NCBI GenBank assembly: GCA_946414655.1 | Contig: CAMKPL010000002.1 | Span: 64,616 to 128,615 of the forward strand | Length of the DNA stretch: 64,000 nt | Reading direction: 5' to 3' | Source of the DNA: an uncultured Caryophanales bacterium | Lineage (GTDB): Bacteria > Bacillota_I > Bacilli_A > RFN20 > CAG-826 | Shown: piece after piece, positions 1-64,000 of the stretch | Position numbering within the stretch: the first letter of the stretch is position 1 | How the letters are laid out: each line of letters starts with the position of its first letter | Translations under genes and position numbers: made by a program | Notes under the pieces: model-generated | Told to the model about the DNA's origin: nothing | Seen by the model: only the letters and a program-made list of their open reading frames with translations | The model's database searches: none

Positions 1-1
1 A

Positions 2-1132
2 ACATTGTTAAAACAAAAGAGAAATGAAGATGAAGAAAATGAGTATCAATTAACCCATCTTTTAAACATTCTTCAATTTACCCCAGCTCAATTTTTGTCA
101 GCTCGACGAATGCTTGAGGGAGTTGGACTTTTAAGATCTTATAGCAATGATGCTCGTCAATACATTTATGTATTGTATGCTCCAAAAAACCCAAAAGACT
201 TCTTTGATGATGTCTTATTTAAAGGACTTCTAATTCAATCGATTGGGGAAAAAGAAACAAAGAAGCTTGCTTCTCTTTATAAAATTAACCTCGAAATTGA
301 ACAAGGTTTTAATGAAGTTAGCGCATCTTTTGTGGATATTTTCCATCCTAACTATGACGATGCTGCCTTTAAAAAGAACTTCAAGGATTCTTTTGTGGGT
401 CACGATGAAGGACGTATTCGTATTAACTTTAATGATGATTTGTTTACAAAGTATCTATCTGATACCCTAGGTAATCCTGAATTAACGGTTGGTAAACGTG
501 ATCTTAAAGAGATTGCCCGTTATTCCACACTATTTGGGTTTAGTGAAAAACAAATGGCAGCAGTGGTTGCTTCGGTTTATAACCATGAAGCCACTCCAAA
601 GATTGACTTTGCTAAGTTAGCTTTGAAGGCCGAAGAGGAACTTCGAGGCAAGCCAAACATCTCTTTAGAGATGAACGTGATGAATGGCAATGATCCAATT
701 AGTGAAAAATGTCGCTTAATGGATGCGACAAGCCCCGCTAAATATTTGAGAATACTTCAAAATAATACAAAGGTGAGTAACTCCGACTTACAAATCGTTG
801 AATCCCTCTCGAAAAACTATGGATTCACCAACGGAGTTATCAACGCGATTATCGACTATGCACTCGCGATGTGTGATAACACACTTAATCTAAATTACTG
901 TGAGAAAGTTGCTTCTTCATTAGCTCGTGCAAATGTGAAAACAGCCATTGATGCTATGAATCAACTCAATCGTAAACAAATTAAACGCAAAATTGATTCG
1001 CCGGTGGAACGAAAAGTAAAGGTTGAATCAAAACCAACTGAAAAGAAAATCAAAACTAAAATCAGTGATGATGAAATGAATGATTTACTCGCTGATTTAG
1101 ATAATCAAAAGACAAGGAGGAAAGCAAAATGA
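2..1132 (+). CDS. dnaB: DnaB-type replication initiation / helicase-loading protein (5' partial)
   Basis: This is a Bacilli-type DnaB (not the helicase), which with DnaI and DnaD loads the replicative helicase at oriC and restart sites. The reading frame is open to the left edge, and the visible N-terminus already lies inside the first winged-helix-like segment, so roughly 50-100 residues are probably missing. Two DnaD-like (DnaB_2) helical segments are visible, around residues 165-200 and 245-315 of the visible part. A Lys-rich tail ends the protein. The stop overlaps the dnaI start by 4 bases (ATGA), the normal dnaB-dnaI operon. Identity rests on this pairing plus the DnaD-type segments. 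Confidence 0.85.
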   Translation, partial: TLLKQKRNEDEENEYQLTHLLNILQFTPAQFLSARRMLEGVGLLRSYSNDARQYIYVLYAPKNPKDFFDDVLFKGLLIQSIGEKETKKLASLYKINLEIEQGFNEVSASFVDIFHPNYDDAAFKKNFKDSFVGHDEGRIRINFNDDLFTKYLSDTLGNPELTVGKRDLKEIARYSTLFGFSEKQMAAVVASVYNHEATPKIDFAKLALKAEEELRGKPNISLEMNVMNGNDPISEKCRLMDATSPAKYLRILQNNTKVSNSDLQIVESLSKNYGFTNGVINAIIDYALAMCDNTLNLNYCEKVASSLARANVKTAIDAMNQLNRKQIKRKIDSPVERKVKVESKPTEKKIKTKISDDEMNDLLADLDNQKTRRKAK

Positions 1133-2043
1133 CATTAAGAGAATTCGATAGCCATGAAATACTAGGCACCGAACAAGACCTTGATATGAAGGCCTATATT
1201 AACCAACTCGTTAATGAACTTCGTGAAGACACTCCGGTCTATGAGAAGCTCAAAGAGCTTCATTTAACCATGAAAGACGTTCGTGATAACATCGCTAAAC
1301 TCAATGACTTTAGAGAAGATTATCACTATTGTTTAAAATGCCCAGGTATTAGTGCCTGTAATAAGAAAACCCCTCATATCTCGATGAGAGTTGAGAAAGA
1401 AGATGGATTTGTCAAAGTTCAATATGAACCATGTCACAAAATCGTTGAACAAATCCGTCGCGATTCTCGCTATATGATCCATGACTTCCCAGATAGTTGG
1501 AAATTATCTTCTTTAAAAGACTTGGATCTAACAGATAACCGTCGTCCAATCATTAAGGAATTTTCTAAGCTTATCAAAGGACAATCAAATCGTTGGTTGT
1601 ATCTAATTGGTAACCACAAAGTCGGAAAATCCCACCTCTTAGTGACCATGGCTAACGAGTTTACCGCGATTAAAAATGAACAAGTCGCAGTTATAAACTG
1701 CGTTGAAAGAATCAAACAGTTAGCTGACCTTTCTGTTAAAGAACCAGAAATCTTCGCTAATGAAATCTCCTTATTTGGAGATGTACCACTCTTGATTCTT
1801 GATGGGTTTGGTGAGGAATATAAGAGCGAATATATTCGCGATTCCATCGTCATCCCAATTCTCGCCGAACGTGAACGTAAAAACCTACCAACCTGGTTTA
1901 CCTCCCCATTCACGTTCGACGAGATACAACAACTTTATGCTGTTGGAAAAACAAGCGGACCAATCCGCGGCAAACAATTAGGTAATATTTTACGTGAGAT
2001 GTGCGAAGAAGAATTCGATCTTACTGGCACTTCTTACAAATAA
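1129..2043 (+). CDS. dnaI: DnaI helicase loader, AAA+ ATPase
   Basis: DnaI is the AAA+ ATPase that loads the replicative helicase onto DNA. The N-terminal half carries a Cys cluster (CLKC...C...C...H, residues about 66-105) matching the zinc-binding N-domain of Bacillus DnaI. Walker A is GNHKVGKS (about residue 162) and Walker B is LLILDGFG (about residue 221). Length 304 is normal. It is translationally coupled to dnaB (ATGA overlap). Its 3' end runs 23 bases past the stop of the convergent mutM-coaE gene, so the two transcripts share complementary 3' ends; no terminator hairpin is visible between them. Confidence 0.92.
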   Translation: MTLREFDSHEILGTEQDLDMKAYINQLVNELREDTPVYEKLKELHLTMKDVRDNIAKLNDFREDYHYCLKCPGISACNKKTPHISMRVEKEDGFVKVQYEPCHKIVEQIRRDSRYMIHDFPDSWKLSSLKDLDLTDNRRPIIKEFSKLIKGQSNRWLYLIGNHKVGKSHLLVTMANEFTAIKNEQVAVINCVERIKQLADLSVKEPEIFANEISLFGDVPLLILDGFGEEYKSEYIRDSIVIPILAERERKNLPTWFTSPFTFDEIQQLYAVGKTSGPIRGKQLGNILREMCEEEFDLTGTSYK

Positions 2044-3421
2044 TTTTGTCTAGTTTTTGATGTAAAGAGGCAACTGAACCATTGTTAACAATGGTGTATG
2101 TTGCTTTTTGATTATTATCAAGTTTAAATCGAGCATTGAGTCGAAGAGCTTTTTCAATGTCTTCTTTTCTCTTGCTTAAATGCTCGATTTGACTCTTTTC
2201 ATCAACTTCAAGCATTAAGGTTTCATCGCAGTAAAGGTTGTATCCAGATTGGAAAAGAAGTGGGACTTCACAGACGACTTTTTCTTTTGGTCCGTGCTTT
2301 TTGATTTGTCGTTCAAGTTCTTCAATAACAAGTTCATGGATGTAGCGTTCTACATAACGTTTAATGCGTGGGTTAGCAATGATTTCATCGCGGAGTGAAA
2401 CGCGGTCTACTTTTCCATCTTTAATCTTTAAATGAGGAACAAATCTTTTTAACCCTTCTTGGACACTTTTTAGCTCATATAAGTGATGAACAATTTCATC
2501 AGAATTTAAATAAGTGAAACCTCTGGTTTCAAGATATTTAGAAACCTCAGACTTACCTGATCCAATTGGACCAGTCACACCAAGAACATAAGGACGAGCA
2601 ATATTTCTTTGGCAATGTGGACAGAATGTTGTTCCTCGACCCCCAACAAATTTCTTGACAAGAGGTGTACCGCAGTTAACACATTTGCCTCCATTTTGAC
2701 CATAAACTTTGAGTTCATTGACAAACTCTCCATCAATGCCTTCGGTTGGGTGATAAGAAATAACGGTGGTGCCACCTTTTTGAATGGCGCGACCCATAAT
2801 GTCTTTTGACCAATACCAAATCTCATCAAATTGTTTATTTGTGATCAGTTTAGCAGGTGTTTCTGGGTGAATCTTACACGCAAATAAGACTTCATCAACA
2901 TAGATGTTGCCTAACCCAGACATCACTGACTGGTCAAGTAAGCATGGTTTAATCGCGACACCTTTATTTTTGAATGCTTCATAAAGACGAGATGAGTCTT
3001 TCATCATGAATGGATCTGGTCCAATCTCATTTAAAGGCTCACGTTGTAAATAACCTTCTTTTTTAACTAACTCCATTGTTCCAAAGCGACGCGTATCATT
3101 GAACGCAAGATAACTACCATCAGTAAAGTGGAACAAGATTAAATCATTGTGATTTGGTTTAATTTTCTCGTCGCGATGGAAGTATTTTCCTTCCATTCTT
3201 AGATGCGAGACTAAAACATAATCTCGATCTAAATGGTAAATTATATATTTACCGTAACGAGAAAATTCCTCTATTGTGGCTCCTTTTAAGACGTTTTGAA
3301 ATTCATTAACATCACTACGAACAGTTTGTGGGCGAATGACTTCGACATAGGAAATTGTTTTTCCTTTAGCAATGTTATTAAGAACGTTTTTTACTGTTTC
3401 AACTTCTGGTAGTTCTGGCAT
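2021..3421 (-). CDS. mutM-coaE: MutM-CoaE fusion: formamidopyrimidine-DNA glycosylase joined to dephospho-CoA kinase
   Basis: One 466-residue protein joins two enzymes. Residues 1-272 are Fpg/MutM, which removes oxidised purines: MPELPEVE with catalytic Pro2/Glu3, and a C-terminal zinc finger with Cys pairs at about 247/250 and 267/270. From residue about 276 a complete CoaE begins with the P-loop GVTGPIGSGK (281-290), continues as the kinase fold, and would do the last step of CoA synthesis. There is almost no linker. The frame extends 7 codons upstream, but Pro2 must follow the initiator Met, so the start is the ATG at 3421, two bases after polA. In Bacillus polA, mutM and coaE are separate neighbours; here the last two are one frame. 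Confidence 0.93.
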   Translation of the reverse strand: MPELPEVETVKNVLNNIAKGKTISYVEVIRPQTVRSDVNEFQNVLKGATIEEFSRYGKYIIYHLDRDYVLVSHLRMEGKYFHRDEKIKPNHNDLILFHFTDGSYLAFNDTRRFGTMELVKKEGYLQREPLNEIGPDPFMMKDSSRLYEAFKNKGVAIKPCLLDQSVMSGLGNIYVDEVLFACKIHPETPAKLITNKQFDEIWYWSKDIMGRAIQKGGTTVISYHPTEGIDGEFVNELKVYGQNGGKCVNCGTPLVKKFVGGRGTTFCPHCQRNIARPYVLGVTGPIGSGKSEVSKYLETRGFTYLNSDEIVHHLYELKSVQEGLKRFVPHLKIKDGKVDRVSLRDEIIANPRIKRYVERYIHELVIEELERQIKKHGPKEKVVCEVPLLFQSGYNLYCDETLMLEVDEKSQIEHLSKRKEDIEKALRLNARFKLDNNQKATYTIVNNGSVASLHQKLDKIICKKCQ

Positions 3422-3423
3422 AT

Positions 3424-6021
3424 TTATTTGCAATCGTACCAAGTACGACCATAACCTCCATCAACTTCTAGTTTAACTTCTAATTTTAGAGCGTTTTCCA
3501 TGATTGATTTCACAAGTGGATAAACAACATCTTTTTCTTCCTTTGGAACTTTAAATAAAAGTTCGTCGTGGATTTGTAAGATTAATTTTGTTTTTAAATG
3601 ATGTTCGTTTAATGCTTTATCAACAGCAATCATCGCAACTTTAATTAAGTCAGCAGCGGTGCCCTGAATTGGAGCATTCATTGCCGCTCTACGAGCAAAT
3701 TCACGAACCTGGTAGTTTGTATCATTTACTTCTCTTAGATAACGTCTTCTTCCAAGAAGCGTTGTGACATAATTCTTTTCCGTGACTTCCGCGACAACTT
3801 GTTTGAAGTAATCGTTCACCTCTGGATAGGTTTCATAAAAACGTTCAATCATTAATCGGGCATCTTTGACACTCATTCCGACTTGTTCAGAAAGTCCCCA
3901 GTCCGAGATACCATAAATAATTCCAAAGTTGACCGCCTTAGCCTTGCGACGTTGGAGATCACTTGGTTCTTCTACATTAAATAATTTCTTTGCTGTAGCA
4001 GCGTGAATGTCTTCGCCTTTTTCAAAGACTTCTTGCAGCTTTTTGCAGTGACTTAAATGAGATAAAATTCTTAGCTCAACTTGGGAGTAATCGAGTGAAA
4101 GAATGGAATAATTCTCATCTTTATAATAGAAGGCTTGTCTAATCATTTTGCCTTCTTCATCTCTAATAGAGATGTTTTGAAGGTTAGGTTCGCTAGAGGA
4201 AAGTCTTCCTGTGGCTGTTTGAGCCTGGTTAAAGATGGCATGAATCTTTTGATCAGAATGAATATGTGAAGCTAACCCAGTCACATACGTGGATAAGAGT
4301 TTCGCGTATTTTCGATATTTAAGAATTTCTGGAACAATTGGGTGAACATTAATTAATGACTTTAAAACATCAACTGATGTGGAACCTTTTTTGTCTCCTT
4401 TTAGCCCAAGTTTCTCATAGAGAATGACTCCGACTTGTTTTGGAGAATCAATATTGAATTCTTCTCCGGCTAAATCATAGATTTCTTTTTTTATGAGATT
4501 AAGTTGTTCTTTGAACACCTCACCAAATTCTTCTAGTTTATTGACATCGAGTGGGAATCCTTCGATTTCCATCTTTGCCAGAACAATCGTTAAAGGAAGT
4601 TCGACGTTACGATATAAATCTAGACCTCCAAGAGATTCAAGCTCTTTTAGAGCTTTTGATTCAATTAAAGAAATCGCATAAGCCGCATTCATTGCGCCAG
4701 CTTTATCTGAGTTATCAAACAATGAAAGATTGTTATCTTCTTGATTTGGGAGTTGATATCCAAAATATTGGACAACAGCTTTAATGTCGTTGTTTAAAGA
4801 TGAGTCAACAATATAAGCTGCTAATAATAAATCAAAACTTAGACCATTGATTTCAATGCCAAGATGGTTTAAACACACCATTAAAGCTTTGTAATCATAA
4901 GTGACTTTGTTGATCTTTTCGTCTTTTAAAACACTTAAAAGTGTTTCATCATTAAAATGTTCTTTTGCAATGTAGTATGCTTTGCCTTTTGTATAAAGTC
5001 CTAAACCATAGACCTCACTTAAATGATAGTTTCCCGGTTCGCGGTCAATATAGAGGTAGATTTTATCACCAAGTCCAATGTCCTTAAGACTGGTGATTTC
5101 CTTTCCATCAACCGAAACTTCACTAGAAGAATTCTTTTGTAGATTAGCTGGTAAACGATTTAAGAATTGTTTGAGTTCGTATTTGTGACAGAATTCAGAA
5201 ACTTTTTCAAATTCATAACCTTTGTAAACAAATTGGTCGTTTTCAAATGGTAGTTCAACATTAGTTAAGATCTGTGCCATCTCATAGCAATGACGACCTT
5301 GCTCGGCTCCATTAATGAGGTTTTCACTGATCTTGCCTTTCATTGTTGGAGCAGCTTCAATAATCTTTTCAAAACTTCCATATTGTTGAATCAGTTTTAC
5401 AGCAGTGACATCTCCAATTCCTGGAATACCAGGAAGATTGTCACTAGCATCACCTCTTAAGCCTTTGTAATCAACAATTTGTTTTGGTTGAAAACCAAAT
5501 GCTTCTGGCATGGTCTTTTCATTCATTACGACCATATTGGACATACCAGTCTTTAACAAGTTAACAGTAATATGGTTATCAATTAACTGGAGGAAGTCTT
5601 TGTCGGATGTATAAACTAAAACTTCGTATCCACTAGATCCTAGTCTTTTAGCAACAGTTCCACATAAGTCATCTGCTTCATAGCCTTCTAACTCAAACAT
5701 TGGAATATCTAAAGCTCTTAGCATTTCCCGAGCGATTGGCATTTGTTTAACCAAGTCCTCAGGAGTTGGTTTACGGTTGGCTTTGTATTTTTCATCTTCC
5801 TTATGCCTAAAGGTGGCTTTTCCAGTATCAAAGCCAACAAACATGGCGTCTCCCTCTTTGAGGGATTGTAAGATTTTATTAACCATGTTTGAAAAGGCCA
5901 TAATCGCATTTGTTGGAATGCCTTCTTTGGTTCTTAAGATTTGTGGATTTGGTCCATATGCAGTGGCGAAGTAAGCCCTAAAAAGAAGTGAGTTTCCATC
6001 GATAATATACGCTTTAGGCAT
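3424..6021 (-). CDS. polA: DNA polymerase I
   Basis: Repair and Okazaki-fragment polymerase, 865 residues, full length. The N-terminal 5'-3' exonuclease/FEN domain is intact (IDGNSLLFRAYFA; DKDFLQL; a helix-hairpin-helix at GIPGIGDVTA). The middle 3'-5' exonuclease-like domain looks inactive: the motif I Asp-x-Glu is replaced by IDRE in a shifted setting, as in Bacillus Pol I. The polymerase domain has motif A (LSLDYSQVELRIL), the O-helix region (RRKAKAVNFGIIYG) and motif C (QIHDELLF). The start overlaps the end of dnaE by 8 bases and mutM-coaE follows 2 bases after the stop, giving a dnaE-polA-mutM/coaE repair operon. Confidence 0.96.
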   Translation of the reverse strand: MPKAYIIDGNSLLFRAYFATAYGPNPQILRTKEGIPTNAIMAFSNMVNKILQSLKEGDAMFVGFDTGKATFRHKEDEKYKANRKPTPEDLVKQMPIAREMLRALDIPMFELEGYEADDLCGTVAKRLGSSGYEVLVYTSDKDFLQLIDNHITVNLLKTGMSNMVVMNEKTMPEAFGFQPKQIVDYKGLRGDASDNLPGIPGIGDVTAVKLIQQYGSFEKIIEAAPTMKGKISENLINGAEQGRHCYEMAQILTNVELPFENDQFVYKGYEFEKVSEFCHKYELKQFLNRLPANLQKNSSSEVSVDGKEITSLKDIGLGDKIYLYIDREPGNYHLSEVYGLGLYTKGKAYYIAKEHFNDETLLSVLKDEKINKVTYDYKALMVCLNHLGIEINGLSFDLLLAAYIVDSSLNNDIKAVVQYFGYQLPNQEDNNLSLFDNSDKAGAMNAAYAISLIESKALKELESLGGLDLYRNVELPLTIVLAKMEIEGFPLDVNKLEEFGEVFKEQLNLIKKEIYDLAGEEFNIDSPKQVGVILYEKLGLKGDKKGSTSVDVLKSLINVHPIVPEILKYRKYAKLLSTYVTGLASHIHSDQKIHAIFNQAQTATGRLSSSEPNLQNISIRDEEGKMIRQAFYYKDENYSILSLDYSQVELRILSHLSHCKKLQEVFEKGEDIHAATAKKLFNVEEPSDLQRRKAKAVNFGIIYGISDWGLSEQVGMSVKDARLMIERFYETYPEVNDYFKQVVAEVTEKNYVTTLLGRRRYLREVNDTNYQVREFARRAAMNAPIQGTAADLIKVAMIAVDKALNEHHLKTKLILQIHDELLFKVPKEEKDVVYPLVKSIMENALKLEVKLEVDGGYGRTWYDCK

Positions 6022-9000
6022 CTTTCACATCCTCCAACTTCTCAACGAGTTTTACATTAAATTGGTCTCTAATGTTACTATAGTAACCAGAGATGACAAT
6101 AACACTTTCTTTCTTTTTTAAAGCCATTGATGACTTCTCAAAGGCTTCCGTAAAAACAGTCAGTTCCATCTCCCCGGTATCATCATAGACAGTGATGAAA
6201 CACATCGCCTGTCCTTTTTTTGTTTTGGTTTGTCTTGATGATTTGAGAATACAAACAAGTTTGACATCACCTCTAGTGGATGGAATTTGTTTGATTGTTA
6301 CTGCACCAAGTTTTTTGATTGTATCTTGGACAAGATCGAGTGGTGATCCACTGATCATTAGACCAAGCGCATCTCTTTCACGGTTGAGGTTAGCAATATA
6401 ATCATCTTCCAGTTTTGTAAATGTTGGTTTTGGAAACATATTTGGATCAATAACCATGGAACCATCGTCTTTGACGATTGCTTCGGCATATGTTAATGCT
6501 GCCGGAATTGCTCCTCTTAAAGACATTCTTGATTTTTCTAAAGAATCAAACGCTCCTGCATCAATTAAATTGATGAGCTGGACGTTATTGAGTTTGTATT
6601 TCGCCATACGTAAGACAAAATCAAAAATGTCTTTAAATAATCCGCCTTCTGTTCTTTCTTTCATAATGGCGGTGGCAGAGGCAGTCATAATACCTTTAAC
6701 CGCTTGAAGTGGGAAAATAATTTCGTTATTTGTTAAAACAAATGACATTGTCGATTTGTTAATGTCTGGGACAGAGACTTTTAGTCCAATGTCTTTCATT
6801 TCTGCGAGTGTGGTGTGGAATTCATCACTTGAAGCATTGGATAAAATGGAAGCATAGAACTCTTGTGGATACTTGGCTTTTAAATAAGCCATACGGCAAG
6901 AGAAAATGGCATAAACCATCGCATGGCTTCTATTGAAGCCGTAGTCGCCAAACTTACGAATCATCTCATAAACATCACGGGCCTCTTTTTCTTTGTATCC
7001 GAGTTTAATTGCTCCAGTAACAAATTTCTCTTCAAAAGAAGCGATTTTTGCAGGATCTTTTTTAGAAATAGCTCGTCTTAAAAGATCTGCTTCAGCAAGG
7101 GAAAATCCGGCCATTTTATTGGCAATTTGCATGACTTGTTCTTGGTAAACCATGATTCCATATGTTGGAGAAAGAATTTCCTCTAATACTGGAGAAATGT
7201 AGGTGATTTTTTCCTTGCCTTGTTTTCTTCTTCCAAAAGAAGGAATGTTATCCATTGGACCTGGACGATATAAAGCAAGAATCGCGACGATGTCTTCGAA
7301 CACCGTTGGTTGGACAGTTTTAATTGCGTTTCTCATACCAACAGATTCAAGTTGGAAAATGCCCATTGTCTTACCTGAAGCGATTTGTTTAATGGCTAGT
7401 GGGTCATCATAAGGAATCTCATCTCGATTAAGATTAATACCTCGTTGTCTTAGTAAGGCTAGGCAGTGGTCAATAAGCGAAAGGTTACGAATCGCCAAAA
7501 TGTCCATCTTTAAGAAGCCTTGTTCTTCAAGGTAGTCTTTTTCAAATTGCTCAACATAGCCAATATCAAGTCCACATGTTAAAGGAATAACGGAATCCAA
7601 AGGCTCAGCATTTAAAACAACTCCAACCGCGTGTAAACTTGCTTGTCTTGGAAATCCTTCAATTTTAGAAGCCAATGTAACAATCTCTAAGTAGTACTTA
7701 TCATCATTAACAAGGTCTCTAAACTTTTTGTTTTGTTTATAGATCTCTCTTAAAGAGAGCTTATCATCTTTTTCATCGGAAATAAGCTTGGTGAATAGTT
7801 CAATATCGTGTTTTGGATAATTAAAGATTCTTCCAACATCACGTAATGATTGTTTCGCCCCTATCTTCTGGATAGCGATAATCTTTGCAACATGGTCATT
7901 TCCGTATTTATCTTTTAGATATTGGACGACTCTTTCTCGATCAATATCAGAGAAGTCGACGTCAATGTCTGGCATTGTCTGACGGTGTGGATTTAAGAAG
8001 CGTTCAAATAGTAAGTTGTTCTCGATTGGGTCTGGAACAGTAATACCTAAAACATGGGCCACAAGTGAACCCGCAGCAGATCCTCGACCAGGACCAACCG
8101 CAATGTCCATATCACGAGCATATTGAACATAGTCATGAACGATTAAGAAATAATCGCTATAACCCATTTCTCGAATGGTTTTTAATTCAAACTCTAAACG
8201 GTCTAAATATTTTGGATTATTTTTTCCTTTTTTCACCAGCAATTCATGGGTAATTTTGCTTAAGTATTCATCGCTAGATAATCCAAATTCGTTTTCAAAA
8301 TGAATCATTTGTCCACGAATTGCGATGAAATCTAAGTTGCATAAATTACTGATTTCGATAGAGTTTTTAATTTCGTCTTCTTTGTAAAATGAAGTAGCTT
8401 CTGCTGGTGAAATTAAATAATCTTCGCCAATAGCTTTCTTTTCATTTAAGACCTCTTTGCTGTCAATGGACTCCATCATTTTTAAGATAATTGCGTCTTC
8501 ACTTTTGACGTATTTAATGTGTGGGAAAGCCGCAACTTTATAACCGCGAGAAAAGGCGAATTGACGGAAGTCTTTAATAAATTCGCTTTGGCTAGACTTT
8601 TCTAATCCAAGATAGAATTGGTCTAATCCGCGAGACAATCTTGCTAAAGACAAAGAGAATTTATTACGGTCTTCTAAAAAAGATTTCTTTAAAGCATCGT
8701 TATCGCTTGGTAAAACAACTACGATGTCTTCCTGGTAGTCTTTAAGAGTTTGAATGGTGGTCTCACCTTTTTGGTTTAGGTTACAAAGCGATAAAAAGTT
8801 TTTATAACCATTTTCGTTAAGTGGATATAAGCAGAAATGAAGATGATCGATTTCTACTTCTTCACCAACAATAGCCTTTAATCCAAGTTTCTTTGCTTCT
8901 TTATAAAAAGAAGGAGCACCAGATAAACTTCGATAATCACAAAGCCCCACATTGGTATAACCAAGTTTTTTGGCCATAGCTAAATACTGGTCGATTTTTA

Positions 9001-9055
9001 AACCAGATTTCGTAAACGAATAACCACTAAAAACACGTAATGGGACAAAAGTCAT
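6014..9055 (-). CDS. dnaE: DNA polymerase III alpha subunit, DnaE type
   Basis: C-family replicative polymerase of the DnaE class (1013 residues, no proofreading exonuclease insertion, unlike PolC). The catalytic Asp motif PDIDVDFSD is at about residue 360, the GPGRGSAAGSLVAH signature is just before it, and a C-terminal OB fold lies at about 915-990. The N-terminal PHP domain is degenerate: the usual HxHxxYS start reads RVFSGYS, so the metal-binding His pair is missing. A -10-like TATCAT lies 6 bases before the ATG with no ribosome-binding site, so the mRNA is probably leaderless. First gene of the operon with polA. A PolC is expected elsewhere in the genome but is not in this window. Confidence 0.94.
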   Translation of the reverse strand: MTFVPLRVFSGYSFTKSGLKIDQYLAMAKKLGYTNVGLCDYRSLSGAPSFYKEAKKLGLKAIVGEEVEIDHLHFCLYPLNENGYKNFLSLCNLNQKGETTIQTLKDYQEDIVVVLPSDNDALKKSFLEDRNKFSLSLARLSRGLDQFYLGLEKSSQSEFIKDFRQFAFSRGYKVAAFPHIKYVKSEDAIILKMMESIDSKEVLNEKKAIGEDYLISPAEATSFYKEDEIKNSIEISNLCNLDFIAIRGQMIHFENEFGLSSDEYLSKITHELLVKKGKNNPKYLDRLEFELKTIREMGYSDYFLIVHDYVQYARDMDIAVGPGRGSAAGSLVAHVLGITVPDPIENNLLFERFLNPHRQTMPDIDVDFSDIDRERVVQYLKDKYGNDHVAKIIAIQKIGAKQSLRDVGRIFNYPKHDIELFTKLISDEKDDKLSLREIYKQNKKFRDLVNDDKYYLEIVTLASKIEGFPRQASLHAVGVVLNAEPLDSVIPLTCGLDIGYVEQFEKDYLEEQGFLKMDILAIRNLSLIDHCLALLRQRGINLNRDEIPYDDPLAIKQIASGKTMGIFQLESVGMRNAIKTVQPTVFEDIVAILALYRPGPMDNIPSFGRRKQGKEKITYISPVLEEILSPTYGIMVYQEQVMQIANKMAGFSLAEADLLRRAISKKDPAKIASFEEKFVTGAIKLGYKEKEARDVYEMIRKFGDYGFNRSHAMVYAIFSCRMAYLKAKYPQEFYASILSNASSDEFHTTLAEMKDIGLKVSVPDINKSTMSFVLTNNEIIFPLQAVKGIMTASATAIMKERTEGGLFKDIFDFVLRMAKYKLNNVQLINLIDAGAFDSLEKSRMSLRGAIPAALTYAEAIVKDDGSMVIDPNMFPKPTFTKLEDDYIANLNRERDALGLMISGSPLDLVQDTIKKLGAVTIKQIPSTRGDVKLVCILKSSRQTKTKKGQAMCFITVYDDTGEMELTVFTEAFEKSSMALKKKESVIVISGYYSNIRDQFNVKLVEKLEDVKDA

Positions 9056-9061
9056 ATTAAT

Positions 9062-9067
9062 ATGATA
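9062..9067 (-). promoter_or_regulatory. -10 element of leaderless dnaE-polA-mutM/coaE promoter
   Basis: TATCAT on the minus strand, 6 bases before the dnaE ATG. Transcription would start at or next to the A of the ATG. No Shine-Dalgarno is present. The -35 is not convincing. Confidence 0.5.
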
Positions 9068-9079
9068 CCAAAATAAAGA

Positions 9080-9113
9080 AAAAAAGATATCTCAATTAAG
9101 ACATCTTTTTTCA
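9080..9113 (-). terminator. terminator downstream of nrnA
   Basis: Minus-strand hairpin AAAGATGTCT / AGATATCTTT with one mismatch and a T-rich tail, just after the nrnA stop and just upstream of the dnaE promoter. Confidence 0.65.
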
Positions 9114-9123
9114 TTTTTACAAT

Positions 9124-10119
9124 TTAAGCGAATAATTTGTCTAAATCATTAAGCAAGTTTTTGACTTCATCAAACGATTTAATCTTACATCCGCTAGCCT
9201 GAGCATGTCCGCCTCCGTTATGTCGCATCGCGACTTCCTCAATGGAGTCTTTCGCTGAACGAATTGAGACTCTCCATTCACCTTTCTTTTTATCTTCCGT
9301 GATGGAGCACCAAGCATGAATTCCATCAAAGTGAGCAAAGACATTAACGTTGTCTTTTCCTCTTTCAGGAGGAAGATGGAATTTTTGTAATGCAGCATCA
9401 TCAAGAACGTAATAAGCCACTCCATGTGGAGTAACACGGTAGTTTTTCATCACATAAGCCGTGATTTCTAAATCAGAAAGTTTCTGGTTATACATCTCCG
9501 CATAAATCTTCGATAGATTTAAACCTTTTTCAAGTAGAAGCTTCGCGGTCTCAAATGTCGAAGTCTTCACCGAGTCATAAAGGAATCGCCCGGAATCTCC
9601 AACGATTGCTTTATAAAGTTCGGTCGCAGATTTCTTTGAAATCTTCTTTTCTGAAAGAAGCAACATATCGGCGACTAATTCACCAGCCGCCGCCATTGAT
9701 GTATCGACAATTTGAAGATCGCCATACGGATCAACATTTGGGTGGTGGTCAATCTTAATTTGATAAGCCGCTTTTTTAAACGATTCAAATTCATCAGCTA
9801 AACCAACACGGTCAAATTTGGAGGTATCAACAAAAATTGCTAAGAATGGTTCATTGAACCACTCACGTGGCAAAACCTCCATGCTTCGAAAGCATCGACC
9901 AGTCAAAGAAACATGGTCATCACCAACGTAATGAACCTCTTTCTTTGGATAGTTATCTTTTAAAAACTCAACTAATCCAAGTTGTGTTCCTAAAGCGTCA
10001 TAATCAGGTTTGTTATGACGATAGATGACAATTCGATCAAATTCTTCAATTTTTTGATAGAACTTTTTGATCTCTTTTTGTAGTGGTTTTAACCTTTCGG
10101 CAATGAGTTTGTTTTTCAT
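9124..10119 (-). CDS. nrnA: NrnA-like DHH/DHHA1 phosphoesterase (nano-RNase / pAp phosphatase)
   Basis: A cytosolic phosphoesterase that degrades very short RNAs (and in many Bacilli pAp or cyclic dinucleotide products). DHH motifs are visible in order: RHNKPDYDALG (about 34-44), the VDTS motif, KIDHHPN, and the DHHA1 motif GGGHAQASGC near the C-terminus. Length 331 is typical. The gene is monocistronic with terminators on both sides. A TATTAT box lies 9 bases before the ATG with no ribosome-binding site, so its leader is absent or only 2-3 bases. Whether it acts mainly on nano-RNA, pAp or c-di-AMP breakdown products cannot be told from sequence. Confidence 0.88.
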   Translation of the reverse strand: MKNKLIAERLKPLQKEIKKFYQKIEEFDRIVIYRHNKPDYDALGTQLGLVEFLKDNYPKKEVHYVGDDHVSLTGRCFRSMEVLPREWFNEPFLAIFVDTSKFDRVGLADEFESFKKAAYQIKIDHHPNVDPYGDLQIVDTSMAAAGELVADMLLLSEKKISKKSATELYKAIVGDSGRFLYDSVKTSTFETAKLLLEKGLNLSKIYAEMYNQKLSDLEITAYVMKNYRVTPHGVAYYVLDDAALQKFHLPPERGKDNVNVFAHFDGIHAWCSITEDKKKGEWRVSIRSAKDSIEEVAMRHNGGGHAQASGCKIKSFDEVKNLLNDLDKLFA

Positions 10120-10159
10120 GGATAGTAAATAATATATTATTTATTAAATCTAATCAAGC

Positions 10160-10192
10160 AAAAGAAAAAAGCGCTCTGCGCTTTCTTCTATG
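10160..10192 (-). terminator. terminator after ackA
   Basis: Perfect stem AAAGCGC/GCGCTTT (10168-10174 with 10178-10184), a 3-base loop and a T run on the minus strand, directly downstream of ackA. Confidence 0.8.
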
Positions 10193-10203
10193 ATTTTGCT
10201 TAA

Positions 10204-11397
10204 TTATTTCTTATAGAAATGATAAGTATCACGAGCAATCATCACTTCTTCATCAGTTGGGATGACTGCGACAACAATTGGACTTTCTGGTTTAGAAATA
10301 ACAACTTCCACACCACGTTTTCCTTTGTTCTTTTCGTAATCAATTTTTAAACCAAGAGCTGGTTCGATTTCTTTACAAATTGATTCACGAATTTCATAAG
10401 AGTTTTCTCCGATACCAGCAGAGAAGATAATCATATCTACTCCACCAAGTCGGACATAGTATTGTCCAATGAAATCGGCGATACGTCGGATAAATAATTT
10501 ATTCGCTAAGATGGCTTTTTCATTACCTTCATCGACGGCAGCAAGAACATCACGGGAGTCGTTACTAACTTCACTAACACCTAAAAATCCGCTCTTTTTA
10601 TTAAAGATTTGATACATTTCTTCAACTGATTTTCCAGTGCAAGTACAAAGGTAATTCATCACTGATGGATCAAGATCACCAGTTCTTGTTCCCATCATAA
10701 TTCCACCAAGTGGAGTTAAACCCATGGAAGTGGCAACACATTTGCTATCTTTGATGGCGGTGATGGATGCACCTGAACCAATGTGGCAGGAGATAATGCG
10801 TGGGTGCTTATTTCCTTTTAAATATTTAGTCGCTTCTTGGGATAAATATTGGTGGCTTGTTCCATGCGCACCATATCGACGGCAGTCATATTTTGTTGTG
10901 TATTCATATGGGATTGGGAAGACATAGTCTTGTGGTTCCATAGATTGATGGAAGGCGGTATCAAAAACCGCGACACTTGTGACGTTTGGAAGAATCTTTT
11001 TGAATGCTCTAAATCCGACAAGGTGAGCCTTGTTATGAAGTGGTGCAAGAGGAATCAATGATTCAATCTTGTCTTCGGTATCTTTACTAAAAAGCTCACT
11101 ATGTGAGAAATATTTTCCACCTTGCACGATACGGTGTCCAACCGCGACGATTTCATCCATTGAGTGAATAATCTTCTTTTCGATTAATGCATCAACAACT
11201 AATTGAACCGCGGCGGCGTGGTCTAAAATTGGAAGAACTTTTTTCTCACTTTCGCTTCCCCATTTAATGCCAAAAATCGCATCTTCGTGACCGATTCTTT
11301 CCGCGTTACCAGAACAGAGTACTTTTTCCTCTGGCATCTCATAAAGTTTAAACTTTAATGAAGATGAACCAGCATTAACTGCCATGACTTTATCCAT
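10204..11397 (-). CDS. ackA: acetate kinase
   Basis: Converts acetyl-phosphate and ADP to acetate and ATP, the ATP-yielding last step of acetate fermentation. ASKHA-fold signatures are intact: VNAGSSSLKFKLYE at the N-terminus, CHIGSGAS at about residue 207, MGTRTGDLDPS at about 236, and GIGENS near the C-terminus. Length 397 is standard. A strong AAAGGAG site sits 9 bases before the ATG. It is divergent from glgP and monocistronic with its own terminator. No pta is adjacent; a phosphotransacetylase must lie elsewhere. Confidence 0.97.
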   Translation of the reverse strand: MDKVMAVNAGSSSLKFKLYEMPEEKVLCSGNAERIGHEDAIFGIKWGSESEKKVLPILDHAAAVQLVVDALIEKKIIHSMDEIVAVGHRIVQGGKYFSHSELFSKDTEDKIESLIPLAPLHNKAHLVGFRAFKKILPNVTSVAVFDTAFHQSMEPQDYVFPIPYEYTTKYDCRRYGAHGTSHQYLSQEATKYLKGNKHPRIISCHIGSGASITAIKDSKCVATSMGLTPLGGIMMGTRTGDLDPSVMNYLCTCTGKSVEEMYQIFNKKSGFLGVSEVSNDSRDVLAAVDEGNEKAILANKLFIRRIADFIGQYYVRLGGVDMIIFSAGIGENSYEIRESICKEIEPALGLKIDYEKNKGKRGVEVVISKPESPIVVAVIPTDEEVMIARDTYHFYKK

Positions 11398-11513
11398 AGA
11401 ATTTCTCCTTTAAAATCAACGTCAAGAATTATAGCACTAATCTTCACTAATTTCGATATATTTTTAGAGTGATTTTTGCCTTTTTTCATGCTAAAATAGC
11501 AACGTTCTTGTTT

Positions 11514-11545
11514 GTCATTTCACGCAAAAATACGTAGGAAATGAC
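11514..11545 (+). promoter_or_regulatory. glgP leader inverted repeat
   Basis: Perfect 8-bp inverted repeat GTCATTTC (11514-11521) and GAAATGAC (11538-11545), extended inward by ACG/CGT with a 2-base bulge. In RNA it would fold into a hairpin ending two bases before the glgP Shine-Dalgarno and would bury an upstream in-frame ATG at 11541. It could alternatively be a dimeric repressor operator. Confidence 0.55.
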
Positions 11546-11558
11546 TAGAAAGGCTCTT

Positions 11559-13967
11559 ATGTTTCATAACGTTGCTACATTTAAAAAAGAATTCACCGAT
11601 CGACTCCTTACCAAATACGGTAATAGTGTCGAAGAAGCACATATTTCTGAACAATTCGATATTTTAGGCGGAATGGTTCGAGACTACGCTGGTCAATATT
11701 GGCGAGACACTCGTAACCAAACTGTGGCAGGTAAAAAGTCTTTAGTCTACTTCTCCATGGAGTTTTTGATTGGTCGTTTATTAACGAACAATCTTCAAAA
11801 CCTCGGCATCTATGACATCGTTAAACGAGGTCTAGATGAACTCGGAATCGATCTGAATCGATTAGAGGATGAAGAAAGTGACGCCGGACTTGGTAATGGT
11901 GGTCTAGGTCGACTCGCGGCCTGTTTTTTAGATTCCATCTCTTCTTTAGGATATGCTGTCCAAGGAAACTGTATCCGTTATGAATACGGTTTCTTTCGTC
12001 AACTCATTGAGAAAGGACGTCAATTCGAAGTCCCAGATCAATGGTTAACAAATGGTTTCGTCTTTGAAGTAAGAAAACCAAAACACTCCGTGGAAGTTGT
12101 TTTTGGAGGAAATGTTGAAACATACATTAAAGAAGATGGAAGTTATGGCATGCACACCATTAACGGACAACATGTTAAAGCCGTTCCATATGATGTCTCC
12201 ATCGTTGGTTATCATAACAAAGTCGTCAACACTCTTCGCTTATGGAGTGCAGAACCAAGCGAAACAAATCTTCCAAAAGGTATTCCTTTTGAAAGTTATT
12301 TAAACACCTTAAAGGAACTTTCTCATGGTCTTTACCCAGATGATTCCACCGAACAAGGAAGACTACTTCGTTTGCATCAACAATACTTCCTTGTGAGCAG
12401 TGGAATCCAATCTGCCCTAAGAGGTCACTTTAGACGTTATCAAACATTTAAAAACCTCAGTGAACACTTTGTGTTCCAACTCAATGACACTCACCCAATA
12501 CTTGCTATCCCAGAACTAATGCGCATCATGATGGATGAGTACGGATTTGGGTGGGATGAAGCCTGGGACGTTGTCACAAGTTGTTTCGCTTATACAAACC
12601 ACACTATTATGGCCGAAGCACTTGAGAAGTGGCCGGTCCACTTTATTCGTCAAGTCTGTCCACGCTGCTTAATGATCATTGAGGAAATTCAAAGAAGATT
12701 TAATCAAGAATTAGCGCAAAAGAATGTTACAAACGATGTTCGTCAATCAGTTCAAATCATTAAAGATGGACAAGTTCACATGACTAATTTAGCCATTGTC
12801 GCTTGCTTTAGCGTTAATGGTGTAGCAAAGCTACATACAGATATCTTAATCCATGAAACATTCAAGGATTTCTATTCTCTTTTCCCAGAGAAGTTTAATA
12901 ACAAAACAAATGGTGTGACCCAACGCCGTTGGTTAATGTATTCTAATCCAAAACTAGCTGATTCCATCACCAAACGAATCGGTAGTAAATGGACCACTGA
13001 TATGGAAGATGAGATGGTTAAACTGCGTAAATTCGCTGATGATCCTTTATTCCAACATGAAGTGATGAAAATTAAGCAAGAGAACAAAGATGCTCTTGCT
13101 CGATACATAAAAGAAAAGATGAACATCGAGATTGATCCAAAATCGATTTTTGATGTTCAGATCAAACGACTTCACGCTTATAAGCGTCAGCTGATGAATG
13201 TTTTCCACATTATCTATCTCTACCAGAGAATGAAAGCTGACCCAACTTTCACCATCTATCCACACACCTTTATCTTTGGTGCGAAAGCTGCTCCAAGTTA
13301 TGTTTATGCCAAAAAGATTATCCAATTAATTCTTTCAGTCGCCGATGTTGTTAACAATGATCCAGATGTAAACAAGATGATGAAAGTCGTCTTTGTTGAA
13401 AACTATGGTGTCTCCTTAGCTGAAAAGATTATTCCCGCGGCTGATGTTAGTGAACAAATCTCAACTGCTTCGAAAGAAGCAAGTGGTACAAGCAACATGA
13501 AATTTATGATGAATGGTGCGGTGACACTTGGTACTTTAGATGGTGCCAACATTGAGATTAAAGACCTCGCCGGAGAAGAAAACTGTGTGATCTTCGGATT
13601 AACATCAAAAGAAGTTTTGGATTACTACGCTTATGGTGGCTATAGCGCATGGGATGAATTTAATAATAACAAAGTTGTTCATGACGTTTTGCAATCCCTA
13701 TTCGATGGTCCATGGGCGACAAAACCAGATAAATTCCAACTCATCTTTGATGAAATCATGAACAATAACGACTGCTATTTCATCTTAAAAGATTTGAATA
13801 GTTACATTGAAGCTCACGAAAGAATTAACAAACTTTATCAAAATAAAGAGAAATGGGCCAAGATGTGTATTATGAACATTGCTGGTAGTGGGTACTTCTC
13901 TAGTGACCGTACCATCAAAGAATATATTCGTGATATCTGGCACCTTGACAAGTTGGAGACTAAATAA
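11559..13967 (+). CDS. glgP: glycogen/starch/maltodextrin phosphorylase
   Basis: GT35 phosphorylase releasing glucose-1-phosphate from alpha-1,4-glucans, using pyridoxal phosphate. The family signature with the PLP lysine is present (KEASGTSNMKFMMNGA, about residue 643), as are the GNGGLGRLAACFLDS segment near residue 115 and the QLNDTHP segment near 313. Length 802 is typical of bacterial enzymes. The start is chosen at 11559 because AGAAAGG lies 5 bases upstream of it; the in-frame ATG at 11541 has no properly spaced site and lies in the leader hairpin. A dUTPase gene starts at the base after its stop. No other glycogen genes are next to it. Confidence 0.95.
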   Translation: MFHNVATFKKEFTDRLLTKYGNSVEEAHISEQFDILGGMVRDYAGQYWRDTRNQTVAGKKSLVYFSMEFLIGRLLTNNLQNLGIYDIVKRGLDELGIDLNRLEDEESDAGLGNGGLGRLAACFLDSISSLGYAVQGNCIRYEYGFFRQLIEKGRQFEVPDQWLTNGFVFEVRKPKHSVEVVFGGNVETYIKEDGSYGMHTINGQHVKAVPYDVSIVGYHNKVVNTLRLWSAEPSETNLPKGIPFESYLNTLKELSHGLYPDDSTEQGRLLRLHQQYFLVSSGIQSALRGHFRRYQTFKNLSEHFVFQLNDTHPILAIPELMRIMMDEYGFGWDEAWDVVTSCFAYTNHTIMAEALEKWPVHFIRQVCPRCLMIIEEIQRRFNQELAQKNVTNDVRQSVQIIKDGQVHMTNLAIVACFSVNGVAKLHTDILIHETFKDFYSLFPEKFNNKTNGVTQRRWLMYSNPKLADSITKRIGSKWTTDMEDEMVKLRKFADDPLFQHEVMKIKQENKDALARYIKEKMNIEIDPKSIFDVQIKRLHAYKRQLMNVFHIIYLYQRMKADPTFTIYPHTFIFGAKAAPSYVYAKKIIQLILSVADVVNNDPDVNKMMKVVFVENYGVSLAEKIIPAADVSEQISTASKEASGTSNMKFMMNGAVTLGTLDGANIEIKDLAGEENCVIFGLTSKEVLDYYAYGGYSAWDEFNNNKVVHDVLQSLFDGPWATKPDKFQLIFDEIMNNNDCYFILKDLNSYIEAHERINKLYQNKEKWAKMCIMNIAGSGYFSSDRTIKEYIRDIWHLDKLETK

Positions 13968-14459
13968 ATGGAAATTAATCTTGAAGAACTCTACAAACTC
14001 CAAGCTGGTTTAGACCAGGATATTGCTGAAAAACATGGTGTAACTTACGAATCCACGCATTCAAGAAGGCTTTTAGCCTTAATTGTGGAACTCGGCGAAC
14101 TTGCCAATGAAACTCGTTGTTTCAAATACTGGTCCAACAAAGGACCAAGCGCAAAAGAAATTGTCATGGACGAATACGCCGATGGTTTACACTTCTTGTT
14201 GTCACTTGGTATTCCATTACGTGCGCGTAAATATAAATATGAATTAAAAGGGACAGGCGAAGACCTAACTCTACAATTCCATCATTTATATCAAGCAGCA
14301 ACAAGACTACTTCATGATTACACATTAGAAGCCTATGAAGACTGCTTCCAGAAGTATTTAAACCTTGCAGTGGATCTTGGTTCTAGTGCTGACGATATCG
14401 TCAATGCTTATAAATCAAAACTAGCAGTAAACTATCATCGTCAGGAAACAAATTATTAA
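13968..14459 (+). CDS. dimeric dUTPase (all-alpha NTP pyrophosphatase family)
   Basis: Hydrolyses dUTP to dUMP, keeping uracil out of DNA. The MazG-like all-alpha motifs of the dUTPase_2 family are visible: ELGELANETRCFKYWS with the metal-binding Glu residues at about residues 43-58, and DEYADGLHFLLSLG at about 68-81. Length 163 fits. It begins immediately after the glgP TAA, so it is co-transcribed and probably translationally coupled, though no functional link to glycogen is evident. A strong terminator follows. Confidence 0.88.
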   Translation: MEINLEELYKLQAGLDQDIAEKHGVTYESTHSRRLLALIVELGELANETRCFKYWSNKGPSAKEIVMDEYADGLHFLLSLGIPLRARKYKYELKGTGEDLTLQFHHLYQAATRLLHDYTLEAYEDCFQKYLNLAVDLGSSADDIVNAYKSKLAVNYHRQETNY

Positions 14460-14463
14460 AAGA

Positions 14464-14493
14464 AAAATGCGATTGATTCGCATTTTTTTCTTT
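14464..14493. terminator. bidirectional terminator between the dUTPase and DUF523 genes
   Basis: Stem AAAATGCGA/TCGCATTTT with T tracts on both strands, between converging genes. Confidence 0.85.
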
Positions 14494-14926
14494 ATTTAAT
14501 TAATTTTTCAATTTCGTTTTCGGAGTAAACTTCAATGCCGTTTTCTTTAAGAAGTTTAGCAGTCACTCCCATGCCGTTTTTCTTTACTCCGGTGAAGTAA
14601 CCATTATGGATTTTATGTGTTCCGCAACTCGGGGAGTTCTCTTTAAGAACAGCCTTGGTAATACCGAGATATTTACAGAGTTGAAGTGCTTTATGAGCGC
14701 CTTCATTAAATTCTCTTGTAACATCTTTTCCATCTTTTCGAATCACTCTATCATCACGAATTTCATTTGGAAGACGCGGGATTTTTAGTCCACCTTCAAC
14801 TTCTGGACAGAAGACAAGTAATTCATACTTTTCTTTTAATAGATCAAGTTGAGGGCAAGCATTAGCTTTCCCTTCGTAATTGACTTTGTCACCAACAAGA
14901 CATGCACTAATGAGAATTTTTTCCAT
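14492..14926 (-). CDS. DUF523 family protein (YbbK-like)
   Basis: A 144-residue DUF523 protein. Recognisable features are ISACLVGDKVNYEG at the N-terminus, FCPEVEGGLKIPR at about 59-71, and the Cys motif KENSPSCGTHKIHNG at about 95-109. The conserved cysteines suggest a redox or metal role, but the family function is unknown to me. A minus-strand TAAAAT box sits exactly 6 bases before the ATG and no ribosome-binding site exists, so this is a clear leaderless candidate. It diverges from the metallopeptidase gene over a 51-base gap. Confidence 0.85.
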   Translation of the reverse strand: MEKILISACLVGDKVNYEGKANACPQLDLLKEKYELLVFCPEVEGGLKIPRLPNEIRDDRVIRKDGKDVTREFNEGAHKALQLCKYLGITKAVLKENSPSCGTHKIHNGYFTGVKKNGMGVTAKLLKENGIEVYSENEIEKLIK

Positions 14927-14932
14927 GAAGAT

Positions 14933-14966
14933 ATTTTATTACAACATGTTAGACATAGTGTAGAAT
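14933..14966. promoter_or_regulatory. divergent promoter region between the DUF523 and YgjP-like genes
   Basis: Minus strand: TAAAAT at 14933-14938, 6 bases from the DUF523 ATG. Plus strand: TTACAA (14939-14944), 16-base spacer, TAGAAT (14961-14966), 11 bases from the ATG at 14978. Neither gene has a Shine-Dalgarno. Confidence 0.5.
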
Positions 14967-14977
14967 ATTTATCAAAT

Positions 14978-15631
14978 ATGCACACAAATCTATTTGAAGT
15001 CGAATTAGAAGGTAAAAATTACAACGTTTTTGTGACATATAAGTACCAAAGAAATGCTTATCTAAGATACAAAAATGGTGACTTTTATGTCACTTGTCCT
15101 TCTTTAACAAGTAAAAAAAAGATTATTGATTTTGTTTTAAAATTTGGACCAAAGCTACTTAAAAGGATAAAGAAACCAGTTCAAAAAAACTACTCTTTTG
15201 AAGAAGGATATATTTATATATTTGGACAATTCTATGGACTTAAAATCTCCGACAAATTTCGGATAGAAGAATATACGGTTTTTGCTAAAGATATTTCAGA
15301 TTTAGAAAAAAATCTCCGTAAATTGCTGGTGAAATATCTTGAGCAAAGTGTCCGAAAATATGAACAATTAATGTCCATTTCAAAACCATATCAAATCTCT
15401 GTTAAAAAGATGAAATCTCGTTATGGTTCAAATTCCCAAAAAACACATCGACTTCATTTCCAACTTGATTTAGTTCATTTCTCTTATGAGATCATTGATT
15501 CGGTGGTGGTCCATGAGTTAGCACATGAATTCTATCGTAATCACCAGAGAGGTTTTTATTCCTGTGTGTTAAAATATTGTCCGAACTATTACGAACTAAA
15601 AAAGAAACTAAGAACAAAGATCTATCAATGA
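14978..15631 (+). CDS. YgjP-like zinc metallopeptidase domain protein (DUF45)
   Basis: A 217-residue protein of the YgjP/DUF45 family (SprT/M48-like zincins). The HExxH zinc motif is HELAHEF near residue 179, preceded by the typical MKSRYGSNSQ region and followed by a His/Tyr-rich C-terminus (Cys-Pro-Asn-Tyr). The start at 14978 is chosen because the longer frame would run back through the divergent DUF523 start. It overlaps the next gene by ATGA. The YgjP role is not firmly known; some relatives sit with restriction enzymes, but no such context is seen here. Confidence 0.82.
   Translation: MHTNLFEVELEGKNYNVFVTYKYQRNAYLRYKNGDFYVTCPSLTSKKKIIDFVLKFGPKLLKRIKKPVQKNYSFEEGYIYIFGQFYGLKISDKFRIEEYTVFAKDISDLEKNLRKLLVKYLEQSVRKYEQLMSISKPYQISVKKMKSRYGSNSQKTHRLHFQLDLVHFSYEIIDSVVVHELAHEFYRNHQRGFYSCVLKYCPNYYELKKKLRTKIYQ
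15308..15329 (-). repeat. dispersed CCAGCAA motif, copy in the YgjP-like gene
   Basis: The minus strand reads CCAGCAATTTACGGAGATTT, a weaker match to the window-wide motif. Confidence 0.45.
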
Positions 15632-16359
15632 TTCAAGAAATCACTTCTAAACAAAATTCGAAAATTAAATATTGCTTAAAATTACATCAGCAATCTTTTC
15701 GTTCTAAAGAAGGAAAATTTCTTGTTGAAGGTGAACATCTTCTAGAAATGGCGCTCCAAAATAATGCTGTTTTAGAGGTCTATTTCACGAAGAGAAGAGA
15801 TGATTTACCGGAAAAAGTGCAAAAATTTTTTGTCACAGAAGAAATTTTAAAAAAGATCGCTTTTTCTAAGAATCCACAAGGAGTTGTTGCTGTTTGTAAA
15901 ATGATGGAAGAAAAACCTATCTCATCGGATAAAGTTTTACTTTTAGACGACATCTCTGATCCGGGAAATTTAGGAACTATTTTTCGAACCGCATTAGCGT
16001 TTGGATACAAAGATATTTTACTGACAAAAAACTGCTGTTCTCCATATAACGAAAAAGCGATCCAAGCATCTCAAGGAGCCATCTTTTTAGTCTCGCTACA
16101 TGATAAATACAATTTATCAAAACTTCAAAATGATGGTTACCAAATCGTTTCAACAGAAATCAAAGGATCTGTTGATTTAGATTCGTTTAAACCAAATCAA
16201 AAACACATTCTTGTTTTAGGAAATGAATCAAACGGAGTTAGCAAAGAAATCTTATCTATTTCTGATGCTCGCGTCCGTATCGAAATTAACGAAATTGAAT
16301 CACTCAATGTAGGCGTAGCCGCAGGCATTGTCATGCACCATTTTTCAAAACATATTTAG
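15628..16359 (+). CDS. SpoU/TrmH-family RNA 2'-O-methyltransferase
   Basis: SPOUT methyltransferase using SAM, probably acting on 23S rRNA or tRNA. It has an N-terminal substrate-binding domain (ITSKQNSKIKYCLKL, then FLVEGEHLLEMAL, the usual start of RlmB/TsnR-like proteins) and the knotted domain with LLLDDISDPGNLGTIFRTA (about 112-130), LVLGNESNGVS (about 193-203) and IEINEIESLNVGVAAGI (about 217-233). Length is 243 with the start at 15628, overlapping the upstream metallopeptidase stop by ATGA. This gene often precedes pheST in Bacilli; here a lipoprotein gene intervenes. A rho-independent terminator follows. Confidence 0.92.
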   Translation: MIQEITSKQNSKIKYCLKLHQQSFRSKEGKFLVEGEHLLEMALQNNAVLEVYFTKRRDDLPEKVQKFFVTEEILKKIAFSKNPQGVVAVCKMMEEKPISSDKVLLLDDISDPGNLGTIFRTALAFGYKDILLTKNCCSPYNEKAIQASQGAIFLVSLHDKYNLSKLQNDGYQIVSTEIKGSVDLDSFKPNQKHILVLGNESNGVSKEILSISDARVRIEINEIESLNVGVAAGIVMHHFSKHI

Positions 16360-16383
16360 TTTTTAAAAATTAACTCATTCAAA

Positions 16384-16414
16384 AGATTCACTAACAAAAA
16401 AAGTGAATTTTTTC
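16384..16414 (+). terminator. terminator after the SpoU methyltransferase gene
   Basis: Stem ATTCACT/AGTGAAT (16386-16392, 16402-16408) followed by TTTTTTC. Confidence 0.75.
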
Positions 16415-16469
16415 TTTACGTGTGTGTATGAAGTAGTAAAATATACGCAAAAGAAAGGAGAAATTGATT

Positions 16470-18338
16470 ATGAAGAAAACTCAATTACTCATTACAGCAC
16501 TTTGCGCGAGCGCATTGCTGCTCGGAGCTTGTAATTCGAAGCCAAGTAAGAAAAAAACTTCTAGTTCTGTCACAAGTTCCCAACCTGAGAAAGTACTTAG
16601 TAGTATTGCGGTCACTACTAATCCAACCAAGACTTCATATGCCGTTGGCGAATCGTTTGATCCAAGCGGCATGGTTGTAACTGCTACATATAGCGATGGT
16701 TCAACCTCAGATGTTACTGGTCAATGCACTTTCTCACCATCTGTCATGGCAGAAAGCACAACTTCTGTCACGGTATCTTATGAAGGAAAAACTGCTTCTG
16801 TTTCAGTTAGTAAAGCTGACTGGTCAGCAGCTGATGTTCAAGTATTAGAAACGGCCGCTCATGGAGCCAAGATTCCATTTCCAAATGAAGGCACATATAC
16901 ATTTGCTTTAGATTCTTATGGATCTGCTGGCGATTATTATGGTGGAGAATCTAGCGCAGAAAAAATTGCTGCTTATAAAGCAAGATTCGATACCACTGTT
17001 TGGGAAGTCACTGATTTTAGATCTGGAGTCGGATTTTTTGCTGAAGTGCCTGTTCAAACAGATGATGGTAAAAGATATGTCCAAGTCATTTGTGCCGGCT
17101 ATGATTCAACAGAAGAAACAATAACAGAGGATGGAAGCGGGCAATTCTTTTTAGAAGTTTCCGATCCATACTACTATAGCTGGACTGACCAAGATGTCGG
17201 AGAAGAACTTAATTATTACTTCTCATACTTTGCTTCCATTGGTCATGCATCAAATTATGAACTCGAACTTCCTGCATTCACTGAAATCGACCATATGAGT
17301 GTTATGATTAGCGATCTAGCTAAATATGAATATTATGCGTCGATGTATTTTGCTTATGGTGTGCGTTATTCACCATCACCATATGCATTCCAAGACGAAA
17401 TTGATATTTATTGCAGTAGCACTGCAGCAGAAACATATTTAAATGCTTTAAATGATGCAAATAGCGATTTCGAATATCTTGGATACGATCAAGATCAAGG
17501 CTCTTACTATTTCGCTTCAAAAGAAGGCTCACTCGGATTACAAGTTGGTTATATGGTTAGCTATGGAGTATTTTATATTGTTCCATTCCAAAACTATACA
17601 ACCGCATTCCCATCTGAATACCTCAAAGGCGTGTTAGATCGTTATCAACCAAGCGCACCAGCATTCCCTGCATTTGCTCCAAGTGAAGATACTGTATATT
17701 ACTTTGAAGACTTTGATAATTGCTATTTTGTCACATGTTTCCAAGACGGCAATATGTCTGAGGAAGCTCTTACAACCTACATTGCTGGTTTAGATACTGC
17801 AGTATTTAATGTTGGAGAAAAACAAACCGAAGAAGGTGTTAGTTATTATCAAGTTTCTGCTAAAGATGGTTCATATACATTCTATGCTTCTTTCTATGAA
17901 GAAACTGCAGAAGAGTATGCTTATGTTGAATTCCAAGTTTATGCTTCCTTACCAACATACGATTCTTTACCAGTTTCATACATTGATGCATACTGGGCCG
18001 CAGAGAATCTTGTTGTTCCAGCTGCTCACGAATTCGCTGTTGCTAGTGCCGAAGCTTATTTCGAATTATTCGAATATAAACAAGGAGGCTTCGACATTTA
18101 TGTCTATGGCGCAACATCAGCTGAACTCGCAACATTTGTTGCTGGATTTAGCACTGAATCATGGACTGTCGATGCAGATACAGAATCAGGCTCATATCAG
18201 TTAATCTGTGGCGATATGTCAGTCGCTGGTAACTTAGTTGCTGTCATTGAAATTTCTGATAACTCAACCGATACGGAAGATCCATACATTGGTCTTTCAT
18301 ACTATGTCGGTGTCGTCCCAGAACAACAAGCTGAATAA
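16470..18338 (+). CDS. secreted lipoprotein with an Ig-like domain and about four Tyr/acid-rich repeats
   Basis: A 622-residue surface lipoprotein of unknown function. The signal peptide ends in the lipobox LLGAC (Cys21), followed by a basic/Ser tether KPSKKKTSSS. Residues about 45-115 form a bacterial Ig-like (Big_3-type) domain with the typical SYAVGESFDPSGMVVTATY pattern. The remaining ~500 residues contain about four degenerate units of 105-130 residues, each with a helix, an aromatic-rich strand pair and a segment like DDGKRYVQV or KDGSYTFYA. The protein is very acidic and Tyr-rich. The start is the ATG at 16470, 9 bases after AAAGGAG. It is its own transcript, with terminators on both sides. 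A role in surface adhesion or glycan binding is only inferred from the Ig-like domain. Confidence 0.8.
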   Translation: MKKTQLLITALCASALLLGACNSKPSKKKTSSSVTSSQPEKVLSSIAVTTNPTKTSYAVGESFDPSGMVVTATYSDGSTSDVTGQCTFSPSVMAESTTSVTVSYEGKTASVSVSKADWSAADVQVLETAAHGAKIPFPNEGTYTFALDSYGSAGDYYGGESSAEKIAAYKARFDTTVWEVTDFRSGVGFFAEVPVQTDDGKRYVQVICAGYDSTEETITEDGSGQFFLEVSDPYYYSWTDQDVGEELNYYFSYFASIGHASNYELELPAFTEIDHMSVMISDLAKYEYYASMYFAYGVRYSPSPYAFQDEIDIYCSSTAAETYLNALNDANSDFEYLGYDQDQGSYYFASKEGSLGLQVGYMVSYGVFYIVPFQNYTTAFPSEYLKGVLDRYQPSAPAFPAFAPSEDTVYYFEDFDNCYFVTCFQDGNMSEEALTTYIAGLDTAVFNVGEKQTEEGVSYYQVSAKDGSYTFYASFYEETAEEYAYVEFQVYASLPTYDSLPVSYIDAYWAAENLVVPAAHEFAVASAEAYFELFEYKQGGFDIYVYGATSAELATFVAGFSTESWTVDADTESGSYQLICGDMSVAGNLVAVIEISDNSTDTEDPYIGLSYYVGVVPEQQAE

Positions 18339-18358
18339 TTAAATATTAATTATCTAAT

Positions 18359-18395
18359 AAAGACCCACCCGTCGAAAGACGATGGGTCTTTTATT
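18359..18395 (+). terminator. strong terminator after the Ig-like lipoprotein gene
   Basis: AAAGACCCA/TGGGTCTTT stem with an inner CGTC/GACG pairing, then TTTTATT. Confidence 0.9.
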
Positions 18396-18420
18396 GTGTC
18401 TTATTAAGTCACAATAAATC

Positions 18421-18450
18421 TTGTTATTTATTAATATAACGCGTTATAAT
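18421..18450 (+). promoter_or_regulatory. pheST promoter
   Basis: TTGTTA (18421-18426), 18-base spacer, TATAAT (18445-18450), immediately upstream of the T-box leader. Confidence 0.65.
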
Positions 18451-18456
18451 GAGTGT

Positions 18457-18671
18457 GCGTTGATAAGAAGTAGTACCTGAAGAAACTAGTTGAAATAGGG
18501 AATGTGGAATAGTGGAACCCACAAGTTCAATTAGTCAGGGAATTCACCTTGGAGCATCTTATTGTAATGATAAGCGTCGTTCTCGTTACGAACATAGAGC
18601 AATATAAGTATATATTGAAGAAGGATGGCACCACGGGGAAACTCGTTCCTAGTGGACCATTTTATTTTTAT
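18457..18671 (+). promoter_or_regulatory. T-box riboswitch (Phe) controlling pheST
   Basis: This leader fills most of the 353-base gap before pheS. The T-box core TGGCACCACGG is at 18626-18636. The Phe codon TTC is at 18543-18545, in the position expected for the specifier loop at the 3' side of stem I. The terminator stem pairs CCACGGGGAA with TTCCTAGTGG (to about 18655) and a T-rich run follows; the T-box sequence overlaps its 5' arm, allowing the antiterminator alternative. Uncharged tRNA-Phe would promote read-through. Confidence 0.92.
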
Positions 18672-18691
18672 TTAAAGGAGGTCAAATATCT

Positions 18692-19729
18692 ATGAGTCTA
18701 TTTAATCAAGTTGAAGAGATTAAACAAAAGATTCTTCATGAATCAGAAAAAATTTCTGATGAAGCATCTTTAAAATCCTTCCAAGAAAGATTTCTTTCTA
18801 AGAAAAGCGAGTTAAATGGCTTAATGAGCCATATTAAAGAACTCGCTGGAGAAGAGAAAGCGAAGTTCGGTCAAAGCGTCAATAACGCCAGAAACGCTGT
18901 CCAAGAAGCTTTCCAGAAGAAAGCTGATGAAATCAACCAGAAGATTTTGGAAAGAAAACTCGAGAAAGAAAAAATCGATATCTCTTTACCAAGTATGAAC
19001 TATGAGGTTGGTGGAATTAACCCATTCTATCTTGTCCAAGATGAAATCATGGACATCTTCGTTTCCATGGGATACGAAGTCAAAGAAGGACCAGATGTTG
19101 AAAGTGATGAATATAACTTCCAACGAATGAACATTCCTGAATCCCATCCAGCTCGAGAAATGCAGGATAGTTTCTACATTGATCCAAGAACACTTCTTAG
19201 AACTCATACCTCCCCAGAACAAGCTCACGCTATGGATGAAAAGGGTGGTAAACCTCTTATGATGATTTGTCCAGGGAAATGTTTCCGTCGAGATGATGAT
19301 GATGTGACCCACTCCCATCAATTTGGCCAAGTTGAAGGCCTTGTTGTTGGTCCAGGCATTAGCCTGGCCAACTTAAAAGCCACCCTCGAACTCTTCGTGA
19401 GGAAGATGTTTGGAGAGAAAAGAGAAGTTAGATTCCGTGGTTCATATTTCCCATTCACCGAACCAAGTGTGGAAGTGGATATCTCTTGTATGAACTGTGG
19501 TGGAAAAGGATGTTCAACCTGTAAAGGAACTGGATTTATTGAAATCCTTGGTGCCGGCATGGTTCATCCAAATGTTTTAAGAATGAGCGGATATGATCCA
19601 GACAAAGTCAGTGGCTTTGCCTTCGGTATCGGTATCGAACGCGTCGCTATGCTTCGATACAAAATCGATGACATCCGTAAGTTCTACCAAAGTGATGTTC
19701 GATTTATCGAACAATTCAAACGTCGTTAA
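18692..19729 (+). CDS. pheS: phenylalanyl-tRNA synthetase alpha subunit
   Basis: Class II synthetase catalytic subunit, charging tRNA-Phe as an alpha2-beta2 complex with PheT. It has an N-terminal coiled coil (about 1-85), motif 2 around GKCFRRDDDDVTHSHQF (about residues 194-210) and motif 3 GFAFGIGIERVAM (about 309-321). The Cys-rich loop CMNCGGKGCSTCKGTG near residue 255 is normal in the family. Length 345. A strong AAAGGAGG site is present, and the gene is controlled by the upstream T-box. pheT starts 12 bases after its stop. Confidence 0.98.
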   Translation: MSLFNQVEEIKQKILHESEKISDEASLKSFQERFLSKKSELNGLMSHIKELAGEEKAKFGQSVNNARNAVQEAFQKKADEINQKILERKLEKEKIDISLPSMNYEVGGINPFYLVQDEIMDIFVSMGYEVKEGPDVESDEYNFQRMNIPESHPAREMQDSFYIDPRTLLRTHTSPEQAHAMDEKGGKPLMMICPGKCFRRDDDDVTHSHQFGQVEGLVVGPGISLANLKATLELFVRKMFGEKREVRFRGSYFPFTEPSVEVDISCMNCGGKGCSTCKGTGFIEILGAGMVHPNVLRMSGYDPDKVSGFAFGIGIERVAMLRYKIDDIRKFYQSDVRFIEQFKRR

Positions 19730-19741
19730 GGAGGAAAAACA

Positions 19742-22135
19742 ATGAAAGTTTCATTAAATTTTGTTTCAAAATTTGTTGATTTAAATGGTTTAACACCAGA
19801 AGAAATCGCCCATCGTTTTACCTTTGCTGGCGTTGAAGTCGAATCAATTGAAAAACTTGGTCAAGGAACCAAACTTGTTGTTGGTGAAGTTCTCACTTGT
19901 GAGAATATGCCAGACAGCGACCATCTCCATTTAACCACAGTTAACTGTGGTCCTAAATACGGTGTTCTCCACATTGTTTGTGGTGCACCAAACGTTAGAA
20001 ATGGTTTAAAAGTAATTGTTGCGACTGATGGGGCAGAACTCCCAGGTGGAACAATTCACAAAGGAAAAGTTCGTGGACACGATTCTGAAGGAATGTGCTG
20101 TTCGCTTCTTGAACTTGGTGTCGATGCTAAATACCTTAAAGAAGAACAAACAAAAGGTATTGAAGAACTACCAAGTGATACCGAAGTTGGACGAGAAGAT
20201 GTTTTACATCTTTTAGGTCTTGATGACACAGTTTTAGATTTAAAACTTCTTGCCAATAGAAGTGACATGTACGCCGTCATTAATGTTGCTAAAGAAATTG
20301 AAACTCTCTTTGGACGCAAGGCCAAACTTCCAGAAGTATCAGTTAAAGAAACTTCAAGAGAAGTTTGCCCAGTAAATAGTGAAACATCACGTTGTTCACA
20401 GTTCTCTTCACGTGTTGTGAAAGGTATTGTGACAAAAGAATCTCCAAAATGGATGAAAGATGTCTTAATGGCGTCTGGAATTCGCAGTATTAATAACATT
20501 GTTGATATTGGTAACTACATTATGCTTTTAACAGGCCAACCACTTCATATGTATGACCTCGATAAGCTTCCAAAGAAAGAACTAGTTGTCAAAGACAACT
20601 GTCCAGGCGAATTTGTCGCACTAGATGAAAAATCATACAACCTTCAAAACGGAGATGTTTGTATTACATCTGGCGGTAAAGTAATGTGCCTCGGCGGGGT
20701 GATGGGCGCACTAGAATGTGCGGTCGATGAAAAGACCAAAAATATCGTTATTGAAGCCGCAAACTTCGATTACGCTTCCATTCGACGCACATCAATTAGA
20801 CTTAACCTTTCATCCGATTCCTCCCAAAGATTCGTCAAAGGTATTAATCCAAACCAATATAACTATGTCATGGATTTAACTGCGGATTTATTGCTCTCCT
20901 TAGCCGAAGCTAAAGAAGTTGGTCCAGTGACGACATATCTAGAGAAAAAATATGAAGAAAAAGTGATTACTTCTTCGTATGAATTCATTAATAATCGTCT
21001 TGGTACTTCATTTAATAATGAAGAAATCAAGAAAGCTTTAGAAAGTGCCTTCATCAAAGTTGAAGAAAAAGGAAAAGAAATTATTTGTCATATTCCTGCT
21101 TCAAGAATTGATATTGGTGAAGCAGCAGACCTCTCCGAAGAAGTCATCCGTATCCTCGGATTTAAACACATTGAAAGTAAACTTCCATTTGTTCAGGTTT
21201 CATTAGGTGGACTAGAACCAGATCTACAAAACAAGCGTTCTGTTCGTTCATACCTTAGAGGTCGTGGTCTTGATGAAATTATCTCTTATTCTCTTGTTAG
21301 AGAAAAAGAAGTGAAATCATTCACCATTTTAAATAAAGCTGAACCATACAAAGTCATGAATCCATTGACGGATGAACATGAGTATGTTCGTACAAATCTT
21401 TTACCAAGTGTCTTAAACACTCTTGTTTATAACAAGAACCATGGTAACGAAAATGTCGCGATTTTTGAAGTGAGTGACCTTTATGGTCAAAACCAAGCCA
21501 AACAAATTCATTTAGCCATTGCTCTTTCAGGTAGTGATCTTCGACGCCACTCAATGAGTGGAGAAGAATATAACTTTTACCACATGAAAGGACTTGTGGA
21601 AGAAGTTCTTGGACTTTATCACATCGATGGAAAGCGTGCGCAATTTGAACGCGCTAATGAAAAAGAATTCCATCCAGGTAAATCTGCCGTAGTGAAGGTT
21701 GATGGAAAAGTTATTGCTATCTTTGGTGAACTTCATCCAACCGTTTCCAAAGAATATGGATTTGGGAAAGACAAAGTCATTGCTCTTGAGATGGATTTAG
21801 CTGCTGTTTTTAAAACTAAAACATCTCCTGTTACAATGGAACAAATCTCTCGCTATCCTACTGTTTCAAGAGACTTCGCCTTTATCTTAGCTAATGATGT
21901 TACTTCAAAAGAAGTAATTGCTGAAATTCGTAAAGCAGATAAAGCTTTAATTAGAGATGTTCAAGTGTTCGATGTTTATCATGGAGAACACATTGAAGAA
22001 GGCTTCTACTCCTTAGCGCTTACAGTTTCGCTTGGATCATACGAAAAGACTCTTAACGAACAAGAATTATCAGCAATCGAAGAAAAGATTAAACAAGTCG
22101 TTATTGTTAAATTTGGAGCCAAACTTCGTCAATGA
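19742..22135 (+). CDS. pheT: phenylalanyl-tRNA synthetase beta subunit
   Basis: Structural, tRNA-binding and editing subunit of PheRS, 797 residues. Domains in order: N-terminal B1 with the EMAP-like tRNA-binding OB fold (about 40-150, PDSDHLHLTTVNCG), B3/B4 editing (about 205-380), B5 (about 400-475), the catalytic-like B6/B7, and a C-terminal FDX-ACB anticodon-binding domain (about 705-797, ISRYPTVSRDFAFIL). It has its own GGAGG site and overlaps yceD by ATGA. Confidence 0.98.
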   Translation: MKVSLNFVSKFVDLNGLTPEEIAHRFTFAGVEVESIEKLGQGTKLVVGEVLTCENMPDSDHLHLTTVNCGPKYGVLHIVCGAPNVRNGLKVIVATDGAELPGGTIHKGKVRGHDSEGMCCSLLELGVDAKYLKEEQTKGIEELPSDTEVGREDVLHLLGLDDTVLDLKLLANRSDMYAVINVAKEIETLFGRKAKLPEVSVKETSREVCPVNSETSRCSQFSSRVVKGIVTKESPKWMKDVLMASGIRSINNIVDIGNYIMLLTGQPLHMYDLDKLPKKELVVKDNCPGEFVALDEKSYNLQNGDVCITSGGKVMCLGGVMGALECAVDEKTKNIVIEAANFDYASIRRTSIRLNLSSDSSQRFVKGINPNQYNYVMDLTADLLLSLAEAKEVGPVTTYLEKKYEEKVITSSYEFINNRLGTSFNNEEIKKALESAFIKVEEKGKEIICHIPASRIDIGEAADLSEEVIRILGFKHIESKLPFVQVSLGGLEPDLQNKRSVRSYLRGRGLDEIISYSLVREKEVKSFTILNKAEPYKVMNPLTDEHEYVRTNLLPSVLNTLVYNKNHGNENVAIFEVSDLYGQNQAKQIHLAIALSGSDLRRHSMSGEEYNFYHMKGLVEEVLGLYHIDGKRAQFERANEKEFHPGKSAVVKVDGKVIAIFGELHPTVSKEYGFGKDKVIALEMDLAAVFKTKTSPVTMEQISRYPTVSRDFAFILANDVTSKEVIAEIRKADKALIRDVQVFDVYHGEHIEEGFYSLALTVSLGSYEKTLNEQELSAIEEKIKQVVIVKFGAKLRQ

Positions 22136-22626
22136 AAATTGATGTTGCTAAACTTGTTTCAACAAAAGAAAACATCATTGAAGAAGATGTCGTTTTAAAC
22201 GAAGAAAAATTTCATCTTCTTCCTCCTTTATTAGAAGTGAAAAAACTTCACGCCAAAGCAAGAGTGCATCGATATCAAGATTTCATTGATGTTGATTTAT
22301 TAATCAAAGCTGATGTTGTTTTACAATGTTCTTACACTCTAAAACCATTTGATTTTAAACTTCAAGATGAAGATGAAATTCACTTTGCTAGCTATGATGA
22401 TGGTGGAGATGATATTCAAATTTATAAAGGTAATTTAATTGATTTAGATCCATACATTTATAACTTACTTAGTGCTGCCGTTCCAACTTCGCCAAAAGCC
22501 CCCGGTGCAAAACTTCCATCTTCTGGAAAAAACTTCCGCGTTATTTCAGAAGATGAATATAACAAAGAAAAAGAAGAAGGAACTGATCCACGATTTGATA
22601 AGTTAAAAGATCTTGATATTGACTAA
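22132..22626 (+). CDS. yceD: YceD/DUF177 family protein
   Basis: DUF177 proteins usually sit upstream of rpmF and are linked to 23S rRNA or L32 accumulation. The central Cys of the family (VVLQCSYTLKPF, about 62-73), the acidic middle, and the C-terminal DPRFDKLKDL motif are visible in this 164-residue protein. It overlaps pheT by 4 bases, so it belongs to the pheST operon. The expected rpmF is absent: a terminator follows directly. Confidence 0.87.
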   Translation: MKIDVAKLVSTKENIIEEDVVLNEEKFHLLPPLLEVKKLHAKARVHRYQDFIDVDLLIKADVVLQCSYTLKPFDFKLQDEDEIHFASYDDGGDDIQIYKGNLIDLDPYIYNLLSAAVPTSPKAPGAKLPSSGKNFRVISEDEYNKEKEEGTDPRFDKLKDLDID

Positions 22627-22632
22627 AAATAA

Positions 22633-22654
22633 CCAGCAAAACCTCATCAAAATT
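22633..22654 (+). repeat. dispersed CCAGCAA motif, partial copy
   Basis: CCAGCAAAACCTC; its right half is merged with the yceD terminator stem. Confidence 0.4.
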
Positions 22655-22673
22655 AAAAAAGGTGAGGTTTTTA
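22638..22673 (+). terminator. terminator of the pheST-yceD operon
   Basis: AAACCTCA (22639-22646) pairs with TGAGGTTT (22663-22670) and is followed by TTAATT. Confidence 0.8.
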
Positions 22674-22706
22674 ATTAGTTATAAATCTCTTTTATAAAAA
22701 GAGTGT

Positions 22707-22712
22707 TATAAT
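22707..22712 (+). promoter_or_regulatory. -10 element of the leaderless nuclease-lipoprotein gene
   Basis: Consensus TATAAT exactly 6 bases before the ATG at 22719; no Shine-Dalgarno is possible. Confidence 0.65.
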
Positions 22713-22718
22713 AGAGAC

Positions 22719-23666
22719 ATGAAAAAGAATTCCTCCATTTTTATTGTTACATTAATTGCTCTCTTACTTACATCATGTAAAGGTACACCATCAAAGAAAA
22801 AGAAATCCTCTTCGTATGGTGGAAGTGAAACAACTGCTATTACAAGTGATAGCGGGAATCAATCGACAAATGTAAATCCAACAAGTGCTAATCCTTCAAG
22901 CGGATCTAGTACAAGTAAACCTTCAACAACATCTTTACCACCTGATGTTGAATCCTACTATGACGAAATCGATGATTCACTAAGTGGTACTGATTTACTT
23001 AATGCTTTGAGAGACTTAAACGAAAAATACAAAGAAAGAGAAGTCGGTTATAGCTCAATGGGCACATCTGCTTCTGGCGCTTTCAAATACACTGATTACG
23101 ATCCAAGTAGTGTTCGATATGATGAAAATGGACAGCCATATGGAACATTAATTGTTTCATTCTATAGTGGTAATACAATGACGTCATTTAACCGTGAACA
23201 CGTTTGGCCAAATACTCATGGTGGTTCATTGGTTGAACATGATATTCATATGCCACGTCCAACAATTCCTGCTGAAAATGGTTCACGTGGTCATTCCTTC
23301 TATGTAGAAGGCATGAAATCAAAGAAGAACGAGGGATGGGATCCAGCGATGGAAGACTTTGGTAAAGAGGATTATCGTGGAGACTCTGCTCGAATTATTT
23401 TCTATTGTATGATTGCTACTAAAAATCTAGTTCTCGTTGATGACCAATCAAGAAGTTCAATGACTAAGAACAATGAAATGGGTGTTATCAGTGATATGCT
23501 TTCATGGAATGAACGCTATCCGGTTCTTGAAAGAGAACAACGCCGTAATGCCGGAGCGCAATACTTACAAGGAAATCGAAACCCATTTATTGATCATCCT
23601 GAATACGCTTGCAAAATTTGGGGTGCAACAAATGATAAAACACGTGCCGCATGCGGTCTTAGTTAA
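22719..23666 (+). CDS. secreted endonuclease I-family nuclease lipoprotein
   Basis: A membrane-anchored extracellular nuclease of the EndoI / Bsn family (315 residues), likely degrading environmental DNA or RNA for nucleotides. The signal peptide ends in the lipobox LLTSC (Cys20), followed by a KKKKSSS tether and a long Ser/Thr linker to about residue 75. The catalytic region shows FNREHVWPNTHGG (about 160-172), DIHMPRPTIP, and YRGDSARIIFYC (about 218-229), the characteristic metal-binding His/Asn/Arg set. Monocistronic, with terminators on both sides and a leaderless promoter. Confidence 0.9.
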   Translation: MKKNSSIFIVTLIALLLTSCKGTPSKKKKSSSYGGSETTAITSDSGNQSTNVNPTSANPSSGSSTSKPSTTSLPPDVESYYDEIDDSLSGTDLLNALRDLNEKYKEREVGYSSMGTSASGAFKYTDYDPSSVRYDENGQPYGTLIVSFYSGNTMTSFNREHVWPNTHGGSLVEHDIHMPRPTIPAENGSRGHSFYVEGMKSKKNEGWDPAMEDFGKEDYRGDSARIIFYCMIATKNLVLVDDQSRSSMTKNNEMGVISDMLSWNERYPVLEREQRRNAGAQYLQGNRNPFIDHPEYACKIWGATNDKTRAACGLS

Positions 23667-23686
23667 TTTATAAAACATCAAAATAT

Positions 23687-23708
23687 CCAACAAATCTCGG
23701 TTAATTCT
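23687..23708 (+). repeat. dispersed CCAGCAA motif, copy after the nuclease gene
   Basis: CCAACAAATCTCGGTTAATT (one mismatch in the CCAGCAA core). Its ATCTC half also forms the left arm of the terminator hairpin. Confidence 0.6.
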
Positions 23709-23722
23709 GAGATTTTTTTATT
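23692..23722 (+). terminator. terminator after the nuclease gene
   Basis: AAATCTC/GAGATTT stem followed by a T run, overlapping the dispersed motif. Confidence 0.7.
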
Positions 23723-23727
23723 CTCTG

Positions 23728-23756
23728 TTTACAGAGTTAAGCCCTTTTTGTATAAT
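23728..23756 (+). promoter_or_regulatory. mraZ promoter
   Basis: TTTACA (23728-23733), 17-base spacer, TATAAT (23751-23756). Confidence 0.8.
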
Positions 23757-23767
23757 TGAATTACATT

Positions 23768-23787
23768 AAGTGGGAGAAAGTGGGAGT
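23768..23787 (+). promoter_or_regulatory. MraZ-box operator (two direct repeats)
   Basis: Two adjacent 10-base direct repeats AAGTGGGAG(A/T), one helical turn apart, between the promoter and the mraZ ATG. They match the known MraZ-binding pattern of spaced GTG/TGGG repeats, so mraZ is probably autoregulated. The second repeat also serves as the GGGAG ribosome-binding site. Confidence 0.8.
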
Positions 23788-23789
23788 TT

Positions 23790-24215
23790 ATGTTTTTTGG
23801 TAGTTATGATCACCAATTAGACAATAAAAACCGTTTGGTTATTCCAAGTAAGTTTTTACCTGGATTGTCTGATAAACTCTATATCCTAAAAGGGTATGAT
23901 GGATGTCTTGCGATATATCCAGAAGATTCTTTTAAGGCACTAATCTCCAAACTAGAGGCGAAAAATTTTGAATCCAGTAAGGATCGAGAAAACATTCGTC
24001 TCGCTCTTTCATCAGTTTTCTCATTGGAAATTGATAAGGTTAACCGTGTGGTAATTCCGACTACTTTGGCCAAAAAATATCATATCTCCCAAAGTGTTAA
24101 AGTAGTCGGAGTTATCGACCATTTTGAAGTGTGGTCGATTGATAAATGGGAAGAATATTCTTCCAAAGCCGAAGAGCATTATGAAGATAATGCAGAAAAG
24201 AGTCATCATGAGTAA
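23790..24215 (+). CDS. mraZ: MraZ transcriptional regulator
   Basis: A ring-forming AbrB-like DNA-binding protein heading the division cluster. Two SpoVT-AbrB-like halves are visible, each with a DxxxR core: DHQLDNKNRLVIPSKF (about 6-21) and LEIDKVNRVVIPTTL (about 75-89). Length 141. It overlaps rsmH by 8 bases. Direct-repeat MraZ boxes lie in its leader. Confidence 0.96.
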   Translation: MFFGSYDHQLDNKNRLVIPSKFLPGLSDKLYILKGYDGCLAIYPEDSFKALISKLEAKNFESSKDRENIRLALSSVFSLEIDKVNRVVIPTTLAKKYHISQSVKVVGVIDHFEVWSIDKWEEYSSKAEEHYEDNAEKSHHE

Positions 24216-25143
24216 GCACGTTTCTGTCTTACTTCATGAAGCTATTGACTTACTTAATGTTAAAGAAGACGGAATTTATGTTGATTTAACACTTGGTCGT
24301 GGTGGTCACTCAAAGGAAATTCTAAAACGATTAAAAAATGGTCATCTTTATGCTTTTGATAAGGATGAAGAAGCTATTTTAGAATCAAGGGAAAATCTAA
24401 AAGAATATGAACACTCTCTAACCATCATTCGTGATGACTTCAGAAACTTCCATCAAAACCTGGATAAACTAGGTGTTAAAAAGGTTGATGGAATCCTTCT
24501 TGATCTTGGTGTTTCCTCTCCTCAATTTGATGAAGGAAACCGTGGATTCTCATATAGAGAAAATTCACGTTTAGATATGAGAATGGATACACGTCAAAAG
24601 CTTACTGCTTACGACGTTGTAAACACATATTCTATCCAAGAATTGACGAGAATTTTCCGTGAATATGGAGAGGATAAATATTCCTACCAAATCGCACGCA
24701 AAATCGTTGAAAAACGCCAGCAAAAACCTGTTGAAACTACTCTTGATTTGGTTGAAATAATTAAGGAAAGTAAACCGCAAAAAGAGCTAGCAAAAAAAGG
24801 TCATCCAGCAAAACAAATTTTCCAAGCATTACGCATCGAAGTTAACGATGAACTTGGAGCGTTAAAAGAGGCGTTAAAAGATGGTTTAAATGTTCTTCAA
24901 ATTGGAGGACGAATTGTGGTCATCACCTTCCACAGTTTAGAAGACCGTATCACTAAAGTGATGTTTAACGAAGTTTCAAAAGTTGAAGGTAGCAGAAAAA
25001 ATGTGTTCTCTCTTCCAAGTAAGGATGACGAACCAGACTTCAAATTAGTCAACAATAAAGTCATTCTTCCAAGCGAAAAAGAACAGGAAGAAAATCCACG
25101 CAGCAAATCAGCCAAACTAAGAGCAATTGAAAGGATCAAATGA
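24208..25143 (+). CDS. rsmH: 16S rRNA m4C1402 methyltransferase
   Basis: SAM-dependent N4-methyltransferase of C1402 in 16S rRNA (MraW), 311 residues. MSKHVSVLLHEAIDLL marks the true N-terminus (ATG at 24208). The SAM loop DLTLGRGGHSKEIL (about 28-41), the motif LLDLGVSSPQFD and the C-terminal NPRSKSAKLRAIERI are intact. It ends with TGA overlapping the start of a small membrane protein gene. Confidence 0.97.
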   Translation: MSKHVSVLLHEAIDLLNVKEDGIYVDLTLGRGGHSKEILKRLKNGHLYAFDKDEEAILESRENLKEYEHSLTIIRDDFRNFHQNLDKLGVKKVDGILLDLGVSSPQFDEGNRGFSYRENSRLDMRMDTRQKLTAYDVVNTYSIQELTRIFREYGEDKYSYQIARKIVEKRQQKPVETTLDLVEIIKESKPQKELAKKGHPAKQIFQALRIEVNDELGALKEALKDGLNVLQIGGRIVVITFHSLEDRITKVMFNEVSKVEGSRKNVFSLPSKDDEPDFKLVNNKVILPSEKEQEENPRSKSAKLRAIERIK

Positions 25144-25310
25144 TGAAAGATAAACTCTATAAACATCATAAAAATCCGCGCTACTTCTTAATCAAAAAAG
25201 TAGCACTTATTTTTGCATTAGTTGCTGGTCTGACTTTGTCAATCACAATACCGCTTGCACTGCGCGCTCATACAAAAGTAAATCAAGCAAATATTGTTTT
25301 AAAACAATAA
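25143..25310 (+). CDS. 55-residue single-TM protein in the ftsL position
   Basis: A small gene directly coupled to rsmH (an adjacent ATG at 25140 overlaps the rsmH stop). The product has a basic N-terminus (KDKLYKHHKNPRYFLIKK), one hydrophobic helix (about residues 20-41) and a short outside tail. In many bacteria ftsL follows rsmH and has this topology, but a usual FtsL has about 60 more residues of coiled coil, which are absent here. It may be a truncated FtsL or an unrelated small membrane protein. A perfect terminator follows. Confidence 0.65.
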   Translation: MKDKLYKHHKNPRYFLIKKVALIFALVAGLTLSITIPLALRAHTKVNQANIVLKQ

Positions 25311-25329
25311 ACTCAAAGAAAATGAACAT

Positions 25330-25354
25330 AGGCGAATTAATTCGCCTTTTTATT
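25330..25354 (+). terminator. terminator ending the mraZ-rsmH-small TM operon
   Basis: Palindrome AGGCGAATTAATTCGCCT followed by TTTTATTTTT. Confidence 0.9.
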
Positions 25355-25366
25355 TTTATCTTTTTA

Positions 25367-25395
25367 TTGCGATATTACGACTCAATATATAAAAT
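25367..25395 (+). promoter_or_regulatory. ftsAZ promoter
   Basis: TTGCGA (25367-25372), 17-base spacer, TAAAAT (25390-25395), 15 bases before the ftsA ATG; no Shine-Dalgarno in the very short leader. Confidence 0.6.
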
Positions 25396-25410
25396 ATATT
25401 CGTTAATAAT

Positions 25411-26610
25411 ATGGAAAACTGTGTTGCAATAGTCGAAATCTCAAACACTTCCGTTCGAGTTATTATTGGTGGTTCTATTGATGGTGAACCAGCTATTATT
25501 CAGAAAGCTGAACGTCAAATCTCCGGTTTAATCTCTCGCGGAGAAATTTTAGATGAACAAAAAATTGTTTCGATTCTTTCTGAACTCAAAGACATCGAGG
25601 ATGAAAAGACTCACTTAATATATGAATTAAACGATGTTACTTTAGTTATCCCACCAGTTGGATTAGAAATTTATGAATCAGAAAAATCAACTTTAGTTGT
25701 TTCTCCTTCTTCAATTGTTGATAAACTCGATATTTCCAATGTGATTTCATTGGTCCAAAAAGAACCAATTGAATCCGACAAAGTGATTGTTGATATCATT
25801 CCAGATTATTTCAAACTCGAAGGAGAACGTTATTTCCTTGATCCTCCTGTAGGGGAAACATCTAACTCTGTTTATGTTCATGCGAAAGTACATGTTATGT
25901 TACGTAAGTACGCTGACACATACCGTCGCTTACTTGAAAGCGCTGGTATGAGAGTGCGTCGGATCTGCGTTAGTCCAAACGCTTTATCCGTGTATGCTCA
26001 TAAACATGGCGTGAGCAAGGATTATCTTCTTGTTGATATGGGAGCTCAAATTACTAACATTACTCTTGTTGGAAATAATGCTCCAATTGTAACAACTCAT
26101 ATTCTTGTTGGAGGAAACGATTTATCGTTTGCTATTGCCGAAAAGTTTAATTGTAGTGTCGAAGAAGCCAATAAACTGAAAGAAACATTTGGTAAGTTCG
26201 AACACGAACTCGCATTTAAACCGAGCCTGATCCGTGCCGTCAACGCGGAAGGAGTAGAGATGGATTATTATAACGAAGATTTGGATCACGTCATCGATCT
26301 CTTCTTCCGTGATAACTATTTCAAACAAATTGATAACGCATTAATGACAATGCTGAAAGATTATCCGCCTGAAGTTTTAAAACTCCCACTTGTTGTTTGT
26401 GGAGGATTCTCCAAACTTCGTGGTTTAGAAAAACTCATTAAAGAGAAATATCCAGAACAAGAAATTATCTTCTTAAATAGTGATGTTCTTGGTGTTCGTC
26501 ATCCAAAATACCTACCTTTGGTAGGTGGATTAATGTGCGCCACACATTATAAAGGCGCACTAAGTGACCAAAAGAATCGCGTCAATAATATTGAACGCGT
26601 TGATAAGTAA
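25411..26610 (+). CDS. ftsA: cell division protein FtsA
   Basis: Actin-like protein that normally tethers FtsZ to the membrane. ASKHA signatures are present: VAIVEISNTSVRVIIGG at the N-terminus, the 1C domain (about 84-165), LLVDMGAQITNITLV (about 207-221), and VVCGGFSKLRGLEKL (about 329-343). Length is 399. The C-terminus stops about 25 residues after the core (ending RVNNIERVDK) and I cannot see the usual amphipathic membrane-targeting helix, so membrane attachment may work differently. Followed by ftsZ after 19 bases. Confidence 0.93.
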   Translation: MENCVAIVEISNTSVRVIIGGSIDGEPAIIQKAERQISGLISRGEILDEQKIVSILSELKDIEDEKTHLIYELNDVTLVIPPVGLEIYESEKSTLVVSPSSIVDKLDISNVISLVQKEPIESDKVIVDIIPDYFKLEGERYFLDPPVGETSNSVYVHAKVHVMLRKYADTYRRLLESAGMRVRRICVSPNALSVYAHKHGVSKDYLLVDMGAQITNITLVGNNAPIVTTHILVGGNDLSFAIAEKFNCSVEEANKLKETFGKFEHELAFKPSLIRAVNAEGVEMDYYNEDLDHVIDLFFRDNYFKQIDNALMTMLKDYPPEVLKLPLVVCGGFSKLRGLEKLIKEKYPEQEIIFLNSDVLGVRHPKYLPLVGGLMCATHYKGALSDQKNRVNNIERVDK

Positions 26611-26629
26611 TTAGCAAAGGAGAAAAACT

Positions 26630-27754
26630 ATGGACGATTATGAAAACTTTGAATCAGTAGCTCGAATTGTCGTCATTGGTGTTGGTGGTGCTGGTAACAA
26701 CGCCGTAAACAGAATGATTGATGAAAATATTTCGAGTGTCGAATTTTATGTCGCTAATACCGATCGTCAAGCTTTAGCTACCTCAAAAGCCTCCAATCGA
26801 ATTGTTCTTGGAGAACAAATCACCGGTGGTTTAGGAGCTGGTGGTGAGCCAAGTGTTGGTAAGAAAGCCGCTGAAGCATCGATTGATGAAATTAATCGTA
26901 TTGTTCAAGGAGCAAACCTGGTCTTTATCGCCGCAGGTATGGGCGGAGGCACCGGAACAGGCGCTGCGCCAGTTATCGCCCGCGCTGCCAAAGATAGTGG
27001 CGCATTAACTGTTGCCATTGTCACTCGTCCATTTACCTTTGAAGGTAAAAAGAGAATTGCTAATTCAGTCGAAGGCTTAAACGAATTAAAGGATGCCGTT
27101 GATGCCATCATTATCGTTTCAAACGATAAGTTACTCATGGTCAATGGTACTCAGCCAATTGGCGAAGCCTTTGCCGAGAGCGACCGCGTGCTCGCACAAA
27201 GTGTGAAGACTGTCACAGATTTAATCTTAATGCCAGCCTTCATTAATCTTGACTTTGCTGATGTGAGAAATACTTTAAAAGATTCTGGTATTTCCTTAAT
27301 TGGTTTTGGAATGGGCAGTGGCCCAAATCGTGCCGCTGATGCCGCCCAAAACGCCATTAACTCGCCTCTCTTAGAGGCATCAATCAATGGCGCACGCCGC
27401 GCTATTTGCGCCGTCACCTGTGGATCAGAAGTTTCATTATATGAAGCTCAGGAAACAGTGGACCGCATCATTGAAGCCGCTGGAAACACTGTTGATATTA
27501 AATTTGGTGTTTCGATTAATGACCAACTTACTGACCAGATTCTAGTCAGTGTCATTGCCAGTGACTTCACCGAAGAATTCGATTTCACAGCTGTTCCAAC
27601 CTACGATAAGCCAGTTAAACCAGCTTACCGTAGCGATGAATCGCAACCTGTTCAATCAGAAGAGGGTGAAGCAGAAGTTCACGAAGAAGAAAAACCTGTT
27701 GAGGAAGAAAAAGGATTCTTACCAAACTTCCTTAAAGAGAGAAATATTGACTAA
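26630..27754 (+). CDS. ftsZ: cell division GTPase FtsZ
   Basis: Tubulin-like GTPase of the division ring, 374 residues. It has the N-terminal [15 protein letters not shown], the GTP-binding signature [10 protein letters not shown] (about 105-114) and the T7-loop region NLDFADV. After the core (to about 320) comes an acidic linker and a C-terminal peptide [11 protein letters not shown] that matches the FtsZ tail motif binding FtsA/SepF. A clear AAAGGAG site is present. It is the second gene of the ftsA operon. Confidence 0.98.
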
Positions 27755-27774
27755 TTCTTAGTCACCTAGAAGAC

Positions 27775-27958
27775 AACGTTCTTTCTAAACTAGTGATAGC
27801 GAGTTAGGGACGGTGGAAGCCTAATACAAAGAAGAATGAAATATCACTTCTAGAGTATAGAAACTGAACAAATCTAAAGTAAGTTTCTCGCCTCATTCCC
27901 GTTAACGAATGAATCAAGAGCTATTAATCTATTAATAGAAATAAGGTGGTACCGCGTG
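27775..27958 (+). promoter_or_regulatory. T-box riboswitch (Ile) controlling ileS
   Basis: T-box core GGTGGTACCGCG at 27945-27956, with a terminator following. An Ile codon ATC at 27843-27845 lies at the 3' side of stem I, where the specifier is expected. No strong promoter is visible between ftsZ and the leader, so ileS may also receive ftsAZ transcripts. Confidence 0.9.
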
Positions 27959-27986
27959 AAAGCGCCCTTATATAGGAGCGCTTTTT
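27959..27986 (+). terminator. ileS T-box terminator
   Basis: AAAGCGC (27959-27965) pairs with GCGCTTT (27978-27984), then TTTT-rich sequence; alternative to the antiterminator formed by the T-box. Confidence 0.85.
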
Positions 27987-28007
27987 GCGTTTCTAAAGGA
28001 GTTAAAT

Positions 28008-30731
28008 ATGGAACTTAAAACAACATTACTTATGCCAAAAACAAACTTTGAAATGCGTGGTAATTTAGCAACCAAAGAACCAGTTCTTGTTGAGAAATGG
28101 AAAAACGAACATCTTTATGAAGAAATGCTTAAGAATCGAAAAGGTTCAAAAGAATATTCTTTCCATGATGGTCCTCCATACGCCAACGGAGATATCCACT
28201 GTGGCCATATGCTCAACCGTATCCTTAAGGATTTGATTGTTCGTTATAAAACCATGTCTGGTTATTATGTTCCATTCGTCTTTGGTTTTGACACACATGG
28301 TCTTCCAATTGAAAACCAAGTCATTAAACAAGGTATTAATCGTAAAACAACTCCTGTTAGTGAATTTCGAAAATATTGTCGTGAATACGCTTTAGGTCAA
28401 GTTGCTAAACAAAAAGAAGAAATCCGTCGATTAGGAGTTCTTGGTGACTATGAAAATGCGTACAAAACTTTAAATAAAGACTTTGAAGCAAACCAAATCT
28501 CTGTTTTTGCCAAGATGGCTCTTCGTGGTTTAATCTACAAAGGACTTAAACCAGTTTACTGGTCTTGGTCAAGCGAATCAGCTTTAGCTGAAGCAGAGAT
28601 TGAATATAAAGACATTAAATCTTACGCCATCTATGTTGCTTTTGAAGTCACTGATGGAAAAGGCGTTGTACCAAATGGAAGTAAAGCTGTCATCTGGACC
28701 ACAACTCCTTGGACTCTTCCAGCAAACCTCGCGATTAGTGTTCATCCGCGATTTGAGTATGCCTTGTATCACACTAATCTCGGAGACCTAATTCTTTTAA
28801 AAGAATTCAAGGATCGTTTGGTTGAAGAACTTGGCTTAAGTGAGTGTCAAGAAATCAAAACATTTAAAGGTCAGGACCTTGAATTTGTGAAAACCAAACA
28901 CCCGTTCTATGACCGTGAATCCGTGATCATTGTTGGTGAACACGTTACCAACGAAAGTGGTACTGGTTTAGTTCATACTGCTCCAGGACATGGTGTGGAT
29001 GACTTTACTGTTTGTCAAAAATATAACATTCAACCATATTGCCCAGTCGATGATAAGGGAAGAATGACTGAGGATTGCGGTGAAAAACTAGCGGGACTTT
29101 TCTATGAAGATGCCAATAAAGTTGTTCTTGACATTATCAAAGATAATGGAAGTCTTTTAAAATGTGATGAAATAGTACACTCTTACCCACACGATTGGCG
29201 TACAGGAAAACCACTTATCTTCCGTGCTACTCCACAATGGTTCTGTTCGATTGGAAAAATCAAAGACGAACTCTTACGAGAAATCAATGTTGTCAAATGG
29301 GATCCAGCCTGGGGTAAAGAGCGCATGGCGAATATGATTAAAGACCGTACGGACTGGTGTATTTCTCGTCAACGCATTTGGGGTGTGCCAATTCCAATCA
29401 TCTATAATGAAGACAAAACTCCAATTATTGAACAAGATGTCTTTGACCACATTATTAAAGTATTCAAGGAATACGGATGCGATATCTGGTACGAAAAGGA
29501 CGCTAAATTCTTCCTTCCAGAAGGATATAAAAATTCCCATTCTCCTAATGGAGAATTCACCAAAGAAAAAGACATCATGGATGTCTGGTTTGACTCTGGT
29601 AGTAGCTTTGACGCCGTCATGGTGAAAAACGGCCATTCATTCCCAGTTGATCTCTACCTTGAAGGTAGCGACCAGTACCGAGGATGGTTTAACTCTTCTT
29701 TAACTGTTTCTGTTGCTTGCTATGATAAAGCTCCATATAAGTGTGTTGTCTCACACGGATGGGTTTTAGATGAACATGGCGAACAAATGCATAAATCGAA
29801 AGGTAATGGTGTTGATCCACTTAAGATGTGTAACATCTTTGGTGCTGATATTCTTCGTTTATGGGTTGCGACAGTCGATTATCAACAAGATGTTCGTATT
29901 TCGGAAAATTTACTGAAACAAGTTGCTGATCAATACCGTAAGATTCGTAACACATTTAAGTTCCTTTTAGGAAACTTGGCTAACGGAGAAGGAAAACCAT
30001 TTAATCCAACGAAAGATATAGTGAAGGAATTTTCTCCGGTCGATAAATACATTTTAGCCACATTAGAGGACGTCAAAAATGACGTGATTCATCACTTTGA
30101 TGAATTTGACTTCATTAACGCGACTACTCGCGTGATGACATTTATGTCGACTGACCTCTCTAGTTTCTATTTAGATATTGCCAAAGACATTCTTTATTGT
30201 GAAGCGGTGGATTCACCTCGAAGAAGACAAGTCCAAAGCGTCATTTATCAAGTTGCTTCAACATTGATGAGACTACTTGCCCCAGTTCTACCATTTACAA
30301 TGGAAGAAGTGCATGTCAATATGCCAGATTATAATGGTAAATCTGTCGCTTTACTTGATTACCCAAAAGAAAGCCATGAATTCTCCAAAGAAGTTCTTGA
30401 TGAATATAAAGAATTTATGAAGCTTCGTCTAGAAGCAAATAAAGCTATTGAAATAATTCGAGCTCAAGGTTTAGTTGGCTCATCTCAAGAAGCCTTATTA
30501 GTGCTTCCAAAGAGTGAGTTCTTGAGTAAATCACATTTATGTGATGATCTAAGTGAATTAGCTCGTTTATTCATCGTTTCTAAAGTTGAATTAGTTGAGA
30601 ATGGTGAAGTGGAAGCACACCATATTGATGCGAAAAAGTGCCCTCGTTGTTGGAACTATGTCGATGAACTTTATCCAGTTGATGAAGAAACTGCAGTCTG
30701 CGCACGTTGTAAACACGCATTAGGTAGATAA
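28008..30731 (+). CDS. ileS: isoleucyl-tRNA synthetase
   Basis: Class I synthetase with editing domain, 907 residues. The HIGH motif reads HCGH (about 62-65, in YANGDIHCGH), the editing domain spans about 200-390 (WTTTPWTLPANL), and the KMSKS loop is altered to QMHKS (about 594-598). The C-terminal zinc ribbon CPRCW...CARC is intact (about 876-903). The motif substitutions are unusual but the catalytic surroundings look normal. T-box controlled, with a good AAAGGAG site. lspA follows after one base. Confidence 0.96.
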   Translation: MELKTTLLMPKTNFEMRGNLATKEPVLVEKWKNEHLYEEMLKNRKGSKEYSFHDGPPYANGDIHCGHMLNRILKDLIVRYKTMSGYYVPFVFGFDTHGLPIENQVIKQGINRKTTPVSEFRKYCREYALGQVAKQKEEIRRLGVLGDYENAYKTLNKDFEANQISVFAKMALRGLIYKGLKPVYWSWSSESALAEAEIEYKDIKSYAIYVAFEVTDGKGVVPNGSKAVIWTTTPWTLPANLAISVHPRFEYALYHTNLGDLILLKEFKDRLVEELGLSECQEIKTFKGQDLEFVKTKHPFYDRESVIIVGEHVTNESGTGLVHTAPGHGVDDFTVCQKYNIQPYCPVDDKGRMTEDCGEKLAGLFYEDANKVVLDIIKDNGSLLKCDEIVHSYPHDWRTGKPLIFRATPQWFCSIGKIKDELLREINVVKWDPAWGKERMANMIKDRTDWCISRQRIWGVPIPIIYNEDKTPIIEQDVFDHIIKVFKEYGCDIWYEKDAKFFLPEGYKNSHSPNGEFTKEKDIMDVWFDSGSSFDAVMVKNGHSFPVDLYLEGSDQYRGWFNSSLTVSVACYDKAPYKCVVSHGWVLDEHGEQMHKSKGNGVDPLKMCNIFGADILRLWVATVDYQQDVRISENLLKQVADQYRKIRNTFKFLLGNLANGEGKPFNPTKDIVKEFSPVDKYILATLEDVKNDVIHHFDEFDFINATTRVMTFMSTDLSSFYLDIAKDILYCEAVDSPRRRQVQSVIYQVASTLMRLLAPVLPFTMEEVHVNMPDYNGKSVALLDYPKESHEFSKEVLDEYKEFMKLRLEANKAIEIIRAQGLVGSSQEALLVLPKSEFLSKSHLCDDLSELARLFIVSKVELVENGEVEAHHIDAKKCPRCWNYVDELYPVDEETAVCARCKHALGR

Positions 30732-30732
30732 C

Positions 30733-31419
30733 ATGAACAAGGTTTTGTCGTTTTTCAAAAAAATTTTCACGAAAGAGAACATGAAAAAGTTCTTCTTCTC
30801 TTTTATCTGGCTTGCTGCCCTAATCTTTGTTCTCGATATTGTTTCAAAGTGGATCGTTATTAACCATTTTGGAGCAAACAATGCTGGCTATTCTGGACGC
30901 GTTGAAGTAATTAAAGATTTCTTCTATATCACCTTTGTTACAAATGAGGGAGCAGCCTGGTCAATGGGCAGTTCTTCACGTGTACTTTGGATTGTCGTTT
31001 CTGTCGTTTTATCGGGCGGCTTAATCGCTTATTATGCGATAAAAATGAAGTCCATGACTAGATGGATGAGAGCAGCATTTTCCTTAATGATTGCTGGTGC
31101 TGTTGGTAACCTAATTGACCGTTGTTTTTATTGGGAAAGCACAACCGGATTTTCTGGCGTTGTTGACTGGTTAGATTTCTATCTTCCAACTGGTGAATTC
31201 CCAACGTTTAATATTGCTGATTCTGCCCTTGTTGTTGGTGTTGGAATTCTCATTGTTTTGCTCATTATTGACATCATTAAAGATGCGATGAAAAAAAGCG
31301 AAAATGAAGAAGCTCAATTAAAGTTAAAAAAAGACCAGCAAAACCCGGATAAAATTGAAAAATCACCAGCAATTCCTGGTCAAAATGAAGGCAAGAAAGA
31401 ACAAGAAAAAGTTGAATAA
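30733..31419 (+). CDS. lspA: lipoprotein signal peptidase II
   Basis: Membrane aspartyl protease that cleaves prolipoproteins, consistent with the lipoproteins in this window. Four TM segments are visible; catalytic Asp residues are in GNLIDR (about 131-136) and NIADSAL (about 155-161). At 228 residues it is longer than the usual 150-170, with about 25 extra N-terminal residues and a ~45-residue charged, Pro/Gln-rich cytosolic tail. The tail is encoded in part by two copies of the dispersed CCAGCAA motif. It lies between ileS and rluD, a classic Bacilli arrangement. Confidence 0.95.
   Translation: MNKVLSFFKKIFTKENMKKFFFSFIWLAALIFVLDIVSKWIVINHFGANNAGYSGRVEVIKDFFYITFVTNEGAAWSMGSSSRVLWIVVSVVLSGGLIAYYAIKMKSMTRWMRAAFSLMIAGAVGNLIDRCFYWESTTGFSGVVDWLDFYLPTGEFPTFNIADSALVVGVGILIVLLIIDIIKDAMKKSENEEAQLKLKKDQQNPDKIEKSPAIPGQNEGKKEQEKVE
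31335..31356 (+). repeat. dispersed CCAGCAA motif in the lspA tail, copy 1
   Basis: CCAGCAAAACCCGGATAAAA, 31 bases before a second copy in the same gene. Confidence 0.55.
31366..31387 (+). repeat. dispersed CCAGCAA motif in the lspA tail, copy 2
   Basis: CCAGCAATTCCTGGTCAAAA; contains the palindromic variant CCAG-CAATTC-CTGG also seen at 42879 and 52456. Confidence 0.65.
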
Positions 31420-32322
31420 ATGAACAAATTTTTCGTTGATAAAAGAATTGAAAACCTACGTTTAGATAAGGCGTTATCTGAACTTCTTTTAGATGTTTCA
31501 AGAACGAAGATTAAAACTTATCTTGATAAGGGTCTAATTCTAGTTAATGATCAGCCTCAAAAAGCATCGTATAAAGTTCAAGAAAATGATGTGATTTTTG
31601 TTAATGATTTACCAAAAGAGGAAACCGACTTAAATGCCGAAAATATCCCTCTTGATATTGTTTATGAAGATGATGATTTAATGGTCATTAATAAACCAAA
31701 AGGATTAGTTGTTCATCCAGGTGCCGGTAATAAAAGCGGAACATTAGCAAATGGGCTAAAATTCCATAGCGACAATCTTTCAACAATTAACGGAGATTTT
31801 CGTCCGGGTATTGTTCATCGATTAGATAAAGATACAGCTGGACTTCTTGTTGTTGCAAAAAACGATTTTACCCACGTTAAACTCCAGGAACAACTTGTTG
31901 ACCATACTTTATCTCGTAAATACTATGCTCTTGTTTTAGGTGTGATTAGCGAAGATAACGGACAAATTATTGCTCCAATTGGTCGAGACAAGCAAAACCG
32001 ACAAAAAATGGCGGTGGATCTTCGCAATGGAAAAGAAGCTGAAACAACATTCAAAGTTTTAAAAAGATTCTCTAATACTACTTTAGTAGAATGCATTTTA
32101 AAAACAGGTCGTACCCACCAAATTAGAGTGCATATGAACTATATTGGACATCCAGTCATCGGAGATCCTTTATATGGAAAAGGAAATCGAACAATTTATG
32201 ATGATGGCCAACTCCTTTATGCTCACTACATCAAATTCATTCACCCTCGCACAAAAAAAGCATTGGATTTCGATTCTCCAATGCCTTCTTACTTTGAGAA
32301 TTTTCTCAAAGACTTGAAATAA
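31420..32322 (+). CDS. rluD: 23S rRNA pseudouridine synthase, RluD family
   Basis: An RluA/RluD-type pseudouridine synthase (300 residues). It has an N-terminal S4 RNA-binding domain (about 13-60, RLDKALSELLLDVSRTKIKTYL), the catalytic motif GIVHRLDKDTAGLLVVAK (about 130-147) with the catalytic Asp, and the C-terminal GRTHQIRVHMNYIGHPVIGD. It starts at the base after the lspA stop. Family assignment is firm; the exact target uridines are inferred. Confidence 0.93.
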   Translation: MNKFFVDKRIENLRLDKALSELLLDVSRTKIKTYLDKGLILVNDQPQKASYKVQENDVIFVNDLPKEETDLNAENIPLDIVYEDDDLMVINKPKGLVVHPGAGNKSGTLANGLKFHSDNLSTINGDFRPGIVHRLDKDTAGLLVVAKNDFTHVKLQEQLVDHTLSRKYYALVLGVISEDNGQIIAPIGRDKQNRQKMAVDLRNGKEAETTFKVLKRFSNTTLVECILKTGRTHQIRVHMNYIGHPVIGDPLYGKGNRTIYDDGQLLYAHYIKFIHPRTKKALDFDSPMPSYFENFLKDLK

Positions 32323-33252
32323 TTATAGAATTTCTTTTAAATTTTTAAAGTTCGCTTTGGCGATCTTTTTTAATTCTTCGACACCAAATTTTTCAGCAAA
32401 TTTCTTGGCGAATTCGGTGACAGTTTGTGAAGCACCGAATGGAATTTCGACTCCATATTGTTTGGAGATCTTATCCATTTTTTGTAAAAAGCTATAACGA
32501 GCGATAATGCTTGCAGCAGCAACACACGGGAAATATGTTTCTGCCTTTGTTCTAAAGGTAATTTTATCGACGACCTCTGGTTCACCAAAGAGATATCGAT
32601 AGTAAGTATCTTCACTACAGAATTGATCAATGACCGTCATTTGAACCTTCGGATATTTCTTCTTTAAGTTCTTAAGAACTTGGTTATGCATTTTAGCCTT
32701 CATTTCATTCATGTTGAGGCCTTTTTCATTAATCTCATTGTATTTTTTGTTATCGAGGCTAACCTGAGAATATTCAATGCGATTAATGAGCTCTTTTCCA
32801 ATCTCGCGAATTCTCTTATCGTTGATTCTTTTTGAATCATCGACTCCAAGTTCTTTTAAGAACGAAATATCTTCTTTTTTAACATAAGCTGCACAAACGC
32901 AGATTGGACCAAATAAGTCTCCGGTGCCAACTTCATCAGAACCAATTTGATCTTTCAAAGATAACCAGCAAGCTTTTGTTGGAACTTCTTTAGTTTCTGA
33001 TTCGCCTTGACTCTTTTTTGTTAGCTCAGCATTTCCATCAAAACGTTTTGCTTCGCTTAATGCATGTTCGCCGACAAAGACAACTTTAAATTCGTCACTC
33101 TTTTTTGAGGAATACACGGTTACTGCCAAATCTTTTGTTTTAGCAAAGAAAACAATGTATTCTCCTTTATTTTCTTTCTCTTTCTTTTTATAAAAGGAAC
33201 GAATTTGTTCAACTAGATCTTGAGATCCTTGAATTGTGACACGATTTGCCAT
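32323..33252 (-). CDS. rnhC: ribonuclease HIII
   Basis: Removes RNA from RNA/DNA hybrids. It has the N-terminal TBP-like substrate-binding domain of the RNase HIII subtype (about 1-90) and the catalytic motif IGSDEVGTGDLFGP (about 103-116); further acidic residues lie at DDSKRI and VIDQF. Length 309 is standard. It lies two bases after a RelB-like gene and has a strong GGAGG site within the end of that gene. It converges with rluD. Confidence 0.95.
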   Translation of the reverse strand: MANRVTIQGSQDLVEQIRSFYKKKEKENKGEYIVFFAKTKDLAVTVYSSKKSDEFKVVFVGEHALSEAKRFDGNAELTKKSQGESETKEVPTKACWLSLKDQIGSDEVGTGDLFGPICVCAAYVKKEDISFLKELGVDDSKRINDKRIREIGKELINRIEYSQVSLDNKKYNEINEKGLNMNEMKAKMHNQVLKNLKKKYPKVQMTVIDQFCSEDTYYRYLFGEPEVVDKITFRTKAETYFPCVAAASIIARYSFLQKMDKISKQYGVEIPFGASQTVTEFAKKFAEKFGVEELKKIAKANFKNLKEIL

Positions 33253-33253
33253 A

Positions 33254-33427
33254 TTAATTTTCCTCCTTCTTGTTTTCTGTTTTCACATCAAAAGGTAATC
33301 CTTTTTCAATGATTGATTTACAGATGAACATTCTGACCGCGGTTGATAAATCTAAACCGAGGGCTTTAAAAATTGAGGAGGCTTGTTCTTTCTCGTTTTC
33401 ATCAATTCTTACTTGTAGTAATGCCAT
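33254..33427 (-). CDS. RelB/DinJ-family ribbon-helix-helix antitoxin-like protein (orphan)
   Basis: A 57-residue protein with the RelB/DinJ pattern: an N-terminal strand LLQVRIDENEKEQA, then ALGLDLSTAVRMFI, and the GLPF motif near the end. Such proteins dimerise, bind DNA as repressors and neutralise RelE/YafQ-type toxins. No toxin gene is next to it; rnhC is directly downstream and coupled to it. A perfect palindrome inside its promoter is a likely operator. Either an orphan antitoxin or a regulator repurposed for rnhC. Confidence 0.8.
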   Translation of the reverse strand: MALLQVRIDENEKEQASSIFKALGLDLSTAVRMFICKSIIEKGLPFDVKTENKKEEN

Positions 33428-33443
33428 AATGTAGCTCGACCAT

Positions 33444-33472
33444 AGTATATTACAATGTAATTACGCTGTAAA
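33444..33472 (-). promoter_or_regulatory. relB-rnhC promoter with embedded palindromic operator
   Basis: Minus strand: TTTACA (33467-33472), 17-base spacer, TATACT (33444-33449). The perfect palindrome ATTACA-A-TGTAAT (33449-33461) lies between the two boxes, the typical placement of an RHH autorepressor operator. Confidence 0.75.
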
Positions 33473-33573
33473 TACAAATTGACGATAATTTATCTATTTA
33501 GCTACAAACCCCTCTATATTCTTTATTCGTAAAATTTCACCAAAAGTGTTCAAAAAAGTTTTACAAATCAAAA

Positions 33574-33600
33574 AGACCTTCACTAGTTAAGGTCTAATTT
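33574..33600. terminator. terminator-like hairpin before mutS2
   Basis: AGACCTT (33574-33580) pairs with AAGGTCT (33589-33595). The better T run is on the minus strand, so it may stop antisense transcription leaving mutS2 toward relB-rnhC. Confidence 0.5.
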
Positions 33601-33608
33601 ATTTGTGC

Positions 33609-33614
33609 TATAAT
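33609..33614 (+). promoter_or_regulatory. -10 element of leaderless mutS2
   Basis: Consensus TATAAT exactly 6 bases before the ATG at 33621. Confidence 0.65.
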
Positions 33615-33620
33615 AGCGCT

Positions 33621-35942
33621 ATGCTTGATATTTATGGCACGTTAGAAATCCAAAAGGTTTTGGATGAAATTGCTTTAGAAACACATAGCGAAGTCGCTCA
33701 TGCAAAGATTTTATCTTTGCGTATGCTTCAAAATAAAGATGAAATACGTCTTTGTTTAAAACAAGTTGATGAGATGATGCGTCTTTTAAACGAACGCGAT
33801 TCGTTGCCAATTCAATCCTCATTTGACTTACAAAAATTTTTGGAGATTGCTCGAAAGGGTGGAGTTCTTTCCATTCACGAGCTTGATCACATTGCCCTAG
33901 ATATCGAGACAAGCCAAAAATTAAACCAATATTTTTCTCGTCTAGATCGACATCTTTACCCATCAATTTTTGACTTAAAGGAACAACTTTTTGATTTATC
34001 AAAGTTAAATGAAATTATTCGTTATGTCATTTCACCAAATCTTGTTGTACTTGATACAGCTAGTCGTGATCTATATGAAATTCGTCAGCAAATTAAAAAA
34101 CTATCAAGTTCTGTCCAGGATGTTTCTCGTGGTTTAGTGGTAAAATACGCCGAATATCTTTCTGAAAAATCTGTTACAATCCGTAATGATCATTTTGTTT
34201 TACCAGTTCAAACAAGCTATAAGTCGAAAGTACCAGGAATGATTCATGATATCTCTGATACTGGAGCGACAACATTCGTTGAACCACAAGAACTTGTTCA
34301 ATTATCAAACCAAATCTATGCTCTTCGAGTTGAAGAAAAAGAAGAGATTTATCGTCTTTTAAAAATGCTAACTGAGAAAGTTGCATTGCACGAAAGCGAA
34401 ATTAATTCAAATAACAATGTCATTGCTCGACTTGATGAAATCAGTGCAAAAGCTAGTTATGGAATCAAACATAAGTGTCTCGTTGCTACTCTAAGTGATG
34501 AACAAGTAATCTCTATTAAAGGCGCTCGCCATCCATTAATTAATGATGAAGTTGTCGTTGATAACGATTTTGAATTAAATAAAAAACAGTCAATGATTAT
34601 TATCTCTGGTCCAAATGCCGGTGGTAAAACAGTTGCTTTAAAAACACTTGGATTAATGGTGATGATGACTCAAATTGGATTAGCTATTCCAACAAAAGAA
34701 CCAGCAAATCTCGGTTATTTCCCAAAGATTTATGCTGATATTGGTGACAACCAATCACTTAGTGATAACCTTTCAACATTCGCTGCTCACGTTTCAAATT
34801 TAAGTACAATCACCCACTTTGTCACCGGCAAGGATTTAGTCTTGCTAGATGAACTTGGAACAGGAACATCTCCTCGTGAAGGGGAAGCACTTGCTCTTGC
34901 TGTTTCTGACTTTTTATTAAAGAAACATGTCTTCTCAGTTATTTCGTCGCACTTTGATAAGATGAAAGAATTTGCGTATGCAAAGGAGAACGTTATTAAT
35001 GCGATGATGATTTTTGATGAGCAAAAACTTCTCCCAACCTACAAATTAAAAATTGGTAGCAGCGGGCGTAGTTATGGTCTTGAAATGGCTGAACGTTATC
35101 ATCTTGATAGTAAGGTTGTTAACCAGGCGAAACGTTATCTTTCTAACGATAAAGAAGTAAGCTTTAACGATGTTTTAGATCGTCTCAACCATCTTGTAAA
35201 CGAGAACGAACAAAAAGAACGTTCTCTTTTAGAGAAAGAACGTCTTCTAAATGGAAGAGAAAAACATGTTCATCACGAAGAAGAAGTCCTAAAGGAAAAG
35301 AAAGAAAAACTTCTTGAAGATGTAAAACACGAACAAAAGAAAATCATCGATCGAACAACCCAAAAAGTTGATTTGATCATGAAAAACCTCGACAAAGATC
35401 ATCTGAAACTTCATGAAATTATTCATGCAAAAACAGAACTAAAAGATCTGGCTGAATCTCAAGAAGAGGAAGAAATCTATCTTGATAATGGACCAATAGC
35501 TGTTGATGACTATGTCGAAGTAAAAGGACTTGGTTTAGTCGGCAAAGTTAAAAAGATTAATGGAGATAAAGTCCAAGTCGTTACAGAAGATGGTTTTGAT
35601 GTGAAAACAAAACTTGATCAACTTGTGAAAACGGAAGAACCATTAACACACAAAAAGATTCAAAGTAGTGTCAATCACGAAATGCAAATTAAAACCGATG
35701 TCAAACTAGAACTCAACATTATCGGTTATCACATTGATGAAGGCATTGAAGCAGTTAGCAAATATCTTGATGAATGTCGTTTACGACATTTTAAGACTGT
35801 AAGAATCATTCATGGAATGGGTTCTGGTCAGCTTCGAGCAGCCGTTCATGCCTACTTAAAGAAGTGCGATTTCATTGAAGATTTTCATTATGGTTCAACA
35901 TATGATGGAGGAACGGGCGCAACCGTTGTCACATTAAAATGA
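33621..35942 (+). CDS. mutS2: MutS2 / RqcU ATPase with Smr domain
   Basis: MutS-family ATPase without the mismatch-recognition domain; in Bacilli it acts on stalled ribosomes and recombination intermediates. It has a core and clamp (1-290), Walker A SGPNAGGKT (about 328-336), an ABC signature region, and Walker B LVLLDELGTGTSPREG (about 406-421). A long coiled coil (about 510-600), a KOW-like segment and a C-terminal Smr nuclease domain with HGMGSGQLR follow. The start at 33621 gives 773 residues. Translation is coupled to uvrC by an ATGA overlap. Confidence 0.95.
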   Translation: MLDIYGTLEIQKVLDEIALETHSEVAHAKILSLRMLQNKDEIRLCLKQVDEMMRLLNERDSLPIQSSFDLQKFLEIARKGGVLSIHELDHIALDIETSQKLNQYFSRLDRHLYPSIFDLKEQLFDLSKLNEIIRYVISPNLVVLDTASRDLYEIRQQIKKLSSSVQDVSRGLVVKYAEYLSEKSVTIRNDHFVLPVQTSYKSKVPGMIHDISDTGATTFVEPQELVQLSNQIYALRVEEKEEIYRLLKMLTEKVALHESEINSNNNVIARLDEISAKASYGIKHKCLVATLSDEQVISIKGARHPLINDEVVVDNDFELNKKQSMIIISGPNAGGKTVALKTLGLMVMMTQIGLAIPTKEPANLGYFPKIYADIGDNQSLSDNLSTFAAHVSNLSTITHFVTGKDLVLLDELGTGTSPREGEALALAVSDFLLKKHVFSVISSHFDKMKEFAYAKENVINAMMIFDEQKLLPTYKLKIGSSGRSYGLEMAERYHLDSKVVNQAKRYLSNDKEVSFNDVLDRLNHLVNENEQKERSLLEKERLLNGREKHVHHEEEVLKEKKEKLLEDVKHEQKKIIDRTTQKVDLIMKNLDKDHLKLHEIIHAKTELKDLAESQEEEEIYLDNGPIAVDDYVEVKGLGLVGKVKKINGDKVQVVTEDGFDVKTKLDQLVKTEEPLTHKKIQSSVNHEMQIKTDVKLELNIIGYHIDEGIEAVSKYLDECRLRHFKTVRIIHGMGSGQLRAAVHAYLKKCDFIEDFHYGSTYDGGTGATVVTLK
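34701..34722 (+). repeat. dispersed CCAGCAA motif inside mutS2
   Basis: CCAGCAAATCTCGGTTATTT, in the coding region just after the Walker A helix. Confidence 0.65.
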
Positions 35943-37696
35943 CAGAGAAAGTTAAATTAGCGATCCCTCTTCTTCCTAAGAAACCTGGATGTTATTTGAT
36001 GCACGATGCATCCGGCAAAGTAATTTATATTGGCAAAGCCAAGAATCTTTACAACCGCGTTTCTCAGTACTTCCTTAGACCACATGTTGGTAAAGTAGCT
36101 GCAATGGTTTCCCACGTTGATTATTTTGAAACAATTATTACTCATTCAGATAAAGAAGCATTCATTCTCGAAATGAATCTTGTTCACCAATACTATCCAA
36201 GATATAACATCCTTTTGAAGGATGGTAAACATTATCCATACATTGCATTAAAGAAGAAAAATGACCCATATCTAAAGATAAGCCGAGACGAGAAAGATCC
36301 AAACTATTACTACTTTGGGCCTTATCCAACTTCTTCCTATGCTTACAAAGTCATTAATCTTTTAAACAAGATTTTTCCAACAAGAAAGTGTCAACACATT
36401 CCAAACACTCCATGTCTTTATTACCACATGGGAATGTGTCTTGGGCCATGTGTAAACAAGATTAGCGAAAAAAAGAACAATGAGCTTTTCGAATCAATTA
36501 AATCGTTCTTAAATGGCACGAGTAACGATATCAAAAACCAATACAAAGAAAGAATGGCTCAAGCAACAGAAAATCTGGAGTTTGAAAAAGCTCAGGAATG
36601 TAAGGAAATTTTAGATGCCATTGAGCACATTGTTTCCAAAGAAAATGTTGAAGATAAAGAACACGTTTCTAAAGACGTTTTTGGCTACACAATTCGTGAT
36701 GGTTATTTAAGTCTTTCTGTACTCACATATCGTAAAGGAATTTTGCTTGGTCAGGAGTCATTTATTGTTGAGGAGTTTGATGATGTTGATGAACAGGTTT
36801 CTAACCTCATTTTCCAATATTATCAAAATCATCAAAAACCCCAGCAAATCGTGGTTAATTCCCAGCAAATCGCTAATATTTTAAGTGAAGTTTTAGATGT
36901 TAAAGTTCTCTCTGTTTCAAGGGGTAAAAACATGGAAGCTGTCTCCATAGCTAACCTGAATGCCCAGCAGTCTTTGGACTCTCATTTTATGTCTGCTCGA
37001 TTAAGTGATTCCAACCTTGAATTACTGGAGAATTTAGGAAATAAAATTGGTATAAAAACTCCATATCGAATTGAACTATTTGATAACTCCCATATCCAAG
37101 GTGATGCACCTGTTGGTGTTGTGGTGGTTTTCATCAACGGAGAACCAGTCAAAAAGATGTATCGAAAGTTTAACATTGAAGGTAAAGAAAAACGTGACGA
37201 CTATGCCTCGATGAAAGAAGTTATGACTCGCAGATATTCTCGCTTAAAAGAGAACAATGAGTCGATGCCTGATTTAATTCTAACTGATGGAGGATTAGGT
37301 CAAATCCATGCCGGACAAGAAGTTATAAACGAACTCAAATTAGATATTCCGGTCTATGGTTTGTTTAAAAATGACCGCCATCAAACAAAAGGTTTAATGG
37401 ATAATGAAGGAAATGTTATCTCGTTAGACGACAATAAAGCACTTTTCTTCTTACTTGTAAGAATGCAAGATGAAGTTCATCGTTTTGCGATTTCCTTCCA
37501 TCACCAAAAGCGAAGCAAAAACTTTACAAAATCATTCTTTGACGATATTCCAGGATTGGGAAGTAAACGTCAACAACTGCTTTTGAAACAATATCAGGAT
37601 ATCGATCAGTTAAAGAAAGCTACTGTCGAAGAACTTAGCCAGTTCCTTCCGACGGAAGTTGCTGAAAATTTAGTTTTAAAACTTAAAGAATTATAA
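35939..37696 (+). CDS. uvrC: excinuclease ABC subunit C
   Basis: Makes both incisions in nucleotide excision repair. It has a GIY-YIG domain (about 12-90, GCYLMHDASGKVIYIGKAKN), a Cys cluster region with CLYYHMGMCLGPC (about 160-172), a UVR motif (about 200-235), an RNase H-like endonuclease domain (about 380-530, IELFDNSHIQG with catalytic Asp) and C-terminal HhH (IPGLGSKRQQLLLKQY). Length 585. A stretch near residue 302-312 is encoded by a tandem pair of dispersed CCAGCAA motifs. Confidence 0.97.
   Translation: MTEKVKLAIPLLPKKPGCYLMHDASGKVIYIGKAKNLYNRVSQYFLRPHVGKVAAMVSHVDYFETIITHSDKEAFILEMNLVHQYYPRYNILLKDGKHYPYIALKKKNDPYLKISRDEKDPNYYYFGPYPTSSYAYKVINLLNKIFPTRKCQHIPNTPCLYYHMGMCLGPCVNKISEKKNNELFESIKSFLNGTSNDIKNQYKERMAQATENLEFEKAQECKEILDAIEHIVSKENVEDKEHVSKDVFGYTIRDGYLSLSVLTYRKGILLGQESFIVEEFDDVDEQVSNLIFQYYQNHQKPQQIVVNSQQIANILSEVLDVKVLSVSRGKNMEAVSIANLNAQQSLDSHFMSARLSDSNLELLENLGNKIGIKTPYRIELFDNSHIQGDAPVGVVVVFINGEPVKKMYRKFNIEGKEKRDDYASMKEVMTRRYSRLKENNESMPDLILTDGGLGQIHAGQEVINELKLDIPVYGLFKNDRHQTKGLMDNEGNVISLDDNKALFFLLVRMQDEVHRFAISFHHQKRSKNFTKSFFDDIPGLGSKRQQLLLKQYQDIDQLKKATVEELSQFLPTEVAENLVLKLKEL
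36841..36862 (+). repeat. dispersed CCAGCAA motif inside uvrC, copy 1
   Basis: CCAGCAAATCGTGGTTAATT, followed 21 bases later by a second partial copy. Confidence 0.65.
36862..36883 (+). repeat. dispersed CCAGCAA motif inside uvrC, partial copy 2
   Basis: CCAGCAAATCGC, then diverges. Confidence 0.45.
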
Positions 37697-37728
37697 AAAG
37701 GATTCCCAAATCTATCCTTTATATTTTA
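37697..37728 (+). terminator. terminator after uvrC
   Basis: AAAGGAT/ATCCTTT stem followed by ATATTTTA. Confidence 0.65.
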
Positions 37729-37736
37729 ATGTAATC

Positions 37737-37765
37737 TTGCAAATATGTCCTAAAGGTTATATAAT
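37737..37765 (+). promoter_or_regulatory. higBA promoter
   Basis: TTGCAA (37737-37742), 17-base spacer, TATAAT (37760-37765). A second TTGCAA at 37770-37775 may be a second promoter or half-operator. Confidence 0.7.
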
Positions 37766-37803
37766 GATGTTGCAAGAGTTTTTGATTTATTTAATATAAA
37801 GTC

Positions 37804-38169
37804 ATGAATTTTGACTTTGTTTATCATCAAAACTCTTACTCAACATATTTTCTTGAAAAAGGACCAATTTGTTCGTCTTCAATTATTAATGCTGCAAGAT
37901 ATCGCGTTGTTGAAAAGAGTATTGTTAATGCCGATTCCTATTTGGATTTAGTTAAACAATACGAGATTAGATCATTAGACAATAACACTGGTCTAAAAGA
38001 AATTAAGATTGATCAAATTCGTGTTATTCATTTTATCTTTAATGATGATACATTTGTTTTCTTAGGAACATTCTTAAAGAAAAGTCGAAAAACACCGCCA
38101 AACGAGATAACAAAAAATAATAAGCGAATCGAGCAATATCTAAGTGAAAGGAACAATGAAAATGAGTGA
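37804..38169 (+). CDS. higB: HigB-like toxin (phage-derived Gp49-like family)
   Basis: A 121-residue RelE-superfamily mRNA interferase candidate. The family pattern is visible in the second half: GLKEIKIDQIRVIHFIF (about 62-78), then FVFLGTFLKKSRKTPPNEI (about 82-100), with the basic cluster typical of ribosome-dependent nucleases. The first half matches a RelE fold only loosely. It overlaps a downstream XRE gene by 8 bases, the toxin-first HigBA order. No Shine-Dalgarno; the leader is short. Confidence 0.8.
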   Translation: MNFDFVYHQNSYSTYFLEKGPICSSSIINAARYRVVEKSIVNADSYLDLVKQYEIRSLDNNTGLKEIKIDQIRVIHFIFNDDTFVFLGTFLKKSRKTPPNEITKNNKRIEQYLSERNNENE

Positions 38170-38545
38170 TGAAGAAAAACTAATCGAGCAAGAACGATTA
38201 ATGTATGAATCTTTCAATGAAGAACAAAAAAGAAACTATTTTGTTGGTCTTTTTGTTGGAGAAGTTGTCTCTAGTTTAATTGAAAAACGCAAAAAATATC
38301 ATTTAACACAGAAGCAGATTGCTGACGCAATGAATGTCAAACAATCTTATATATCTAGAATCGAAAATTTAAAAAAAGTTCCAACATTAGAAACAATCGG
38401 AAAATATCTTTTTGCAATTAATCATTCTGTTGAGGAACAACTCTATTTTTTAAAAATGATGATCGATATCGAAAATGGTACATCCCCACTTAGTAAAATG
38501 CTGAAGCAAAAAAACAATGTCTATCGTCAAGCAATTGCAAAGTGA
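38162..38545 (+). CDS. higA: HigA-like antitoxin, XRE helix-turn-helix
   Basis: A 127-residue DNA-binding antitoxin. The XRE HTH spans about residues 33-90 (LTQKQIADAMNVKQSYISRIENLKK split by turns). The N-terminal helix region likely contacts the toxin. The start at 38162 has AAAGGA 9 bases upstream; an ATG at 38156 is an alternative. With the upstream toxin it forms a HigBA module, probably autorepressed at the promoter near 37737-37775. Confidence 0.85.
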   Translation: MSDEEKLIEQERLMYESFNEEQKRNYFVGLFVGEVVSSLIEKRKKYHLTQKQIADAMNVKQSYISRIENLKKVPTLETIGKYLFAINHSVEEQLYFLKMMIDIENGTSPLSKMLKQKNNVYRQAIAK

Positions 38546-38552
38546 TAATTCG

Positions 38553-38581
38553 TTGAAATCTTTCTTTTTATAGAATATATT
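38553..38581 (+). promoter_or_regulatory. tRNA-Arg promoter
   Basis: TTGAAA (38553-38558), 17-base spacer, TATATT (38576-38581), about 10 bases before the tRNA 5' end. Confidence 0.75.
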
Positions 38582-38590
38582 TATAACGCT

Positions 38591-38664
<74 letters not shown>

Positions 38665-38682
38665 CCCTTACTTAAATGATTA

Positions 38683-38710
38683 ATTCAGTTTAAACTGAAT
38701 TTTTCTTTTA
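38683..38710 (+). terminator. terminator after tRNA-Arg
   Basis: Palindrome ATTCAGTTTAAACTGAAT followed by TTTTCTTTT. Confidence 0.8.
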
Positions 38711-38735
38711 TTCTTCATAGATGAAACTATCATAA

Positions 38736-38864
38736 ACGAGTATCTCGAAGAACAAATTAGATGGTGTTAACGAAAAGCATATTAGAAAGAGTGATGTTTT
38801 TGAAATGTTTATTTCACTTGGAGTAGGTATAAAAATGGTTAAGTCACCCGAGTACCAAACTTAA
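38736..38864 (+). pseudogene. fragment resembling the end of a small regulator gene
   Basis: An open stretch of 42 codons without a good start (a TAA precedes it) translates to a sequence containing GVNEKHIRKSDVFEMFISLG, which looks like the last helices of a ribbon-helix-helix protein. Adjacent bases in another frame (ETIINEYLEEQIRWC) are also protein-like, suggesting a frameshifted remnant. Weak evidence; it could be chance. Confidence 0.3.
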
Positions 38865-38870
38865 TAAAAT

Positions 38871-38897
38871 AAAAAAGAGCATAAGCTCTTATTTTTT
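38871..38897. terminator. bidirectional terminator after the low-MW phosphatase gene
   Basis: AAGAGC/GCTCTT with ATAA loop and A/T runs on both sides; serves the minus-strand phosphatase gene. Confidence 0.8.
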
Positions 38898-39326
38898 TAA
38901 TATATCTGCTATGCACTCCTGTAACTGATGAATTACAATGTCGTATTCTCCAGTGTACCAAGGATCATCAATCTCATTGATATCCGGAGTAAACTTGCTA
39001 ATAGGATAAATAATTTTCTTGTGGTTATCTAAAAGATAGGAAAGATAGTTTAAATTATTCTGATCCATGTAATAGATTTCATCCGCCCATTCATAATCTT
39101 TTTGAGTGATTTGTTTAGCCTCATGAGGCGAGAATTCGATTCCATGGCGATGTAACGCTTTCTTCATTGGTGGATAAATATCATTTCCGATTTCTTCACG
39201 TGAAGTTGCGCGAGAAATAACCGTAATTTGCTGGTCATTTTTCTCTTTTAAGAGATGTTTTGCAATGAATTCTGCTGCAACAGATCGACAGATATTTCCA
39301 TGACAAACAAAAATAATTTTTCGCAT
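38889..39326 (-). CDS. low-molecular-weight protein tyrosine phosphatase
   Basis: A cysteine phosphatase of the LMW-PTP family, 145 residues. The P-loop CHGNICRS (residues 8-15) contains the catalytic Cys and Arg, and the general acid Asp is in DDPWYTG (about 121-127). No kinase or capsule gene is adjacent, so the substrate is unknown. It has a leaderless promoter: TTGATA, 17-base spacer, TTTAAT, 7 bases, ATG. Confidence 0.94.
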   Translation of the reverse strand: MRKIIFVCHGNICRSVAAEFIAKHLLKEKNDQQITVISRATSREEIGNDIYPPMKKALHRHGIEFSPHEAKQITQKDYEWADEIYYMDQNNLNYLSYLLDNHKKIIYPISKFTPDINEIDDPWYTGEYDIVIHQLQECIADILKK

Positions 39327-39333
39327 ATTTTAC

Positions 39334-39362
39334 ATTAAATAGAATAAGCAAAGTTTTATCAA
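39334..39362 (-). promoter_or_regulatory. leaderless promoter of the LMW-PTP gene
   Basis: Minus strand TTGATA (39357-39362), 17 bases, TTTAAT (39334-39339), then exactly 7 bases to the ATG. Confidence 0.65.
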
Positions 39363-39368
39363 GAATAA

Positions 39369-39390
39369 CCAGCAAATTTCGGTTAAATTT
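39369..39390 (+). repeat. dispersed CCAGCAA motif, intergenic copy
   Basis: CCAGCAAATTTCGGTTAAAT, one of the best matches to the consensus, in the divergent intergenic region next to the phosphatase promoter. Confidence 0.7.
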
Positions 39391-39485
39391 ACATTAATGT
39401 AATGCTCTCTATTTTCTTAGATAAAATAAATAGATATTTACTTGTAAAATATTTGCTATAATACTTGCGAAAGGAAAGGTACTAA

Positions 39486-39953
39486 ATGAAAAAATATTTG
39501 GTTAGCTGCATTGCCGTTTTAACATTCGGCTTAATGTTTGCCTGGTTAGCTCTTGCTTTCTCCGTTGTTAATTTTGGTTTGGGTGAGAGTGTAACAACAG
39601 GTTACGACATTCTTAAAGTAGGAACTGCTGAAAATGCTCAAAGTGCTTATAACGCTCGTTACGTTTTTATGCTCCTTAGCATTATCTTTGGTGGTTTATC
39701 TGTTTTAGGTGCTTGCGGTGCTGCTTTACAAGCTGCTGGCAAATTAAAAGTCAAATTCAACCTCAATATGTGTGTTGTTTGCTTACTCTGCTTAACAGCT
39801 TTAATGGCCGTTGTTGCTACAATCTGTGGTTTCTGCATTACAGTCCCAGAAGAAGTTAAAGACCTTGTGAAGATCGGTGCTGGTGTGATTATCTTCCCAG
39901 TTTGGACCGTTCTTGGCGCTGTTGCAGCATTCTTATTCAGAAAAGCTAAATAA
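39486..39953 (+). CDS. four-TM small membrane protein, unknown function
   Basis: A 155-residue integral membrane protein with TM segments at about 5-27, 60-82, 95-117 and 127-150 and one external loop of about 32 residues after TM1. I do not recognise a family. Size and topology resemble the minus-strand gene at 52529-52954, so the two may be distant paralogues. It has its own TATAAT box (39457-39462), an AAAGGAAAGG ribosome-binding site and a downstream terminator. Confidence 0.75.
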   Translation: MKKYLVSCIAVLTFGLMFAWLALAFSVVNFGLGESVTTGYDILKVGTAENAQSAYNARYVFMLLSIIFGGLSVLGACGAALQAAGKLKVKFNLNMCVVCLLCLTALMAVVATICGFCITVPEEVKDLVKIGAGVIIFPVWTVLGAVAAFLFRKAK

Positions 39954-39973
39954 TTTAGTTTATCTAACCCGGG

Positions 39974-40003
39974 AGGCTCACGTTTGTGGGCCTTTTTTTC
40001 TTT
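39974..40003 (+). terminator. terminator after the four-TM protein gene
   Basis: AGGCTCAC/GTGGGCCT stem followed by TTTTTTTC. Confidence 0.85.
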
Positions 40004-40054
40004 TAAATTTTCAAATAAAACAAAAATTATATTTTGTATATAATATGGTTGAAC

Positions 40055-40576
40055 ATGGAACGCCTACAGTTTTTACTTACTAAACTGCAAAATCACGAAC
40101 TAGATTATTTTGATGAGTTTTATGATTTAACTCACCGAAAAGTCTACTTTATGGCCTATTCTCTTCTTAGAGATGAAGCTAGCAGTGAAGACATCACCCA
40201 AGAGGTTTATATAAAAGTTTTGGAAAAACCAAAACGCATTAAACCAGATGGAAACATCATGTCTTATCTCATTGAGATGAGTAAAAACATTACTCTTAAC
40301 TATCTAAAGAAAGAGCAACGAAGTAGCGTCGAGTACATTGAAGAAATCAGTGGAGAGGATGATCCTGATATCACTAGTCTTAAAGACACTGAGGTCTTCC
40401 AACTCATGAAGAAGAAGCTCAGTGATAAAGAATTCACAATTGTTATTCTTCATGTCGTCAATGATCTTAAACATGACGAAATCTCTAAATTACTAAAAAT
40501 ACCATTAGGTACTGTTACATGGACCTACAACAACGCGATTAAAAAACTATCGAAAGGAGGAAGTAAAAATGAATGA
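40055..40576 (+). CDS. ECF-type RNA polymerase sigma factor
   Basis: A 173-residue sigma factor with region 2 (about 20-85, YFMAYSLLRDEASSEDITQE with the DITQEVY core) and region 4 (about 115-165, LSDKEFTIVILHVVNDLKHDEI split by turns, then IPLGTVTWTYNNAIKKL). It has no region 1 or 3, as in ECF factors. The ATG at 40055 is chosen because the consensus TATAAT at 40039-40044 sits 10 bases before it, leaving almost no leader. Its stop overlaps the next gene, a likely membrane anti-sigma factor. The stimulus is unknown. Confidence 0.88.
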   Translation: MERLQFLLTKLQNHELDYFDEFYDLTHRKVYFMAYSLLRDEASSEDITQEVYIKVLEKPKRIKPDGNIMSYLIEMSKNITLNYLKKEQRSSVEYIEEISGEDDPDITSLKDTEVFQLMKKKLSDKEFTIVILHVVNDLKHDEISKLLKIPLGTVTWTYNNAIKKLSKGGSKNE

Positions 40577-41543
40577 TGTTGAAAAGAAAATTCTTGAAGC
40601 AGGAAGGCTTCAAACAATTTCTAAATCTAGCGACCAAATCCTAGAAACTTTTGAAGTTAAACATAAACGTCGCATTCAAAAGAGATTTTTCTTTATTCCT
40701 ACAATTACAACCCTCCTTGCTTCAGCAACTGCTGTTGCCGTCATTTTTGCCTTATCACCACGTCCAATTCATATTCAAGGACAAACCAAAGGTTTTAACG
40801 ATGGTTCAACTGTCTTAACTTCTGTTGTCGGTAATCTTTCCTTACATTACTACACCCAAGATGTTAGCAATGAACAAAACCGTATTTTTGCCGCTCCAAT
40901 CGTTCAAGAAGAATTTAACCAAGTCGCGATGGATGTGGATGCGGTTTATAGTCCATACTCATATTACTATGTTCATACTAAAGGACTTAATTACACTTTT
41001 GATTCATCTGTCTTTAGTTATGATGATGTGAATTACCGATATGAATTATCGGTCAATAACACAACAGTTTATCTTAAAGATAATCTCTCGGAAATCAAAT
41101 CTAAAGGTGTCTATGAAGGATTGATTCGTGTCAGCGATACTTGCTATCCATGTGAGATTAATGCCCAAGTATCGCATAACGTCGTTTCAACCACGTTTAC
41201 TTATCGTGTTTCTTCCTATATTCATTCTTTGACAACAAAGACAAGTGATGAAGTCACAACGATTACACATCAAATCAAGATCAATGATGACATTTCTGAA
41301 ATTAAGAGTGTTAGTCTCCTTAATAAAGGAAAAAAATTCTCCGCATCGTTTAAAAACGATGATAGATTATCTGAACTGACAAAAGAACGTTCCTTCTCCT
41401 ATATTAGTGGCGACGATTTCATTAGTGTTGACTACCGCAAAAACGAAACCACATATTCTGGGATCAAACTTCGTGTCGATACAAGCACACGTGCTAGAAA
41501 ACACGTCTACTCTTTTGAAGGAGTTACAGATGTTGTTCTTTAG
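40569..41543 (+). CDS. putative membrane anti-sigma factor
   Basis: A 324-residue single-pass membrane protein: cytosolic part 1-40, a TM helix at about 42-64, and an external beta-rich domain of about 260 residues containing many Tyr/Ser/Thr residues. It is translationally coupled to the ECF sigma gene (8-base overlap, GGAGG site inside the sigma gene), the usual sigma/anti-sigma arrangement. I do not see a canonical zinc-finger anti-sigma motif (HxxxCxxC) in the cytosolic part, so the assignment rests on context and topology. The external domain could be the sensor. Confidence 0.6.
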   Translation: MNDVEKKILEAGRLQTISKSSDQILETFEVKHKRRIQKRFFFIPTITTLLASATAVAVIFALSPRPIHIQGQTKGFNDGSTVLTSVVGNLSLHYYTQDVSNEQNRIFAAPIVQEEFNQVAMDVDAVYSPYSYYYVHTKGLNYTFDSSVFSYDDVNYRYELSVNNTTVYLKDNLSEIKSKGVYEGLIRVSDTCYPCEINAQVSHNVVSTTFTYRVSSYIHSLTTKTSDEVTTITHQIKINDDISEIKSVSLLNKGKKFSASFKNDDRLSELTKERSFSYISGDDFISVDYRKNETTYSGIKLRVDTSTRARKHVYSFEGVTDVVL

Positions 41544-41600
41544 TCCAATAAAAGCTAAAAATTAATTGTATATATAACGAAACCCGAACAGTTTCTTAAA

Positions 41601-41645
41601 AGGACCGCCAAATCATCATGTTCAACCAAGCGGTCCTTTTTTATT
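41601..41645 (+). terminator. terminator of the sigma/anti-sigma operon
   Basis: AGGACCGC (41601-41608) pairs with GCGGTCCT (41630-41637), loop of 21 bases, then a T run. Confidence 0.85.
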
Positions 41646-41679
41646 GCTTTTCTAATGAAAAAAGCAAAGAATAATACAC

Positions 41680-42849
41680 ATGGAAGAGAATAAACCAAGT
41701 TTCTCTAAACAAGTTAAAGAACTGTTTATTACTACGCTTAATGGAATGGCCTATGGCCTTTTTGCCACATTAATCATTGGCACAATCTTTGCCACGATCG
41801 GTGGCTTCTTTAAAGATGCTAGTGAAGGTACATTCGGGGCATTTATGTTTCATTGTCTAGGAAATGGCATGGCCGCGAAGAGCGGTATTTCCTATGTTTT
41901 ACAAGTTCTTACTGGTGCTGGAATTGGTGTTGGCATGGCATTAGCCATGAAACTTACTCCTCTTCAGACAGTTGTTCTTGGGGTAGTTGGTCAAATCGCG
42001 GGTTATTTCTCTTTAACCACGTTCTTTGTCACTAAAGCCTCTCATCCAGTTAGTGACACATTCCAAATCGGTGATCCTTTAACAATCTACTTTGTTTGTT
42101 TAGGTGTTGTCTTATTGTTTAAATACGTCTTAAAGAAGAAAACTAGTGCAGACATTATTATTGTTCCATTATGCGGTGTTATTGCTGGTTTACTTCTTTC
42201 ATTAGGACTTCGTTATCCTTTAATTTATGTCACCTATGCTATGCAATGGTTAGTTAACAGTGGAACTAACGCTGCTCCGTTCTTTATGGGAATTATTGTG
42301 GCGGTCTTAATGGGTATGGCTTTAACCGCCCCAATTTCATCTGCTGCTATTGCAGCAATGATTTTCCTTATTCCAGAAGGAATGAGTGTTGCAGCAGCCC
42401 TCGCAGATCCACAGTATACTGGTCTAGTTATTGCTAGTGGAGCTGCTGTTGTTGGTTGTTCTACTCAAATGGTTGGCTTTGCCATTCAGTCTAGAAGAGA
42501 TAATAAACTAAGTATGGTGTTTTCCATTGGTATTGGCACAAGCATGCTCCAGTTTAAAAATATTGTTCGTAAACCAATTGTTTGGCTACCAACAATAATT
42601 GCCTCTGCCATCCTTGGTCCAATTGCTACTTGTGCATTAAAGATGTGCTGTTTAGGCAGTGCTGCCGGTATGGGAACTGCTGGATTAGTTGGCCAAATTG
42701 GTACCATTGCTTCAATGGGGGTTGGTGCCTGGCAAACATGGGTTGGAATCTTTGTTTTAGAGATTGCAGCTCCAATTGCTTTAGTCTTTGTTTTCGATCT
42801 TTTATTCCGTAAATTAGGTTGGATAAAAGATGGAGATTTAAAGGTATAA
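41680..42849 (+). CDS. PTS-type EIIC-like membrane transporter (PTS_EIIC_2 family)
   Basis: A 389-residue polytopic membrane protein with about 8-10 TM helices and Gly/Ala-rich segments. The APISSAAIAAMIF motif (about residues 210-222) and the MTLNGMAYGLFATLI-like start (TTLNGMAYGLFATLIIGTIF) match the 'PTS transporter subunit IIC' family found without cognate EIIA/EIIB. No other PTS gene is adjacent, so substrate and energy source are unknown. It has no clear ribosome-binding site; TAATAC lies just before the ATG. Confidence 0.75.
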   Translation: MEENKPSFSKQVKELFITTLNGMAYGLFATLIIGTIFATIGGFFKDASEGTFGAFMFHCLGNGMAAKSGISYVLQVLTGAGIGVGMALAMKLTPLQTVVLGVVGQIAGYFSLTTFFVTKASHPVSDTFQIGDPLTIYFVCLGVVLLFKYVLKKKTSADIIIVPLCGVIAGLLLSLGLRYPLIYVTYAMQWLVNSGTNAAPFFMGIIVAVLMGMALTAPISSAAIAAMIFLIPEGMSVAAALADPQYTGLVIASGAAVVGCSTQMVGFAIQSRRDNKLSMVFSIGIGTSMLQFKNIVRKPIVWLPTIIASAILGPIATCALKMCCLGSAAGMGTAGLVGQIGTIASMGVGAWQTWVGIFVLEIAAPIALVFVFDLLFRKLGWIKDGDLKV

Positions 42850-42908
42850 AAAAAGTCCGCAATTTACGGACAGTTTTTGAAATTATCCAGGAATTGCTGG
42901 ATTTTTTT
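42850..42908. terminator. double bidirectional terminator
   Basis: Two hairpins, GTCCG/CGGAC (42855-42871) and ATCCAG/CTGGAT (42885-42902), with T runs on both strands, between the converging EIIC and lipoprotein genes. The second hairpin is a palindromic copy of the dispersed motif. Confidence 0.85.
42879..42900 (-). repeat. dispersed CCAGCAA motif in a terminator
   Basis: The minus strand reads CCAGCAATTCCTGGATAATT, the palindromic variant, acting as a terminator stem. Confidence 0.65.
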
Positions 42909-43803
42909 ATGCTCTTTCCCAAGAGTTAACATTCAATTCTCCGATACCAAAATTGTATGCTTGGCTGTTCTTGGATGGAAGGGCGACAAGTCTAAATTCA
43001 AAGTAGGCAACGTTTTCTGTTCCTGAACCAGTGCAGTAGAAACGAACTTGTGTTGTATTCGCGGTAATTTGCCCACGAGATACTTCGTGAGTTAAGTTTT
43101 CGAGATAGTTAGCATCCTTGTCATAGAACAAGAAGAAACCAATTGGCAACGAATCTTCAGGTTTATCTGTATTGTTGTTTACTTGAGAAATGACCATATT
43201 AATTTCAAGTTTTGCTCCGGTGTGATGGAATAAAGGAGTTTGGATTCCCTTCCATTTTTGATCCATCCTTAAACCACCAGGCTTACCTTGATCAACGGAA
43301 TAAAATGATGGACTTACCTTATCATCTCCGAAATCTCCTCGGCTATTCTTGTTTCCATAAATGAATGTCCAATCAGTACTTGGCATATCGTCTCTTAGAT
43401 CGTTTTCCCACCAGTGGTGTTCACTTAAATGAGTAATTAATTCTATAGGTTCATTGGTTGGTGCCAAAAATTTCCTTAAGGAAATAGAAGGATAATCATC
43501 AAATGTAATGTATTCATCTCCGGCTGGTGTAGAAGATGATGTCGGTTTTGAAGAAGTAGATGAACTACTTGGTTTACTTGTCGTTGATGATCCAGCGGAT
43601 GTTGGCGCAACACTAGTGTGACTCGTTCCAGCACTCGTTCCACCTTGACTAGTTGGTTCAATATTTGTGGTAGCTGAATCTATTGAACTGATAATTTTAG
43701 AACTTCCTTCATCTAGAGATGAAGAACGTCTTGGTTTCTTATTTGTTGTGGTACATCCCGAGATTAATAGAAGCGCAACAAGAAATGGTAGAATCTTTTT
43801 CAT
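42907..43803 (-). CDS. secreted lipoprotein with unknown beta-rich domain
   Basis: A 298-residue lipoprotein: signal peptide with lipobox LISGC (Cys17), basic/Ser tether KKPRRSSS, and a Ser/Thr/Pro linker to about residue 95. A C-terminal domain of about 200 residues, rich in aromatic and polar residues, then follows (HHWWENDLRDDMP, MDQKWKGIQTPLFHH). The domain looks like a jelly-roll or carbohydrate-binding-type fold by eye, but I do not recognise the family. It has a leaderless promoter, with TATAAT 7 bases from the ATG. Confidence 0.75.
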   Translation of the reverse strand: MKKILPFLVALLLISGCTTTNKKPRRSSSLDEGSSKIISSIDSATTNIEPTSQGGTSAGTSHTSVAPTSAGSSTTSKPSSSSTSSKPTSSSTPAGDEYITFDDYPSISLRKFLAPTNEPIELITHLSEHHWWENDLRDDMPSTDWTFIYGNKNSRGDFGDDKVSPSFYSVDQGKPGGLRMDQKWKGIQTPLFHHTGAKLEINMVISQVNNNTDKPEDSLPIGFFLFYDKDANYLENLTHEVSRGQITANTTQVRFYCTGSGTENVAYFEFRLVALPSKNSQAYNFGIGELNVNSWERA

Positions 43804-43810
43804 AATAACA

Positions 43811-43816
43811 ATTATA
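43811..43816 (-). promoter_or_regulatory. -10 element of a leaderless lipoprotein gene
   Basis: Minus-strand TATAAT exactly 7 bases before the ATG at 43803; no ribosome-binding site. Confidence 0.6.
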
Positions 43817-43843
43817 CTTCACTATATTAATTAATAAAGTGAA

Positions 43844-43872
43844 TTGATAAAATAAGATACCTGCTTTACAAT
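43844..43872 (+). promoter_or_regulatory. leaderless promoter of the polytopic membrane protein gene
   Basis: TTGATA (43844-43849), 17 bases, TACAAT (43867-43872), then 7 bases to the ATG at 43880. Confidence 0.75.
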
Positions 43873-43879
43873 AATTTCT

Positions 43880-45025
43880 ATGGAAGAAACACAAAAGAAA
43901 AAAAGAAATAAGTTTCATTTATTTAAGCATCATCTTCATGACGAGAATAACGACATTGAATTTCGTGGTCCTCTTTCATACCGACATCTGCGCATTATAG
44001 CGTGGGTTTTTATGATGTTTATGGCTATGTCCGTTGTTTTTAGCGTCTTCGTTAAATTCCCGTTATTTAGTAAACCAGATGACGTTAAAAACGCTTATCG
44101 AATAACTTCAGATGTTTTCTCTTGGATTGGTACTTTGGCTTTACCAGTCTTCTTGATTGCGAACTTCTCTGTCATTATGAGAAGCCATAAGAATTATAAG
44201 AAGATTCTAATGTTACACGGCTTTACAGCTCTTGGTTTAATGGCCGTCGCCTATCTTATAGTTTTCCGCTACTACTTTACTTTATCCATGAGATTTGTTG
44301 GATTAGAGTATGTTGATAGTAAGGATGTAATTGAAACATTACTGAATATTAATCCTTCCAAGTTTGTTTATTTAAATGTTTTTATCGATTTATTCCTTTG
44401 CTCTTTGACCTATACATTCTTAACCTATGAACCAAAGAAATATTTCCAAGGTAAAAAGATTGTTTTTTTCCGTCTTTTGGTTTTAATTCCAATTCTTTAT
44501 GAACTTGGCTCAATTTATGTTAAATTGCACGCCTTATCAACCCCAGAGTTTATGATTCCATGGTATGTCTTCCCATTATTAACAACCAAACCTCCATTAC
44601 TCTTATTAGCATTCTTCTTACTCGTGCTTATTTCTGCTTTACGCAAAAAACGATATTTAATGAACGGTCATACAGAAGATGAATATGATCGTTATTTAAA
44701 GACTAACGCGAATTCATTATCGTTCTCTATCATTACTTGTATCGTTTTATTTATTGCGATTATTTTAGATATCATTATTGCCTCGATCTGTAGCGTCTCA
44801 ATTGCAACAAAGATGGGTATTGATGTTGAAACTGGAGTTGATATCGTGATGAAATCGGGACTTGGCAAAACAATCACGGTAATTTTTATCTTCCCATTAA
44901 TTATTCTCTTCTCTTATTCAAGAGATTATCAAGATAACTTAATTGATAAGATAATTCCACTGGTTGGAATTGGTGTTTGTGTCTATTCTGTCGTTGAAAC
45001 GTTTGTTCAACTATTGGCAGCATAA
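43880..45025 (+). CDS. polytopic membrane protein, unknown function
   Basis: A 381-residue protein with a charged, His-rich cytosolic N-terminus (HLFKHHLHDENND) and about eight predicted TM helices (about 40-60, 85-105, 115-135, 165-182, 200-218, 232-258, 285-308, 325-345). I do not recognise a family. A NERD-domain gene starts 11 bases after its stop with a GGAG site, so the two form an operon. The pairing of an unknown membrane protein with a NERD protein has no function I can name. Confidence 0.75.
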   Translation: MEETQKKKRNKFHLFKHHLHDENNDIEFRGPLSYRHLRIIAWVFMMFMAMSVVFSVFVKFPLFSKPDDVKNAYRITSDVFSWIGTLALPVFLIANFSVIMRSHKNYKKILMLHGFTALGLMAVAYLIVFRYYFTLSMRFVGLEYVDSKDVIETLLNINPSKFVYLNVFIDLFLCSLTYTFLTYEPKKYFQGKKIVFFRLLVLIPILYELGSIYVKLHALSTPEFMIPWYVFPLLTTKPPLLLLAFFLLVLISALRKKRYLMNGHTEDEYDRYLKTNANSLSFSIITCIVLFIAIILDIIIASICSVSIATKMGIDVETGVDIVMKSGLGKTITVIFIFPLIILFSYSRDYQDNLIDKIIPLVGIGVCVYSVVETFVQLLAA

Positions 45026-45036
45026 GGAGAGAAAAG

Positions 45037-45756
45037 ATGTCTTTTGGTGGAAACAACTTCGAAGATATGTGGTTTATTGCTTCAGTCTGGGCCGATAGTG
45101 AGCGTGCAAGACGCCGCTATGAAGAAGAATGGGAAGAAGAGCAAAAAGAAAAGGCTAGACAAGCAAGACCACAAATTTCGGAAACAAATCGTGCCCGCAT
45201 AAGAGAAATTTCTCGTGATGTTGAAAATAACCTTCGCGGAATTGAAGCTGAAGAAAAGATTCATTCATATCTTAATCCAGGTCCTTTTGCCCGAGTCCCT
45301 CATTATGAATTAAAGAATGTTTATCTTGTGGATGTTAATGGAATGTCTCATGAGATTGATTTCATAGAAATCAGAGAAACAGGAATCTTCTGCATTGAAG
45401 TTAAAAACTGGGCTGGAGACATCCGTGGAGGAAGGCAAGACAAATACTGGTCCTCAAACGGAAACAGTCGTCGCAACCCATGTTTCCAAAACGATACGCA
45501 CATTCGCGCTATTCACGATATTATCGGTAAAAAGCCTCATATTACATCAGTAATAGTGATGGCACAGAATAACGCTCGTCCAATCGGAATTGATGGCGTA
45601 ATTAACCTCAACGACTTCCGTTCTTACATGTCCTCATTTGCAGAAAAGGTTATCTCTTTAGAAGAGATGCATCGCATCTATTCCTTGTTAGAACAAGCTA
45701 GAGTCAAAATGAGTCGACAAGAACATGTCGAAAACATTAAAAAATATGGAAAATAA
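45037..45756 (+). CDS. NERD (nuclease-related) domain protein
   Basis: A 239-residue protein with a charged N-terminal coil (about 20-55, Glu/Arg/Lys-rich) and a NERD domain at about 60-185: HEIDFIEIRETGIFCIEVKNWAG, split here as EIDFI (Asp107) and IEVKNWAG (Glu/Lys pair about 119-121), matching the D...ExK core of restriction-like nucleases. NERD proteins are thought to act on DNA, but function is poorly known. It is co-transcribed with the upstream membrane protein gene. Confidence 0.85.
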   Translation: MSFGGNNFEDMWFIASVWADSERARRRYEEEWEEEQKEKARQARPQISETNRARIREISRDVENNLRGIEAEEKIHSYLNPGPFARVPHYELKNVYLVDVNGMSHEIDFIEIRETGIFCIEVKNWAGDIRGGRQDKYWSSNGNSRRNPCFQNDTHIRAIHDIIGKKPHITSVIVMAQNNARPIGIDGVINLNDFRSYMSSFAEKVISLEEMHRIYSLLEQARVKMSRQEHVENIKKYGK

Positions 45757-45780
45757 AAGAACCCATTGGGTTCTTTTTTA
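45755..45780. terminator. bidirectional terminator
   Basis: AAAGAACCC/GGGTTCTTT with ATT loop and T/A runs, between converging NERD and XRE genes. Confidence 0.85.
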
Positions 45781-46362
45781 ATGTTTCATTTTGCCATATA
45801 AGATGATGGCTATTTGCATCGGGATCCCAAGTAGGAATATTGTCCAGACTCGGTCGCTCAAGAACTGTAAGAAACTTGCGACAAGAATGGACCAAAGGAA
45901 TGCTGATGTAAACCCATAGTAAAGAGCTTTTCGATGGAAATGGCGGTGGTTTGCAACAGTCAGCATTATAAACGAAATTGGTGCTGACCAAACAAAGACA
46001 ATCCACCAACTGGCATCAAATCTAATTAATGCCCAAACATAGATAATTGTCGCAATCATCCATACAACGGAAACAAGTAAGGAAGTGATGATAACTTTGT
46101 TATATCGATCAAGCGCATTTCCTTTTGTATATTTCTTTTTATTTTCCGGTGTAGCTTCGTGTGTGAGGTAGTCTAAAGAGACTCCATAAAACTCACAAAG
46201 TTCATTTAAAGTAACGATATCTGGGATGGTTTCACCCTTCTCCCATTTCGATATAGATTTGTCTGAATAATTGAATTTTTCAGCCAGTTCAAGCTGTGTT
46301 AATTTAGCATTTTTTCTTAGTTCAGCAAGGTTCTCGCCAATAATTTCTCGAATGTTTTTCAT
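45778..46362 (-). CDS. XRE-family regulator with membrane domain
   Basis: A 194-residue protein with an N-terminal XRE HTH (about 8-62, LTQLELAEKFNYSDKSISKWE) followed by about four TM helices (about 88-190). Such HTH-membrane proteins are common in Firmicutes and probably sense an envelope or membrane signal. It converges with the NERD gene. Promoter: TTGCAA, 17 bases, TATTAT, 6 bases, ATG, so a leaderless transcript. Confidence 0.88.
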   Translation of the reverse strand: MKNIREIIGENLAELRKNAKLTQLELAEKFNYSDKSISKWEKGETIPDIVTLNELCEFYGVSLDYLTHEATPENKKKYTKGNALDRYNKVIITSLLVSVVWMIATIIYVWALIRFDASWWIVFVWSAPISFIMLTVANHRHFHRKALYYGFTSAFLWSILVASFLQFLSDRVWTIFLLGIPMQIAIILYGKMKH

Positions 46363-46368
46363 GAACTT

Positions 46369-46397
46369 ATAATAGAACTGTTGTGTAGAATTTGCAA
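46369..46397 (-). promoter_or_regulatory. leaderless promoter of the XRE-membrane regulator gene
   Basis: Minus strand TTGCAA (46392-46397), 17 bases, TATTAT (46369-46374), then 6 bases to the ATG at 46362. Confidence 0.7.
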
Positions 46398-46566
46398 CAA
46401 GAATTAAAAATTCTAATTTTAAGAGAACTTGAAAAATCGCTCTATTTTTGGGAGAACTAAGTTCTATTTATTTGGTACGCACACAATAGGGTTACCTTTA
46501 CATTGACATAATTTATTATTATGGTCGGAAGTTTTGGAGGAAAAGCGCTAAATAGTTTCGAAAATT

Positions 46567-47478
46567 ATGAAAAAACTACTTCTCACTTACATCCTAACAA
46601 TTGGGATTTGTGCTGTGGCTGGTGTCTCAACTGGCATCATCCTTAAAAAGACCATTGGCCCGATTGACGAAACTTACCCACCAGGCTTCGATCCAAAAGA
46701 ATTCTCGCCAGACGTTGATGCTATTTGGAAAAAGTATGAAGCCTTATCGGATAAATCCATCAACGGAGTGAAGAGCTTCTCTGATGCTGATGTCATGAAC
46801 GTTGCATTTGAAAAGTTCAGACGAATGCCGAATTGCTACTTCTACTCGATTGGAGATGCGAAGACAATCGTTACTCAAACCGTTCGAAATGCATTCATTA
46901 AAAATGGAGATGAGTATTACGAAGATCAAATTTCGTTCTCCTCAATGGTCGCGTTAGCGAAACGATCTTACCAGCACGGTAAGGACGGAAAAGTTGACGT
47001 CCATGATGGAAGTCCAAGGGATTCCGAGCACGCCACGTATCCTCAAACGCCTACAAAAACATTTGAAAAAGAGGAATACAAGGAATATCTCGGTAAAACT
47101 CTTGATGAAATGTTTATCTACGTTATCTCTGATAAAACAACGATAGACAGTTCACGAACAACACGCGGAGATGATGTTGTCATCAAGATGAATCTTAATC
47201 CGAATCTCAGTACCTTCTATTACAAGACACAGATGCTGAACCTCTCTGGATTAAGTAATCTCCCACCATTTGAAGAGGTGAAACTAACTTATACGTTGAG
47301 TAAAGATCTAGTTCTTAAGCACCTCTCCATTGATGAAACGTTTACTGCGACTAAGGAAGGAATTCCTGTCCCAGCTAAAACAAACAACGTTCTCGAATAC
47401 TACTACCATGTTGGAGAAATGAAAATCCCTTCATGGAATGAAGAATTCGACTTCTCGATTAAAAATAAGGAGGCTTAA
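46567..47478 (+). CDS. membrane-anchored exported protein, unknown; first gene of envelope operon
   Basis: A 303-residue protein with an N-terminal TM/signal anchor (about 3-28) and an external, mixed alpha/beta domain with no family I recognise. A GGAGG lies 26 bases upstream of the ATG, which is too far to serve it directly; a TTTACA-17-TATGGT promoter at about 46497-46525 would put the transcription start near 46531. No earlier in-frame start exists because a TAA lies 18 bases upstream. The next gene starts 2 bases after its stop, with GGAGG inside this gene. It probably works with the large protein downstream. Confidence 0.75.
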   Translation: MKKLLLTYILTIGICAVAGVSTGIILKKTIGPIDETYPPGFDPKEFSPDVDAIWKKYEALSDKSINGVKSFSDADVMNVAFEKFRRMPNCYFYSIGDAKTIVTQTVRNAFIKNGDEYYEDQISFSSMVALAKRSYQHGKDGKVDVHDGSPRDSEHATYPQTPTKTFEKEEYKEYLGKTLDEMFIYVISDKTTIDSSRTTRGDDVVIKMNLNPNLSTFYYKTQMLNLSGLSNLPPFEEVKLTYTLSKDLVLKHLSIDETFTATKEGIPVPAKTNNVLEYYYHVGEMKIPSWNEEFDFSIKNKEA

Positions 47479-47480
47479 GA

Positions 47481-50400
47481 ATGAAACCAAAAATGAAAAA
47501 AGCCCTTAAACGTGCAGCCATCATTTCTACCGGCGTATTAGCATTCGCTGGTACATTCATTGGTGGTTACATGGTTACCCCAAACCGTACAAAGTACATT
47601 GATGTTTCAGTCGACACACCTGAACCAACAGCCTTTGGTCAATTTGTCACAAAAATTACAAAAGACATTGGTTTGGACGAAGACGATACTGCCGCCAAAT
47701 ACTTAAATGCGCAGTTCGATAATTTCGAAATGACTTACAAAACATCAAGCGATGCTGCTTTCACAAACCATATTGGTTTGGAAGGCAACATTGATTTCAG
47801 AATGTCCGCTCTTTCACTTAGCGGTGTTGAATTCAATGTTGATGCGGTTGCAGATTACAATGGAAAACAACTTCCATTAACTTTAGGTCGTTTCCAAGAT
47901 GATATGTATTTTAGATTAAAAGACCTCAAGTTAAAGATGACTGATTTCACCGGCGAAAAACTCGTTGATGAATATTGGTACGCTTTCGCTGTTTATGCAG
48001 ATATGGATTTCCCAAAATTCATGAAGAGTATTGGTGAATTCGCTGGCGAAAAGATTGAAGGACTTCTCAAAGCATTAATCAATGGTTCAAGCGAAGAAGA
48101 AGAACCATCTAATGCCAAAGGCATTGAAGATGTTCAAGCCGGAGGTTTTGACTTCTCTTCACTTCTAAGCAGCGGACCAAAAGAAGAACACATTGGAAAC
48201 GAATGGCTCTTTACTCTTGGTGGAGAAAATAGTGATTTCTGCATTAAGATTACAACTAACGAAGCATTCGAACTAAAATATGTTGATTTAGGAACAATCT
48301 CCTTTGGAGACATTACCATTAGTGGTGGAATCAATGTTAATCTTCGCGATTATGAAGATTTCGTTTCTCCAGCCAGTGGAAATGACTTTGTTGAAGTTTT
48401 TAACTTCACAGGTGTTACTAATAAATTATTCTCTATTTTAAAAGAAGATGGAGAGCATCAACGTTTCGGTTTCAAATTTGCTCTTGATTTAGACAATGTT
48501 GAAAAGATCAAAGATGTTACAAAGGTCATCGATATCGCTCGTATTGAAGGATCTGTTAATGTTAACTTTGATGAATTACTTGACTTAAGTCAATATGTTG
48601 TTGGAGCCGAATCAGTTGAAGCTCAAAAAGAAGATTTAAGTCTTCAGGAAGCAATCAATAAACTAGGATTTAACTTACAAGTTGATTTAATCGGTCAAAA
48701 TGACAATGAATACGCTAACTTTGACCTCGGATTTGCCGATGGAACAGGTTATGTTCGTTTTAACGAACAAGAAGATGTTAATCATAACAAAAAAGCAGTT
48801 ATGAAACTCAAAATGGATACCGAAACCACTAACCGTATCGTAAATATGGTTCCTGATATGATTGAGTCAACTAGTGGTGAAGAAAGCACCGATTCTATTG
48901 AAACTCTGAAATCTTTCTTAACGGATGATTTAATTGGATCTGTAGAAAAAGGTGATTTCTCATTTATTTTAGATATCCTTGAAACACTCAAAAGTGATGA
49001 ATCTGGTATTCACGTTGGTTTAAACCTTTCCTCACTTGGAATTGGTAAAGACGCTCGTGTTACTTTAAATTTACAAAATGATCCAAACGTTGGCCGTGTT
49101 GAAGAAATTTTCGAAGGTTTAACTACTGACGAAGAAAGAATTAACGCCTTCAATGAATTTGAAGCTTTAGGCAACACAAGTGAATTATCAGTTGAGGCAA
49201 ACAACATCTCCTTTGGAGATTATGTTGCTAATATCAGCGCTAGAACAGCTAAGTTTAGTGCTGTTGACCTTGGTAACAAGGGTGATTATCAATCCGTGCA
49301 ATTCATTCCAGATGTTATTGATCAGGTCAGTGATTTTATCCAAAGTAAGAAAACTGGATTTAAGGTTACTGGTTCCATGAAAGATAGTGCTGGTTTAGGC
49401 ACTGAATTCCGTGGTGAAGGTCAATTAAACAATAACGACGAAGTTAAACGTGGTTATGGAACTATGCACATTGACGAATATAAATATCACGCTAACACAA
49501 TTTGGGCACAACACGACATGGCTGTTGATGTTGCTAACGTTGCAAGTAATATTGTTCCAGCATATGAACAAAACGGCGTTACTTATAAACGTCAAAACAA
49601 CAACCAAGCCTTATTTGTCTATGGCGATCCAAATGCCGCTAATATTAAAGGTAAGTTACGCTTACAAACATTCACTGATATCTTAGATATCGTGAAAACA
49701 TTCGTTGGTGATTATGGAACCGATCCAAAATTCACCAAGTTCCTTGGACCGATCATTGAATTAATGGGTTTTGGAACTTTAGGTGACATTATTCATTCAA
49801 AAGACTATGTTAAGCTCGCTAGTAACGAACTTTTACAAGAAGTCTCCGTGATTAATAACGGAGGTGGACTTCGTGTTGTCATTTCAAAAGTAATGCTTGG
49901 TTTACCAAGCGATATTACAATCGAAGTTGCTTTCAATGGTGACAATGAAACCGGTAATCAAACATTGAAATCATTAGACGTTGTTAATTTTGCTATGGGA
50001 ACAGGAGATGACGCCAAACTCCTCAATTTCCATTTCCAACTCGAAGATTATGACGAAAATTATCAATCCGTCATTAATCGCGCCAACGTTGCTAATGAAA
50101 AATATATGAACCTTGATGGTATCAAAGTCTTATTAGACTTAGGCATCAACACAACCAAACCAAATTACTGGCACTTAAAAGCAAGCGCACACGTGAACGC
50201 TTTAATCATTAATATTGATTTAACAGATATTGATTTCTACATTTATGTTGATGGCGAAAAAGCGAAGGTTTATGGTAAGTTTGGTAACATCCCAGTTGAT
50301 GGTGCTTATACCCAAGACGTCACACCGGTATTTGGTGAAATTCTTGGTTCCAAGAAGATGTCTGCCGAATTCACATTTGAAACATATAATGATGATGAAC

Positions 50401-51107
50401 ATAACGGCGTCTCTGGTGTCTTCAATATTTCTCGTACGTTATCTTCTCCAGAATCACGCACAATTCGTGAAGGATGGTTCAATTACCGTACCGAAAAATA
50501 CTGGGATAATAAGACCTATCATTATCGTAGTGATGGCCGTAACTTCCTTGATAACATTGCCACATATCTCTTAGGTGGTGTGATCGGTATTAAATCTAGC
50601 TACCTTAATTCCAAGTTGCTTGGAAATATGTCTTCAAGCAGCAGTGAAACACCAGCTGGTAATTTCACCAATACATTTACTAGTACAGGATTTAATTGTG
50701 GTCGTGAAAACTATGAAGGTGTTGAAGCAAACGTTATTCGTTTGGGTCTTAACCTCAATGAATTAGTTGGCATTGACGCACTTCGTGAACTTGAAGCAAC
50801 AATTGTTTCTAAAGAAGTTACTTATACTCATAACAATGAACAAAAGACCATGGAAATCCTTGGTAAATTAGTTGCTTCTCTTCGTGTCCACTTCATTGCT
50901 GATATCAATGTTTCATTTACAGCAACCGTGAATGATGCTGAACTTGATAGGGATAAAGCACTTGAAAAGTGGAACACAAACGGACAATCTCGTTTGACGG
51001 CGTTAAGTGGAGACATTAATGAAAAAGTCATTAGTGCGACAGAAAATAGTTCTTACTATAATAACGCCAATAACCCATACACTTATAACTGGGAATCTCC
51101 AAGATAA
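47481..51107 (+). CDS. giant exported beta-rich protein, unknown
   Basis: A 1208-residue protein with a basic N-terminus and one TM/signal anchor (about 12-33, no lipobox Cys), the rest external. The external part reads as several beta-rich modules of about 230-300 residues (roughly 55-290, 300-605, 610-900, 905-1180). Each has long alternating hydrophobic strands, Asn/Asp-rich turns and short amphipathic helices; the phrase ISFGD recurs at module ends. By eye this resembles repeated lipoprotein-type (LolA/LppX-like) or groove-forming lipid-carrier folds, but I recognise no named family. It sits between an anchored partner and a PAP2 lipid phosphatase gene. Confidence 0.75.
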   Translation: MKPKMKKALKRAAIISTGVLAFAGTFIGGYMVTPNRTKYIDVSVDTPEPTAFGQFVTKITKDIGLDEDDTAAKYLNAQFDNFEMTYKTSSDAAFTNHIGLEGNIDFRMSALSLSGVEFNVDAVADYNGKQLPLTLGRFQDDMYFRLKDLKLKMTDFTGEKLVDEYWYAFAVYADMDFPKFMKSIGEFAGEKIEGLLKALINGSSEEEEPSNAKGIEDVQAGGFDFSSLLSSGPKEEHIGNEWLFTLGGENSDFCIKITTNEAFELKYVDLGTISFGDITISGGINVNLRDYEDFVSPASGNDFVEVFNFTGVTNKLFSILKEDGEHQRFGFKFALDLDNVEKIKDVTKVIDIARIEGSVNVNFDELLDLSQYVVGAESVEAQKEDLSLQEAINKLGFNLQVDLIGQNDNEYANFDLGFADGTGYVRFNEQEDVNHNKKAVMKLKMDTETTNRIVNMVPDMIESTSGEESTDSIETLKSFLTDDLIGSVEKGDFSFILDILETLKSDESGIHVGLNLSSLGIGKDARVTLNLQNDPNVGRVEEIFEGLTTDEERINAFNEFEALGNTSELSVEANNISFGDYVANISARTAKFSAVDLGNKGDYQSVQFIPDVIDQVSDFIQSKKTGFKVTGSMKDSAGLGTEFRGEGQLNNNDEVKRGYGTMHIDEYKYHANTIWAQHDMAVDVANVASNIVPAYEQNGVTYKRQNNNQALFVYGDPNAANIKGKLRLQTFTDILDIVKTFVGDYGTDPKFTKFLGPIIELMGFGTLGDIIHSKDYVKLASNELLQEVSVINNGGGLRVVISKVMLGLPSDITIEVAFNGDNETGNQTLKSLDVVNFAMGTGDDAKLLNFHFQLEDYDENYQSVINRANVANEKYMNLDGIKVLLDLGINTTKPNYWHLKASAHVNALIINIDLTDIDFYIYVDGEKAKVYGKFGNIPVDGAYTQDVTPVFGEILGSKKMSAEFTFETYNDDEHNGVSGVFNISRTLSSPESRTIREGWFNYRTEKYWDNKTYHYRSDGRNFLDNIATYLLGGVIGIKSSYLNSKLLGNMSSSSSETPAGNFTNTFTSTGFNCGRENYEGVEANVIRLGLNLNELVGIDALRELEATIVSKEVTYTHNNEQKTMEILGKLVASLRVHFIADINVSFTATVNDAELDRDKALEKWNTNGQSRLTALSGDINEKVISATENSSYYNNANNPYTYNWESPR

Positions 51108-51110
51108 TTT

Positions 51111-51818
51111 ATGAACGTTAGAAAGCAAGTTTTCTTCTGGCTATCAGTTTCCTTCTTCGCTTTGTTTGTCCTTTGGACAATCTTGGTGAAAGTTGTTGAT
51201 GTGGAAACAATTTATAACGGCACTAAGCTTGGCTTTTATCATCTCAATTATAAGTTTGGTGATTTGGTTACCGAATTCGGTAAATATGAATTCATGAGAG
51301 TCGTCTCCGGCATTCTTCTTTATATATCCTTAGGATATACATTGATTCTTGTCGTAGTCGCTCTCATCCAACTCATCAAATACAAATCACTCAAGAAGGT
51401 GAATCCGATCTTTTATTTCCTAGCTGGAGCGTATCTTCTCATCGCAATACTTTATGTATTCTTTGAGCTTGTGCATATTAATTACTCTCCAGATAGTGTT
51501 GCTGGAAGCTTAAAAGCTTCCTATCCATCAACCCACGTTTTCGTGGGAGGATCACTCTTCTTACTGAACAGTTATGTTCTTCTGAAATTCTTATGGGTGA
51601 AAGATGATTTGTTTAAAACATTAATTCATCTATCAACCGTCGTTCTCACCTGTTTAATTGTCCTGACCAGACTCTTAGCAGTGAAACATTGGCTAACCGA
51701 TATTATCGGTGCAGTCATTCTAACTTGTAGCGTCTATTTCCTCTTTATTGGGATGTGCCGTTGGCTCATTCCAACAGAGGTCAAAGACGAGTACATTGAA
51801 CTCAAGGAAGAGGAATAA
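51111..51818 (+). CDS. PAP2-family membrane phosphatase
   Basis: A 235-residue integral membrane acid phosphatase of the PAP2 superfamily, acting on lipid phosphates such as phosphatidate, PGP or undecaprenyl-PP. Six TM helices are visible. The C2 motif is YPSTHVF (about 139-145) and the C3 motif is RLLAVKHWLTDIIGA (about 186-200) with the catalytic His and Asp. The C1 KxxxxxxRP motif is not clear. It starts 3 bases after the giant gene's stop, so it is the last gene of the operon. Confidence 0.88.
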   Translation: MNVRKQVFFWLSVSFFALFVLWTILVKVVDVETIYNGTKLGFYHLNYKFGDLVTEFGKYEFMRVVSGILLYISLGYTLILVVVALIQLIKYKSLKKVNPIFYFLAGAYLLIAILYVFFELVHINYSPDSVAGSLKASYPSTHVFVGGSLFLLNSYVLLKFLWVKDDLFKTLIHLSTVVLTCLIVLTRLLAVKHWLTDIIGAVILTCSVYFLFIGMCRWLIPTEVKDEYIELKEEE

Positions 51819-51836
51819 CTAAAAAACTCAATAAAT

Positions 51837-51862
51837 GGGCTCTACGGAGCCTTTTTTATTGA
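51837..51862 (+). terminator. terminator of the envelope operon
   Basis: GGCTC/GAGCC hairpin followed by TTTTTTATT. Confidence 0.85.
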
Positions 51863-51915
51863 TTTCAATCTACGATTGGTATAAAGTTATCTCGTAAATT
51901 TGAAAGGAGAAGAAA

Positions 51916-52434
51916 ATGAACGAAAAAAATAAAACCTTAATTAGCGGCATCTTCTGTATTATCCTTGGTGTCTTAATCGCCATCTTTGGTGGTCAAAAGG
52001 TCCTTGATATCTATTTTGGTGTTGTCGCTTTAGTGTCTGGTCTTTGCTTAATCGCTTATAGTGTTTATGCGCTGAGCAAGAAACAACCAGTTCCATCAAC
52101 AGCACTTATTCTTGGATTTGTTCTAAGCGCAGTTGGTATCACTCTTTTCACAGACTACCTTACCGTTGGAGCTTTAATCAATTTCTTAGTCATTGTCATC
52201 CTTGGTAGTGGTGTTGGAATTCTTTGTTATGGGATCTATCTTTTAATAAAGAAAGAAACAGTTCCTGGACTAATGAATTTAGCTCTCGGAATCGTTGGAG
52301 TGGTGGTCTCAGTTCTTTACATTGCTGTTACTGATTTCCGTAGCATATTCTGGATTATTGTCGGTATTTTAATTGCCGTCTATGGTCTTGTTGAATTCAT
52401 CTATGGGCTCAAAGAAGTAAGCAAGAAAAAATAA
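51916..52434 (+). CDS. HdeD/DUF308-like small membrane protein
   Basis: A 172-residue protein with six short TM helices in three similar hairpins, each carrying a Gly-rich GIxxIxxGxxxI pattern (LISGIFCIILGVLIAIFGG; LALGIVGVVVSVLYIAV; IIVGILIAVYGLVEFIYG). This fits the DUF308/HdeD-like family, often linked to acid or envelope stress but with no defined activity. It has an AAAGGAGAAG ribosome-binding site and is flanked by terminators. Confidence 0.7.
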   Translation: MNEKNKTLISGIFCIILGVLIAIFGGQKVLDIYFGVVALVSGLCLIAYSVYALSKKQPVPSTALILGFVLSAVGITLFTDYLTVGALINFLVIVILGSGVGILCYGIYLLIKKETVPGLMNLALGIVGVVVSVLYIAVTDFRSIFWIIVGILIAVYGLVEFIYGLKEVSKKK

Positions 52435-52455
52435 TTGGGATTTGAAAATAAATCA

Positions 52456-52477
52456 CCAGCAATTCCTGGTTAAACAA
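52456..52477 (+). repeat. dispersed CCAGCAA motif, intergenic copy
   Basis: CCAGCAATTCCTGGTTAAAC, palindromic variant, between the HdeD-like gene and a terminator. Confidence 0.7.
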
Positions 52478-52481
52478 AAGA

Positions 52482-52514
52482 AAAAACTGCATCCTTATTG
52501 ATGCAGTTTTTCTT
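52482..52514. terminator. bidirectional terminator
   Basis: AAAAACTGCAT/ATGCAGTTTTT, between converging membrane-protein genes. Confidence 0.9.
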
Positions 52515-52528
52515 CTTTCAATTTCTAA

Positions 52529-52954
52529 TTATTTGGATTCTTTTTTGCCTAAGAAAGCCAGAACTGTTAAACCACAAACTAAGGCACCAGCAACAATGAG
52601 AAGAACTGCTGTTGCGGTTAATGTACCCGTGGCGGTAATCTTTTCAGCGGCTTTACTAGGAGCTAAAAGAACGAAGATACCAGAAGCAAGTAAAGCTACG
52701 GCATCTACTGGAAGAACGAACTTACGGAACTTGGTTGGGATTAAGCAAACCACTAATAAGGCTGCTCCAACAACTAAGCAAATAAAACTCACAAGTGCGA
52801 AAACGTTGCTTCCACGTTCGAAAACGAGTTGATAATAGTTTCCGAAATTTGAACCATCAACACGTGTCGCAACTGTTTGAGCAGAAATGCCAAAGGCAAT
52901 TGCAACAAGAATCACACAAACTAGAGAGATAACTGGGATTAAAATTTTGCGCAT
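52529..52954 (-). CDS. four-TM small membrane protein, unknown function
   Basis: A 141-residue integral membrane protein: TM segments at about 5-24, 52-72, 79-100 and 112-134, with one external loop of about 28 residues after TM1 containing NYYQLVFERGSN. I do not recognise a family. Size and layout match the gene at 39486-39953. It is expressed from a clear promoter and has an AAAGG site 12 bases upstream of the ATG. Confidence 0.75.
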   Translation of the reverse strand: MRKILIPVISLVCVILVAIAFGISAQTVATRVDGSNFGNYYQLVFERGSNVFALVSFICLVVGAALLVVCLIPTKFRKFVLPVDAVALLASGIFVLLAPSKAAEKITATGTLTATAVLLIVAGALVCGLTVLAFLGKKESK

Positions 52955-52987
52955 AATTTTTGTTAACCTTTCTTAGAAAGCACGTAA

Positions 52988-53016
52988 ATTATATGTAAAA
53001 TAGCACTTCTTTGCAA
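52988..53016 (-). promoter_or_regulatory. promoter of the 141-residue membrane protein gene
   Basis: Minus strand TTGCAA (53011-53016), 17 bases, TATAAT (52988-52993). A further TTGCAA at 53022-53027 lies on the side facing the nucleotidyltransferase gene. Confidence 0.75.
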
Positions 53017-53084
53017 CATATTTGCAACTATAATAGAAAAATCGCGATTAATAGATTACAATATGTCTCGTTGAGGTGAAAGAT

Positions 53085-53987
53085 ATGCAATTAGTAATTC
53101 TTGCTGCTGGAATGGGATCTCGTTTCGGCGGATTAAAACAAATGGAACCAATGGATGAAGCCGGTAACTTTTTACTCGATTTCTCTGTTCATGATGCAAA
53201 ACTTGCTGGATTTTCGTCAGTGATTTTCGTGATTAAGCGCGAACATTTAGACATTTTCCGCGAAACGATTGGCAAACGCGTCGAACCAATTATTGAAACG
53301 CATTATGCTTTCCAAGAAATGAACGACCTCCCAGAAGGATTTAAGGCTCCGGTTGACAGAGTCAAACCTTGGGGAACTGCCCATGCTTTATATGCGGCTC
53401 GCAAATATATTAAAGAAGATTTTATTATCATTAATGGGGACGACTATTACGGTCAAAAAACCTATCAAATCGCCCACGAATATCTAAAATCTCTTGATCC
53501 AAAATCGAAAGGTCAATATGGAAACATTGCCTTTGAAGTCGCCAACACGATGACCGAAAATGGGTCAGTTAAACGTGGAGTTTGTTTCTACGACAAAAAC
53601 CATTATCTTACGAAGATGGTCGAATCAAGCGTTATTCGAAACGAAAAAGGTGAAGTTGAATGTACGCCACTTGATGGTTCTAAATCATTCGTTGTCCCAG
53701 ATAATCAACTTGTTTCGATGAATTTATTTGCTTTTAGCAAAGATATCATTGATTACCTTCGTGAAGGTTTCCCACTTTGGTTAAAAGAACATGGAGAAAC
53801 ACTCAAAGATGAATATCTCATCCCAGAAGTTGTTTCTGAACTTGTTGAACAAGGAAAAGCATCCCTTAAATTAATCTCCACTCCAGATGTTTGGTTTGGG
53901 GTGACATATAAAGAAGACAAAGAGTTTGTCGTTGCTTCTTTAAAGAAACTTGTTGAAAAAGGATTATACAAAAAAGGACTCTATTAA
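53085..53987 (+). CDS. sugar-phosphate nucleotidyltransferase
   Basis: A 300-residue NTP_transferase enzyme that would activate a sugar-phosphate to an NDP-sugar. The N-terminal signature LAAGMGSRFGGLKQMEP (about 5-21) binds the NTP; the metal-binding Asp is in IINGDDYYG (about 108-116) and the substrate loop is near WGTAHAL. The exact sugar (glucose, or another hexose/polyol phosphate) cannot be told. The start at 53085 is preferred because GAGGTG lies 6 bases before it. Monocistronic, next to no other glycan gene. Confidence 0.85.
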   Translation: MQLVILAAGMGSRFGGLKQMEPMDEAGNFLLDFSVHDAKLAGFSSVIFVIKREHLDIFRETIGKRVEPIIETHYAFQEMNDLPEGFKAPVDRVKPWGTAHALYAARKYIKEDFIIINGDDYYGQKTYQIAHEYLKSLDPKSKGQYGNIAFEVANTMTENGSVKRGVCFYDKNHYLTKMVESSVIRNEKGEVECTPLDGSKSFVVPDNQLVSMNLFAFSKDIIDYLREGFPLWLKEHGETLKDEYLIPEVVSELVEQGKASLKLISTPDVWFGVTYKEDKEFVVASLKKLVEKGLYKKGLY

Positions 53988-53997
53988 TAAATAATAG

Positions 53998-54025
53998 TTG
54001 CAACTTCGTTTGTATTTGTTATCAT
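53998..54025 (+). promoter_or_regulatory. rimP-nusA operon promoter
   Basis: TTGCAA (53998-54003), 16-base spacer, TATCAT (54020-54025); CATAAT at 54023-54028 is an alternative -10. Confidence 0.5.
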
Positions 54026-54031
54026 AATGAT

Positions 54032-54090
54032 GCTCACTTCGGTGAGTAACTCTTGTTGTTAAGAGTGCCAGTCGGCACTCTTTAATTTAT
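54032..54090 (+). promoter_or_regulatory. rimP leader with alternative hairpins (candidate attenuator)
   Basis: CTCAC-TTCG-GTGAG forms a UUCG-type hairpin (54033-54046). Then ACTCTT (54049-54054) can pair with AAGAGT (54061-54066), or AAGAGTGCC (54061-54069) can pair with GGCACTCTT (54074-54082), followed by TTTAATTTATT. The two pairings exclude each other, as in an attenuator before the nusA operon. Confidence 0.55.
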
Positions 54091-54104
54091 TAAAGGGGTT
54101 AGCA

Positions 54105-54566
54105 ATGACTATTGAAAAACGTGTTTTAGAACTAATCAAGGGGCCAATTCTTGCCTTAGGTTATAGCGATGTTGCTGTCACTTATAAGAAAGAAATGGGA
54201 ACGTTTTATTTACGCGTGATGATTGATAAGGAAGAAGTGATCTCCCTAGAAGAAATCATCGCCGTAAACGATCTAGTTAGTCCACTTCTAGACAAAGCTG
54301 ATTTAATCCAAAACAAATATGTTTTAGATGTCACTTCGTTTGGGGTAGAAAAACCAATTAAGGTTGAATGCTTAGAAAAATACGTTGGAAAGTATGTTCA
54401 TTTGCATCTTTCTCACCCTTATAAGGGTGAAAACATTCTTGAAGGAGATCTCGATGAAGTTAACTCTGATATCGTTAAACTCTCCTTCAGAGTGAAAACT
54501 CGTTTGGTTAAAGTCGAAATCCCACGAAAGGATATCGACGATGCTAGACTAGCGATTAAATTTTAA
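54105..54566 (+). CDS. rimP: ribosome maturation factor RimP
   Basis: 30S assembly factor, 153 residues. Two alpha/beta domains of the family are visible: N-terminal with FYLRVMIDKEEVISLEEI (about 31-48) and DVTSFGVEKPIK (about 82-93), and the C-terminal Sm-like part. First gene of the nusA operon, 32 bases before nusA, after a structured leader. Confidence 0.93.
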   Translation: MTIEKRVLELIKGPILALGYSDVAVTYKKEMGTFYLRVMIDKEEVISLEEIIAVNDLVSPLLDKADLIQNKYVLDVTSFGVEKPIKVECLEKYVGKYVHLHLSHPYKGENILEGDLDEVNSDIVKLSFRVKTRLVKVEIPRKDIDDARLAIKF

Positions 54567-54598
54567 TTTAATTCATTTGTTATAAAGGAGAATAAACA

Positions 54599-56209
54599 AT
54601 GGATGCAACAAAATTCTTAGAAGCTCTCGATGAACTCGAAGCCCAAAAGGGAATCTCAAAACAATCAATTATTGATGCCCTTAAAGAATCACTCCGTAAA
54701 GCCTATGCCAAACAATTAGGTGGTGGAGATGATGCGGATATTCGTGTGGAAATTACCGAAGATCCAGCCGCAATCAAAATGGAACTTGTCAAGAAAGTTG
54801 TCAAAGAAGTCGAAGATGACTACCTTGAAATTTCCGAAGAAGATGCGAAGAAATTAAATAAGAAACTTAAAGCAGGTGATGAATATCACGAAGAAGTAAA
54901 CGTCGAAGATTTAAAACGTTTAACTGCTTTAATCGTCAAATCTGTCTTAAGACAGAAACTTGCCGAAGCTGAAAAACTTGCTTTATATGAATCACATAAA
55001 GATAAAGTCGGTGAAATGATTACTGGTATTGTTGAAAAATGTGATGATCGCGGAGCGATTGTTAACATTGGTCGTACCTCAATGTATCTTTCCCGTCGTG
55101 AACTCATTGGTGATGAAATGTTCAATATTGGTGATCCAATTCGCCTATATGTGAGCCAAGTTTCAACATCCGAAAAAGGACCAATGGTTCGTGTTTCACG
55201 TAGTGATGCTGGCTATTTACGTCGTCTTTTTGAAGAAGAAGTTAGCGAAATCTATAACGGAACAGTTATTATCAAAAACCTCGTTCGTGAAGCCGGAATC
55301 CGTGCTAAAGTTGCTGTTTATAGCAACGACCCAAATGTTGACTGTGTTGGCGCCTGTATTGGTGTCAATGGTTCAGCTATTCAAAAAATTGTCGCTCAAC
55401 TTGGTAATAGCCGCGATAAAGAAAAGATCGACATCATTTCTTATTCTCCAAATGATGCCCTCTTTATTATCGACGCTCTTCGCCCAGCAAGCGTGACATA
55501 CGTTTATTTAAATGAAGAAGAAAAACAAGCTATTGCAATTGTCCCACAAGGACAACTCTCTTTAGCCATTGGTCGTAAAGGTGCCAATGCTCGTTTAGCT
55601 TGTAAACTTACTGGCTGGAACATTGATATTAAAGAAGAACACGAAATGGCTGATCTTGGAGTCGAATTTAAATCACTCGAGAAGATCAACGAAGAAGAAA
55701 AAGTTCGTTCTCAAAAAGAAAAATACGAGAAGTATCTCGCCCAAGTCAAAGCTGCTCGTCAACAAGAAGCTTCTCTTGAAGCTGGCGAAGAAAAAGCCAA
55801 ACCAAGACAAATTCTTGATGAAGAAGTCGCTATTGAAAAACCAGTTGAACAACCAAAGGTTGTTGAACCTGTTGAAGAAACACCTGTTGTTAAAGAAACA
55901 GTGGTTCGTACCACAACTACTCTTGAATCCTTAGAAGCCGAGCTTGATAAGGAACAAAAGAAAGAGGCTTTCAAAGCTACTCAAAAGACATCTAAACGTC
56001 CACGTAAGATTACTGAAGACGAAGTCGAACACGAGAAGGCCGAAGAAGTTAAACCAGTGGAAAAGAAACCACAAATGTCTATTTATACCGAAGAGGAATT
56101 GGCTCGTATGGAGGAAGAAGATGAATTCTTTGAAGACGATTATGTCGACGACGAAGAAGAAATCGATTACGACGAATACGACCAATACTATGACGACGAC
56201 GATAAATAA
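54599..56209 (+). CDS. nusA: transcription elongation/termination factor NusA
   Basis: RNA polymerase-binding pausing and termination factor. It has an N-terminal domain (1-130), S1 (about 138-205), KH1 (about 230-300) and KH2 (about 305-370, AIGRKGANARLA). A long, highly charged Glu/Asp/Lys/Pro-rich tail of about 160 residues follows the core, longer than in most Bacilli NusA (about 350-370). Length 536. The usual ylxR and ribosomal L7Ae genes between nusA and infB are absent. Confidence 0.97.
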   Translation: MDATKFLEALDELEAQKGISKQSIIDALKESLRKAYAKQLGGGDDADIRVEITEDPAAIKMELVKKVVKEVEDDYLEISEEDAKKLNKKLKAGDEYHEEVNVEDLKRLTALIVKSVLRQKLAEAEKLALYESHKDKVGEMITGIVEKCDDRGAIVNIGRTSMYLSRRELIGDEMFNIGDPIRLYVSQVSTSEKGPMVRVSRSDAGYLRRLFEEEVSEIYNGTVIIKNLVREAGIRAKVAVYSNDPNVDCVGACIGVNGSAIQKIVAQLGNSRDKEKIDIISYSPNDALFIIDALRPASVTYVYLNEEEKQAIAIVPQGQLSLAIGRKGANARLACKLTGWNIDIKEEHEMADLGVEFKSLEKINEEEKVRSQKEKYEKYLAQVKAARQQEASLEAGEEKAKPRQILDEEVAIEKPVEQPKVVEPVEETPVVKETVVRTTTTLESLEAELDKEQKKEAFKATQKTSKRPRKITEDEVEHEKAEEVKPVEKKPQMSIYTEEELARMEEEDEFFEDDYVDDEEEIDYDEYDQYYDDDDK

Positions 56210-56246
56210 TATCGTGTAGTCACATTCGGAAAGGAGGAAGTTAGAT

Positions 56247-58076
56247 ATGGCGAAAAAAGATTATCGACAAAGCAATATCCCAACATCTCAAAACCAAAAA
56301 GATCAAAGCAACCGTGTGAATAACGGTGTGTTTGTTTTCACTCGTTCAATGAACGTTGCTGAGCTTGCCAAAGAACTTGGCATCAACGTGAACGATATCA
56401 TTAAATTTCTTTTCCTAGAAAAGAAAATGATGGTGACAATTAACCAAAATTTGGATGACGAAACAATTGGATTAATCTGTCTTCAATTTGGTTTCGACTT
56501 TAAGAAAGAAAAGATTGTTTCAGAAGAACAATTTGAAGAAGTTGAAATCATTGATAAACCAGAAGACCTTCTCCCACGTCCAGCAGTCGTCACCATTATG
56601 GGTCACGTCGACCATGGTAAAACAACATTAATCGACGCGATTCGTTCTTCCCACTTAGTTGATAGTGAAGTTGGTGGTATTTCCCAAGCCATTGGTGCTT
56701 ACCAAAAAGAAATCAATGGACAAAAGATTACCTTCCTTGACACTCCAGGACACGAAGCGTTTACCGCGATGAGAAGTCGTGGCGCAGCTGTAACAGACAT
56801 TGTTGTTCTTGTCGTTGCTGCTGATGACGGTGTCATGCCACAAACAATTGAGGCGATTGACCACGCTAAAGCTGCTGGCGTTCCAATCATTGTTGCCATC
56901 AACAAGATTGATAAGGAAGGAGCCGATCCAAGCCGAATTAAAACTGAATTAATGTCTTATGACATTATTGCTGAAGAGTATGGTGGAAGTAACATCTGCT
57001 GTGAAATTTCCGCAAAGAAGAATATTGGTATTAAGGAACTCCTTGAATCAATTCTTTTAGTCGCGGAAATGCAAGAACTAAAAGCCAACCCAAATCGATA
57101 TGCGATTGGTACTGTTATTGAGGCTAAACTTGATAAAGGCGAAGGTCCAAAAGCAACTCTTCTTGTTCAAAATGGCACATTATCTTTCCAAGACTATGTT
57201 GTCGTTGGTACAGCATATGGAAAAATTCGTCGTATGACGAATGAACATAAGAAAATCCTTAAGGAAGCCAAACCATCTACACCTGTTGTGGTTATTGGTT
57301 TAAGTGAAGTACCAAACGCTGGCGATAAATTCATGGCGTTCCCAACCGAAAAGCAAGCTCGTGAAATCGCGGAAAAACGTGCTTTAATTAAGAAACAAAA
57401 TGAACAAGGCGCTCAAGCAGCCGCAACCTTAGAAAAACTTTACAGCAAAATTACTGAAAGTAATGGTGAAGTTCAAGAAGTAAACATTGTTCTTAAAGCT
57501 GATACCACAGGTTCTGCTGAAGCTGTGAAAGCATCCTTAGATAAATTAAGTAATGATCAAGTTCATATTAATGTCATTCATAGTAGTGCAGGAGCAATTA
57601 CCAATAACGACATTATGCTTGCTAGTGCATCTAATGCGATTATCTATGGCTTTAACGTTCGCCCAACCGCAATGGTCCAAGCCAAAGCTGAAGAAGAAGG
57701 CGTTGAAATTCGATTACATCGAATCATCTATGCTTTAACAGAGGAAATGGAAGCTGCCATTAAGGGTATGTATAAGAAAGAACAAGTGGAGAAAGTCATT
57801 GGACAAGCCGAAGTTCGTTCTTTAATTAAGATTTCTAAAGTCGGTACCGTTGCTGGTTCATACGTCACTAGTGGCGTGATTAAAGCCGGTTGTAGTGTCC
57901 GCGTTCTTCGCGATGGTGTGATTGTCTATGAAGGCAAGTTAAATTCTCTTAAGAGATTTAAAGATGACGCTCGTGAAGTTAAAGAAGGATTTGAATGTGG
58001 TATGACCATCGAAAACTTTAACGATATTAAAGAAAACGATGTCATCGAAGCATACGAAATGGTGGAGAAAGAATAA
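56247..58076 (+). CDS. infB: translation initiation factor IF-2
   Basis: GTPase that places initiator tRNA on the ribosome, 609 residues. A short N-terminal extension with one IF2N-like module (about 33-85) is followed by the G domain ([16 protein letters not shown] about 115-130; [12 protein letters not shown]) and beta-barrel domains II-IV. The N-terminal region is much shorter than the 150-400 residues of many Bacilli. An AAAGGAGG site is present, and rbfA overlaps at the stop by one base. Confidence 0.98.
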
Positions 58077-58432
58077 TGGCTGATCGCACACAACGTATCC
58101 AGTCAATTATCGGAAAGAATATTTCTGAGATCATCCAGTTTGAACTGAAGAACCCAAGAATTGGTTTTTGTACTGTTAGTGAAGTCTGGGTGAGTAGCGA
58201 TTTTTCTTACGCACGTGTTTATGTCACATTTTTAGGCGCAAAATATCCAAAACAGAACCTTGAAGAGCTTAACAAAACTCGTGGTTATGTTCGCTCTTCT
58301 TTAGCGAAGAAAATCGATATTAGAAAAACTCCAGAAATTACCTTCTATCTAGATGAAACATATGAAAAAATGAACCATCTTGATGAGGTATTAAAAAAGG
58401 AGTTTGAACAACTCCAAAAAATGAAGAAATGA
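58076..58432 (+). CDS. rbfA: ribosome-binding factor A
   Basis: 30S maturation factor with a KH-like fold, 118 residues. RTQRIQSIIGKNISEII at the N-terminus and DFSYARVYVTFLG (about 41-53) and ITFYLDETYEKM (about 88-99) mark the family. Its transcript ends at a hairpin (58456-58482) located inside the 3' end of the opposite-strand TtcA-GNAT gene. Confidence 0.95.
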   Translation: MADRTQRIQSIIGKNISEIIQFELKNPRIGFCTVSEVWVSSDFSYARVYVTFLGAKYPKQNLEELNKTRGYVRSSLAKKIDIRKTPEITFYLDETYEKMNHLDEVLKKEFEQLQKMKK

Positions 58433-58437
58433 TTCTT

Positions 58438-59556
58438 CTATTTGAGATACTTAATAAGCTCGCCTCGGCGGGCTTTTTTATAACCTAAAGTTTTGTAAAA
58501 TTCGGTGTGACTAGATTTCTCTAAAATAACTGCTTCAGCTAGATCAAAATGTTCAATCGTTGTTTCTAAGTAATGAATGATATTTTGACGATTTTTCTTT
58601 GATTCACGAATGAACTCTAAATCGCAAATTAACCGAGAATTGCTGGTTGTTTTCATCGACAAAACCCCAATAGGTTGGTTAGTTTTGTAAATAATAAAAC
58701 GCTGTCTATCATCATCAAAATTATTGATTTTTAGTTTGCTTCTAATTTGTTGTTCGAGCAAAGCATCCTTAGCTGAAATGACTGGATGAAGAGACAAATC
58801 TTTTCGTTCAATTTTGAAGAAATAATCTTGGTAATAAAGAACTTCTTTTTCGTGGTTTTCGAGCATCGAGAAAAAGTTCTTTTTTGCCATTGGATACTTA
58901 GCATAAATTTCTTTCAGCATTTGCTTCATTTCAGCACGCATTGTATTACCGTCATTTGGACAATGAGATGGGAAGACAGGAATGCTTTCTTCTTTGGCAC
59001 ATCTAATAATCTGATCTTCATGGCAAAGAATCAGTGGTCGAATGAACTCAATTCCGCTTCTTTCTAGGAACATTTTTGGTTGGAATGTTGCAAATCGACC
59101 ACCAAAAATCTGGTTCATCATTAAAGTTTCAACGGCATCATCGCCATGGTGGGCAAAAGCAACTTTGTTACAACCTAATTCATGAGCAGTCTTATTGATA
59201 GCTGCTTTTTTCATTCTTGAACAGATTGAGCATGGCAGGTGTGGTGCATCTTTTTGTTGAACTTTGAGAATTTGATAAACCTCTTTTGAATCAACAACAT
59301 GAAGTTTAAGACCTAATGAAGCAACATATTTCTCCATTTCTGAAGAATCAAAACCAGGAAAACCTAAATCAAGAATTGCTGGAACAATCTCAAAATTGGC
59401 GCATTTAAACTGTTTGTATTGATTTAAGGCATACAAAAGAACCATCGAATCTTTTCCACCTGAAACGCCAATCATAATGCGATCTTTTTCATTGAAAAAA
59501 GAGAACTTTTGATCGGCTTTTCTGATTTGACCTAAAATGGTTCGTATGGTTTTCAT
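58438..59556 (-). CDS. ttcA: TtcA-type tRNA thiolase fused to a GNAT-like domain
   Basis: The N-terminal ~270 residues are a PP-loop ATPase of the TtcA group, which thiolates cytidine-32 of tRNA: SGGKDS (about 32-37) and the cluster cysteines at about 109, 112 (LPCSICSRM) and 199 (SHCPNDGNTMR), which would hold the Fe-S cluster. From about residue 280 an extra ~90-residue domain resembles the second half of a GNAT acetyltransferase (QPIGVLSMKTT; TEFYKTLGYKKA). Usual TtcA is about 250-310 residues, so this is a fusion. It has a leaderless-type start, with TATTAT 7 bases from the ATG. Not TilS: the LPCSICS motif and Fe-S cysteines favour TtcA. Confidence 0.85.
   Translation of the reverse strand: MKTIRTILGQIRKADQKFSFFNEKDRIMIGVSGGKDSMVLLYALNQYKQFKCANFEIVPAILDLGFPGFDSSEMEKYVASLGLKLHVVDSKEVYQILKVQQKDAPHLPCSICSRMKKAAINKTAHELGCNKVAFAHHGDDAVETLMMNQIFGGRFATFQPKMFLERSGIEFIRPLILCHEDQIIRCAKEESIPVFPSHCPNDGNTMRAEMKQMLKEIYAKYPMAKKNFFSMLENHEKEVLYYQDYFFKIERKDLSLHPVISAKDALLEQQIRSKLKINNFDDDRQRFIIYKTNQPIGVLSMKTTSNSRLICDLEFIRESKKNRQNIIHYLETTIEHFDLAEAVILEKSSHTEFYKTLGYKKARRGELIKYLK
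58456..58484 (+). terminator. terminator of the rimP-nusA-infB-rbfA operon, inside the TtcA-GNAT gene
   Basis: GC-rich hairpin AAGCTCGC/GCGGGCTT followed by TTTTTTAT. It lies within the coding end of the convergent gene. Confidence 0.8.
58625..58646 (-). repeat. dispersed CCAGCAA motif inside the TtcA-GNAT gene
   Basis: The minus strand reads CCAGCAATTCTCGGTTAATT, an excellent match, in the GNAT-like domain. Confidence 0.7.
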
Positions 59557-59591
59557 GCTAAATATAATATAATATTTACATTATTTTGAAA

Positions 59592-60443
59592 ATGATTACG
59601 GGCGCGTTATTAATTAATAAAGAAAAAGGAAGAACTTCTCGTCAAGAAGTCAATACTGTCTCAAAGCTTCTTCATGAAAAGAAGATGGGGCACATTGGAA
59701 CTCTTGATCCTTTTGCTGAAGGTTTATTAATTGTTTTAGCTGGTCGAGCAACAAAGATTGCCCCTTTTATTGAGCAACTTGATAAAACATATTTAGCCAG
59801 GCTAAAACTTGGTCAAAAAACAGATACAGGTGATAAAGATGGAGCTGTGATTGAAGAAGCTAAAGTCCCCGCTTTGGATATTAATAAAATTAATGAAATT
59901 CTCCAGCAATTTTTGGGTAAATCTTTACAAACCCCACCAAAATATTCAGCACTAAAAGTTAACGGAGAAAGAGCTTATGCTCTTGCTCGAAAGAATGTTG
60001 ATTTTGAATTAAAACAACGCGAAATTGAAGTTTTTGAAATTGGATTAGTTAATTTTAACGGGTCTGATGAAATTACCTTTATTTGTCGTGTTTCCAAAGG
60101 AACTTATGTTCGAACTTTAGCTGAAGATATCGCTGCAAAACTTGGCTGTGTTGGTCATTTAGTTGAATTAACTAGAGTTAAAATCGGAAAATATTCGTTA
60201 GAGAATTCTGTCAAAGCTAATGATACAAAAGTAGAAGATTTAATTAGTGTGGATGAAATGCTCAAGGATTTCCCGACTGAATTTGTAAGTGGTGAAGATG
60301 CTAAAAAAGCTAAAAATGGTGTATCGCTTTGCTTAATTAAGCAAAAAGATAAACTTGTGGTGGTCAAAGATGAAGAAGGACCAATTGCAATGTATGAATT
60401 GCAAAGCGGTAAGGTATATCATTGTTTAAGAGGTTTAAGATGA
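59592..60443 (+). CDS. truB: tRNA pseudouridine-55 synthase
   Basis: Makes the universal pseudouridine 55 in the T loop. [16 protein letters not shown] at the N-terminus, [14 protein letters not shown] (catalytic Asp, about 34-47), and a C-terminal PUA-like region. An upstream TTG at 59586 is an alternative start (length 285 versus 283). Its leader is about 12 bases with no Shine-Dalgarno. It overlaps ribF by ATGA. Confidence 0.94.
59903..59924 (+). repeat. dispersed CCAGCAA motif inside truB
   Basis: CCAGCAATTTTTGGGTAAAT, good match. Confidence 0.65.
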
Positions 60444-61333
60444 AACTAGTACGATTTGATCAATATCATCTACCAGAAAACAAGGAACCAATCTCTATTA
60501 TTTTAGGTTACTTTGATGGAATTCATCTTGGACATCAATTTTTAATTGAAACTGCACGTAAAACCGCCAAATTTTCAACTGTTTTGATGACTTTTTCAAA
60601 ACCTGTTAGTGTTTTTTTAAAGAAAGAAAAAACACCAGCAATTCTAACATCTTTAGATGATCGGTTCCGAATTGTATCAAAGATGGGAATTGATCAATTC
60701 TATGTTTTAGATATTGATGAAAATTTCCTTAATTTATCTCCAAATGCATTTATTGATTTATTAAAGAAAATGAATGTTCAGGAAGTCTTCTGTGGATCGG
60801 ATTTTTGCTTCGGAAAAGATCGACTTGGGAAAGCCGAATTATTGAAGCAATATTTCAAAACAGAAATTGTTGATTTAATCATTGATCATGATACTAAAGT
60901 TAGTTCTAGAGATATTAAATATCTCATTACTCAAGGAAACATTCCGGAAGCGAATCGTTTACTTGGTCATAATTTCACAATGTCTGGCTCTGTCATTCAT
61001 GGTCTTGGAATTGGTCGAAAAATCGGCATTCGAACAATGAATCTAAAACCATCTGATTCCTATGTCATTCCTCGATTTGGCGTTTATAAAACAATCGCCT
61101 ATATCGATGGAATTCCACATCGTGCCATTACAAACGTTGGCGTTAAACCAACTATTGATGATTCTCAAGTTGTCACGATTGAAATCCACGTCATGAATTA
61201 CACGAAAGAAAACTATTCTGAATCAATCCAACTCGAATTCCTCGACTTTGTCCGTGATGAGAAGAGGTTTTCTTCATTAGAAGAACTTAAGAAACAAATT
61301 GAATCTGATATTAAGTTTGTTTTTGGAGTTTAA
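60440..61333 (+). CDS. ribF: bifunctional riboflavin kinase / FAD synthetase
   Basis: Converts riboflavin to FMN and FAD, 297 residues. The FAD-synthetase half has GYFDGIHLGHQFLI (about 24-37) and CGSDFCFGKDRLG. The riboflavin kinase half has GRKIGIRTMNL (about 193-203) in place of the usual GRxxGxPTANL: Pro and Ala are replaced by Arg and Met, while Thr and Asn are kept. The true start is the ATG at 60440, overlapping the truB stop. Confidence 0.94.
   Translation: MKLVRFDQYHLPENKEPISIILGYFDGIHLGHQFLIETARKTAKFSTVLMTFSKPVSVFLKKEKTPAILTSLDDRFRIVSKMGIDQFYVLDIDENFLNLSPNAFIDLLKKMNVQEVFCGSDFCFGKDRLGKAELLKQYFKTEIVDLIIDHDTKVSSRDIKYLITQGNIPEANRLLGHNFTMSGSVIHGLGIGRKIGIRTMNLKPSDSYVIPRFGVYKTIAYIDGIPHRAITNVGVKPTIDDSQVVTIEIHVMNYTKENYSESIQLEFLDFVRDEKRFSSLEELKKQIESDIKFVFGV
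60635..60648 (+). repeat. dispersed CCAGCAA motif inside ribF, partial copy
   Basis: CCAGCAATTCTAAC; only the left half matches the consensus. Confidence 0.35.
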
Positions 61334-61339
61334 ATTAGT

Positions 61340-61367
61340 GTTGAAATCATTTTGATTTCTTATATAA
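61340..61367 (+). promoter_or_regulatory. rpsO promoter
   Basis: TTGAAA (61340-61345), 16-base spacer, TATAAT (61362-61367). The spacer includes the inverted repeat GAAATC/GATTTC, which may also end the ribF transcript. Confidence 0.6.
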
Positions 61368-61375
61368 TAGTTATC

Positions 61376-61450
61376 GCAACTTCTTCTAAGATTAGCGAGC
61401 ACTCCGACGCTATTCCTGGATTAAGTCAAGTCTAATTAAAGGAGGGATAC
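61376..61450 (+). promoter_or_regulatory. rpsO leader, candidate S15 autoregulation site
   Basis: About 75 bases of leader with AGCG/CGCT pairing around 61393-61412 precede a strong AAAGGAGG site. rpsO leaders are commonly bound by S15 itself; the fold here is not assignable to a known class by eye. Confidence 0.35.
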
Positions 61451-61453
61451 AAC

Positions 61454-61720
61454 ATGTTATCCAAAGAAAAAGTCGCCGAAATCGTTAATAAGTACGGCAA
61501 GAACGAAAAAGACACCGGCTCTGTCGAAGTCCAAATCGCTCTTCTTACTGAACAAATTAACGAACTCACAAAGCACCTTAAGAAAAACAAAAAAGATGCT
61601 TCCGGTAGACGTGGATTATTCGTGCTTGTTGGAAAACGTCGTGGTTTACTCGATTACTTAAATCGTACTGACCGTGATGCTTATGCCAAGCTCTTGGCTG
61701 AATTATCCATTCGTAAATAA
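61454..61720 (+). CDS. rpsO: 30S ribosomal protein S15
   Basis: 88 residues, full length, four-helix rRNA-binding protein. The signature [19 protein letters not shown] (about 30-48) and [10 protein letters not shown] (about 65-74) are conserved. Monocistronic between its own promoter and terminator, directly before pnp, the standard order. Confidence 0.98.
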
Positions 61721-61740
61721 GTTAAATCTTATTAAAAGTT

Positions 61741-61772
61741 ACACCATACTTTGTATGGTGTTTTCTTTTTTC
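61741..61772 (+). terminator. terminator between rpsO and pnp
   Basis: ACACCATAC/GTATGGTGT stem, TTT loop, followed by TTTCTTTTTT. Confidence 0.9.
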
Positions 61773-61843
61773 AAATTCTTGTATTATTCAACTAACATTT
61801 ATGTTAAAATTTTAATAGTTTTCAAAAAGGAGAAAAGAAATTA

Positions 61844-64000
61844 ATGAAAAAGACATTCGAATTAGAATTCGATGGCCGCAAACTCGTTGTTGAAGCCGGT
61901 GAAATCGGTAAACAAACACGTGGTTGCGTTTTGGTGCGTTATGGCGACACTGTCGTTGCTTCAAACGTGACAATGTCCAAACACACTGTTGACTGGGATT
62001 TCTTCCCACTCAGTGTTGAGTACCAAGAAAGAATGTATGCTGCCGGAAAAATTCCTGGTGGATTCCTTCGTAGAGAAGGTCGCCCAAGTTCTCATGCTAT
62101 CTTAGCAAGTCGTATTACCGATAGAACAATGCGTCCACTCTTCCCAGAAGGCTTCCGTAATGAAGTCCAAGTCGTCTCCCAAGTTATGGCTGTCGACTAC
62201 GATAATTCCCCAGAAATTACCGCCATGTTTGGTTCTTCCCTTTGCGTTTGCATCTCTGATGTTCCATTTAATGGTCCGATCGCTGGTGTCTATGTTGGAC
62301 GTGTTGATGGAAAATTAGTCATCAACCCAACAGTTGAACAACGTAAAGTGTCTGACATCGACCTCTGTGTCGCTGGTACAGAAGAAGCCATTAACATGGT
62401 TGAAGCAGGTGCTAACGAAGTTAGCGAAGAAGATATGCTTGACGCTTTAATGTTTGGTCATGAAGCTGTCAAGAAACTCTGCCGTTTCCAAAAGGAAATT
62501 ATCAAGAAGATTGGTGTTGAAAAGAACAAAGACATTCAATTCAAGGTTATTCCAGAAGAATTACGTGCAGAAGTCACTGCTAAAGTTGACAAAGAATTAC
62601 GTAAAGCTGTTTCTACAAAAGACAAACTTGAACGTGAAGAAAAAATTGAAGCAATTGAAAAGGCTACTGAAGCTGAATACACTGAAAACGGTGCTGATCC
62701 AAAGACTGTTCAACAAGTCCATGAGATTCAAGAAGACATCGTTCACCAAGAAGTTCGCCGCTTAATTGCTGAAGATAAGATTAGACCAGACGGTCGTAAA
62801 CCAGACGAACTTCGTCCACTTGATGCCCAAGTCGACATCCTCGGACGTAGAGTTCACGGTTCTGCGATGTTTACTCGTGGTCAAACCCAAGTTATTTCCA
62901 CAACCACACTTGGACCTTTAAGTGATAAACAAATCATTGATGATTTAACACCAGAAGAATCTAAGAGATTCATGCATCACTATAACTTCCCACAATGGTG
63001 TGTTGGTGGAACAGGTAAGATTGGTGTTCTTGCTCGTCGTGAAATCGGCCATGGTGCCTTAGGCGAAAGAGCTCTCTCTTACGTTATTCCTTCCGAAGAA
63101 GAATTCCCATACACAGTTCGTGTTGTTAGTGAAGTTTATGAATCAAATGGTTCATCTTCCCAAGCTAGTATCTGTGCTGGATGTATGTCTCTTATGGCCG
63201 CTGGTGTGCCAATCCGTCGTATGGTCTCCGGTATCGCTATGGGCTTAATTTCCACTGGCTCACTTGATACAAATCCATACACCATTCTCACCGATATCCA
63301 AGGTCTTGAAGACCACTTCGGTGATATGGACTTTAAGGTTGCTGGTACAGAAGTCGGTATTACCGCTCTTCAAATGGACATTAAGATTGCTGGTGTTACC
63401 CGTGAAGTCTTACGTGAAGCTTTAGCTCAAGCCCACAAGGCCCGCGCAGAAATCCGCGCTGTCATGAGCAAAGCCATTGCTGCTCCACGTCCAGATGTCA
63501 GCGAATTTGCTCCAAAACTCGATAAAATGCAAATTGATGTCGATAAGATCCGTGATGTTATCGGAACTGGTGGTAAGGTCATTAATGAAATTATTGCTGA
63601 GTGCGATAATGTCCAAATCGATATCGATGATAATGGCTTAATCGTCATCTATCACATGAACCGTGAAATGATTAACAAAGCCAAGAAGATGATTGAAGAC
63701 ATCGTTAGAGAAGCCAAAGTTGGCGAAGTCTACGAAGGCGAAGTCACCCGTGTTGAAGAATACGGAGCATTTGTGAAATTATTCGGAACAACCGAAGGTT
63801 TATGCCATGTCTCTCGCTTAGACTGGGGCTATGTTGCTAAAGCTAGTGACAAAGTCAAAGTCGGAGATATCTTAAAAGTTAGAGTCTGCGAAATTGATGA
63901 CCACGGTAAAGTGAAAGTTTCACATCGTGAATTCATCGAAAAACCAGCTGGATACGTTGAAAAACCAACTCCAGTTGGTAAAAAACCACATAAACATCAT
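61844..64000 (+). CDS. pnp: polynucleotide phosphorylase (3' partial)
   Basis: 3'-5' phosphorolytic exoribonuclease of the degradosome. 719 codons are visible and the frame is still open at the right edge, close to the normal end. Two RNase PH domains: the first about 10-230, and the catalytic second about 310-540 with ESNGSSSQASICAG and DIQGLEDHFGDMDFKVAGT. Then KH (about 555-615, VIGTGGKVINEI) and S1 (about 625-695, EEYGAFVKL). The start has AAAAGGAG 10 bases upstream. The His/Lys-rich tail is cut by the window. Confidence 0.97.
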   Translation, partial: MKKTFELEFDGRKLVVEAGEIGKQTRGCVLVRYGDTVVASNVTMSKHTVDWDFFPLSVEYQERMYAAGKIPGGFLRREGRPSSHAILASRITDRTMRPLFPEGFRNEVQVVSQVMAVDYDNSPEITAMFGSSLCVCISDVPFNGPIAGVYVGRVDGKLVINPTVEQRKVSDIDLCVAGTEEAINMVEAGANEVSEEDMLDALMFGHEAVKKLCRFQKEIIKKIGVEKNKDIQFKVIPEELRAEVTAKVDKELRKAVSTKDKLEREEKIEAIEKATEAEYTENGADPKTVQQVHEIQEDIVHQEVRRLIAEDKIRPDGRKPDELRPLDAQVDILGRRVHGSAMFTRGQTQVISTTTLGPLSDKQIIDDLTPEESKRFMHHYNFPQWCVGGTGKIGVLARREIGHGALGERALSYVIPSEEEFPYTVRVVSEVYESNGSSSQASICAGCMSLMAAGVPIRRMVSGIAMGLISTGSLDTNPYTILTDIQGLEDHFGDMDFKVAGTEVGITALQMDIKIAGVTREVLREALAQAHKARAEIRAVMSKAIAAPRPDVSEFAPKLDKMQIDVDKIRDVIGTGGKVINEIIAECDNVQIDIDDNGLIVIYHMNREMINKAKKMIEDIVREAKVGEVYEGEVTRVEEYGAFVKLFGTTEGLCHVSRLDWGYVAKASDKVKVGDILKVRVCEIDDHGKVKVSHREFIEKPAGYVEKPTPVGKKPHKHH

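Follow-up and report, generated by a model that had tools for sequence, protein, structure and literature searches.

A widespread gene pair in an uncultured order of gut Bacilli, tentatively read as a regulated surface array for lipid acquisition

LolA-type carriers have helices and strands in an order comparable to that of the repeat model presented here, and MucB/RseB have a LolA-like fold too. In wall-less cells, P116 of Mycoplasma pneumoniae, a large surface protein, extracts lipids (PMC10023570); and for RF39, a related order, exogenous fatty-acid incorporation has been suggested, with published work going no further (PMC6784871). We describe a locus within a 64-kb stretch of DNA (the window) that encodes an anchored protein (c1) and a much larger protein made of tandem repeats (c0), and we favor, at a probability of roughly 0.42, the reading that c1 and c0 form a lipid-binding array outside the cytoplasm, which would acquire lipids under the control of an XRE-type protein. 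The likeness to P116 lies in the large anchored ectodomain and in the wall-less, lipid-dependent state (PMC10023570) that we predict for the host cell, whereas P116 consists of amphipathic-helix fingers around a cavity and has no tandem array. With the LolA and LppX/LprG carriers the c0 repeat would share a helix-strand-helix-strand order (in a low-confidence model) and amphipathic strands, but c0 is membrane-anchored and has three to nine or more tandem copies per chain; in addition, the destination of the LolA pathway is an outer membrane, which the c0 host appears to lack. The barrels of apoB, MTP and vitellogenin are among the weak fold matches of the repeat model, but these are single large animal domains with no detected sequence relation to c0.

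The locus consists of three plus-strand ORFs that nearly touch each other (303, 1208, and 235 aa), and our re-measured gaps of 2 and 3 bases agree with the tight packing reported in the preliminary description. The first gene, c1 (46567-47478), encodes an N-terminal membrane anchor followed by an ectodomain; the second, c0 (47481-51107), is preceded immediately on its 5′ side by a Shine-Dalgarno-like AAGGAGG at the end of c1, and encodes an N-terminally anchored protein of tandem beta-rich repeats. Each of the two proteins has a single hydrophobic segment, at the N-terminus, in line with the anchoring claimed earlier for the 303-residue protein; no C-terminal hydrophobic segment was found in either, and inspection by eye revealed no LPXTG or lipobox motif. 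Both represent new families: NCBIfam has no family for c1 or c0, of the three proteins Pfam recognizes the PAP2 protein alone, and searching every family member against it gave no more than scattered chance matches, a PHROGs search returned nothing, and sequence searches of the PDB (with c0 and the c0, c1, and repeat profiles) gave chance matches alone. The earlier statement that neither protein belongs to a named family thus stands, and the giant protein matches no known adhesin or enzyme family.

The third gene (51111-51818, plus strand) encodes an integral membrane protein of the PAP2 superfamily, as previously described (PF01569, E 1.6e-7, above the cut-off). It resembles the phosphatases of this superfamily in keeping the second and third motifs (PS[ST]H and R-x5-H-x3-D), which are conserved in 19 aligned sequences, and differs from them in that the phosphate-binding first motif (KxxxxxxRP) is absent from these 19; since motifs 2 and 3 are kept and motif 1 is missing, the protein is likely, though not certain, to be catalytically active. 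Directly after this gene is the intrinsic terminator already noted in the earlier reading, a hairpin with a T-run (GGGCTC-TACG-GAGCCT-TTTTT, 51837-51852, plus strand). Upstream of c1 and divergent from it lies c2 (45778-46362, minus strand), which encodes an XRE/Cro-type regulator of 194 aa with an HTH_3 domain (PF01381, E 2.7e-15) and C-terminal hydrophobic helices. Between c2 and c1 we found GAGAACTAAGTTCT (46452-46465, not assigned to a strand), the sole match in the window to the palindrome AGAAC-N3-GTTCT (0 expected). Its AGAAC/GTTCT arms are kept in six aligned orthologues, and among 119 loci the palindrome is nearly confined to the c2-c1 intergenic region; we regard GAGAACTAAGTTCT as a putative operator to which the divergently encoded XRE protein may bind.

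The preliminary description saw several modules of 230-300 residues in the giant protein, and our analysis makes this claim stronger than it was stated: c0 consists of tandem homologous repeats of about 240-300 residues each, three of which are matched by a repeat profile. These are R1 (residues 69-306; 47685-48398; E 3e-37), R2 (residues 307-607; 48399-49301; E 5e-45), and R3 (residues 609-879; 49305-50117; E 2e-43), all on the plus strand. The iteration of the repeat model was confined to family proteins, and its E-values are therefore not independent; the HHalign comparison is independent, and aligned neighboring non-overlapping c0 segments, taken before iteration, with 98.8% and 99.1% probability, compared with at most 5.7% for reversed-segment controls. 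The remainder of the chain (50118-51104, plus strand, approximate boundaries) is R4, a divergent fourth repeat with a C-terminal tail: it has no significant match to the repeat model in the window protein, the equivalent region of another locus (L037) matches with an E-value of 1e-14, and HHalign aligns R4 to the repeat at 41-96%. We also considered c1 as an extra copy of the c0 repeat, which is not supported, the HHalign probabilities being at most 0.6%.

We searched for both genes in other genomes. Of 59 related genomes searched with the c0 sequence, 20 contain a relative; the named relatives of c0 belong to genomes from metagenomes that bear the label Bacillales or Bacilli, and one of these genomes is from goat reticulum. 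The c1 profile is found at the order level in 170/245 genomes (30 of 54 genera; 113/150 of the high-quality genomes of the order), at the class level in 51/296 genomes, and at the phylum level in 58/392 genomes, every one of which is inside the class. Thus c1 is present in most genomes of this uncultured gut order, nearly always with c0; cases of c1 without an adjoining c0 were seen in families f3, f4, f8, f12, f16, and f27. No relatives were found in viral contigs with c1 or with the c0 profile. The pair is widespread in the order, and it previously had no family name.

Adjacency was counted over the 66 loci in which c1 is a separate gene (split-type loci). In 62 of them c0 directly follows c1 on the same strand, at a spacing of -23 to +32 bases, and 51 have a divergent XRE gene upstream of c1; PAP2 follows c0 in only 18, belonging to two clades, the window's close relatives and genus g34 (13/13 judgeable g34 loci). 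Since the other neighbors vary between loci, the regulator, c1 and c0 behave as a self-contained cassette. The conserved unit is thus the XRE regulator with c1 and c0, and PAP2 is mostly outside it: the three genes of the operon as originally drawn do occur together in two clades, but that drawing included a clade-specific gene and left out the divergent regulator.

Fusions of c1 and c0 were identified in nine loci of other Bacilli families (f5, f3, f16, f23, and f27), with c1 at the N-terminus followed by c0-type repeats. The fused chains are 989-2802 residues long, with up to nine detected repeats: L070 (2076 aa), L075 (989), L104 (2180), L105 (2458), L106 (2802, the protein with nine repeats), L107 (2477), L108 (2099), L109 (1710, truncated where the contig stops), and L114 (1801). 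The adjacency in 62 of 66 loci together with these nine fusions is strong evidence that c1 and c0 form one working unit. The XRE regulator is absent beside the fused forms and beside some split ones. In L106 (about 6183-8252), two repeats have the same amino-acid sequence, and 300 bases of their DNA recur exactly at a distance of 1053 bases; either the repeats expanded recently or the assembly created the duplicate. Window-type c0 proteins are fairly stable in length across many genera (mostly about 950-1220 residues). In all, 260 repeats and 43 c1 sequences were gathered. Two loci of genus g33 (L050 and L080) contain two successive c0-type genes, with a c2-like regulator between them in L050.

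What is missing from the host genome (1.21 Mb, 96.7% complete) bears on the role of the pair. We found in it no Omp85 (detected in seven control genomes), no transpeptidase, no member of the sulfatase/LTA-synthase family, and no ketoacyl synthase (present in 14/14 control genomes); three DegV/FakB-type proteins are encoded. From these absences, the host is most likely a cell with one bare membrane that is obliged to import fatty acids. Across genomes, ketoacyl synthase is missing from 45/48 c1-positive versus 153/248 c1-negative genomes (raw counts, not corrected for ancestry); in f17, a lineage most of which also lacks the enzyme, c1 matches are marginal at best. Transpeptidases are lacking in family f1 and present in part of f3, and some fused forms sit in walled genomes. 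A tie between c1 and wall loss as a rule is rejected, because 12 of the 48 c1-positive genomes have transpeptidases.

The earlier reading had also noted, by eye, repeated amphipathic strands resembling lipid-carrier folds, and proposed comparison with LolA/LppX, AsmA-like, and bridge-type carriers. The strands are borne out: amphipathicity in the c0 repeats is 0.35-0.42 versus 0.20 in shuffled sequences (at most 2 of 500 shuffles reach the observed values), and c1, c2, and PAP2 have no such beta-type excess. The whole-chain prediction of c0 had too few diverse alignment rows (pLDDT 34), and its fold-search matches are noise. Repeat R3 was modelled alone (m1b8182ce907a; pLDDT 42.9, pTM 0.45, a low-confidence model), with alignment rows from the window and genome-contig sequences only; the predicted order is a helix, five to six strands, helices, four to five strands, and a helix. 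When this low-confidence model is compared to the PDB by Foldseek, LolA comes first (E 4.9e-3, probability 0.84, TM at most 0.29), followed by the apoB and MTP barrels; in VIA, LolA, LolB, LppX, and MucB make up nearly half of the rows (Z 4.4-6.7), amid porins and other barrels. None of the matches reaches an E-value of 1e-3, and Z-scores below 8 may reflect a common arrangement alone. Three repeat profiles, aligned by HHalign with a LolA profile built from six sequences, showed no similarity to it (at most 0.1%); LppX_LprAFG (PF07161) stayed below the gathering threshold (best E 0.019, in 2/53 repeats, and E 0.46 in one giant); AsmA-type Pfam families gave no match (T2SSN at E 0.25 in one giant only); and no P116 chain appeared among the PDB profile matches up to E 10. 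The proposed LolA/LppX-like fold therefore keeps the top PDB match of a low-confidence model and has no profile relation to LolA or to solved structures, so the resemblance is suggestive only. Bridge-type transport to a second membrane fits poorly, since the cell has no Omp85.

As we picture it, c1 and c0 would form a two-protein complex on the outside of a membrane that no wall covers, held by their N-terminal anchors, with c1 as the membrane-proximal partner. Each c0 repeat would adopt a half-barrel fold of the LolA/LppX kind, containing a hydrophobic pocket, and the array would pick up external fatty acids or other lipids and hand them to the membrane. The membrane-bound XRE protein may tune expression to the state of the membrane or its lipids through the AGAAC-N3-GTTCT site, and PAP2, where present, may act on imported or local lipid phosphates. 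We favor lipid acquisition because the host appears to need lipids, its membrane to be exposed, and the repeat to resemble lipid carriers; because c1-positive genomes mostly have no ketoacyl synthase; and because in one relative (L088, 8508-14001) the cassette has genes for exogenous fatty acids as neighbors: behind it come PAP2 and an HD-domain gene, then PlsX, FakA, and a gene of the DegV/FakB type. At most loci read, no neighbors point to lipids. The earlier suggestion of lipid handling is plausible for a genome without fatty-acid synthesis and wall; the PAP2 linkage on which it partly drew is clade-specific. If c0 binds lipids, it would be a candidate uptake protein for cells without fatty-acid synthesis, a second solution beside mycoplasma P116, and a pointer to a testable growth requirement for culturing these bacteria. 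The fuller version, in which the pair is a new Bacilli lipid-acquisition machine, a counterpart of P116 with an unrelated fold, whose string of LolA-like cups (up to nine or more per chain in the fused giants) relays lipids across the surface, we consider doubtful.

The main rival, and a real one although still somewhat unlikely, is that c0 is a structural or adhesive stalk or coat that shields or attaches the wall-less cell, with c1 as its membrane-proximal assembly partner and no lipid involved. The repeats are in tandem, vary in copy number, and include an identical pair in one giant, as is typical of surface stalks; towards the C-terminus of one fused giant there are marginal, sub-threshold Listeria-Bacteroides and leucine-rich-repeat matches; and a bare membrane would benefit from a covering. 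On the other hand, no adhesin family was matched, the window-type proteins vary little in length and their copies are too diverged for recent amplification, and neither the amphipathic-strand signal nor the LolA-like match would be expected in a plain spacer.

The regulator, which has hydrophobic C-terminal helices and is conserved in 51 of the 66 loci, and MucB among the VIA matches would also suit a sensor, in which c1-c0 detect surface lipids or damage and signal to the membrane-bound XRE protein by a logic like that of MucB/RseB. We regard this as improbable: the regulator is missing beside the fused and some split forms, an array of 1200-2800 residues is excessive for a sensor, and an autoregulated operon accounts equally well for a divergent regulator. 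Even less probable is an elaboration of the polymer alternative raised in the preliminary description: the operon would assemble a glycolipid or lipid-linked polymer, with PAP2 returning the lipid-phosphate carrier for reuse and c0 acting on the polymer. It would explain the 18 loci with PAP2 after c0, and several g34 loci have a glycosyltransferase-2-like protein among the genes further downstream; but both genes are restricted to particular clades, the host lacks transpeptidases as well as sulfatases of the LTA-synthase type, and the lack of PAP2 at most loci already suggests that c1-c0 function independently of it.

Some neighboring genes are shared among the window's close relatives. For example, a Sigma-70-family factor gene (ECF-like, with Sigma70_r2 and r4_2) overlaps, at 40034-41543, a 324-aa gene that matched nothing and probably encodes its membrane partner, and this pair also precedes the cassette in close relatives; a PTS EIIC_2-type membrane protein (41680-42849, E 7e-71) is also near the cassette in close relatives. 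Just upstream (43880-45756) are genes for a multi-pass membrane protein of 381 aa and for a protein with a NERD domain (E 3e-19), which among the loci compared are common to close relatives only. In two close relatives, L025 (4146-5759) and L028 (12951-14564), PAP2 is separated from the gene that follows it by an inserted gene, whose 537-aa product is probably exported and matches no known family.
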